Positions 1 to 31,102 of a DNA stretch of 31,102 nt are shown here, piece after piece. The stretch's first letter is position 1. Every line of letters starts with the position of its first letter. This DNA is from a virus. The notes below the pieces were generated by a model. The model made no database searches. It was not told the DNA's origin and saw nothing but the letters and a program-made list of their open reading frames with translations. The DNA lies in the IMG/VR virus record IMGVR_UViG_3300000553_000204, positions 1 through 31,102 of that record; one strand, written 5' to 3'. The translations under genes were made by a program, and so were the position numbers.

Positions 1-1045
1 CTCCTGAAACTGTATACCAATCTATATTTGTAGTCCATACTATATTTAAATCAGCTCCAAATTTTTGACTGAAAGGAACAGATGGTGTAGGTCCCTTATA
101 CCATGCATCTGCTGTACTATAAAATCCATTTGGATCATAATAATCTATATTATAATTAAAATCGGAAAATCCCTGTGACGGATATGTAGCAGGCAAATGT
201 ATAGATACTGTTCCGCCTGTTCCTGTTAGACCAGGACCTATCCAAGATATACCACTAGTCGTTAATCCCGCTATAAATACATGATCTCCGTTATCATAAA
301 ATAAAGGAATGTTACTTACTTTGGTTAATGATGTATTATTAAAAGGCATAAACATTTGTGTAAATGGATAACTATTTAAAAAAGTAGATGTATAAGAATA
401 TCCTGCTTCCAAAAATATTTCATCAAATACAGTTTTTAAATACATACCCGGTTTAAAATAAGTTAAATTTAATTCACCTAATAAATCTTCATCTATTTCA
501 CCTGAATAATCAATAAATGGATAAACATAACCATTTGTATAATTTGGATTATACCATGATGCAGTTACATTTCCTGCATTATATGTATGATCATATTGTT
601 TTAAATTCAAATCCGTTAATAACTTTGTTCCAATATTTGTAAATAAATTTGCATTATCAGCATATATAACAACCTGATACATATTTTGATAAGTATTATA
701 ATCATAATCTATTTCTATTAATTGCATATAACCTTCAAATACAACAACAGTATTTTTCATTAACCAGCATTTACTTTTCTTTGTAGGGTCAAATGTGCTA
801 TCCGCATTTATACTAAAAATATATTCTAAATTTGTTCTATTAACTTTTGTATCAGGCAGAGCAATTTGTTGAGAAAAACTATTATTAGTAGTTGTTATAT
901 CATTTATATCATCTATTTGATAATTAAAAGATATTTGTAACTGATTATCATCCGTATTGAAAGTATCTAACATAACATTATAAGATCCATTGCTGAAACT
1001 TCCACTGTTAATCTGCACCATTAATTCGTAATATTGTAGGGTCAT
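1..1045 (-). CDS. Tail structural protein, N-terminal 348 residues (gene crosses the window junction)
   Basis: The frame opens with ATG at 1045 (MTLQYYELMVQ) and stays open to base 1. It continues in frame from base 31102 down to 29856 if the ends are joined, giving 763 residues in total. Residues about 45-65 carry the SFSQQIALPDTKVNRT stretch, which resembles the 'S-[FY]-[ST]-K/Q-x-[IV]-x-[LV]-P-x-T-x-x-N' N-terminal motif I associate with large tail or baseplate proteins of Bacteroidota phages. It starts 28 nt after the distal tail gene and probably belongs to the same late transcript. It is expected to act at the tail tip or baseplate. The role is inferred from motif and context; the open frame was checked codon by codon and has no stop. 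Confidence 0.75.
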   Translation of the reverse strand, partial: MTLQYYELMVQINSGSFSNGSYNVMLDTFNTDDNQLQISFNYQIDDINDITTTNNSFSQQIALPDTKVNRTNLEYIFSINADSTFDPTKKSKCWLMKNTVVVFEGYMQLIEIDYDYNTYQNMYQVVIYADNANLFTNIGTKLLTDLNLKQYDHTYNAGNVTASWYNPNYTNGYVYPFIDYSGEIDEDLLGELNLTYFKPGMYLKTVFDEIFLEAGYSYTSTFLNSYPFTQMFMPFNNTSLTKVSNIPLFYDNGDHVFIAGLTTSGISWIGPGLTGTGGTVSIHLPATYPSQGFSDFNYNIDYYDPNGFYSTADAWYKGPTPSVPFSQKFGADLNIVWTTNIDWYTVSG

Positions 1046-1073
1046 ATTTTATTATTATTTTCGTTTTCTATTT

Positions 1074-2585
1074 TTACTGCTTCTGGGTCTCCACTTCATA
1101 ACTATGCTCATAAGTTAATGATAACTGAAATAATCTATCTCTTAAAGTTGTTTTGAATTCGTAATTTGTATCCACTATAACTATAGGATAAGGTGTATTA
1201 GTTAATTCATTTATTACATATACCTGTGGACTAATTAATATTTGTCCTAAAAATGCATATATTTCCTCATTTACCCAATCTGTATTTATCAAATGTTGTT
1301 CTGTTACTTGTGTACTTAATACGGTTTTTTGTGGTTGACCAGTTATGTAATTAACAGGTAAAATTTGATTATATTCATTTCTTTGCATATTATATGTTTT
1401 CTTATTATCTAATCTAAAATTAAAGAAATCAAACGCACCATAACTATTTACCCACATTAATCTAACATTTTCATACCAATAACAATTATTATCTATTTGA
1501 TATGTTCTTGTTTCGGATGTATAACCTGATGATGGACTAATATCATATACTGTATAATATTCTGTCCCAGCAGGTATATTATATAAATTTGCTGTACCAA
1601 CCGGTATATCTACTCTTATAAGTGTATCAAAATTACTAGCAGATGCTGATGTTTCTGCGGTATATGTAGTTAACAATACACCTGCCGAATTATAAAATGA
1701 ATATTGTAAATCAAAAAATACTGTAGGTCCAATCGCAAATCCATGAGGAAGTATAAATAAACTTAATGTCTCATATTGAAATGGCATAATTAATTTAGGG
1801 TATTGTCCTATATCACCTTCTGCTACTGGTGTGCCTAATGGATAATCTGTTGAAAATAACCAATTTACTCCAGTAACTACGCCATGAACTATTGTATCAT
1901 AATAATTAATATTTTGTTGTCCATATTGTCTTGTGCCATTATATCCCCAAAATGGTCCGGAAAATCCTTCAAATCTTTGTAGATCGGTTATAAATCCTGT
2001 ATAAACCATAGAAGCGGTACTTCCATATACCCATGGTACAGGTGTAGCACTTATTGTAAAGCTATATGGTTCGGCAATAGTTTGACCATTAAGATTAGGA
2101 TTTGCTGTTTGAATAGTGATTAGATCATATGTTTCAAAATATGTAGTTTCTTCAAAATCTAAATAAAAAAATCCAAATGCGGGGGAAGCACCAGTATCTA
2201 CTGTAAAAGTTAATCCGGGATTATAATCTATTCCATAACCTATTTGATATTTAACTATTGAATTTGTTGCTAATGTTAATGAAAATGTTGTTCCTAAACT
2301 ATAAGTAATTCCAAAATTCAAATCATAACTTAATAAACTTAATAATGATTGATATGGGGAATATAATCCATAACCTGTATTAGGTCTAGGTGGCACATTT
2401 TCCTGTACCATAAATGAATAAGTGGCTAATATAGGATTAGGATAATAATATAATTGATTAATATACTTCATATTATTATTAGTATAGTTAGTATTACTTA
2501 ATTGCCAATATGAACCATACAAGTTGTTCATAGGTGATAATTGATTTGGTGTAGTTACTATAATAGTTGACGCAGTAGATGGCAT
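1074..2585 (-). CDS. Putative distal tail / baseplate protein (503 aa)
   Basis: A beta-rich protein, full of Tyr, Thr, Asn and Ser, with no signal peptide. Residues about 370-400 (CYWYENVRLMWVNSYGAFDFFNFRL) match the pattern 'C..y..v.l.w.N..G.fD.f.F' that I know from Bacteroidota phage tail proteins. The C-terminus (TTLRDRLFQLSLTYEHSYE) looks like the strand-rich end of that family. It is the first gene after a promoter-like motif at 2607-2643 and precedes the junction tail gene by 28 nt, so the two probably form the start of the tail transcript. The exact position in the tail tip is not established. Confidence 0.6.
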   Translation of the reverse strand: MPSTASTIIVTTPNQLSPMNNLYGSYWQLSNTNYTNNNMKYINQLYYYPNPILATYSFMVQENVPPRPNTGYGLYSPYQSLLSLLSYDLNFGITYSLGTTFSLTLATNSIVKYQIGYGIDYNPGLTFTVDTGASPAFGFFYLDFEETTYFETYDLITIQTANPNLNGQTIAEPYSFTISATPVPWVYGSTASMVYTGFITDLQRFEGFSGPFWGYNGTRQYGQQNINYYDTIVHGVVTGVNWLFSTDYPLGTPVAEGDIGQYPKLIMPFQYETLSLFILPHGFAIGPTVFFDLQYSFYNSAGVLLTTYTAETSASASNFDTLIRVDIPVGTANLYNIPAGTEYYTVYDISPSSGYTSETRTYQIDNNCYWYENVRLMWVNSYGAFDFFNFRLDNKKTYNMQRNEYNQILPVNYITGQPQKTVLSTQVTEQHLINTDWVNEEIYAFLGQILISPQVYVINELTNTPYPIVIVDTNYEFKTTLRDRLFQLSLTYEHSYEVETQKQ

Positions 2586-2606
2586 ATTAGATGTTATTTA
2601 TATAAG

Positions 2607-2643
2607 TATATATTATTTTTAGGATTTTATTTCTTTTATGTAA
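2607..2643 (-). promoter_or_regulatory. Candidate phage promoter before the tail operon
   Basis: On the minus strand, TTACAT (2643-2638) is followed after exactly 22 nt by AATAATATATA (core TAATATATA at 2615-2607). The core ends 21 nt before the ATG at 2585. The same arrangement occurs at 7833-7869 and 16713-16749. Promoter function is inferred from recurrence and position. Confidence 0.5.
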
Positions 2644-2670
2644 TATGGTAAAAAAGAGAGTTTAGAAACT

Positions 2671-2679
2671 TAATATATA
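2671..2679 (+). promoter_or_regulatory. Candidate phage promoter -10 element before the HNH gene
   Basis: TAATATATA on the plus strand, 24 nt before the start of the only plus-strand gene. The other well-placed copies are on the minus strand and face minus-strand genes, so its orientation here follows the gene it serves. No TTACAC lies 22 nt upstream. Confidence 0.4.
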
Positions 2680-2703
2680 TAATATAAAAAATAAAAATAA
2701 ACT

Positions 2704-3174
2704 ATGAAAAATTTAACACTACAAGAGAAATTAGAATTCTTTAAAGAAAAAGGATGGACATATGATGCGGAAACAGGTAACATATATTCTCATAAAAATG
2801 CATTAATTACAGGAAAACATACAACAGGTTATTTACAATGCAATGTATATTACTATAAAAAATTAATTAATGTTTATGCTCATCAACTTGCATATTATTT
2901 ATATACAGGTAAAGTACCAACTACTATTGATCATATTAATCAATGTATAACTGATAATAGGATATGTAATTTAAGAGAAGTAACTAAACAAGAAAATACC
3001 TTTAATAGTAAATCTAAAGGATATTCTTATGATAAACATGCCAAAAAATATAAAGCATATATAAAAATAAATAATAAACTTATTCATCTAGGATATTATG
3101 AATGCGAACAAGATGCTAGACAAGCTTATTTAAACGGGAAGAAAATACATCACGTTATAAAGTGTTCCAATTAA
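2704..3174 (+). CDS. HNH homing-type endonuclease with AP2-like C-terminal domain
   Basis: 156 residues. The N-terminus has a NUMOD-like 'YDAETGNIYSHK' segment. The centre has the HNH core: AHQLAYYLYTG, then TTIDHINQ (first His pair) and TDNRICNLREVTKQENTFN (Asn-rich part). The C-terminus (YKAYIKINNKLIHLGYYECEQDARQAY) is the AP2/ERF-like DNA-binding unit common in phage HNH homing enzymes. It cuts DNA and probably serves its own spread rather than virion building. It is the only plus-strand gene. It sits between two tail/neck genes and overlaps the 3' end of the convergent neck gene by 20 nt, which fits insertion as a selfish element. Family assignment is confident; homing activity is inferred. 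Confidence 0.9.
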   Translation: MKNLTLQEKLEFFKEKGWTYDAETGNIYSHKNALITGKHTTGYLQCNVYYYKKLINVYAHQLAYYLYTGKVPTTIDHINQCITDNRICNLREVTKQENTFNSKSKGYSYDKHAKKYKAYIKINNKLIHLGYYECEQDARQAYLNGKKIHHVIKCSN

Positions 3175-3664
3175 TATTATCAATATAATCTTGAATATCT
3201 TTTGCTACTGCTCCTTTAATTAATACAGTTAAGTTCTTTAATAACATTTTCTCTACCTTATCTTTTGCATATATCGGTTTAATACCTTTATATGCAATGG
3301 ATCGGGAAATTGCATACGCACTTGCTTCTGTATTTGTAGCAAATCCTTTTCTTCTAACCCATGTTTCAATCGGTTTATAAGGAACCCATTTTCCCATAGG
3401 TGGTTTAGTATAATCAGGTTTAAAATTCTTTCCTAGATAAGGATATCTACCTTGATCTACATAATCAAAATGTTTTGATGCAATTATTTCTAATGTTAAA
3501 CCATTTAATGTATCCACTACATCATAATCTAAACTATTAATTAATTCGGAAGTAGCTATTTTATTCTCTTGTTTTAATAAAGTTGATAATAATTTAACAG
3601 CTTGTCCACCTTGACTTAATAATAATTGTTCTAAATTCTTTTTATCTAATTTCTTGTTTGCCAT
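3155..3664 (-). CDS. Putative neck / tail completion protein, HK97 gp10-like (169 aa)
   Basis: The start is placed at ATG 3664 (MANKKLDKKNLEQLL), one base after the stop of the preceding gene. A longer in-frame version would overlap that gene by 25 codons and has no support. The middle and C-terminal parts (YVDQGRYPYLGKN, PIETWVRRKGF, SAYAISRSIAYKGIKPIY) follow the HK97 gp10-like pattern 'y..yvE.GR..g...P...i..Wi..kG......a....r.I...Gi.p'. Such proteins close the head-tail joint. It lies after the ATP-grasp gene, and its 3' end overlaps the convergent HNH gene by 20 nt. The call is from motif recognition only. Confidence 0.6.
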   Translation of the reverse strand: MANKKLDKKNLEQLLLSQGGQAVKLLSTLLKQENKIATSELINSLDYDVVDTLNGLTLEIIASKHFDYVDQGRYPYLGKNFKPDYTKPPMGKWVPYKPIETWVRRKGFATNTEASAYAISRSIAYKGIKPIYAKDKVEKMLLKNLTVLIKGAVAKDIQDYIDNINWNTL

Positions 3665-3665
3665 G

Positions 3666-4964
3666 TTAAAATATTGTATTAAATGTAGCCGAAATATCAT
3701 TAATGCTTTTTTTAGCACGAGATAAAGCATCTTTATCATAACTTAAACCATAACATTCTAATGATTCTGCTATCTCAATAGCTTTTTGTAATATAATATC
3801 TACTTGATCTCCTATAACAACTACCGAACCAAAAGCATCCATTTCCATTATACCTCCTTGTTCAAAAGGAACTATATAATCCAAATTATCTCTTCTAAAA
3901 GAACCTTTCAATTTAACATTATCCCTAAATTCATCTGCAATAGTTATAGGTAAATAATTTTTATAACAATATGATGATTTAATTATTAACTCACAGCCAT
4001 ATTTTGCCTTATAAATAGGTTCCACCAACATACCACGGCATCCATTAATTATAATATCGTCCCAATTACTAATCATTGCTAAATAAACTGCTGATGGTGG
4101 TGATCCAGCTCTCATACAAGGGTCAGTAAAATAATCTTTACCATCTACACCTACTCTAATCTCTGTACTAAAGAATCCAGTATGCCCATATTTAGTCAAT
4201 GCGGGCTCAAATTTCGTGTTTATTTCATTAATAGGTATAGGTGCTTCACTTCGTGTTTTATGGCAACCTACATAGCAAGAATCTTTAACTTCTATCCCAT
4301 AAATTATGTTGTCTGTGCTTTTACCATTAACACACCAACCATCAAATCCTACTTCTGCAATAACTTCTATTGAATCTTCAATAATAAACTCTAATTCCTC
4401 ACCCAAAGGACCCAATGTGACTATCAAATTCTCTATCCACATCATTGTTTGGTTCATATTTACATGATGAAAGGTTTCCATATTGCCGCGAAAATAAGAA
4501 ATTTTAATCCATTTATCTTCCTTATCTTTTAAATATTTCTTTAATTTCTTAACACCCATAATATATTTTGTAGGTGCTATTTCCATATTTTGATATCCTA
4601 ATTCATCTTTAAATAGATGTCTATTAGTTTCTAATTCTTCACTAGCACATCCACCCCATACTAATTTTCCCATTTTTCTTAATACATTACCCCAATCTTT
4701 AAAGTAAATATCAGGAAATACTATAATATCAAATGAATCTATATTAGACCAAAACTCATTTATCCTTTCAAATTCAGTATAACCAGAGCCGATTGAACTC
4801 ATACTAACCATAGGGAAAGGATTTTGATTAACAGAGTGATAATATACTTTACCAAAATGCTTTGATAACTCATAGGCAACATTTACATAACAACCTCCTA
4901 TGTTATCAACAACACATACGGTTAATTCTTTTGCCAATTTTACTAAATTATATTTAAGTTTCAT
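3666..4964 (-). CDS. ATP-grasp-like ligase inside the tail gene cluster (432 aa)
   Basis: The layout resembles ATP-grasp enzymes such as PurD. There is an N-terminal Rossmann-like part (ELTVCVVDNIGGCYVNVAYEL, FDIIVFPDIY, residues 13-90). Residues 102-125 (VWGGCASEELETNRHLFKDEL) look like the pre-grasp 'e.tdK..fk' segment. A central nucleotide-binding part has Lys154 (KWIKIS), EFIIEDSIE and EVGFDGWCVNG. The metal-binding end is STEIRVGVDGKDYFTDPCMRAGSPP (266-290), comparable to the 'E.N.R.G.P' signature. ATP-grasp enzymes join a carboxylate to an amine or thiol using ATP. The substrate is unknown; its place between lectin and neck genes suggests modification of a virion protein or small molecule late in infection. 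The fold call is by eye and several canonical residues are not certain. Confidence 0.6.
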   Translation of the reverse strand: MKLKYNLVKLAKELTVCVVDNIGGCYVNVAYELSKHFGKVYYHSVNQNPFPMVSMSSIGSGYTEFERINEFWSNIDSFDIIVFPDIYFKDWGNVLRKMGKLVWGGCASEELETNRHLFKDELGYQNMEIAPTKYIMGVKKLKKYLKDKEDKWIKISYFRGNMETFHHVNMNQTMMWIENLIVTLGPLGEELEFIIEDSIEVIAEVGFDGWCVNGKSTDNIIYGIEVKDSCYVGCHKTRSEAPIPINEINTKFEPALTKYGHTGFFSTEIRVGVDGKDYFTDPCMRAGSPPSAVYLAMISNWDDIIINGCRGMLVEPIYKAKYGCELIIKSSYCYKNYLPITIADEFRDNVKLKGSFRRDNLDYIVPFEQGGIMEMDAFGSVVVIGDQVDIILQKAIEIAESLECYGLSYDKDALSRAKKSINDISATFNTIF

Positions 4965-4973
4965 GTTTTCATT

Positions 4974-5195
4974 TTATTTTATTGCAATTAATGGTGTAGA
5001 AAAATTACTATCATCCATATTTATTATTGTTCCTGTTATATTAAAATCAATGGATACAAAATCTAATATAACCATTTGATTATCCAAAGTGTTAATATAG
5101 AAAAATGGATAAGGAATTGTATATCTTTTTAAATTTGTATTTATTTTACCCAAATTGGCATTTATTATATCCGATGTTACTATCATTACATTCAT
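4974..5195 (-). CDS. Small hypothetical protein (73 aa)
   Basis: I chose ATG 5195 (MNVMIVTSDIINANLGK), one base past the stop of the LamG gene. A longer version from 5225 would overlap that gene by 29 nt. The protein is beta-rich with alternating hydrophobic residues (PYPFFYINTLDNQMVILDFVSIDF) and has no membrane segment or known motif. It ends 9 nt before the ATP-grasp gene, so the two are probably co-expressed. It could be a small structural partner of the fibre or neck. Function is not recognised. Confidence 0.55.
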   Translation of the reverse strand: MNVMIVTSDIINANLGKINTNLKRYTIPYPFFYINTLDNQMVILDFVSIDFNITGTIINMDDSNFSTPLIAIK

Positions 5196-5196
5196 A

Positions 5197-5931
5197 TTAA
5201 TATCCAAATCTTGTTTTATCTGCATTAAAGTTTTGTAAAACTTGTGTTGCTGTTAAATTAAATTGATATAATCTTGCTATACCTATACCACCATTTATAG
5301 AACTATATGGTGTTAAAATAACATTAGGACCATATCCACCCACTTCTCCGACTGGACTAGGATAACTACTTGAGCTATTACTAATTGTTAATGATCCACT
5401 AGCTACTAATACTCCATTTACATAGATGTAAGTTGTACTTGTTGAATCACCTGTCGCTACCAAATGATACCATTGTCCCGAATTTAACGGAGTACCTAAA
5501 CTGACTGCTACACTTTGTGCTGTACCATCCGAATACATAGTATATGAAGTACTAGTTGAAAAGATATAACCCCAATCAAATGTTGAACCATAAAGTCCCA
5601 TTGAAAATGGTATCGCATTTGAAAACGAATTTAACTTAACCCAAGTTTCCATTACGTATCCAGATGAACCACTCAAATTAAATATACTATTATAACCAAA
5701 TGTACCATACTGATTTATACCATTAAATTCTAATGATCCACCAGCATCAGTAGGATTAAAAGTCGGAGAACCAACCAATGTAACAGTTACTCCCGAACCA
5801 CTCAAATCTGTCCACACTGTCCCACTACCTGGATAACTTGACGTATTAGCACTATCAACATAAAAACTATAGCCAGATATAACTGGTATTGTTGAACTTA
5901 TTTTCTGTGGTATAAATATATGTCTCCTCAT
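5197..5931 (-). CDS. LamG / concanavalin A-like lectin protein, putative receptor-binding (244 aa)
   Basis: Nearly the whole protein is one jelly-roll LamG-like domain. It begins YSFYVDSANTSSYPGSGTVW-TDLSGSG and continues GGSLEFNGINQYGTFGY (about 67-83), ETWVKLNSFSN, GQWYHLVATGD (about 153-163), TYIYVNGVLVASGSL and IARLYQFNLTATQVLQNF. It ends with the family's typical RFGY. Such domains bind carbohydrate. It starts one base after the stop of the collagen-like gene and precedes two small or enzymatic genes, so it is probably a tip or side fibre acting with the collagen-like protein in host recognition. The domain call is strong; the virion location is inferred. Confidence 0.8.
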   Translation of the reverse strand: MRRHIFIPQKISSTIPVISGYSFYVDSANTSSYPGSGTVWTDLSGSGVTVTLVGSPTFNPTDAGGSLEFNGINQYGTFGYNSIFNLSGSSGYVMETWVKLNSFSNAIPFSMGLYGSTFDWGYIFSTSTSYTMYSDGTAQSVAVSLGTPLNSGQWYHLVATGDSTSTTYIYVNGVLVASGSLTISNSSSSYPSPVGEVGGYGPNVILTPYSSINGGIGIARLYQFNLTATQVLQNFNADKTRFGY

Positions 5932-5932
5932 A

Positions 5933-7825
5933 TTATAATCTTATTGTTCCTGATACTGTTTGTAAATTACCAAAATCACTCGTAGCTGTTCCTACTTGTA
6001 ATGTTAATTCATTCCCTTTATTTACCGTAAATGCACTTGTGGCTGTTCCAGTTGAAAGTGTTGTTGATACAGTCATATAAGTACCTATAACAAGTGATCC
6101 ATTTATATACAACCCTACGTTTGCCGTACCCGACATACATATACTGTTTAAACTTAATATAGTATATCCATATTGAGCAGTCAAATCTAATGTATAACTA
6201 TTCAATCCTATAACACTATTATTATCTTGAAAAGTTATTGCTTCCAATAATCCAGTATAACTATTAGCAGTAGGACCGGCAGGTCCTTGTGGGCCAACTG
6301 TTCCTTGATGACCTGTTGCTCCTTGTGGTCCAGTTACGCCTTGTACACCTTGCGGACCAGTAGGACCTTGTACACCCACTCCAGTCGCACCTTGAGATCC
6401 AGTTATACCTTGTGTTCCTTGAGGACCTTGAGGACCCACTAATCCAGATGAACCTGTAGGACCTTGATACCCCTGAAATCCTTGAGGACCTGTTATACCT
6501 TGTACACCTTGAAATCCCTGTGGCCCAGTAGGACCTTGCGAACCCTGAACTCCTATACCCGATGCTCCTGTTGCTCCCTGTGGACCAATAGACCCTTGTG
6601 CACCTTGTGGTCCAGTAGGACCTTGATACCCCTGTGTTCCTTGAAATCCCTGTGGACCTGTTGCTCCATTAATACCTGTATTTCCAGTAGGACCTTGATA
6701 CCCCTGTGTTCCTTGAAATCCCTGTGGACCTGTTGCTCCATTAATACCTGTATTTCCAGTAGGTCCTTGAAATCCTTGTGGTCCAGTAGGTCCAGTTGCC
6801 CCAACTATACCAGTTGATGGTCCTTGTGTTCCTTGAAATCCTTGTGGTCCAGTAGGGCCTTGAAATCCTTGTGGTCCAATTGAACCTTGTGAGCCAGTAG
6901 GGCCTTGAAATCCTTGTGAGCCAGTAGGACCTTGCGAACCCTGAACTCCTATACCCGATGCTCCTGTTGCTCCCTGTGGACCAATAGACCCTTGTGCACC
7001 TTGTGGTCCAGTCACACCTTGATAACCCTGTGTTCCTTGAAATCCCTGTGGACCTGTTACTCCATTAATACCCGTATTTCCAGTAGGTCCTTGAAATCCT
7101 TGTGGTCCAATTGAACCTTGTGAACCAGTAGGCCCCTGAAACCCAGCACCCTGTGGTCCAGTAGGACCTTGATACCCCTGTGGACCACCTGCAGGACCAG
7201 TAGGTCCCTGTGCACCAGTTGCCCCATTAATACCTATGTTACCATTTGTACCTTGAGGGCCAGTAGGTCCTTGATAACCTTGCGGTCCAATTAACCTCCA
7301 TGATACAGATTGTGTACCTAAACTTGTTGTAAAACTTAAAATAGGTGCCTGTGGTATGCTACATGGACCCAATGTGTTTGCTTGACGAAAAGTTAATGTA
7401 GCCGCCCAACCATTTGTATTATCATCCTCTACTTCAAATACAGGTTGCCATACCGTATCACCCACTGTATTCAACCCCAACGCAGTATATAACGGATGCC
7501 TATCAATCATTACAATAAAATCCCTTAAAATACTCTCACAATCCGATAAAATCTCATTAAAATTAGGATCTCCCTTAATAATCTTATCTAAAACAAATAT
7601 ATCATAAGTATTTTCAAATACTTGAATACGACTTTGACCAGGATTTGATGCCCTAACCGCCTTCCCAACGGCAGGTTGTACCCAAACTAATGGATATTTA
7701 CGAGTTGTAGAAGCATTTATATTATATGTAGGTCCGAAACCAAAATCATTAACCATTAAATTACCCATTGCTAATGAATAAAATAAATCTATGATACTAT
7801 TTAAAGATTGTGTATTATTTGCCAT
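5933..7825 (-). CDS. Tail-terminator-like domain fused to a collagen-like fibre (630 aa)
   Basis: Three parts are visible. Residues 1-165 resemble the Bacteroidota-phage tail terminator/neck protein pattern: IIDLFYSLA, FGFGPTYNIN, KYPLVWVQP, FVLDKI, FNEILSDCESILRDFIV, and GWAATLTFR...C-IP. Residues 180-519 are about 113 Gly-X-Y triplets, mostly GPQ, GFQ, GPT and GYQ, with a few breaks such as GPAGGPQ and GPSTGIVG. Residues 520-630 form a C-terminal beta domain (YINGSLVIGTY, GNELTLQVGTA) that could act as a trimerisation or binding head. About 59 Gln lie in the collagen part. The gene follows a promoter motif at 7833-7869 and terL. The collagen call is certain; the terminator-like N-terminus is my reading of the motifs. 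Confidence 0.8.
   Translation of the reverse strand: MANNTQSLNSIIDLFYSLAMGNLMVNDFGFGPTYNINASTTRKYPLVWVQPAVGKAVRASNPGQSRIQVFENTYDIFVLDKIIKGDPNFNEILSDCESILRDFIVMIDRHPLYTALGLNTVGDTVWQPVFEVEDDNTNGWAATLTFRQANTLGPCSIPQAPILSFTTSLGTQSVSWRLIGPQGYQGPTGPQGTNGNIGINGATGAQGPTGPAGGPQGYQGPTGPQGAGFQGPTGSQGSIGPQGFQGPTGNTGINGVTGPQGFQGTQGYQGVTGPQGAQGSIGPQGATGASGIGVQGSQGPTGSQGFQGPTGSQGSIGPQGFQGPTGPQGFQGTQGPSTGIVGATGPTGPQGFQGPTGNTGINGATGPQGFQGTQGYQGPTGNTGINGATGPQGFQGTQGYQGPTGPQGAQGSIGPQGATGASGIGVQGSQGPTGPQGFQGVQGITGPQGFQGYQGPTGSSGLVGPQGPQGTQGITGSQGATGVGVQGPTGPQGVQGVTGPQGATGHQGTVGPQGPAGPTANSYTGLLEAITFQDNNSVIGLNSYTLDLTAQYGYTILSLNSICMSGTANVGLYINGSLVIGTYMTVSTTLSTGTATSAFTVNKGNELTLQVGTATSDFGNLQTVSGTIRL
6269..7288 (-). 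repeat. Collagen-like Gly-X-Y coding repeat
   Basis: This stretch encodes roughly 340 residues of Gly-X-Y. On the plus strand it shows as repeated ccttgtggtcca and ccctgtggacca blocks. Gln in the Y position is encoded by both CAA and CAG. A block of about 75 bp starting at 6541 recurs exactly near 6934, and similarity continues beyond it. Confidence 0.95.
6612..6755 (-). repeat. 72-bp in-frame tandem repeat inside the collagen region
   Basis: Two adjacent copies (6612-6683 and 6684-6755) are identical by eye. The unit is 72 bp, that is 24 residues or 8 Gly-X-Y triplets, so gain or loss changes fibre length without breaking the frame or the triplet register. Confidence 0.9.
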
Positions 7826-7832
7826 ATAACAT

Positions 7833-7869
7833 TATATATTATTTTTATTTAATTTATTTTTTTGTGTAA
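7833..7869 (-). promoter_or_regulatory. Candidate phage promoter between terL and the collagen-like gene
   Basis: On the minus strand, TTACAC (7869-7864), a 22-nt spacer, then TAATATATA (7841-7833), 7 nt before the ATG at 7825. Spacing and core match the sites at 2607-2643 and 16713-16749. A start site so close to the ATG would give a very short or leaderless mRNA. Confidence 0.5.
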
Positions 7870-7871
7870 AT

Positions 7872-9110
7872 TTAATAGAATATTCCAAAATAATTCATAT
7901 CAAACTTATTATACTTCCAACAATACCTCGCTATCGCTAAACTAATTACACAGTCATCATGAAATCCACTATCAGCCATAAATTTCATAGTACCCAACTC
8001 ATTCTGCTCAAAGATAAACGCCTCCAATTCAATACGCAAGTAATCATCCTTCACTAATTTTATCTCCCTCATATTAAAAGCATACACCAATTCATTAATA
8101 ATCTCCGACTTACTCTTATTCGTAGTAGTAAATGTATCAATATTTCCTATCTTCCTATACAATTCCTGGAATATAGGAAGTCCCTGATTATTACCCTCTA
8201 TCAATATCTTCCTAAACTTCCACTTATCATTAAGTTTTATAATTTTTAAAATCAGATCCGGTGCCTCCACCTTACTCCACCTCTCAAAACCTACTAAAAA
8301 TCCATTACTATCAACAATACTTAATACCGTAGCATCATTAATCAAACCCACATCTATCCCAGCCCAATAACTCTCCCCCAACATAGGCTCCTTTATCTTA
8401 TCTAAACACATTAACTCATTAATATTATTGAAAATAGCCGCACCATCAACAAACTTCGCCTCAATCTCTTGCTCAAATATCTTCGTAGGCATACGATCAC
8501 GATACCTATCTATCATACGACTAGTAACATACGGATTATCCCACGAAGGAAAACTAAAACTAATACAATCAGGTTTTGATGGGTCCAATCCATCCCTATA
8601 ATAATCATATAACCAATTCTTACCCTTCGGCGTACTCAATATTAATAACTTCTTACCCTTAACTAACATCATCGGCTCCAATATCGCCTCAACAGTAGTA
8701 CGCTTTATGAACGCCGCCTCATCCAATATCATATAATCAACATCAGCTCCCCTCAAATTGTCCTCACTAGCGGCACTCTTAAACATAATCCTACTCTTAT
8801 TAGGAAATATCATCTCTATCCCACCCTTCGGCTTACGCTTATCCTCTACCAACCCCGTATCAGCTAACGCATTTAATATGTGAGTATAACTTTCTAAACT
8901 CTGGCCATCAGTAGGACATACCCAATAAATAGTAGAACCCGGATTATTGAACGCTAAATATAATGCCATGTTCTCGGCAGCAATAGTTTTACCCCATTTG
9001 CGACCAATAACCGCTACAATACAATATATCGTAGGGTCTAAACAAGCATCTATAAGCAATTGTTGAGAAGGATGGGGATCGTATAGTTGTAATTGTGCCA
9101 TAGTAGGCAT
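7872..9110 (-). CDS. terL: Terminase large subunit (412 aa)
   Basis: This is the ATPase-nuclease motor that packages DNA into the prohead. The ATPase part has Walker A GRKWGKT (36-42), Walker B YMILDEAA (Asp130-Glu131) and coupling motif LLILSTPKG (156-163). The nuclease part has the acidic residues in GIDVG (Asp253), ILIEGNNQG (Glu305) and FHDDCVISLAIA (Asp385-Asp386). Length is typical. The first ATG (9110) lies inside the tRNA-Gln acceptor stem. The second in-frame ATG (9101, MAQLQLYDPH) lies just past the tRNA and may be the true start after tRNA processing. The gene is separated from terS by a terminator and from the portal by most of the genome. Confidence 0.97.
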   Translation of the reverse strand: MPTMAQLQLYDPHPSQQLLIDACLDPTIYCIVAVIGRKWGKTIAAENMALYLAFNNPGSTIYWVCPTDGQSLESYTHILNALADTGLVEDKRKPKGGIEMIFPNKSRIMFKSAASEDNLRGADVDYMILDEAAFIKRTTVEAILEPMMLVKGKKLLILSTPKGKNWLYDYYRDGLDPSKPDCISFSFPSWDNPYVTSRMIDRYRDRMPTKIFEQEIEAKFVDGAAIFNNINELMCLDKIKEPMLGESYWAGIDVGLINDATVLSIVDSNGFLVGFERWSKVEAPDLILKIIKLNDKWKFRKILIEGNNQGLPIFQELYRKIGNIDTFTTTNKSKSEIINELVYAFNMREIKLVKDDYLRIELEAFIFEQNELGTMKFMADSGFHDDCVISLAIARYCWKYNKFDMNYFGIFY

Positions 9111-9173
9111 AACTGGACTTGAACCAATAATAAGGGTTCCAAAGACCCTTGTGTTGCATTACACTATACACCT
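9104..9173 (-). tRNA. tRNA-Gln (anticodon UUG)
   Basis: A complete 70-nt cloverleaf can be folded by hand. The acceptor strands AGGTGTA / TATGCCT pair over all 7 positions with two G-U pairs. The D stem is GTGT/ACAC with a short AATGCA loop, and the anticodon stem AGGGT/ACCCT has loop CTTTGGA (anticodon TTG, U33 present). The variable loop is TATT, the T stem ATTGG/CCAGT and the T loop TTCAAGT. The discriminator base is A and no CCA is encoded. The D loop lacks the usual GG pair, which is odd. Its 5' end is 7 nt after the promoter-like TAATATATA, and its 3' acceptor strand contains the first ATG of terL. It reads CAA, and CAG by wobble, both heavily used in the downstream collagen gene. Confidence 0.85.
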
Positions 9174-9179
9174 ATATAC

Positions 9180-9188
9180 TATATATTA
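9180..9188 (-). promoter_or_regulatory. Candidate phage promoter -10 element for tRNA-Gln/terL
   Basis: AAAATAATATATA on the minus strand, with its core 6 nt before the mature tRNA 5' end. A -10 element would be expected just there if transcription starts at or near the first tRNA base. It follows a terminator at 9528-9555. Confidence 0.5.
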
Positions 9189-9287
9189 TTTTATGTAAGT
9201 AAGTTTTATCGTTTTTAAAATCACTACCGCACTTTGATTATACTTCCCCACACCAAAACCTACGCCACCATCTGCCAATTCAGCCAT
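9186..9287 (-). CDS. Possible 33-residue ORF of unusual composition
   Basis: ATG at 9287 opens MAELADGGVGFGVGKYNQS and runs 33 residues to a TAA that is part of the promoter motif at 9180-9188. The frame is open further upstream (LATWVAVQDWR precedes the Met), so this may be the 3' end of a lost gene. Gly/Val-rich codons make it visibly richer in G and C than its neighbours. There is no homologue I recognise. It may be an acquired fragment or simply non-coding. Confidence 0.25.
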   Translation of the reverse strand: MAELADGGVGFGVGKYNQSAVVILKTIKLTYIK

Positions 9288-9527
9288 TCTCCAATCCTGC
9301 ACTGCCACCCATGTGGCTAATTGTTATGTATAAACATAACTTAATATATTTAATGCAAGTTATACATATAATATACTATGATACGGTGTTCTATAATATA
9401 CATTATGTTAAGTACGCACTATATAACAACTATTACTATGTATAACTTTCTCATTGATTTGCAACACATTACGCATAGTTCTTTATTCTATATGTGTTTC
9501 ACAGGAAGGAAACATTGTAGGCATAGG
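9288..9527. other. Intergenic spacer between the terS terminator and the tRNA-terL unit
   Basis: No convincing gene was found. It holds two small hairpins: GCCAC-ATGG-GTGGC near 9303-9316 and GTTATG/CATAAC near 9323-9340. The rest, about 9341-9527, is AT-rich with no further structure I can support. A long plus-strand frame that starts here is the antisense of terS. Confidence 0.5.
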
Positions 9528-9555
9528 AAAACCCTGTGGGGCCCCACAGGGTTTT
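9528..9555. terminator. Strong terminator after terS
   Basis: A perfect 28-nt palindrome (AAAACCCTGTGGGG and its complement) starts 30 nt past the terS stop. It is GC-rich in an AT-rich region and carries A/T arms that give U-runs on either strand, so it may act in both directions. It separates terS from tRNA-terL. Confidence 0.8.
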
Positions 9556-9584
9556 AGGGTATATTTATATTATTTTAATATGTA

Positions 9585-10004
9585 TTATAGATTATCTAAA
9601 TCAAAATATGTATCAGGTTTATCTGGTGTGTCCTTTTTAGCAGTGCCAAACTTGGCAGTTAGTACCACATCCGTCTTAATCTCTTTACGTTCTATATTGA
9701 GACCTTTTAACTTATTGATCTCGGCGAGGCAGAGCCTCGCCTCCTTAATATCATCCTTTGCAATATTTAAATCATATAGATGGGTCATACGTTTTATCTC
9801 CTCTTCCAAATGTTCCCCATATTTAAAGTGGGCACGCGCCTTAATCTCATCCTGGGCATCCTTTATATAGAGCCCAATGGTTGAAGGGGCATATCCTAAC
9901 CCTTTAAGGTATAGATGGATACTAGGCCAGTCCTCTGTGGTTCTTTTATTAATAAGGACTTCAATCAATTCGTCTCTGGTTAAATCGGTCTTTGGTTTAA
10001 ACAT
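9585..10004 (-). CDS. terS: Putative terminase small subunit (139 aa)
   Basis: The N-terminal part (DLTRDELIEVLINKRTTEDWPSI...GYAPSTIGLYIKDAQDEI) looks like an HTH DNA-recognition domain. A long amphipathic helix follows (HLEEEIKRMTHLYDLNIAKDDIKEARLCLAEINKLKGL), as in small terminases that oligomerise into rings. The acidic C-terminal tail (KPDTYFDLDNL) could contact the large subunit. Length fits the family. It lies upstream of terL, separated by a terminator and the tRNA, and just downstream of a 61-bp tandem repeat that could be its binding site. The call rests on architecture and context, not on a diagnostic motif. Confidence 0.65.
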   Translation of the reverse strand: MFKPKTDLTRDELIEVLINKRTTEDWPSIHLYLKGLGYAPSTIGLYIKDAQDEIKARAHFKYGEHLEEEIKRMTHLYDLNIAKDDIKEARLCLAEINKLKGLNIERKEIKTDVVLTAKFGTAKKDTPDKPDTYFDLDNL

Positions 10005-10091
10005 ATATGGTTAATGTGGTTTTGGTTGCAATGGCAACTTTTGGGGACAAGCGGAAATGGCAGGTGGAGGGTCATTTCTAATGTCTTATAA

Positions 10092-10100
10092 TATATATTA
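10092..10100 (-). promoter_or_regulatory. TAATATATA motif upstream of terS
   Basis: This copy lies within a palindromic TATAATATATATTATA, so the motif occurs on both strands here. It is 88 nt upstream of the terS start and just after the 61-bp repeat pair. No TTACAC is present at the 22-nt position. Weaker evidence than for the other copies. Confidence 0.3.
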
Positions 10101-10110
10101 TAAATTCAAT

Positions 10111-10232
10111 AATTATTGCCTCCCGTTGCAAATTGCGAACTGGTTTACATCTTGGGAACATTCAACTAATTAATTATTGCCTCCCGTTGCAAATTGCGAA
10201 CTGGTTTACATCTTGGGAACATTCAACTAATT
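10111..10232. repeat. Perfect 61-bp tandem duplication upstream of terS
   Basis: Two adjacent identical 61-bp units (10111-10171 and 10172-10232) begin aattattgcctcccgttgca. They fill the space between the 123-residue gene, whose stop codon lies in the end of the second unit, and terS. The units are GC-richer than their surroundings. They could be a packaging or regulatory site or a recent slippage product. The remaining spacer, 10005-10090, holds a GTTGC-AATG-GCAAC hairpin (10025-10038) and no gene. Confidence 0.9.
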
Positions 10233-10598
10233 AATAAATAGGTTATCATTTTCGTTAATAAATTTCTTTAAATCGTCAAATAGTTTTATTATGGATGAGG
10301 CACAGGTTCGGCAATTTGAGTTAGTCCATCCTTTGTGATCTGGCATAATGTATAGTTTATATAATCTATATATTTCTTCTTTATCTTGGTGTGAGGCACC
10401 GCCTTGTCTTAATATTTTGGATATAAATGATTTATGTTCTATTTTAAATTTGTTTGTATCCTCACCTATTGTTATACTTGTTACATTAACTGTACCACTC
10501 TCCGAGTGGATCTGCTCCGCGGTATGTTCGGGTTCAACAATCTTTTTTTGTATAGGTTTTCTAGCTTTAAATTTATCGTTCATTGATTTTCTTGGCAT
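10227..10598 (-). CDS. Hypothetical basic protein with a C-terminal Cys pair (123 aa)
   Basis: The N-terminus is basic and Pro/Lys-rich (MPRKSMNDKFKARKPIQKKI) and probably disordered. The middle has SGTVNVTSITIGED. The C-terminal half is helical (DKEEIYRLYKLYIMPDHKG) with NCRTCASSIIKLFDDLKKFI, a CxxC just before a helix. This could be a small metal or nucleic-acid binding unit. It lies between the CxxC membrane protein (4-nt gap) and the 61-bp repeats upstream of terS. I do not recognise the family. Its place next to terS makes a packaging or head-related role possible, but nothing in the sequence shows it. Confidence 0.65.
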   Translation of the reverse strand: MPRKSMNDKFKARKPIQKKIVEPEHTAEQIHSESGTVNVTSITIGEDTNKFKIEHKSFISKILRQGGASHQDKEEIYRLYKLYIMPDHKGWTNSNCRTCASSIIKLFDDLKKFINENDNLFIN

Positions 10599-10602
10599 GT
10601 TA

Positions 10603-10860
10603 TTAATTTAATTTTGTAAAAGTTTCGTAATCACCTAGTAGGCGGTCATACCAGAAACTTATAAAAGAGGTTGTGGCTGCTATGAATATATCATGGGTAA
10701 TTATTAATGTGCTCCAAAAGGATAGGCACATCATGCATCTAAATAATTTGAACCATATATCTTTTAGTTTAGTTTGTGTTTGTATATAGTTAATTATTTG
10801 TTGTAATGGATCAAATCTGGTTATTAGCCAGCTTAATATAAATATTTGTAGTATAATCAT
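10603..10860 (-). CDS. Small membrane protein with a CxxC-x3-W segment (85 aa)
   Basis: Hydrophobic segments are at about 1-15 (MIILQIFILSWLITR) and 42-68 (CMMCLSFWSTLIITHDIFIAATTSFISFW). The intervening part is soluble and Lys-rich. The motif FRCMMCLSFW, two Cys at the mouth of a membrane segment followed by Phe-Trp, recurs in small membrane proteins of Bacteroidota phages as I know them, without an assigned function. The stop of the sigma-like gene overlaps this start by 4 nt (ATGA), so translation is probably coupled. It could be a holin or an inner-membrane accessory protein. Confidence 0.65.
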   Translation of the reverse strand: MIILQIFILSWLITRFDPLQQIINYIQTQTKLKDIWFKLFRCMMCLSFWSTLIITHDIFIAATTSFISFWYDRLLGDYETFTKLN

Positions 10861-11426
10861 TTTTTTAGTTTTAATTTTATTGCGTTATCTACTTTAACAA
10901 CGGCATATCTTATTGTATTATAATTTAGTCCTACAAGTTCTTTTATTTCTCTATAAGTTTTTGGTTTAACTATTTCGTTTGTTATGGGGTCTATTCCTCT
11001 ATATAATTTATATAGAACTGCGTGGTATGGGTAGGTATTTTCCAGTTCGTGTAGTATTTTTAGTATGGTTATATGTGGATCTTCTTGTAGTTCAATTTCT
11101 TCGTCTATTAATAGCATATCATTAAAATCTGGTTTATAAATAGTTCGTTTATGGTATGTATTATTTATTATAGATATTTCTTTATGTATTTCGTTAAAAC
11201 GGGAGTTATTCTTTTTTAGTTGTATATGTATTATACCCATGATATATTTTCCTAGTTCATCTTTTTCGTATAGGTTTAGGATGTATTCATATTTATTATT
11301 TAATAGTTCCATTATAGTTAGCCATATATGTTGTTTAAAGTCATCTCTATATGTATATTCTACTTTGGATAGGTAATCATTAATAATTTGGTTGTTTAGT
11401 ATATAGTTAATTATTTGGTTTTTCAT
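10857..11426 (-). CDS. Sigma-70-like transcription factor (189 aa)
   Basis: Residues about 8-80 read like a sigma region 2 (IINDYLSKVEYTYRDDFKQHIWLTIMELL, then LGKYIMGIIHIQLKKNNSRFNEIHKE). The C-terminal end has a region-4-like HTH (TYREIKELVGLNYNTIRYAVVKVDNAIKLKLKK, about 155-187). The spacing is that of a small ECF-type factor. It would redirect host RNA polymerase, possibly to the recurring TAATATATA promoters. It overlaps the gene before by 20 nt and the membrane gene after by 4 nt. The HTH is convincing; sigma activity is an inference. Confidence 0.6.
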   Translation of the reverse strand: MKNQIINYILNNQIINDYLSKVEYTYRDDFKQHIWLTIMELLNNKYEYILNLYEKDELGKYIMGIIHIQLKKNNSRFNEIHKEISIINNTYHKRTIYKPDFNDMLLIDEEIELQEDPHITILKILHELENTYPYHAVLYKLYRGIDPITNEIVKPKTYREIKELVGLNYNTIRYAVVKVDNAIKLKLKK

Positions 11427-11781
11427 ATTGTTTTAGTTGCATGAAGAATCTTATATTAGCGGCACATTCGTATTCTTCTGTTTTTTCTGTGTATAGTAGG
11501 TAATTATTTAATAATCTATTGATATATTTTGTTACTTTTGGTAAATCATTTGTTAGAATAACATATTCTATTATTAGGTAATCTAGGTAGAGTATAAATA
11601 TATCATTATGGGGTATTAGGTATGGTTTAATTAAATCTTTTATTAAAAGTAATAATGAAGAGATAGTGTTAGCCAGGTCTAGGTCGTCGTAATTGTTAAC
11701 ATTAATGAATCTGGGTATATTAGCAGCATCTTTAATTAATTTATTGAGTAATTTGGTTAAGTTATCATTCATAAAGTACAA
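11407..11781 (-). CDS. Helical hypothetical protein with a UVR-like C-terminus (124 aa)
   Basis: Almost entirely alpha-helical and Leu/Ile-rich (ISSLLLLIKDLIKPYLI, FILYLDYLIIEYVIL). It ends in TEEYECAANIRFFMQLKQYE, which resembles the UVR motif used by UvrB/UvrC for helix pairing. It may therefore pair with another protein. A second ATG at 11772 (MNDNLTKLL) is equally plausible as the start. It is the first gene after a terminator and a TAATATATA motif, and it overlaps the sigma-like gene by 20 nt, so it probably leads that operon. Function is unknown. Confidence 0.65.
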   Translation of the reverse strand: MYFMNDNLTKLLNKLIKDAANIPRFINVNNYDDLDLANTISSLLLLIKDLIKPYLIPHNDIFILYLDYLIIEYVILTNDLPKVTKYINRLLNNYLLYTEKTEEYECAANIRFFMQLKQYEKPNN

Positions 11782-11816
11782 AACTTCGTTTTGATCTTTT
11801 ACACGAAGTATAAAAG

Positions 11817-11825
11817 TATATATTA
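11817..11825 (-). promoter_or_regulatory. Candidate phage promoter -10 element before the sigma-like operon
   Basis: TAATATATA on the minus strand, 35 nt before the 11781 start and about 19 nt past a terminator hairpin. This is the same terminator-then-motif order as at 13.0 and 18.1 kb. Confidence 0.45.
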
Positions 11826-11843
11826 AATTTTTTACATAAAATA

Positions 11844-11873
11844 AAACACACCATATTTGGGTATGGTGTGTTT
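11844..11873 (-). terminator. Rho-independent terminator
   Basis: A 12-bp perfect stem (AAACACACCATA with its complement) has a 6-nt loop and is followed on the minus strand by TTTTATTTTATG. It ends the five-gene unit that begins at 12988. Confidence 0.85.
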
Positions 11874-11889
11874 ATACAATGTGAATATT

Positions 11890-12147
11890 TTATTTAAACA
11901 GAGATAAATATTTATTCTTTTGGTCTCTTATTAATTGTTTTTGTTCGTCTGTGAAGTTCATGGATATCATCCAATCTTCTAGGCGTTTATCGCCTCCTAC
12001 TACATCAACATCTTCTAGTTTTAGTTCTATTTCTGGTCCTAGTATAGGTTCGCTTAATGTTATAACATTTTGTTGTATAGTTACTGATCCGGTGGGGGAT
12101 ATATTTGCTCCATAGGATAATCCATTTGTATTAATCGTGTTTTCCAT
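11890..12147 (-). CDS. Hypothetical protein (85 aa)
   Basis: The N-terminal part is beta-rich (SYGANISPTGSVTIQQNVITL). An acidic stretch follows (EIELKLEDVDVVGGDKRLEDW), then a C-terminal amphipathic helix (TDEQKQLIRDQKNKYLSLF). There is no membrane segment or metal motif. It is the last gene before the terminator at 11844-11873, and its start overlaps the gene before by 17 nt, as is normal in this tightly packed early block. I do not recognise a family. Confidence 0.6.
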   Translation of the reverse strand: MENTINTNGLSYGANISPTGSVTIQQNVITLSEPILGPEIELKLEDVDVVGGDKRLEDWMISMNFTDEQKQLIRDQKNKYLSLFK

Positions 12148-12313
12148 ATATTTCTTTTTTTAGTGAGTATTTAAGGTCTCTTAATAATGTTAATGCATTA
12201 ACGATGTCTATATCAGCTTGTTTAGCTGCTATATTGTTACCTGCTTGTGTATAGGCGTTATATAATTTGGTTCTTTTTTCTATATAATCTTTTAAGAATT
12301 CTATTTGGCTCAT
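12131..12313 (-). CDS. Small helical hypothetical protein (60 aa)
   Basis: Predicted as two antiparallel helices: IEFLKDYIEKRTKLYNAYTQAG, then AAKQADIDIVNALTLLRDLKYSLKKEIY. Charged and hydrophobic residues alternate in coiled-coil fashion. It starts one base after the stop of the preceding gene and overlaps the next one by 17 nt, so it is translated as part of the unit running from 12988 to 11890. No known domain; probably a small early protein that binds a partner. Confidence 0.6.
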   Translation of the reverse strand: MSQIEFLKDYIEKRTKLYNAYTQAGNNIAAKQADIDIVNALTLLRDLKYSLKKEIYGKHD

Positions 12314-12314
12314 G

Positions 12315-12551
12315 TTAATAGGTTATTTTATATAATTTTGTTAGCACTACATCCATTTTATTATCTTTATCAAATTCTATTACATAGAATAGGTTCATTT
12401 GGTCTGGGTGTTCGTGTTTTCTATTTTCGTGTGGTTGCATAGGTCTAATTCTTTCGGGGAATATAGGGTTCATTTCCATATCTAAATAGCATACACCATA
12501 TTTATGTAATGTAGCATCAATTAATTGTTCTCTTTGTTGATCTTTATTCAT
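12315..12551 (-). CDS. Hypothetical protein (78 aa)
   Basis: A compact soluble protein with a His/Pro-rich centre (RPMQPHENRKHEHPDQMN) between beta-like ends (YGVCYLDMEMNPIF and LFYVIEFDKDNKMDVVLTKLYKI). The three His in HENRKHEH could bind metal, but no classic motif is present. It overlaps the end of the preceding coiled-coil gene by 8 nt and is one base from the next gene. No family recognised. Confidence 0.6.
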   Translation of the reverse strand: MNKDQQREQLIDATLHKYGVCYLDMEMNPIFPERIRPMQPHENRKHEHPDQMNLFYVIEFDKDNKMDVVLTKLYKITY

Positions 12552-12795
12552 ATTTAATATAGCTATTTTTAAGTATTTCTTTTAGATCGTGTAGTTCTTT
12601 TTCTAGATTAGTAATTCTATCTTCTAATTCTTTATTAACTATTTCAATACTATCACCAAGTATTACAAGTCTTGTATCTGTATTTTCCGATGCTTCGGAT
12701 AATCTTTTTACTATATAATCTATTTCTTTTTCATCAGTAACAAAAGATAATTTCTTATTTTGCATTTGTGTTGCCACATTATAATTATTTTCCAT
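12544..12795 (-). CDS. Coiled-coil hypothetical protein (83 aa)
   Basis: Residues about 45-80 (SIEIVNKELEDRITNLEKELHDLKEILKN) form a clear heptad coiled coil. The N-terminal half (LSFVTDEKEIDYIVKRLSEASE) is a separate helix-strand unit. It probably forms a homodimer or trimer. Its start overlaps the zinc-ribbon gene by 11 nt and its end overlaps the next gene by 8 nt. Function is unknown. Confidence 0.6.
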   Translation of the reverse strand: MENNYNVATQMQNKKLSFVTDEKEIDYIVKRLSEASENTDTRLVILGDSIEIVNKELEDRITNLEKELHDLKEILKNSYIKYE

Positions 12796-12988
12796 TTAGT
12801 TTTATATTTTCGTATCTTGCTTTTTGGTAGGCAAGTAATTTTAATCTATTGATCATATAGTAGGCATGGGTTCCTTTACAACCTTTGCATCTAGTGTAGT
12901 ACCCTCTTTTATTCTTTATAAAATCGTTTATATGTTTTAGTTCTCCGCAGGCGGGGCAAATTCCATAAAATTCATCAATCCTTTTCAT
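12785..12988 (-). CDS. Small zinc-ribbon protein (67 aa)
   Basis: Two Cys pairs, CPAC at 11-14 and CKGC at 34-37, are separated by 19 residues and flanked by aromatic and basic residues. This matches a treble-clef or zinc-ribbon fold of the kind found in small phage DNA-associated proteins and HNH relatives. There is no HNH catalytic His. The C-terminal helix is basic (INRLKLLAYQKARYENIKL) and could touch nucleic acid. It is the first gene of a five-gene unit and lies 7 nt after the promoter-like motif at 12995. The metal-binding call is strong; the target is unknown. Confidence 0.7.
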   Translation of the reverse strand: MKRIDEFYGICPACGELKHINDFIKNKRGYYTRCKGCKGTHAYYMINRLKLLAYQKARYENIKLNGK

Positions 12989-12994
12989 TAATAT

Positions 12995-13027
12995 TATATA
13001 TTATATTTAAAATATGTTTTTGTGTAA
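12995..13027 (-). promoter_or_regulatory. Candidate phage promoter with an 18-nt spacer
   Basis: On the minus strand, TTACAC (13027-13022), an 18-nt spacer, then TAATATATA (13003-12995), 7 nt before the 12988 start. The spacer is 4 nt shorter than in the three best copies. It begins 5 nt after the terminator hairpin's U-run. Confidence 0.45.
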
Positions 13028-13031
13028 AAAT

Positions 13032-13058
13032 AAAAAACCTGCTGATTAGGCAGGTTTT
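13032..13058 (-). terminator. Rho-independent terminator after the lipoprotein gene
   Basis: Stem AAAACCTGC paired with GCAGGTTTT around a 7-nt loop, followed on the minus strand by TTTATTTTTA. It closes the lipoprotein unit. Confidence 0.85.
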
Positions 13059-13065
13059 AATTCGC

Positions 13066-13119
13066 TACAACGGGGTTTATTATATTGTATGGATAAATAT
13101 TGAGGTTACTCCCGTTGTA
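13066..13119. repeat. Spaced 9-bp inverted repeat TACAACGGG ... CCCGTTGTA
   Basis: The two arms (13066-13074 and 13111-13119) are 36 nt apart, between the lipoprotein stop and its terminator. The related string CTCCCGTTG also occurs in both copies of the 61-bp repeat near terS. It may be a protein-binding site or a long stem. Confidence 0.4.
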
Positions 13120-13122
13120 TTA

Positions 13123-13440
13123 TTATTGTATTTCGCAGGTTATACTATTTTGCATATAAGCTGAGTTATTTATTTCTTTTTCAGGTTGATTGCCTTGGCT
13201 ACATAATCTTTGGGCATCTGTTTTAGATGTATCACTAATTATATTAGTTGTGGTTCCGGTAACTTCTGTTCGGGTATAGCCACCACCCAAAGCAATATAA
13301 TAATCGGTTTCTGTAGTTATACATTTACAAGTATAATTTGTTGCTTGTTTTGTATAAGTATTATTATTTGTAATACTATTAGGTTGTTTAGTACAACCGA
13401 TTGTTCCGAGGATCAATAATCCTAATATTAGTTTTTTCAT
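13123..13440 (-). CDS. Cysteine-rich lipoprotein (105 aa)
   Basis: A lipoprotein signal is clear: MKKLILGLLILGTIGC with lipobox LGTIGC, Cys16 being the lipidated residue. The mature part is polar and Thr/Asn-rich and has further Cys in YTCKCITT, RLCSQ and TCEIQ. The pattern 'y.C.C...' followed by '...dA..lC' resembles small lipoproteins of Bacteroidota hosts. It would sit in the cell envelope and could block superinfection, or serve at lysis as an outer-membrane partner. It lies in its own short unit, between a host-type promoter at 13713-13745 and a terminator at 13032-13058. Localisation is well supported; function is inferred. Confidence 0.75.
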   Translation of the reverse strand: MKKLILGLLILGTIGCTKQPNSITNNNTYTKQATNYTCKCITTETDYYIALGGGYTRTEVTGTTTNIISDTSKTDAQRLCSQGNQPEKEINNSAYMQNSITCEIQ

Positions 13441-13510
13441 TGTTTTCTATTTTTATTTTACTGTTGCGATAGTTTTCGTCACCAAAAGTTACAAACCATT
13501 TCTTACTCAT
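13388..13510 (-). CDS. Possible truncated ORF (40 aa) overlapping the lipoprotein gene
   Basis: ATG at 13510 overlaps the preceding stop as ATGA, and the first 21 residues (MSKKWFVTFGDENYRNSKIK) read like a normal protein start. From about residue 22 the frame runs into the lipoprotein leader and the lipoprotein start region, and it stops at 13388. It may be the 5' remnant of a gene whose remainder was replaced when the lipoprotein gene arrived. Alternatively it is a chance overlap. Confidence 0.3.
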   Translation of the reverse strand: MSKKWFVTFGDENYRNSKIKIENNEKTNIRIIDPRNNRLY

Positions 13511-13647
13511 CTCTTCTCCTCATTTTTTATAGCCTCATCATAAAGCTTCATTAAATATTCTATATGGTCAATTATAACCTCATTACTTCTATCCCTATAT
13601 CGCATATAGAACATTATCTCCTGTAAGATTGTTTTACTTTGGTTCAT
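13507..13647 (-). CDS. Small hypothetical early protein (46 aa)
   Basis: I placed the start at ATG 13647 (MNQSKTILQEIMFYMRYRD). It is preceded by a purine-rich AAAGAAAGAAAGG leader typical of Bacteroidota initiation regions; the longer frame needs a TTG start. The protein is helical and charged (VIIDHIEYLMKLYDEAIKNEEKR). It is the first gene after the host-type promoter at 13713-13745 and so probably among the earliest expressed. No family recognised. Confidence 0.55.
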   Translation of the reverse strand: MNQSKTILQEIMFYMRYRDRSNEVIIDHIEYLMKLYDEAIKNEEKR

Positions 13648-13712
13648 TCTTGTTTTATTTCTTCCTTTCTTTCTTTCTTTGTGCTGTAAACATTTCAATT
13701 ATTTTTGATAAT

Positions 13713-13745
13713 GTAAAGATACGACATTATTTTGATTTTACAAAA
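13713..13745 (-). promoter_or_regulatory. Host-type Bacteroidota promoter
   Basis: On the minus strand, -33 TTTTG (13745-13741), a 19-nt spacer, and -7 TATCTTTAC (13721-13713). This matches the Bacteroidota primary-sigma pattern TTTG-N19-TAnnTTTG with one mismatch at the last base. It overlaps the 3' end of the upstream gene and faces the 46-aa gene and the lipoprotein gene. Its form differs from the phage-type TAATATATA motif, which suggests early expression by unmodified host polymerase. Confidence 0.65.
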
Positions 13746-13987
13746 TATTCTTTATATATTTTTTCGCATAATTCGTATTCTTCTATATGTGTATAATAGT
13801 TTAACATTTCATTAATATCGGTGAATAATATCTTATATTTATCATATTTTATTACACCACCCATATGACCCTCTATAATGTATAATACAGGTTTATTTAT
13901 TAATGGATGATTATCTACATTTTCAAGTTCATAAGAATCTATTTCGTTATCTAAATTTACAAAGTAGTATTTATTATATTGTTTCAT
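13727..13987 (-). CDS. Hypothetical protein (86 aa)
   Basis: A soluble alpha/beta protein: KQYNKYYFVNLDNEIDSYEL, PVLYIIEGHMGGVIKYDKYKILF, then helices (NEMLNYYTHIEEYELCEKIYKEYF). The last helix resembles a UVR-type pairing motif. It overlaps the preceding gene by 14 nt, and the host-type promoter lies across its last codons. It may control a partner protein; I do not recognise the family. Confidence 0.6.
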   Translation of the reverse strand: MKQYNKYYFVNLDNEIDSYELENVDNHPLINKPVLYIIEGHMGGVIKYDKYKILFTDINEMLNYYTHIEEYELCEKIYKEYFVKSK

Positions 13988-14342
13988 TTTCTTTATATAT
14001 TTTGTATTTACCTACATGAGTTAATCCTTCTATATTTCCATAAGTTTGTAATGAACTCATTTTAAATCTACCAAATGTATAGATACAATTTGTAATTAAC
14101 TCTAAATTTGATTTCATATCTTTATAACCACAAAAGTGTACATAACCGTCAAATTCTATATTAATACACCCATCAAATTTTAAATAACCACTACCCATCA
14201 TTCCTTCTTTTTCGTATATTTCAAATTCTATTGATGATGGTTCGTCTATTGTTCCATCATCATAAAACTTTTCTTCATAGGAATAAATTATAAATTTATC
14301 TACACCGTAACAATCTAGTTCTTCTATTATTTTCTTATTCAT
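13974..14342 (-). CDS. Hypothetical protein (122 aa)
   Basis: A beta-rich acidic protein (KFIIYSYEEKFYDDGTIDEPSSIEFEIYEKEG, INIEFDGYVHFCGY) with a Gly-rich middle, ending GLTHVGKYKIYKENET. No metal or catalytic motif is evident. Its ATG overlaps the stop of the Zn-knuckle gene (ATGA), so translation is coupled. It belongs to the early block of small overlapping genes. Family unknown. Confidence 0.6.
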   Translation of the reverse strand: MNKKIIEELDCYGVDKFIIYSYEEKFYDDGTIDEPSSIEFEIYEKEGMMGSGYLKFDGCINIEFDGYVHFCGYKDMKSNLELITNCIYTFGRFKMSSLQTYGNIEGLTHVGKYKIYKENETI

Positions 14343-14488
14343 CTTATATTTAATTTTTTCATCATTTTAAGCCAATTTAAGCGTCTTTTCTTTCTGGCGT
14401 ATCCTTTATGTTTACGACAGCAATATCTCTTATCCTTCCTACCCAGGATTTCGTTAAAACAGTATTCATAGGCACATATTCTTTCCAT
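14339..14488 (-). CDS. Small Cys-rich basic protein, putative Zn knuckle (49 aa)
   Basis: MERICAYEYCFNEILGRKDK opens a 49-residue frame with Cys5, Cys10, Cys23, Cys24 and His27, a likely zinc site. A strongly basic helix follows (ARKKRRLNWLKMMKKLNIR). Together they suggest a small nucleic-acid binding protein. Its ATG is coupled to the restored stop of the preceding gene (TAATG), and its own stop to the next ATG (ATGA), which supports it as a real gene despite its size. Confidence 0.65.
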   Translation of the reverse strand: MERICAYEYCFNEILGRKDKRYCCRKHKGYARKKRRLNWLKMMKKLNIR

Positions 14489-14669
14489 TATTCCAAACCT
14501 AGTGATTTTTTATTTAATTCTTGTACTTCTTCTAATTTACATTGTAACCAAAATTTGGCAAATAAAGTTTCTTCGGAATCTTTAATAAAGTTTCTTCGGA
14601 ATCTTTATTACCTTTATTTCTTTGTTCGTTGATGAAATCTAAAAAGTCATCTGTATTATTTATATCCAT
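14488..14669 (-). pseudogene. Small gene frameshifted by a 23-bp tandem duplication
   Basis: As written, the frame from ATG 14669 (MDINNTDDFLDFINEQRNKG) ends early after the duplication. Removing one 23-bp copy (14561-14583 or 14584-14606) restores a 52-residue protein that continues SEETLFAKFWLQCKLEEVQE and ends at a TAA overlapping the next ATG (TAATG). That restored coupling shows the single-copy form is the ancestral one. The acidic helical protein has no known function. The duplication may be a real mutation or an assembly error. Confidence 0.75.
14561..14606. repeat. Perfect 23-bp tandem duplication
   Basis: Unit aataaagtttcttcggaatc plus ttt, twice in a row. The length is not a multiple of 3, so it shifts the frame of the gene it lies in. 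Confidence 0.95.
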
Positions 14670-14671
14670 TG

Positions 14672-15073
14672 TTATTTATATTTTTGTAATATACTATATA
14701 TTTGTTCCGTTACATAGCCAAACATATAAGCAAATGCTTCGTGATTACTTTGTGTGTATTTAACGCCTTTATCCATCAAAATATGTGTTATAGCATGATG
14801 TATTTCGTGTTGTAATATACCTAAATCGTGTATTGTATTAGGTACATTTTTCATCCTTATTATATAAGTATCTTCAAGATGAACGCAATATCCTGATGCG
14901 GTATCATAATCATCAAGTTTATTTTTATATTCATCTTTAAAGTGTGTTTTAAACTCTTCAAAAGTTTCTCCAAAGGAAAAGAATATAGTACAATACCAAC
15001 ACTCTACTGTTATTTTACAAAAATGCGGTTTATCAAAATCCGATTTTCTTAATAGTTTTTTAAATATATTCAT
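14672..15073 (-). CDS. Putative zinc metallopeptidase, HEIHH type (133 aa)
   Basis: Residues 89-93 are HEIHH, the HExxH zincin motif, with a third candidate ligand in the downstream NHEAFAYMFGYVTEQI (Glu112). This is the compact architecture of small phage and ImmA-related zincins. I chose ATG 15073 (MNIFKKLLRK), coupled to the preceding stop as ATGA, rather than the in-frame ATG 15100, which lies inside that gene. It is in the early block, so it may cleave a host protein rather than serve in virion maturation. The zinc site is clear; catalytic activity and target are not known. Confidence 0.75.
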   Translation of the reverse strand: MNIFKKLLRKSDFDKPHFCKITVECWYCTIFFSFGETFEEFKTHFKDEYKNKLDDYDTASGYCVHLEDTYIIRMKNVPNTIHDLGILQHEIHHAITHILMDKGVKYTQSNHEAFAYMFGYVTEQIYSILQKYK

Positions 15074-15213
15074 TTCAATAATGATTTTTCTTCTCTCCAA
15101 ATATGTCGTAATAGTTCTATTACTTCTTCATAGAAGTTTACTGGTATATCACCAAATTGTACTTTATCATCTACTAGTTTCTTTACTATTTTAATTGCTT
15201 CTAGGTTCTTCAT
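15070..15213 (-). CDS. Small helical protein (47 aa)
   Basis: MKNLEAIKIVKKLVDDKVQF begins a frame of 47 residues ending EVIELLRHIWREEKSLLK. It is highly charged and amphipathic throughout, with no membrane segment or Cys. It ends as ATGA with the start of the zincin gene, so the two are translationally coupled. That coupling is the main reason to accept a gene this short. It may be a partner or inhibitor of the zincin. Confidence 0.55.
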   Translation of the reverse strand: MKNLEAIKIVKKLVDDKVQFGDIPVNFYEEVIELLRHIWREEKSLLK

Positions 15214-15230
15214 ATATTTAATTATTTATT

Positions 15231-15656
15231 TTACCATTTAACAATAAATGTTCCATTTTCCATAGATGTTTGTACTATGAAACCTCCTTTAGTTAATAGT
15301 TTTTCTACTGATAAAAGTATATCATTATATGTACCACATTTTATATTTGATAAATCAAACTTTGGTGCCAATGTTCTTATACCATATATTGAGCAATGAA
15401 ATATTTGGTCACATATATTTTCATATACTTTCATTGCTGCGTTTTCAGCTAATGAAACCATTTGTTCTGCTTCAACTATTTTAGTAGGTATATTATCCAA
15501 TTTATCATCTTCTAAATACTTTATAGCGGTTTTAAATCCATCTTTAAATATTTGTTGTGCTGAATAACTATTATATAAATATTTGTGTGCTTCTTGTGAT
15601 ATGTACACATCTAATACATCCGAATCTATTGCTATTTTACTATTTCCTTTTCTCAT
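15231..15656 (-). CDS. Hypothetical protein (141 aa)
   Basis: A soluble, mostly helical protein: VYISQEAHKYLYNSYSAQQIFKDGFKTAIKYLEDD, then TKIVEAEQMVSLAENAAMKVYENI. A C-terminal strand pair (GGFIVQTSMENGTFIVKW) follows. It has two Cys-containing segments but no classic metal motif. The N-terminal 'SQEAHKYLYNSYS...IFKDGFKTAIKYL' resembles hypothetical proteins of Bacteroidota phages without known function. It lies 5 nt after the membrane-anchored coiled-coil gene. Confidence 0.6.
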   Translation of the reverse strand: MRKGNSKIAIDSDVLDVYISQEAHKYLYNSYSAQQIFKDGFKTAIKYLEDDKLDNIPTKIVEAEQMVSLAENAAMKVYENICDQIFHCSIYGIRTLAPKFDLSNIKCGTYNDILLSVEKLLTKGGFIVQTSMENGTFIVKW

Positions 15657-15661
15657 ATTTT

Positions 15662-16039
15662 TTAATTATTTTTTAAAATGCTTTCCATTTTATCATGTGA
15701 AATATAAACATCATAAGTCCCATTAACATTTTTTATCCATATACCATTATCATCATATGGTTTCAAATTTATTGTTGTTAAAGTTACACTTCCTGTTGCT
15801 GATATAACTCCTTTATTATCATAAGTATTACACTTAATTAATTGTAAAGGTTCTTCTAGTGAATATCTATGACCTAATTGTTCTTTAAGATTATTATATT
15901 CATAAGATAAACTTTTATAATTATACTTGTAGGAATTCAATTCACCAGTTAACTCCTCTATTCTATTAGAATATTTTGGTCTAATATAGGCAATATATGT
16001 TATAATTATTCCAATTAATATTGTTAATTCTATATTCAT
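15662..16039 (-). CDS. Membrane-anchored coiled-coil protein (125 aa)
   Basis: The start at ATG 16039 (MNIELTILIGIIITYIAYIR) overlaps the restored stop of the preceding broken gene as TAATG. A longer in-frame ATG at 16051 lacks that link. Residues 5-18 form one membrane segment. A coiled coil follows (SNRIEELTGELNSYKYNYKSLSYEYNNLKEQLG) and a small beta-rich C-terminal domain (GSVTLTTINLKPYDDNGIWIKN, TYDVYIS). The layout resembles spanin-like or membrane-tethered accessory proteins, but the context is early, not lysis. Function is unknown. Confidence 0.6.
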   Translation of the reverse strand: MNIELTILIGIIITYIAYIRPKYSNRIEELTGELNSYKYNYKSLSYEYNNLKEQLGHRYSLEEPLQLIKCNTYDNKGVISATGSVTLTTINLKPYDDNGIWIKNVNGTYDVYISHDKMESILKNN

Positions 16040-16351
16040 TATTTCATCCAATCCTCCTGTGGGTTATAACCATTATTTTGTGCCAATACCATCTTTTTAA
16101 TAGTGGATAAACACATATCCATAGTAAATGATACATTAACTTCAAGCATTTGTGTTATGGGATTTATTTTGATTGCTTCATCTATATCTTTTATAATTAA
16201 AGTTTTAATTACTCTTGATTTGATATAGTCACTAATCTTTTCTAATTAAAGTTTTAATTACTCTTGATTTGATATAGTCACTAATCTTTTCTTTATTCAG
16301 TAAACACCATTCTATATGTTCGTTTACTTTTTTGTTATTTTCTAAATTCAT
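16039..16351 (-). pseudogene. Small gene frameshifted by a 49-bp tandem duplication
   Basis: ATG 16351 opens MNLENNKKVNEHIEWCLLNK. With both 49-bp copies present it stops soon after the repeat. With one copy removed (16194-16242 or 16243-16291) it reads 87 residues, continuing IKDIDEAIKINPITQMLEVN and ending QEDWMK, with a TAA that overlaps the next gene's ATG (TAATG). The intact form is therefore a soluble helical protein of unknown role. This is the second gene here broken by a perfect tandem duplication. Confidence 0.75.
16194..16291. repeat. Perfect 49-bp tandem duplication
   Basis: Two identical adjacent 49-bp units (16194-16242 and 16243-16291). The length is one more than a multiple of 3, which shifts the reading frame. 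Confidence 0.95.
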
Positions 16352-16353
16352 AT

Positions 16354-16422
16354 TTAATCTTCATTTTTATTTAGTATAATAAAAGCTATTATACATATTA
16401 CTATAACTACTACTCCTATCAT
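16354..16422 (-). CDS. 22-residue single-pass membrane micropeptide
   Basis: A frame of 22 residues: a hydrophobic run (MIGVVVIVICIIAFIIL) and a short charged tail (NKNED). Its ATG overlaps the stop of the preceding gene as TAATG, and it ends 2 nt before the next ATG. Tight coupling on both sides and a clean membrane segment argue that it is translated. Such peptides can modulate host membrane enzymes or assist lysis. The role here is unknown. Confidence 0.55.
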   Translation of the reverse strand: MIGVVVIVICIIAFIILNKNED

Positions 16423-16658
16423 TATTTTGTATTATTTTTTAAAGAATCTAAAAATTCCTTTACTTCTTGTTTTGTTTTTTCAAATATTAATTCAAATAAT
16501 ATATCCTTATTCTCTTTTAATGATTTCTCTTGTAACTCTATTAGTTTTTCTAATTTAGCTATCTTTAAACTATTATAGAATTTCTTTTCTGGTTCCTTTT
16601 TATCTCTTAATTCAACGGCATATTTAGTTACTTCATTTATAGATTCTTCTAAATTCAT
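16422..16658 (-). CDS. Charged coiled-coil protein (78 aa)
   Basis: Almost one continuous charged helix: ESINEVTKYAVELRDKKEPEKKFYNSLKIAKLEKLIELQEKSLKENKDILFELIFEKTKQEVKEFLDSL. Heptad-like Leu/Ile spacing suggests self-association. It ends by coupling (TAATG) to the 22-residue membrane peptide. It probably opens the early unit after the promoter motif at 16713-16749. A 13-codon frame just upstream (MKILIEDILKHRQ) could be a leader peptide. No family recognised. Confidence 0.6.
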   Translation of the reverse strand: MNLEESINEVTKYAVELRDKKEPEKKFYNSLKIAKLEKLIELQEKSLKENKDILFELIFEKTKQEVKEFLDSLKNNTK

Positions 16659-16712
16659 ATCTATTGTCTATGTTTTAATATATCTTCTATTAATATCTTC
16701 ATCTTTTCTGGT

Positions 16713-16749
16713 TATATATTAAAAGGGAATATTAGTTTATTTTGTGTAA
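16713..16749 (-). promoter_or_regulatory. Candidate phage promoter before the small-gene block
   Basis: On the minus strand, TTACAC (16749-16744), a 22-nt spacer, and TAATATATA (16721-16713). The core is 54 nt upstream of the 16658 start. It lies just past the PrimPol stop and has the same geometry as the sites at 2607-2643 and 7833-7869. Confidence 0.5.
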
Positions 16750-16756
16750 GGATTGT

Positions 16757-17968
16757 TTAATATAAATTATTATCCACTTCTTTCCAGTATCTTTTAATAG
16801 TTCTTAAACCTAGACCTGTATTTTCGGCTATTATCTTCTGTGTATATTCATATTGATTTAGGTCTAATAACCTTTTTATTTCTGTTTTAATCTTATTAAT
16901 AGTATTTTGTTTTCTTAATTTTCCGTTTTCTTTTGCTGCTATACTCATTTTTTGTGTGGGTGTTAATTTTATTTCTTCATAATTTTTATTAAAGTGTATT
17001 CTTTTTATTCTAGTTTTCAATTTAGGTCCTTCTTTCTTTATTTTTTTAAACATATTATATACAAATTTCTTTAAATAATTATATTCAAATTTATTTTCTG
17101 CTATGTTATTTATATACCAAATATAACTGGTGGTTTGTTGTAGGTCTATAGTAGGATTTAACCATATTAATGCAGATATTATTCTTGTATATGTAGTATG
17201 TTTTGTCCCATCTTTTATAAATCGTGGGTAAGATATTCTATACCATTCTATGGGGTCTATAGTATATAATCCTTCAATTTCCTTTGTATATTGTGTTTCA
17301 AATACAATTTGAGTAAGTAAATCTTTAAATGAAATAATATAAGAAGGTGCCATATAAGCTAATTCCTTCCTTTCTACTTTAATTAGCTCATGTGGCACCC
17401 TGTAATTATTTGTTTGTGTATTTTCCCAACCTATCTCCTCTACATTAAATGTGTTATCAGGTATGTATATAACGTTAGGATCGTAACTAACAAATGCTTT
17501 TCTAGCAATGCCTTTTGCTCCATTATCAACATTAAATCCTTGGTCATTTAAGTAATCTTTAATAAGATTTTGTTTAGCACTATAATTATATGGTGTAAGG
17601 TCATTAACTTTTACGAAAAAATGTAATCCACTTCCGCCTGCACTTTTATAGATTAATGTAATGGGGATCGTATCATTGAGTTCCATTATGGTGCCATTTA
17701 AGTCAAAGTCGGTGCCACCATCTATATCAAAAAAAATAAGACCATTAAGTTCTTGTAATGTATCTTCTTTTAATCCATTAAATTTACCTGATGTAATAAT
17801 ACAAGGTAATAGTTCTTTAACTCTTTTGTATTCTTTTGATTTATATTCCAAAGAACGAAGGTATTCTATTTTATTTTGTAATGGATTTTCTTTAATTAGA
17901 TCAACTAATTCTTCTATAGATAAATTTATAGGTGTGTGAGTTTTTATATTCTCTAGGTAAGTAAACAT
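16757..17968 (-). CDS. BT4734-like (VirE N-terminal type) PrimPol with C-terminal HTH (403 aa)
   Basis: Residues about 50-170 carry the BT4734/VirE-N pattern of the archaeo-eukaryotic primase fold: LLPCIITSGKFNG, GLIFFDIDG (catalytic-type acidic pair Asp81/Asp83), SAGGSGLHFFVKV (111-121), RKAFVSYDP (156-164). The middle part is helical. The C-terminal end (YEYTQKIIAENTGLGLRTIKRYW) is an HTH. Such proteins probably prime or start replication, and the HTH could recognise the origin. It follows a long structured non-coding leader with two hairpins, a plausible origin region. No separate helicase or polymerase is seen, so host replication enzymes are likely used. Fold assignment is strong; the exact reaction is inferred. 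Confidence 0.75.
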   Translation of the reverse strand: MFTYLENIKTHTPINLSIEELVDLIKENPLQNKIEYLRSLEYKSKEYKRVKELLPCIITSGKFNGLKEDTLQELNGLIFFDIDGGTDFDLNGTIMELNDTIPITLIYKSAGGSGLHFFVKVNDLTPYNYSAKQNLIKDYLNDQGFNVDNGAKGIARKAFVSYDPNVIYIPDNTFNVEEIGWENTQTNNYRVPHELIKVERKELAYMAPSYIISFKDLLTQIVFETQYTKEIEGLYTIDPIEWYRISYPRFIKDGTKHTTYTRIISALIWLNPTIDLQQTTSYIWYINNIAENKFEYNYLKKFVYNMFKKIKKEGPKLKTRIKRIHFNKNYEEIKLTPTQKMSIAAKENGKLRKQNTINKIKTEIKRLLDLNQYEYTQKIIAENTGLGLRTIKRYWKEVDNNLY

Positions 17969-18003
17969 TTTTATCCTTTATTTTTTATCCTTAATTATTT
18001 ACT

Positions 18004-18045
18004 CTGGGAAAGGACCCGTGGGGAGCTTATTTCCACGGGACCCAG
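18004..18045 (-). promoter_or_regulatory. Leader hairpin before the PrimPol gene
   Basis: Two stacked stems: outer CTGGG/CCCAG (5 bp) and inner CCCGTGG/CCACGGG (7 bp), with a 6/1 internal loop and an 11-nt top loop. It is GC-rich in an AT-rich region and has no U-run after it on the minus strand, so it is not a simple terminator. It lies downstream of the TAATATATA motif, so it would be part of the PrimPol mRNA leader. Confidence 0.55.
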
Positions 18046-18065
18046 ATATACATTTCTGTATTACT

Positions 18066-18074
18066 TATATATTA
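18066..18074 (-). promoter_or_regulatory. Candidate phage promoter -10 element for the PrimPol unit
   Basis: AAAATAATATATA on the minus strand, 97 nt before the PrimPol ATG. Nearly the same extended motif is at 2607, 7833, 9180 and 26075. Confidence 0.45.
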
Positions 18075-18149
18075 TTTTCCAAAACTTGTTTTTACACAAA
18101 ATGTATATTTTCCAAAAATGATTTTAACTGAAACATAGTTCTGTATGTC

Positions 18150-18188
18150 TTGCTTACCTGCGAAGCACCCACAGCAAGCAGTAAGCAA
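18150..18188. repeat. Stem-loop upstream of the PrimPol gene
   Basis: TTGCTTA/TAAGCAA (7 bp), then a one-base bulge, then CTGC/GCAG (4 bp) around a 16-nt loop. No U-run on either side. It could be an origin structure, an operator or a small RNA element. Confidence 0.5.
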
Positions 18189-18210
18189 ATACGACTTGAA
18201 AAGAGTTTTA

Positions 18211-18241
18211 TAAATAAAAAACCACCAATTTCTTGGTGGTT
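18211..18241 (-). terminator. Rho-independent terminator after the holin-like gene
   Basis: Stem AACCACCAA/TTGGTGGTT with a GAAA-type loop, followed on the minus strand by TTTTTATTTATAAAAC. It probably ends the long late transcript that carries the head genes. Confidence 0.9.
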
Positions 18242-18284
18242 AGTATAAAAATAAAAACAAATACTAAAATGTCACGATTAGCAT

Positions 18285-18494
18285 CTATTCTTCCAATTTC
18301 TTTATTTCTAATTCTTTAATCTTTTTATCTAGCATTCTATTTCTCCAACCCCTATATTGATTTAAAGCGGTTAATATTAATATTAAACCAGTCATAACAC
18401 CTACAAAATGATTTTGAAAGGTAGAGTATAACCATATAAAAAAAGTGCTTAATGCCAACCAAATATTACTAATACTAAAATGATTATCATTCAT
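18285..18494 (-). CDS. Holin-like small membrane protein (69 aa)
   Basis: Two membrane segments, about 9-26 (IWLALSTFFIWLYSTFQN) and 29-45 (FVGVMTGLILILTALNQ), are followed by a basic, charged tail (RGWRNRMLDKKIKELEIKKLEE). Size, two transmembrane helices and a charged C-terminus fit a class II-type holin. It is the last gene of the late unit, just before the terminator at 18211. No endolysin was found next to it or elsewhere, which weakens the call; it could be another membrane protein. Confidence 0.5.
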   Translation of the reverse strand: MNDNHFSISNIWLALSTFFIWLYSTFQNHFVGVMTGLILILTALNQYRGWRNRMLDKKIKELEIKKLEE

Positions 18495-18502
18495 ATATAT
18501 TT

Positions 18503-18613
18503 TTAATTTTGATATTCACTGAATATATCTTCACCAGTCCCACTATAACCTTCATTTATAAGTGATACATATGTATTTAATATTTGCATTTGAGTTGTAG
18601 TTAAATTTTTCAT
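18503..18613 (-). CDS. Small hypothetical protein (36 aa)
   Basis: MKNLTTTQMQILNTYVSLIN begins a 36-residue frame ending TGEDIFSEYQN. Acidic and soluble, with one amphipathic helix. It sits 12 nt after the Lys-rich 41-residue gene and 8 nt before the holin-like gene, in line with the late operon. The spacing supports translation; no family recognised. Confidence 0.45.
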   Translation of the reverse strand: MKNLTTTQMQILNTYVSLINEGYSGTGEDIFSEYQN

Positions 18614-18625
18614 ATGGTTATATAT

Positions 18626-18751
18626 TTATTTTTTGGTATTTATTTGTTCCTTCTTCTTACTTTCCTTTTTCTTTTCCTCTTCCAGTTTAGCAAGAAATAG
18701 TTTAACCTTATCAATATTTTCTTTACCCATTTTAATATTATTTGCTGCCAT
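18626..18751 (-). CDS. Lysine-rich helical protein (41 aa)
   Basis: MAANNIKMGKENIDKVKLFL opens a 41-residue helix with an EEEKKKESKKKE tail. It starts 2 nt after the stop of the HExxE-protein gene and precedes the 36-residue gene, so it is co-transcribed with the late operon. The strongly charged end suggests binding to another protein or nucleic acid. Function unknown. Confidence 0.5.
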   Translation of the reverse strand: MAANNIKMGKENIDKVKLFLAKLEEEKKKESKKKEQINTKK

Positions 18752-18753
18752 AT

Positions 18754-19143
18754 TTATATAATCAAATTTTTTTCATAAGTGGCCCAATCAATTCCTAATT
18801 GTATGGCCAATTGTCTTTCATAATTCTCTGCAATACGGTGTTCTATAGAATAACAACATCCAGGTTCATTTCCAGGTTCGTCTGCTGTCGTTAATCCTAG
18901 TTGTTCTAATCTATTCCATTCAATATCATATTTAAGTATTTCTGCTTCTGTTAAGCCCCTTTTTTCAGTCAACATATATTCTATCATTTCGTGTAAAAGA
19001 ATAGTAAGGTGATAATCCAAATTGCGTTGTTTTGTTATTCTAATCTCTACACTATTATCTGTTTCCCAATAGTCCCCACATGTGGGATATCGTTGATATT
19101 TACTATCAATAAATTTTATATTTATATCTTTATCTCCTCTCAT
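18754..19143 (-). CDS. Putative metal-binding protein with a degenerate zincin motif, HEMIE (129 aa)
   Basis: Residues about 51-55 are HEMIE (LLHEMIEYMLTEKRG), where the second His of HExxH is replaced by Glu. A second conserved-looking block is EHRIAENYERQLAIQLGIDWATYE at the C-terminus. I associate the pair (HExxE plus H..AEN.E..LA..LG.dW..Y) with a family of small phage proteins of unknown function; the combined His/Glu set could bind a metal. It lies in the late operon between the connector gene and the holin-like gene, so a role in virion maturation or lysis is possible. Catalytic activity is doubtful given the changed motif. Confidence 0.6.
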   Translation of the reverse strand: MRGDKDINIKFIDSKYQRYPTCGDYWETDNSVEIRITKQRNLDYHLTILLHEMIEYMLTEKRGLTEAEILKYDIEWNRLEQLGLTTADEPGNEPGCCYSIEHRIAENYERQLAIQLGIDWATYEKNLII

Positions 19144-19196
19144 CTATTAATTCTATTTTATTATAACTATAATAAGTTTTTATCCTATGAGGTGCT

Positions 19197-19823
19197 TTAT
19201 ACACCGAAATATCCACCCCACGCAGGCGGTGTCCCTGAAATCTTATCACTTGTTATATCCATTGAACCTATATTTAATAATGTTCCACTAGAAAAATACA
19301 TACAATCATCATAATTAAGTGCTTTTGGTGTTATTGAACCTATTTGATTAGTAGTCCAATACTCTGGGAAAAATCCTGTATTATTTATAATGTATTGATA
19401 TATTCTTTGTATCCAGAATTCACCATCATTTTTAGCAATTTGTCTTAACCATGCTATTGTATCTTTATCAGTAGGATTTCCATTATCACTATCTTTTGTT
19501 CCGACATTTTTATTAGTTAAGTGAAAGTTTAAATAAGGAAGTATTTCATAAACAACCCATTCCTTTAAACAAGGAATAACAAAATTCATTAACAAAAATA
19601 AATAATTGCTATTAGAAGGGTTATAGATACTATTATCCGCCACCATACCCATCAATGATTGATATAAATTGTAACCTAATGCTCCTTGAATAAATTTATT
19701 TTGAGCTTTATCTATTGCTTGTACAATATATTGTGAATCCACATTTTTATCAATCATTGTATTGTTAATGATGTATTCATAATCTACAAGTCGGGAATAT
19801 ATATATGAGCTGAAAGTTGCCAT
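19197..19823 (-). CDS. Putative head-tail connector / adaptor protein (208 aa)
   Basis: A helical N-terminal part (YIYSRLVDYEYIINNTMIDKNV, YIVQAIDKAQNKFIQGALG) continues with a hydrophobic helix (LFLLMNFVIPCLKEWVVYEILPYL) and DTIAWLRQIAKNDGEFWIQRI. This order is typical of the adaptor proteins that follow the portal in Bacteroidota phages. It starts one base after the portal stop. The C-terminus (PPAWGGYFGV) is Gly/aromatic-rich. The call rests mainly on position and helical layout; a ring-forming adaptor between portal and tail is expected. Confidence 0.55.
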   Translation of the reverse strand: MATFSSYIYSRLVDYEYIINNTMIDKNVDSQYIVQAIDKAQNKFIQGALGYNLYQSLMGMVADNSIYNPSNSNYLFLLMNFVIPCLKEWVVYEILPYLNFHLTNKNVGTKDSDNGNPTDKDTIAWLRQIAKNDGEFWIQRIYQYIINNTGFFPEYWTTNQIGSITPKALNYDDCMYFSSGTLLNIGSMDITSDKISGTPPAWGGYFGV

Positions 19824-19824
19824 A

Positions 19825-21168
19825 TTAATTATTAGTTTTTGGTACTTCTATTTGTTTTAATTGTGCTACGAAGTTACTTGCATCATTTCTATTATAACCT
19901 TTATCTACTAAAATAGCTACTATCACACTATCAGCTAGATTAGATTGTAATAAAGCAATCATATCTTGCATAGGTATATCAGGATTTAGGTTTATATCAT
20001 AGGTTTCTAATCTTATTTTTTCATAGATTAAATTATGTTTAGCCAATCTATTCAACCATTTCTCCATTTTATGTTGCTTTGGTGCAACATAAAATGCCTG
20101 AAATACATTAATAGCTTCTATTCTTTCATTTTTAGCGAACGCGCCATCACCTGTGTTATCTAAACCCAGTAATTTCTTATCTGTTAACTGATGTGCTGAT
20201 ACAATACCATCCATCATAGATTCAGTTAACTTATCAAATCTATCATCGGTATCATTCATTGTTATAGGTTCTATTGTAGGTTTATCTTTACCTGCTTCCC
20301 CGAAGGTTACAACCACATTACCTGCCTTTTTAGCACCCTTATAATCATTTGTAAGACGATTAACCATCTGATCTCTTTGTTCAATGCTACCTGGTATAAA
20401 AGGAAAATGTATATGAAAAGAAGGTGAGAATTCATTACGAACTGTATTCAAATGGAATTCATTAATTTGATAGTTAAGTTCCATAAGTGATACACCAGCA
20501 AGATATTCAGGTACAGGATACCAGTTATTAGAACTTCTATGTCCCATAACATATAAAATCTGTGATTTATTTTTCTTATTTCTTACATCAAAACCAGCAT
20601 ACCATACAGGTGTTGTCTTTCTCCAGTTCTTCCAATCATCACACACATAATAGTTCTGTGTATCGGGATATTTAGTATCTTCATCTGGTACAGCAATTCT
20701 AACAGATTCTGGTGATACATAGTTAACTTCTGCTATTCTTTCACCATCTTTTGACCATCTAATATTAAGGCAATAGCCATTGAATATAGAAAAGTCATAA
20801 GCAATTTTGGCATATATTTCTTCTAGATCTTCTGGGTTAGCTGTATTGTGTATAAATTTTAATGTCTCGTCACTATAATTTGCATCAACAAAACCATTTC
20901 CTGCTATCATACTAGCTTTCATATTAATAATAGCATTATGTAAAGGACTTCTATTAACCAAAGATATAAGATATTGAGGGTATAGATTATTAACACCCCA
21001 GTCAATCCAACCATTTCTATTAGCTTTTTCAACATATTGTGGTGTATTTTCTTGTATTTTATAGTTAGTAAAGGACATATATTCACTAGCTTCTTTTCTA
21101 ACATTTTTTGCAGTATCATTAAAAATAATATTATTTTCTTTTGTATTTGTATTATATTTTCGTGCCAT
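19825..21168 (-). CDS. Portal protein (447 aa)
   Basis: The dodecameric ring at the capsid vertex through which DNA is packed. Visible features are WGVNNLYPQYLISLVNRSPLHNAIINMKASMIAGNG (residues 57-92, the start of the portal core), DFSIFNGYCLNIRWS and VNYVSPESVR. Later come GVSLMELNYQINEFHLNTVRNEFSPS (stem and clip region) and LTDKKLLGLDNTGDGAFAKNERIEAINVFQAFYV, with the C-terminal helices. Length is normal. It starts 2 nt after the 139-residue gene and is followed by the connector. It is about 11 kb from terL on the map, instead of next to it. Confidence 0.85.
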   Translation of the reverse strand: MARKYNTNTKENNIIFNDTAKNVRKEASEYMSFTNYKIQENTPQYVEKANRNGWIDWGVNNLYPQYLISLVNRSPLHNAIINMKASMIAGNGFVDANYSDETLKFIHNTANPEDLEEIYAKIAYDFSIFNGYCLNIRWSKDGERIAEVNYVSPESVRIAVPDEDTKYPDTQNYYVCDDWKNWRKTTPVWYAGFDVRNKKNKSQILYVMGHRSSNNWYPVPEYLAGVSLMELNYQINEFHLNTVRNEFSPSFHIHFPFIPGSIEQRDQMVNRLTNDYKGAKKAGNVVVTFGEAGKDKPTIEPITMNDTDDRFDKLTESMMDGIVSAHQLTDKKLLGLDNTGDGAFAKNERIEAINVFQAFYVAPKQHKMEKWLNRLAKHNLIYEKIRLETYDINLNPDIPMQDMIALLQSNLADSVIVAILVDKGYNRNDASNFVAQLKQIEVPKTNN

Positions 21169-21170
21169 AT

Positions 21171-21590
21171 TTAGTTATTATAATTATATTTGAAAGTCGG
21201 TATTATATTACTATTACTTCCTGTAAAAGATGCTATACTTGAATATGTTCCTGAAATATTCATAACACCTAGTTCTACTATATCCGATGCTGAACCTATA
21301 TTTAGATTATATTGAAATTGTGATTCATATACAGTATAAATATATTGACCAGGTGTGGCCGGTATGATACCTTGTGTTGCACCGTAGGTTGCACCCGGGA
21401 CTACCGAAAAACTAAATAAGTTATAGTTATACGGTGCGGGTGATATATCATCATTTGTAAAATAATATATTCTATTAGTATCTGCATCTTCTATTTGCCA
21501 GACATAATAAGGATTTAGTAAAGTGGATTGTTCATCTAGTGTAACACATACTTGACTATAGCTATCATTTATATTAAGATATAAGGTCAT
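21171..21590 (-). CDS. Small beta-rich hypothetical virion protein (139 aa)
   Basis: All-beta and Tyr/Asn-rich: YYVWQIEDADTNRIYYFTNDDISP, FSFSVVPGATYG, then TPGQYIYTVYESQFQYNLNIGSASDIVELGVMNIS. The block 'PGQY.Y.iYE.......d...vElG.l' recurs in small proteins next to the portal in Bacteroidota phages as I know them. It overlaps the preceding 71-residue gene by 17 nt and ends 2 nt before the portal gene. Role possibly neck, decoration or tail; not established. Confidence 0.55.
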   Translation of the reverse strand: MTLYLNINDSYSQVCVTLDEQSTLLNPYYVWQIEDADTNRIYYFTNDDISPAPYNYNLFSFSVVPGATYGATQGIIPATPGQYIYTVYESQFQYNLNIGSASDIVELGVMNISGTYSSIASFTGSNSNIIPTFKYNYNN

Positions 21591-21789
21591 TTTTGTCTAA
21601 TTCTATTTCGGATTTATAATCATCATGTAATTGTTCAGGGGTTGCTTCTTCTTCAAACATATAACCAAATCCTCTTTTTATCCAATGCGGATACATATTA
21701 GGATTTAAAAACATGGTATTTATTATTTTGCCTGTAAAAGGACAGCTCATATCTAAACCTACATATTGTTCTTTTAATATCATATTCAT
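21574..21789 (-). CDS. Small hypothetical protein upstream of the portal (71 aa)
   Basis: Starts MNMILKEQYVGLDMSCPFTG, with a CPFTG turn and a hydrophobic centre (MYPHWIKRGFGYMF) and an acidic C-terminus (EEEATPEQLHDDYKSEIELDKND). The layout resembles short proteins of unknown function near phage head genes. A second Met at position 3 could be the start. It is the first gene after a terminator-like hairpin at 21821-21848. Function unknown. Confidence 0.55.
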   Translation of the reverse strand: MNMILKEQYVGLDMSCPFTGKIINTMFLNPNMYPHWIKRGFGYMFEEEATPEQLHDDYKSEIELDKNDLIS

Positions 21790-21819
21790 ATATATGGTTA
21801 TTTTTATTTATGTTAAAAA

Positions 21820-21848
21820 TAAAAAAGCCATCCGAAGATGACCTTTTT
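21820..21848 (-). terminator. Rho-independent terminator with UUCG tetraloop
   Basis: Stem AAAAGGTCATC / GATGGCTTTT with one bulge closes on C-UUCG-G, a very stable tetraloop, and is followed on the minus strand by TTTTATTTTTAAC. It lies after the tail tube gene and probably lowers expression of the portal-side genes relative to capsid and tube. Confidence 0.8.
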
Positions 21849-21868
21849 ATTATACACACTATGAAAAA

Positions 21869-22420
21869 TTATGTTCCGCTCATAAGCTGAATAGCTGCGT
21901 TAGCTGATATTTGATATGCAGGTACCGGTTCCTTTCCTTCAAAAGTTATTATAGCACCGTTTAAATCATTCATTGATTTTCCTGCTCCCGGTGTTGCGGC
22001 TGTTACACGGCATCCATTTTGAGAACCTAAATAAAAATAGTTTCCGTTTTGGTCTAATACAAGTATTCTCCATACCCCTTGGCCCAAAATATTTATTTGA
22101 CCCCATGAAAATCCATTATATTGCTGGATAGTTATATTTAATGTTTGAGTGTACATACTAGTACCGTTCTCTGTTGAGAATCCACCTGCTTGTGAAAACT
22201 CACCTGTTTCTAATGGTTGTGGGAAGGGATAGAATAAACCTGAACCAGTCACGCTTATAATTTCTGTTCCTGCTCCAGTTTCAAAAGAGGCAGTACCTGT
22301 TGTTATAGTGGTAGATGCACCATTCCATGTGCCTATCCAAACTTCTTGAATACCACCTGAACTATTTCTACACGGTACTGGATATCCTTGTGATAAATTA
22401 CATGTATATGTTAATGCCAT
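21869..22420 (-). CDS. Putative major tail tube protein (183 aa)
   Basis: The beta-rich protein has GGIQEVWIGTWNG near the N-terminus and TSMYTQTLNITIQQYNGFSWGQINILGQGVWRILVLDQNGNYFYLGSQNGCRV in the middle. It ends with DLNGAIITFEGKEPVPAYQI. The late 'L.G..ITF.GkEP.pa' block is what I expect from tail tube proteins of Bacteroidota siphophages. It lies directly after the major capsid gene, between an inverted repeat and a strong terminator, so it is likely highly expressed. The call is by pattern and position. Confidence 0.65.
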   Translation of the reverse strand: MALTYTCNLSQGYPVPCRNSSGGIQEVWIGTWNGASTTITTGTASFETGAGTEIISVTGSGLFYPFPQPLETGEFSQAGGFSTENGTSMYTQTLNITIQQYNGFSWGQINILGQGVWRILVLDQNGNYFYLGSQNGCRVTAATPGAGKSMNDLNGAIITFEGKEPVPAYQISANAAIQLMSGT

Positions 22421-22444
22421 TTGCTAAATTTATATTTTTTATTA

Positions 22445-22471
22445 AGGGGTATATAAATATTATATACCCCT
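22445..22471. repeat. Inverted repeat between capsid and tail tube genes
   Basis: AGGGGTATATA / TATATACCCCT, an 11-bp stem with a 5-nt loop, starting 16 nt past the capsid stop. No U-run follows on the minus strand, so it is more likely an mRNA-stabilising or weak attenuating structure than a full terminator. Confidence 0.6.
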
Positions 22472-22486
22472 ATTATTGTTTTTTAA

Positions 22487-23467
22487 TTACCATGCTATAC
22501 CGTTGAATACAATGTATTCGTAGTAAGCGGCGTTTATACCTATTTTATACAATGATCTAAACATCGCAGAGAAGGTATCCTGTGAGAACCAAAACTGAAA
22601 GTTTTTAGGATCATTTAATGAATCATAACCAAAGAATAAGTTCTTTGCAGTCGTTAAGAACCAATAGTGATTACCGTTAGTAATAGCATCTAATCCGTGG
22701 CAAGCACTGATTAACAGCCTAGTACCTGGGTGATACATTTCAAACTCTAATCCACCTTCGGACTCTAATGAGTTAAAGTGATAGAAGTTAAGGTTTCTTA
22801 AATTAACTCTATATGTTTCAAAGTCAGCATAAGACATCCAAAGAATTAAATCTTTTTCCATTCTTATTGCTGAAGGTACTGCTGCGTAGAACTGATCTAC
22901 AATTGATACCGCTGTTGTAATAGTCACAGAGTTAGTAACACCAGGACTAACAACGCTCATTGTAGCAGAGGTAGATGTTAAAGTATAGATTAAACCATTA
23001 CACAAAGTAGAAGTTGTGCTTGAGAAGGTACCGTTAGGTGAACCACAAACAAGTGAGAATTCTATTTGTTCCTGTGTCTTGTCTATTTTATCTGCAAGAT
23101 AAACTTCAACGAAGCTTTCTGGTGGGAATTCATTATAAGAACCTTCTTTAGAAAGCATACCCCAATACTTTGTTTCAAAGTCTGGTACGCAAAGAACTTC
23201 CTGTATAGCACATTCACAAACAGTTAAAGTGTTTTGAAATGGTGTTACGCTACCAGTAGCAGCTAATATAGTTCCGCAGGTAGGAGCAGTTAATTGCAAT
23301 TGTGATCTAATAGCATTTATAACCTCGGCATTTTTAATACCAGGCATGTGAGAGATTTGATCAACAAATCTTGATTTTAATACTGATTGTCTTTGTAGGT
23401 CTGTATTGATTTGGTTAACATAGTTTGTTAAATTAGTCATTACTTCCGTAGCATTTGGATAAGCCAT
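22487..23467 (-). CDS. Major capsid protein, HK97-fold type (326 aa)
   Basis: A helical N-terminal arm (NATEVMTNLTNYVNQINTDLQRQSVLKSRFVDQISHMPGIKN) is followed by mixed alpha/beta core segments. These include TVCECAIQEVLCVPDFETKYWG, QFYAAVPSAIRMEKDLILWMSYADFETY, LEFEMYHPGTRLLISACHGLD and HYWFLTTAKNLFFGYDSL. The last part, FRSLYKIGINAAYYEYIVFNG, is the end of the fold. Several Cys are present (TVCECA, LVCGS, SACHG), which is more than is usual. Local order protease, scaffold, capsid is canonical. The identity rests on length, local order and fold-like layout. Confidence 0.85.
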   Translation of the reverse strand: MAYPNATEVMTNLTNYVNQINTDLQRQSVLKSRFVDQISHMPGIKNAEVINAIRSQLQLTAPTCGTILAATGSVTPFQNTLTVCECAIQEVLCVPDFETKYWGMLSKEGSYNEFPPESFVEVYLADKIDKTQEQIEFSLVCGSPNGTFSSTTSTLCNGLIYTLTSTSATMSVVSPGVTNSVTITTAVSIVDQFYAAVPSAIRMEKDLILWMSYADFETYRVNLRNLNFYHFNSLESEGGLEFEMYHPGTRLLISACHGLDAITNGNHYWFLTTAKNLFFGYDSLNDPKNFQFWFSQDTFSAMFRSLYKIGINAAYYEYIVFNGIAW

Positions 23468-23484
23468 GTTTTATTAATTATTTT

Positions 23485-24225
23485 TTATTTTCTATTTGTT
23501 AATTTTGATAATAGGTCTCCTGCTTTACCATCAACCTTTGATGGTTCTACATATTCTCTACCTATAGTATTTACTGGTACTTTTTTGTTCTTTGCATTCA
23601 CAGCAGAGAAGCTTTGCATATCTTTTAATCTATTTAGAATACCATCTATGCTAGCAATATTTTCATCGGATGTAACTTCACCTGTTTTAAGTTTCTTACC
23701 TATTTTAACTGGTTCTCCACCTGGTTCGTTAGCAATTTGCTTTACTTTAGCAAATGTTTCGTTTAATTTGCTCATAGTTTTCTTTTGAGCTTCCATTGAA
23801 CCGCTCATAGCATTCATTAATTCAGCAACTTCTTGCTCTAATGCTGATAATCTAGCTTCAATGTCTCCTGCTGCTGGTGTAGCACCATTTTCTTGACCAT
23901 CTGGCATACCATCAGCCAATTTAACTTTTGCATTTTCAACTGGTGTTTCGTCACCTTCTTTCGCAGGTTCTGGGGCAGTGATAGATTTAACCATGTTATT
24001 AGCAACAGTAAATTTTCTACCATCTTGTAATTCGTAATCACCATCATTTAATGGTTTTTGAGTATTATCATCGGCTAATTCGTATATTTCAACGCCTTCT
24101 GCAAGATCGTCACCCATCACAATAAGTTTCTTATTATCTTTTGTAGTAAGTTGAGTTGTAGATGCGTCAAAAAGGAATTTATTGAATGCCTTTTTAAAAT
24201 TATCAAATCTTTCTTTTCTCGTCAT
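23485..24225 (-). CDS. Putative scaffolding protein (246 aa)
   Basis: A basic N-terminal helix (MTRKERFDNFKKAFNKFLF) leads to a beta-rich section (GVEIYELADDNTQKPLNDGDYELQDGRKFTVANNMVKSI) and an acidic Pro/Glu linker. A coiled coil follows (DIEARLSALEQEVAELMNAMSGSMEAQKKTMSKLNETFAKVKQIA) with a basic C-terminus that could dock to the capsid protein. It lies between the protease and the capsid gene, 17 nt before the latter. This is the classic scaffold position and composition. The terminator at 24267-24295 precedes it. Confidence 0.75.
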   Translation of the reverse strand: MTRKERFDNFKKAFNKFLFDASTTQLTTKDNKKLIVMGDDLAEGVEIYELADDNTQKPLNDGDYELQDGRKFTVANNMVKSITAPEPAKEGDETPVENAKVKLADGMPDGQENGATPAAGDIEARLSALEQEVAELMNAMSGSMEAQKKTMSKLNETFAKVKQIANEPGGEPVKIGKKLKTGEVTSDENIASIDGILNRLKDMQSFSAVNAKNKKVPVNTIGREYVEPSKVDGKAGDLLSKLTNRK

Positions 24226-24266
24226 ACAAATATATATGACCTGTATAAATTATTTTAATCTGTTAA

Positions 24267-24295
24267 ATATAAAAACCACTTATTTAGTGGTTTTG
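24267..24295 (-). terminator. Rho-independent terminator between protease and scaffold genes
   Basis: Stem AAAACCACT / AGTGGTTTT with a 5-nt loop, followed on the minus strand by TTTATATTTAAC. It could separate tail/protease expression from the highly expressed scaffold-capsid pair. No convincing new promoter was found between it and the scaffold start. Confidence 0.8.
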
Positions 24296-24335
24296 TATTT
24301 TTTATATTAAATATTCAATGGCATGTTCGTGTTAC

Positions 24336-25223
24336 TTATAATCCTTTATGTTTTTTATAAATCTGCATAGCAAAATCTCCATTACCGTTAGCTTGTTCGT
24401 TATTAAATTGTTGTTGCATTTCTTTACATTCATCACAAACGGTGTCTTTATTTACTATCCATAAATATTGATCATTACCTAATTCATCTTGTCCAACAAC
24501 TTCTATCTCGCAGTTGCAGTGTGGGTGATAATCTACATCACCTACTTCAAAGAAATAATGTTCTAAATCAACAAATAAATCATAAAATTCTTTCTCACTT
24601 AATGAATCCATAATATTATAGTAATCAAAAATAGCTTCTGGTTGATGTTTTTTCATACTAACTAATGCTTGACCCATATAACCTTCTATTGAAAATCCAT
24701 ATCTACCAGCATCTATTACTTCATTTTGCCAAAAATCTTCATCTTGAACTTGAACTATAATAAACCATGTTCCTATAGGTAAATTATTGAATCCATACAT
24801 TTTTGATTTATCATAAGTCATACTTTCTATAATCCAATTCTGTTGTATATAAGCGTTGACCATGGTATCAGTATGTTCTACATTAATACTTTTATTGTTA
24901 TTCTCTCTATTAAAAATATTAACCATTTGTTGAATAATTTCTTTAGAAAATCTAACATAATACATATCTTCTGGGTTGTCAGGGTTTTTCCTTAATATTT
25001 TCTTATTAGGAACCATTGCGGGACCAACCAAAAGTTGTTTATCTTTTACCTTTTTGAATTGATATTCAATTTCAGCTTCTATTTGTTCTTTAGAAAAACA
25101 CATAGCTTTTATATCAATCGCAGGATCCTTTACCAGTGATACAAATCTAATGCCTTGATTTTCATCTTCGTCTATTGTGATATCATAGATAGGTAAATTA
25201 TTAAGATCTATTTTCTTTTTCAT
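24336..25223 (-). CDS. XkdF-like prohead protease with a C-terminal Cys/His motif (295 aa)
   Basis: Pattern of the XkdF / Peptidase_S78_2 group: LLVGPAMVPNKKILRKNP (64-81), MYYVRFSKEIIQQMVNIF, and SINVEHTD with catalytic-type His117. WIIESMTYD, LPIGTWFIIVQVQDEDFW and RYGFSIEGYM with candidate nucleophile Ser178 complete the core. It would cleave the scaffold and possibly the capsid N-terminus during maturation. After residue 230 comes an extra module, HPHCNCE (233-239) and CDEC (263-266), of the type found in Mu F-like minor head proteins, but with the two Cys blocks in swapped order. Its start overlaps the upstream stop by 4 nt. Confidence 0.8.
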   Translation of the reverse strand: MKKKIDLNNLPIYDITIDEDENQGIRFVSLVKDPAIDIKAMCFSKEQIEAEIEYQFKKVKDKQLLVGPAMVPNKKILRKNPDNPEDMYYVRFSKEIIQQMVNIFNRENNNKSINVEHTDTMVNAYIQQNWIIESMTYDKSKMYGFNNLPIGTWFIIVQVQDEDFWQNEVIDAGRYGFSIEGYMGQALVSMKKHQPEAIFDYYNIMDSLSEKEFYDLFVDLEHYFFEVGDVDYHPHCNCEIEVVGQDELGNDQYLWIVNKDTVCDECKEMQQQFNNEQANGNGDFAMQIYKKHKGL

Positions 25224-25492
25224 CTTCTAAAATTATTTTTAGCTTTACTAGCTGCTTCTTGTTCTCTTTTTATTTTTGCTATATATGCATCACGATAATG
25301 CCAATAAGCCAAAGTATTTAAGCATTCTAAATAATTTGTTTTATATACAATTTCGTTTTTTGTTATATCATCTCCGGTTAATTTACCTAATAATGCAACC
25401 CAATTTAATCCTTCGGGTATATCATCTTGTTTTTTAACCTTTACTTTATTTTCATCTGCCAGTGTTTGTCGGGAGAAAAGAACTTCATACAT
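25220..25492 (-). CDS. Small protein after the putative tail chaperone (90 aa)
   Basis: LNWVALLGKLTGDDITKNEIVYKTNYLECLNTLAYWHYRDAYIAKIKREQEAASKAKN is a compact helical domain with a charged C-terminal helix. It starts 2 nt after the stop of the 191-residue gene and overlaps the protease by 4 nt, so the three are co-translated. In many phages two small genes near the tape measure act as tail assembly chaperones (G/GT type). Here they follow the tape measure instead, and no slippery site was identified. The role as second chaperone is inferred from context only. Confidence 0.45.
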   Translation of the reverse strand: MYEVLFSRQTLADENKVKVKKQDDIPEGLNWVALLGKLTGDDITKNEIVYKTNYLECLNTLAYWHYRDAYIAKIKREQEAASKAKNNFRR

Positions 25493-25494
25493 AT

Positions 25495-26070
25495 TTATAA
25501 TTTCTTTCTCCCAGATATAAAAGCATCTACAATATATAGAGCATTTACCGCTGGTATTTGTTTTAATACCTCTTTTCTTTTTTCCAATATTTTAGGATCA
25601 GCATCAAAATCACATGGTTCGTATATTTTCTCTCCAAATTCATTTGGCTTTTCTTCGGCTGGTCTTACAATTATACTTAAAATGTTATAAATTCTATCTT
25701 CCATTGTAGAAGAATTCTTTTCTAATTGTTTTAATGTAACTGTCTCACCAAAAGTTAATCTATTAGGATTAACTACAATATAATTTCTCCCATTTAGGTA
25801 AAATAATTCTTTATTTTCCTTAACAAATTTATCTGTTGTTAAGTTTTCTTTCAATATTTCACTAAAGGGTATAAAATCCTCATCGTAGAATCCGTAACAA
25901 TCTTGTAAACTTATATTAGTTAATATAGGTACTAAATATAACATTTTTTCTTCATTTATTAAAGTTTTATCTTCATAAATTTTGACTATTTTTAAATAAT
26001 TTTCCATACTAACTTCTCTCCAATCAGTTACGGCTTCGTATTGTTTTTCTCTAATGGTTATTTGTTTCAT
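25495..26070 (-). CDS. Putative tail assembly chaperone (191 aa)
   Basis: Starts MKQITIREKQYEAVTDWREV and continues MENYLKIVKIYEDKTLINEEKMLYLVPILTNISLQDCYGFYDEDFIPFSEIL. This pattern, a short beta start with 'W.ev....y..l..iy' followed by helices, I associate with small tail-assembly proteins beside the tape measure in Bacteroidota phages. The C-terminal half (YNILSIIVRPAEEKPNEFGEKIYEP, KRKEVLKQIPAVNALYIVDAFISGRKKL) is helical. It lies 23 nt after the tape measure gene, with a TAATATATA motif just before its ATG. It is expected to coat the tape measure during tail assembly. Confidence 0.5.
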   Translation of the reverse strand: MKQITIREKQYEAVTDWREVSMENYLKIVKIYEDKTLINEEKMLYLVPILTNISLQDCYGFYDEDFIPFSEILKENLTTDKFVKENKELFYLNGRNYIVVNPNRLTFGETVTLKQLEKNSSTMEDRIYNILSIIVRPAEEKPNEFGEKIYEPCDFDADPKILEKRKEVLKQIPAVNALYIVDAFISGRKKL

Positions 26071-26074
26071 AATT

Positions 26075-26083
26075 TATATATTA
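26075..26083 (-). promoter_or_regulatory. TAATATATA motif before the chaperone gene
   Basis: AAAATAATATATA on the minus strand, with its core ending 4 nt before the ATG at 26070. So close to a start codon it could as well be an A/T-rich initiation region as a promoter. It keeps the same extended form as the others. Confidence 0.35.
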
Positions 26084-26093
26084 TTTTCTGTAT

Positions 26094-28730
26094 TTATAAT
26101 TGTGATCTATTTGCTACTACTTGTACTCTATTATTAACTTTATTAATATCGGAATTCGCCACAACCATTACTTGATTGCTTTGGTATTGTTGATTGCCAT
26201 TATATAACTGGGTTGATTGTGTATTTAAACCAACTGTTTGATTAGCTGACGGTGCTGTTTGATTAGAAGTAGGGGTGGCTGGAGAACTACCTGAGCTAGA
26301 ACTAGTATATTGTGTAGCAGCAATTTTGGCAATATTTGCTGCTGCTGCGGCACCTACTGCTACTGCATTTGCAACTTTTAATGCTGAACCTAATGGATCG
26401 GGAATAACTGTTTCTGCGTCTAAAGCTCTCATTACACCTGTGATACCACTTATAATAGCGGATGCCATTTGAACTGATTTATTAATTTCAAATTCTTTTT
26501 TAGCGGCTTCTTCAGCTGCTTTAGAACCTTTCTTTAAATTTGCATCTTTTATAGAAAAAGCTAAATCATTTAATGCACTAATACTATTAAGACCATCAGT
26601 AGCTATTGATATTTCAGCTTCTTGTGCTGTTTTATCATCTGCTATTTTTTTATCTCTAGCTGCTTTATCGGCTGTTGCTTTGTCCTTTCTATATTTTGCA
26701 TCTATTTTAGCAATAGCTTTTTTATCATCTTGTGCTGCTATAATATCAGCAGCATATTGTTTGTCTAATGAATCAGCTTGTATATCAAGTATTTGTTTTT
26801 CAAGTGCTTCTTTAGCATTAATTTGGTCTTTATTTAAACCTAATTCTTGTGTTTGTAAAGCATCTATTTTATTCTGGTTAGCATCTAACTCATCCTTTAC
26901 TTTTTTATCTCTTAAATCAACTTCTTTTTGATATTCTTCTTTAATTAATTTGTATATTTCCTCATCAGTAAAAGAAGCATTTTTCGTCTTTAATTCATTA
27001 TATTTTTCATCAACCTGATCATTTGTTTTATGATAAGTTTTTAATATTTCAGTTTGTTCTTCTAGATTCTTCTGTAATTGTTCTTTTTCCTTATCATATT
27101 TCTTCCTTTCTTCTTCGGCTTTTTTAGCGGCTTTTGTAGCTTCTTCTTGATCAAAAGCATCCAATGCTTCTTGTTTTTTAACAAGAATTTGTTTATATAA
27201 AGCAGAGTCCTTTTTCAAACCTTTTGCATCATCATCAAAAGATTGAGCTAATTTAGCCCTTTTATCCTCAAAATATTTATCATTTAATTTATTTAAATCA
27301 TCAGCAGCTTTTTTAGCATCTTTAGCTGCTTTATCATTTCTTTTTTGTTGATTTTTATCAATTATTTGTTTCTTCTTATCAATATCTTCAGCAACATCGC
27401 CTTGTTCTTTTAAAGCACCTGTTGTTTCTTCTATTGATTTTTTGGTTGTTTTATCATCTATTCCTAAAAAAGCTTCTACTTTATCTAATAATTTAGATAT
27501 CCATTCAAATGCTGTTTTTATGGCACCTGTTACAGCAGTAATTATTTTATTAAATATTTGCATTCCTTCTCCCGCTTGTTTAGAAGAAGAAAACATATCT
27601 TTTAACTTATCTACTAGTTTTTGAAATATAGTGTAAACAATTTTAGTAACCCTTCCAACTACATTAAATACATCAGCTACTATTTGTAGCTCTTTTTTTA
27701 ATCCTGGTAATATTTCTTTTATTAAAGAACTAACTATTCCAACAACTAATTTAATAGGTGGGATAAAGGCATCTAATATAGTAGAAGCTATGTCTCCGAA
27801 TATATCTAATATAGGGGTTAATTCGGGCATTAAATCACTAAAAGCACTAACTACTACATTAATGATCTCACCTAGAGGTTTCATCACTTTTATAATAATT
27901 TCACCTAAACTTGTAAATAACGGAGCAAGTGCTTTTAAAAGAGTTGTTAAAGTAGGCATTAATTCTTCAACCAATGGACCTATTTGTTCTATCAATGGTG
28001 TAAAAGAAGATGTTAAATCGGCTATTGCTGGTAATAAATCTTTACCTACCCTTTCTTGTAACTCTTCTATGCTTAAATGAAATTTAGCCATTCCACCCGC
28101 AGCTGTCTTGTTAAAAGTATCGGCAGCTCCATTAACTTTTGAACCAACTTGATCCATTATATCACCGAAATTCTCGGCAACAGTTCCCCCTATTTTAAGT
28201 GTAACTCCTAATGTTTTTAATCCTTTACCTTGTCCTTCTAAACCTCTAATTATATCATCAGTACTTTCTTGAACTGATTTGCCTGTTTTCTTTGAATAAT
28301 TTAAAATAACAGGTTCTAAATCTTTGATTTGTTTTTGGGTTAATTTACCGTATGTTTCTAAAGCTGTTTGAGATTTGATTATATCTTGTTTTGAGATAAC
28401 AAATTTCTTTGATAATTCTTCGGATGATTCTATTATAGCATCAAAACTTTTAGAGTCACCAGCGTTATCTAATGCGTTTTTTAATTGATTAACATTTAAT
28501 TCAGCTTCTTTTGCACCTTCTATACTTTCTTTGAAAAAATCAGTAACAACTTCTAAACCCTTTTCAACAACTTTTTCCAACGACAATGCCTCAAACATTT
28601 TCTTAAACATTTCGGATCCCTCTTTAGAGGTATGCTCTACTTTATCATGAACTTGTTTGAGTCCTGAATCTAACGGTTTCTGGTCTACTTCCGTCCCGAC
28701 TTTTACTTTTGGGTTTAATTCATCTGCCAT
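26094..28730 (-). CDS. Tape measure protein (878 aa)
   Basis: The longest gene. The N-terminal quarter is helical (SEMFKKMFEALSLEKVVEKGLEVVTDFFKESIEGAKEAE, KQDIIKSQTALETYGKLTQKQI, TGKSVQESTDDIIRGLEGQGKGLKTLGVTL), followed by GGMAKFHLSIEELQERVGKDLLPAIADL. A hydrophobic region lies at about 240-400 (PLVEELMPTLTTLLKALAPLFTSLGEIIIKV). A very long Lys/Glu/Asp coiled coil spans about 470-740 and an Ala-rich helix 755-815. A Gln/Asn/Ser-rich tail ends the protein. This is the classic tape measure layout. By the 1.5 Angstrom per residue rule the tail would be about 130 nm. No lytic transglycosylase or peptidase domain is visible. Confidence 0.9.
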   Translation of the reverse strand: MADELNPKVKVGTEVDQKPLDSGLKQVHDKVEHTSKEGSEMFKKMFEALSLEKVVEKGLEVVTDFFKESIEGAKEAELNVNQLKNALDNAGDSKSFDAIIESSEELSKKFVISKQDIIKSQTALETYGKLTQKQIKDLEPVILNYSKKTGKSVQESTDDIIRGLEGQGKGLKTLGVTLKIGGTVAENFGDIMDQVGSKVNGAADTFNKTAAGGMAKFHLSIEELQERVGKDLLPAIADLTSSFTPLIEQIGPLVEELMPTLTTLLKALAPLFTSLGEIIIKVMKPLGEIINVVVSAFSDLMPELTPILDIFGDIASTILDAFIPPIKLVVGIVSSLIKEILPGLKKELQIVADVFNVVGRVTKIVYTIFQKLVDKLKDMFSSSKQAGEGMQIFNKIITAVTGAIKTAFEWISKLLDKVEAFLGIDDKTTKKSIEETTGALKEQGDVAEDIDKKKQIIDKNQQKRNDKAAKDAKKAADDLNKLNDKYFEDKRAKLAQSFDDDAKGLKKDSALYKQILVKKQEALDAFDQEEATKAAKKAEEERKKYDKEKEQLQKNLEEQTEILKTYHKTNDQVDEKYNELKTKNASFTDEEIYKLIKEEYQKEVDLRDKKVKDELDANQNKIDALQTQELGLNKDQINAKEALEKQILDIQADSLDKQYAADIIAAQDDKKAIAKIDAKYRKDKATADKAARDKKIADDKTAQEAEISIATDGLNSISALNDLAFSIKDANLKKGSKAAEEAAKKEFEINKSVQMASAIISGITGVMRALDAETVIPDPLGSALKVANAVAVGAAAAANIAKIAATQYTSSSSGSSPATPTSNQTAPSANQTVGLNTQSTQLYNGNQQYQSNQVMVVANSDINKVNNRVQVVANRSQL

Positions 28731-28761
28731 ACTATTATATAGAATTTTAAATATTTTATTT

Positions 28762-29856
28762 TTACAAAACTACAAAAGGTGTGTAATTTATTTCTACATT
28801 TTGATCTATGTAGATAACTTGTAATCCTGAACCCATAGAAGATCTATTTTGTATTGTAGTAGAAGAAGATATACCTGATACTTGTTCTACTACAAAATTT
28901 GATGCCTCTAAACCAGTATCATTTGTATTAAATGATTTAACAGTTTCAGCACTTACAAAAATAATACCAGAGTTTGTACCACATATAACACCCCAACATG
29001 ATTCTAATGTTACAAATTGAGTAGTAACACCGGGATTCAATACATAACAATTTGCTTGAATATCTATGTTATATACACCAGCTCCGTTAGTATAAGGTTG
29101 ACTAAATGTACCTAGATCCAATAACCATCTTGTTATAGATGATGCACTAGCACCTGTGTTAGTAGCAGTAAATTTTAAATTTGAATGTAATAAAGTGTTA
29201 TTACAAAATGTTTGTGTGTATTCGTATTGACTAGCTGTTCCATTTTCAGCAGTAATAGTTAAAGTAGGAATGATGCTAGATAATGTAGTATAATCCACAA
29301 ATCCTGATGTAGTATAAGTAGAGTATGTTGTACTACCTACTGCAAAATATTTTTCTTTATAATTAACTAAACTTAAATCATGACTAGTACTTACAGTAGA
29401 TGTGACCGCATAGCTGCTAGGTGCATTAATAATAAAATGATTAGACGAACTAACAGATGCTCCTGTTCCGTGTGCAAAAACATTATTTGCCGCTATACTA
29501 TGCCCATCACCAATTGCTACAATATTATTTCCTTGTAAAATATGTGATGTGCCTATAGCTACATTTTCATTACCCGATACATTATGAGAATTTCCACCTA
29601 CGATATGATTAAATCCCATTACAGTATTATCATAACCACTTATAGAGTGGTTATCTCCTTGTATAATGTGTCCTGTTCCATTAACATTATTATATCTTCC
29701 ATTAATTGATAAATTGTATCCTGCTGCTATATTTCCTTTCCCATAAAAATTATTTGTAGATGATAAACTTAAATTACCAACTATTGATTTATAATTAATT
29801 ATTTTACTTAATACAGGTGTTCCTCCTTTTGATGGTATGTAATCTTGTGTAGTCAT
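28762..29856 (-). CDS. YadA-like tail fibre / adhesin (364 aa)
   Basis: Residues about 35-150 are short repeats such as NGTGHIIQGDNHSISGYDN, MGFNHIVGGNSHNVSGNEN, AIGTSHILQGNNIVAIGDG and HSIAANNVFAHGTGASVSSSN. The period is about 14, with Gly, Asn/His and Ile at fixed places. This is the pattern of the YadA left-handed trimeric beta-roll. The rest is a beta-rich C-terminal domain (NLKFTATNTGASASSITRWLLDLGTF, QFVTLESCWGVICGTNSGIIFVSAETV) ending in VEINYTPFVVL. It would form a trimeric spike or fibre at the tail tip. Its ATG overlaps the stop of the junction tail gene (TAATG), so translation is coupled. Confidence 0.8.
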   Translation of the reverse strand: MTTQDYIPSKGGTPVLSKIINYKSIVGNLSLSSTNNFYGKGNIAAGYNLSINGRYNNVNGTGHIIQGDNHSISGYDNTVMGFNHIVGGNSHNVSGNENVAIGTSHILQGNNIVAIGDGHSIAANNVFAHGTGASVSSSNHFIINAPSSYAVTSTVSTSHDLSLVNYKEKYFAVGSTTYSTYTTSGFVDYTTLSSIIPTLTITAENGTASQYEYTQTFCNNTLLHSNLKFTATNTGASASSITRWLLDLGTFSQPYTNGAGVYNIDIQANCYVLNPGVTTQFVTLESCWGVICGTNSGIIFVSAETVKSFNTNDTGLEASNFVVEQVSGISSSTTIQNRSSMGSGLQVIYIDQNVEINYTPFVVL

Positions 29857-31102
29857 TATGTAATATTATAATTATATGCTTTTATTAATTCTACTTGTGT
29901 AGATGTTTGAGATGATGGATCAAAATTTATAATCCTATTAACATGATAATAACCTTCCATATTATCTATTCTACAATGTATTAAATCACTAAAATAAAAT
30001 TGTGATATATCATTTGAATCCAAATAAAAATAAGCAGTTACAATTCTATTAGTAGGATCTGATAACTGGGTCATAGTTTCTTGCCAATAATTATAAAATA
30101 AATTATTAACCGTATCATTAAAGCCAGTATACAATGCCGGTACTTGTCCAAAATTTAAACTAACTTTAGGATTTAATGGATCATTAACCGGTCCACAATA
30201 CGGATAAAAAGAATAATTAACTCCATTAAAAATAAATTGATCACTACCAATTAATGGCAAAGTATTAAAAATTAATAATCTAGGATTCATTCCGCTGAAA
30301 GCTTGAGGTACACCATTAAATGCATTATTTATAATAGTAGGTAAAAATGTATAATTTGAACCCGATAATTGATCTATAGGTGTAGGACTAAATAAACTTG
30401 TAACATCATTTTCATCCGTAATAAAATCATTGTTAATATCAAATTCATATTGTCCGTATATTTGATTTGTATTAGCTGTATAAATTGTATTCCAATAATC
30501 TTTATCTGCTGTATAACTAAATATATTTCTTCTTAATTGTGTATTAGAAACTACTTGACTTGTAATAGGTTGTCCTATATCTAATTTATTAGTCCAATCT
30601 TTTATAACCTGATATTTTGTATAGTAATCATCAGTAGGTTCTATCCTCATATTGTTTGCTTTTAACTTATCGGGTTCTATTTTAAGATTAAACATTTTAG
30701 TTACTGTGCTTAATAAATCTATTTGTTTAATATTTGCTGGTAAAATATTAGATGCACTTATTCCCATTCCTCCTATAATAGTATTTGGATCTACTATTGA
30801 ATATATTCTACTTTGTGGTTGTGTAGGATTTATTAACGAGTTATTAACTATAATAACATCCTGTGCTTGTGGTAGAAATACACCGCCTGTACCATCATTA
30901 AGTATTCTATAAAAGAAAAATTTAACTTCTTCGCCTGGTCTTAATGGTTGCATATTTCCTGTAGGATCTGTATTATTTAAAGGGTCTGTTACAAATGATA
31001 CGAAAGTACCCCACCATGCTACTGGTGGTCCACTATGATCAATATCTAAATAAAATGATGCATTATTTTTCACTGAATAATAAGGTAGACCACCAATAGT
31101 TA
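29856..31102 (-). CDS. Tail structural protein, C-terminal 414 residues (gene crosses the window junction)
   Basis: The frame is open to the right end of the window. The residues before the GTG at 31073 read TIGGLPYYS, so that GTG is not needed as a start. Joined to base 1 (bridging codon GTA), it becomes the C-terminal half of the protein begun at 1045. Residues around NNMRIEPTDDYYTKYQVIKDWTNKLDIGQPI fit the pattern 'l.IEP.ddyY..g...DWT.KlD' that I associate with the same Bacteroidota tail proteins as the N-terminal LPDTKVN motif. This supports a single 763-residue protein. It ends with translational coupling (TAATG) to the YadA-like fibre. Confidence 0.75.
   Translation of the reverse strand, partial: TIGGLPYYSVKNNASFYLDIDHSGPPVAWWGTFVSFVTDPLNNTDPTGNMQPLRPGEEVKFFFYRILNDGTGGVFLPQAQDVIIVNNSLINPTQPQSRIYSIVDPNTIIGGMGISASNILPANIKQIDLLSTVTKMFNLKIEPDKLKANNMRIEPTDDYYTKYQVIKDWTNKLDIGQPITSQVVSNTQLRRNIFSYTADKDYWNTIYTANTNQIYGQYEFDINNDFITDENDVTSLFSPTPIDQLSGSNYTFLPTIINNAFNGVPQAFSGMNPRLLIFNTLPLIGSDQFIFNGVNYSFYPYCGPVNDPLNPKVSLNFGQVPALYTGFNDTVNNLFYNYWQETMTQLSDPTNRIVTAYFYLDSNDISQFYFSDLIHCRIDNMEGYYHVNRIINFDPSSQTSTQVELIKAYNYNIT

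Follow-up and report, generated by a model that had tools for sequence, protein, structure and literature searches.

ATP-grasp proteins have been found together with other enzymes in both phages and bacteria. In LUZ24-like and phiEco32-like phages, an ATP-grasp protein of ~290 aa is encoded in the early region with COOH-NH2 ligase and GATase partners (PMC3890496). In bacteria, operons combining SpeD and a glutathionylspermidine-synthetase-type ATP-grasp with PspA bring homologs of AdoMet decarboxylase together with an ATP-grasp peptide ligase (PMC11237479). Phage homologs of SpeD can act as Orn/Arg decarboxylases (PMC9992855), and ATP-grasp proteins are mentioned neither in that work nor in PMC10407285.

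The window analyzed here, a stretch of 31,102 nucleotides from a virus (IMG/VR record IMGVR_UViG_3300000553_000204), carries a gene for which the original prediction proposed an ATP-grasp-like enzyme lying among neck, lectin, and tail genes. The relevant features are as follows.

3155..3739, minus strand: downstream co-operonic gene, HK97-gp10-like by eye, conserved in the window's clade
3666..4964, minus strand: gene for the PurD-fold ATP-grasp ligase, 432 aa
4974..5225, minus strand: small upstream ORF, 83 aa, function unassigned, ending 9 nt ahead of the ATP-grasp start
5197..5931, minus strand: lectin-like (Laminin_G_3, PF13385) protein of the same operon, genomic context and not a conserved partner
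5933..7825, minus strand: collagen-like (PF01391) tail fiber of the same operon, genomic context
18754..19143, minus strand: HExxE partner protein, 129 aa, in the window located by the portal/connector genes and away from the ATP-grasp gene

The ORF at 3666-4964 is present as predicted and contains every motif quoted for it. It lies on the minus strand, with its ATG at 4964 and the end of its stop codon at 3666, and the plus strand across this interval has stop codons throughout. It belongs to a minus-strand run encoding the large terminase, the collagen-like fiber, the lectin-like protein, the ATP-grasp protein, and the HK97-gp10-like protein. Domain matches back the terminase, fiber, and lectin-like assignments; the "neck" label is a by-eye reading of the HK97-gp10-like sequence, since the 194-aa downstream ORF had no match in Pfam or PHROG. 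The likely true start of that ORF is Met26 of the listed frame (~3664), 1 nt past the ATP-grasp stop codon, and the HK97-gp10-like gene is conserved beside the ATP-grasp gene in the window's own clade. An antisense ORF cluster in the neighborhood table (c17) was discarded as an ORF-calling artifact. Other observations in the window were a probable homing endonuclease on the opposite strand within the late operon (2704-3174, plus; HNH_3 with a weak AP2 match), a distinct HExxH-containing protein (14672-15100, minus; phrog_1365), a BT4734-like N-terminal (VirE-N-like) protein that is compatible with a Bacteroidota host (16757-17968, minus), and an ice-binding beta-roll-like match slightly below the cutoff, perhaps a fiber (28762-29856, minus; PF21300).

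Neither the window protein nor its close homologs gave more than chance-level matches in sequence searches of Pfam, PHROG, NCBIfam, and PDB. Structure and profile comparisons, in turn, upheld both the proposed ATP-grasp fold, in which two alpha+beta domains grip ATP, and the naming of PurD as the closest metabolic analog. An AlphaFold2 model built from a 20-sequence alignment was confident (pLDDT 88.8, pTM 0.89), and Foldseek matched it to hundreds of ATP-grasp structures in the PDB; ranks 1 to 15 were all PurD/GAR synthetase over the whole chain (E 1.1e-21 to 1.6e-18, TM 0.64 to 0.76), followed by biotin carboxylase, PurK, pyruvate carboxylase, and amino-acid ligases. A search of BFVD with the same model gave just short generic viral ATP-grasps as weak and partial matches. 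Profile-profile comparison with PurD by hhalign extended over 368 columns (E 5.4e-6). A bridging group of proteins, subfamily II, was found as some of the neighbors of HExxE genes and is marked by the motifs EFTxRxGWPAF and FEHKK...GPNTGE. Its members score 17.8 to 54 bits against the window-family HMM and match Pfam GARS_A at up to 61 bits (cutoff, 27) and GARS_C at up to 47 bits (cutoff, 34.8), and E. coli PurD reaches 135 bits against the subfamily II HMM. The fold, the hhalign result, and the GARS_A and GARS_C matches agree on the N, A, B, and C domain architecture of PurD, and the chain from the window family through subfamily II to PurD supports descent from PurD. Subfamily II comprises L089, L105, L113-L146, and L174 (MW202796.1); its genes adjoin one for an HExxE protein except in L174, a Manatee Spring phage record in which the subfamily II gene was left unannotated and no HExxE gene was seen in the stretch read.

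Assignment of the gene as PurD itself was rejected on the defining residues. The metal-binding Asn is replaced by Cys, Thr, or Ala, the RFGDPE signature is absent from the window protein, which has R-A-G-S-P-P instead, and the N-terminal GxGGREHA motif is also absent, the window protein having VDNIGGCYVNVA. No match to the NCBIfam purD model TIGR00877 at its cutoff was found in the window, and GARS_N matched neither the window-type subfamily nor subfamily II, in agreement with the expectation that a PurD N-terminal signature would be lacking.

Residues E112, R115, K154, R159, E163, E204, D208, E225, K227, E268, R270, D281, R285, and N300 are invariant in all 76 aligned members of the family, and E196 is present in 67 of them. 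The ATP-binding Lys (K154, 76/76) and adenine/ribose-binding Glu (E204, 76/76; E196, 67/76) are thus conserved. The conserved Lys, Glu, and Asn/Asp ligands expected of an ATP-grasp were recovered in part: K154, E196, E204, E268, and D281 are in place, the last two being invariant at metal-ligand positions, and the Asn position (residue 283) is Cys in 71, Thr in 28, Ala in 3, and Asn in none of the members with a readable motif. Loss of this metal-binding Asn could mean altered chemistry. Contacts between PurD and its ligands were taken from PMC8880213, with the A. aeolicus numbering converted by us. By alignment, E. coli PurD E102, K145, E187, and R290 correspond to E112, K154, E196, and R285 of the window protein; E112, R115, K154, and E196 are counterparts of the PurD ATP/Mg residues and R285 is the counterpart of the glycine-binding Arg. 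Changed relative to PurD are K105 (R115), the metal ligands Glu286 (D281) and Asn288 (C283), and the glycine-binding Glu295 (P290), a position that is Pro or another residue across the family. E225 and K227 probably correspond to D214 and K216 of E. coli PurD by way of the subfamily II motif FEHKK...GPNTGE, a mapping that is not structural, the automatic alignment placing the two pairs out of register. From these comparisons of sequence, we infer an active site composed of K154, E196, E204, E225, K227, E268, D281, C283, and R285. Judged by the residue mapping, the enzyme plausibly works through an acyl-phosphate and has a donor pocket suited to an amino-acid-like substrate; conservation does not extend to the PRA side. 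In one member (L080:4362-6671), a LAGLIDADG intein lies exactly ahead of the active-site C283 (MIDF|CFDNETEVLT...PFWACN|CARAPSPP).

Successive pattern scans of IMG/VR yielded 6, then 24, and then 81 confirmed relatives with 29 to 100% identity, and further relatives surfaced beside the partner genes described below, giving more than 100 homologs, nearly all on uncultured viral contigs. The reading frame is kept at 31 to 70% identity across these >100 viral loci. Searches by tblastn found no member in INPHARED phages (three family members as queries) or in PLSDB plasmids (one query). Among 85,000 prokaryote genomes, a first scan found none and a second found four small MAG contigs, which are phage-like by their neighboring genes (as judged by eye) and of which two have the HExxE partner adjacent. 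These scans indicate that the family is nearly virus exclusive and is missing from the isolate-dominated phage collection. Estimates of dN/dS (~0.03 to 0.26) show purifying selection, which together with the frame being kept in >100 viral loci argues for a real gene under constraint; given also the invariant ATP-site residues, the window enzyme is very likely active. Two phage contigs carry the ATP-grasp and HExxE pair twice, as paralogs (L041/L053 on 3300021079_000006 and L042/L052 on 3300020229_000001).

What is new here is the pair of small partner genes, one encoding an HExxE protein and the other a SpeD-like protein. Of 82 ATP-grasp loci, 40 have the HExxE gene within 1 kb in the same orientation, and a scan with the HExxE protein found an ATP-grasp gene in 50 of 78 loci, adjacent in 49, frequencies that are biased because about a dozen contigs are common to both sets and the scan pattern was derived from ATP-grasp-linked members. 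The order of the two genes is one way in 30 cases and the other way in 19; in the window and four close relatives, the HExxE gene is elsewhere in the genome. No HExxE protein was found by tblastn in INPHARED phages or plasmids. Residues H51, E55, D73, H102, and E109 are invariant among 74 aligned sequences, so that an HExxE...H pattern is present, and the model is confident (pLDDT 94.6). The best Foldseek match is a weak one, to the SprT-like protease 6mdw (E 0.13, probability 0.77), and is suggestive of a zincin-like protein. In longer versions (L037:5399-6115 and similar), a sulfhydryl oxidase domain of the Erv1/Alr-like type (PF04777, E 2e-6) is fused C-terminally to the HExxE domain.

In other lineages, the neighbor of the ATP-grasp gene is SpeD/AdoMetDC-like, with PF02675 scores of up to 36.3 bits (L031; cutoff, 25). 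The reverse scan gave 34 SpeD-like loci, 31 with an adjacent ATP-grasp gene; two of the exceptions are at contig ends. The pyruvoyl Ser and catalytic Cys are present in 36/36 sequences at the canonical AdoMetDC spacing of 20, while 35/36 have Asp at the position of the processing His, five residues past the Ser, which leaves decarboxylase activity of the SpeD-like protein itself uncertain. The roles of these Ser, Cys, and His residues are presumably those in class 1b AdoMetDC. Neither the window nor most HExxE-linked genomes contain the SpeD-like gene, and an amine acceptor derived from SpeD is therefore not universal. On a tree of 105 ATP-grasp proteins, the well-supported branches force at least seven changes in HExxE linkage and no fewer than three in SpeD linkage, indicating that the associations were gained or lost repeatedly and do not reflect a single frozen event.

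The module lies near portal, terminase, major capsid, or tail genes, and the nearby portals are of four unrelated kinds (phrog_156, phrog_6547, HK97-type, and P22-type), the L206 and L207 cases being SpeD-like loci in which the ATP-grasp gene itself was not seen. One clade within L037-L081 has a replication-like neighborhood (by eye) and not a head operon. The genomic position of the module thus points to late expression in most lineages without singling out a protein as target. The fiber, lectin, and gp10-like neighborhood is peculiar to the window's clade, and the original suggestion, that a small group is joined to a fiber or neck protein, was not borne out as a general rule because the neighboring genes change between lineages; the conserved partners are the HExxE and SpeD-like genes. 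These partners point toward chemistry on small amines no less than toward modification of a protein, and we favor the other half of that proposal, the synthesis of an unknown compound late in infection. In five loci (L016, L019, L021, L025, and L069), a 45-aa Lys-rich ORF (SQNCFxRNV...KAKGK) lies directly upstream of the ATP-grasp gene; its product is possibly a peptide substrate or merely a common small phage protein.

We see an even chance that the enzyme is a PurD-derived carboxylate-amine ligase with a changed acceptor, for which a small aminoacyl-amine made late in infection is the predicted product. ATP would phosphorylate a small, probably amino-acid-like carboxylate gripped by Glu225 and Arg285, and an amine other than phosphoribosylamine would then attack the acyl-phosphate. 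Where the SpeD-like partner is present, the acceptor amine would most simply be the product of its pyruvoyl-type decarboxylation, and the HExxE protein, acting as a zinc hydrolase, might trim the substrate or supply the amine. Our committed guess would be a polyamine-like aminoacyl-amine used for head filling or assembly. More tentatively, diverse uncultured phages may have a late module in common: a PurD-derived ATP-grasp ligase would act together with an HExxE metalloprotein, a SpeD-like pyruvoyl decarboxylase, or both to make a noncanonical aminoacyl-amine (or an amine-modified virion protein) required for virion production, a pathway undescribed in phages or cells.

The closest rival is amidation of a virion protein, with the ligase attaching an amino acid or another small group to a late protein (portal, capsid, connector, fiber, or neck) and the HExxE protein acting as a protease, either to uncover the acceptor or to take the group off again. 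Portal, terminase, and capsid genes adjoining the module in several unrelated lineages, the fiber and gp10-like genes flanking the window copy, and the zincin-like partner would all fit, and other phage ATP-grasp families are predicted to modify proteins (PMC7824862). However, the ancestral enzyme acts on small molecules, no virion protein family is a constant neighbor, and the SpeD-like partner better suits a small amine, so that this joint scheme seems to us unlikely. PurD ancestry would also suit a nucleotide-like acceptor, as in hypermodification of nucleobases or nucleotides, and PMC10580990, citing Iyer 2009, describes phage amidoligase/GATase pairs proposed for wall modification; a ligase that modifies DNA, or the host wall or a host protein for phage protection or a superinfection block, is nonetheless a decidedly poor prospect, as neither DNA-modification nor wall genes were found as constant neighbors and the gene's position is mostly late.

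If the gene encoded a true phage GAR synthetase serving to raise purine synthesis, the nearest fold and ancestry would be accounted for, and a viral "phosphoribosylamine-glycine ligase" that is virus enriched in the ocean has been read in this way (PMC11360552). Judged by its residues, such an auxiliary PurD appears very improbable here: GxGGREHA, RFGDPE, and a TIGR00877 match are lacking, the metal Asn is replaced in all readable members and the glycine-binding Glu by Pro or another residue, and other purine genes were not seen alongside. Equally hard to credit is a catalytically dead ATP-grasp kept as a structural or binding protein. The lost metal Asn would be expected of one, but ~15 charged residues are invariant among sequences at ~30% identity, and the intein of one member sits exactly at the active-site loop. 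Inteins usually occupy catalytic motifs.

A familiar purine enzyme has apparently been co-opted by phages for another bond-forming job and seems to travel in unrelated phage lineages in the company of two small partner proteins. The partner linkage makes the question testable with two or three proteins and one predicted product. Since standard annotation is blind to the window-type family and would label the bridging family PurD, this module may account for part of the viral "purine auxiliary genes." Some of the virus-enriched ocean genes of PMC11360552 could belong to the PurD-derived ATP-grasp family.

Compared with known systems, the window family shares with PurD/GAR synthetase (PF02844, PF01071, PF02843; TIGR00877) its full-length fold and ATP-site Lys and Glu; unlike PurD, it is virus restricted and linked to HExxE or SpeD-like genes. 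The amidoligase/ATP-grasp/glutamine amidotransferase cassettes of LUZ24-like and phiEco32-like phages likewise encode phage ATP-dependent amide-bond enzymes with no assigned product (Iyer 2009), but their COOH-NH2 ligase and GATase partners are absent from the window module. The R2K (CDC123-related) ATP-grasps of jumbo phages and giant viruses are also viral and have predicted protein targets; they consist of a short R2K-type domain, and the BFVD matches of the window model were weak and partial. In the bacterial SpeD/PspA operons, the ligase is GspS-like and the context is membrane/PspA, whereas the window family is PurD-like and lies among phage late genes. The phage class 1b SpeD Orn/Arg decarboxylases (PMC9992855, PMC10407285) belong to the same Pfam family as the SpeD-like partner and are likewise phage encoded and of similar size; the partner differs in having Asp in place of the processing His and in being tied to an ATP-grasp gene.
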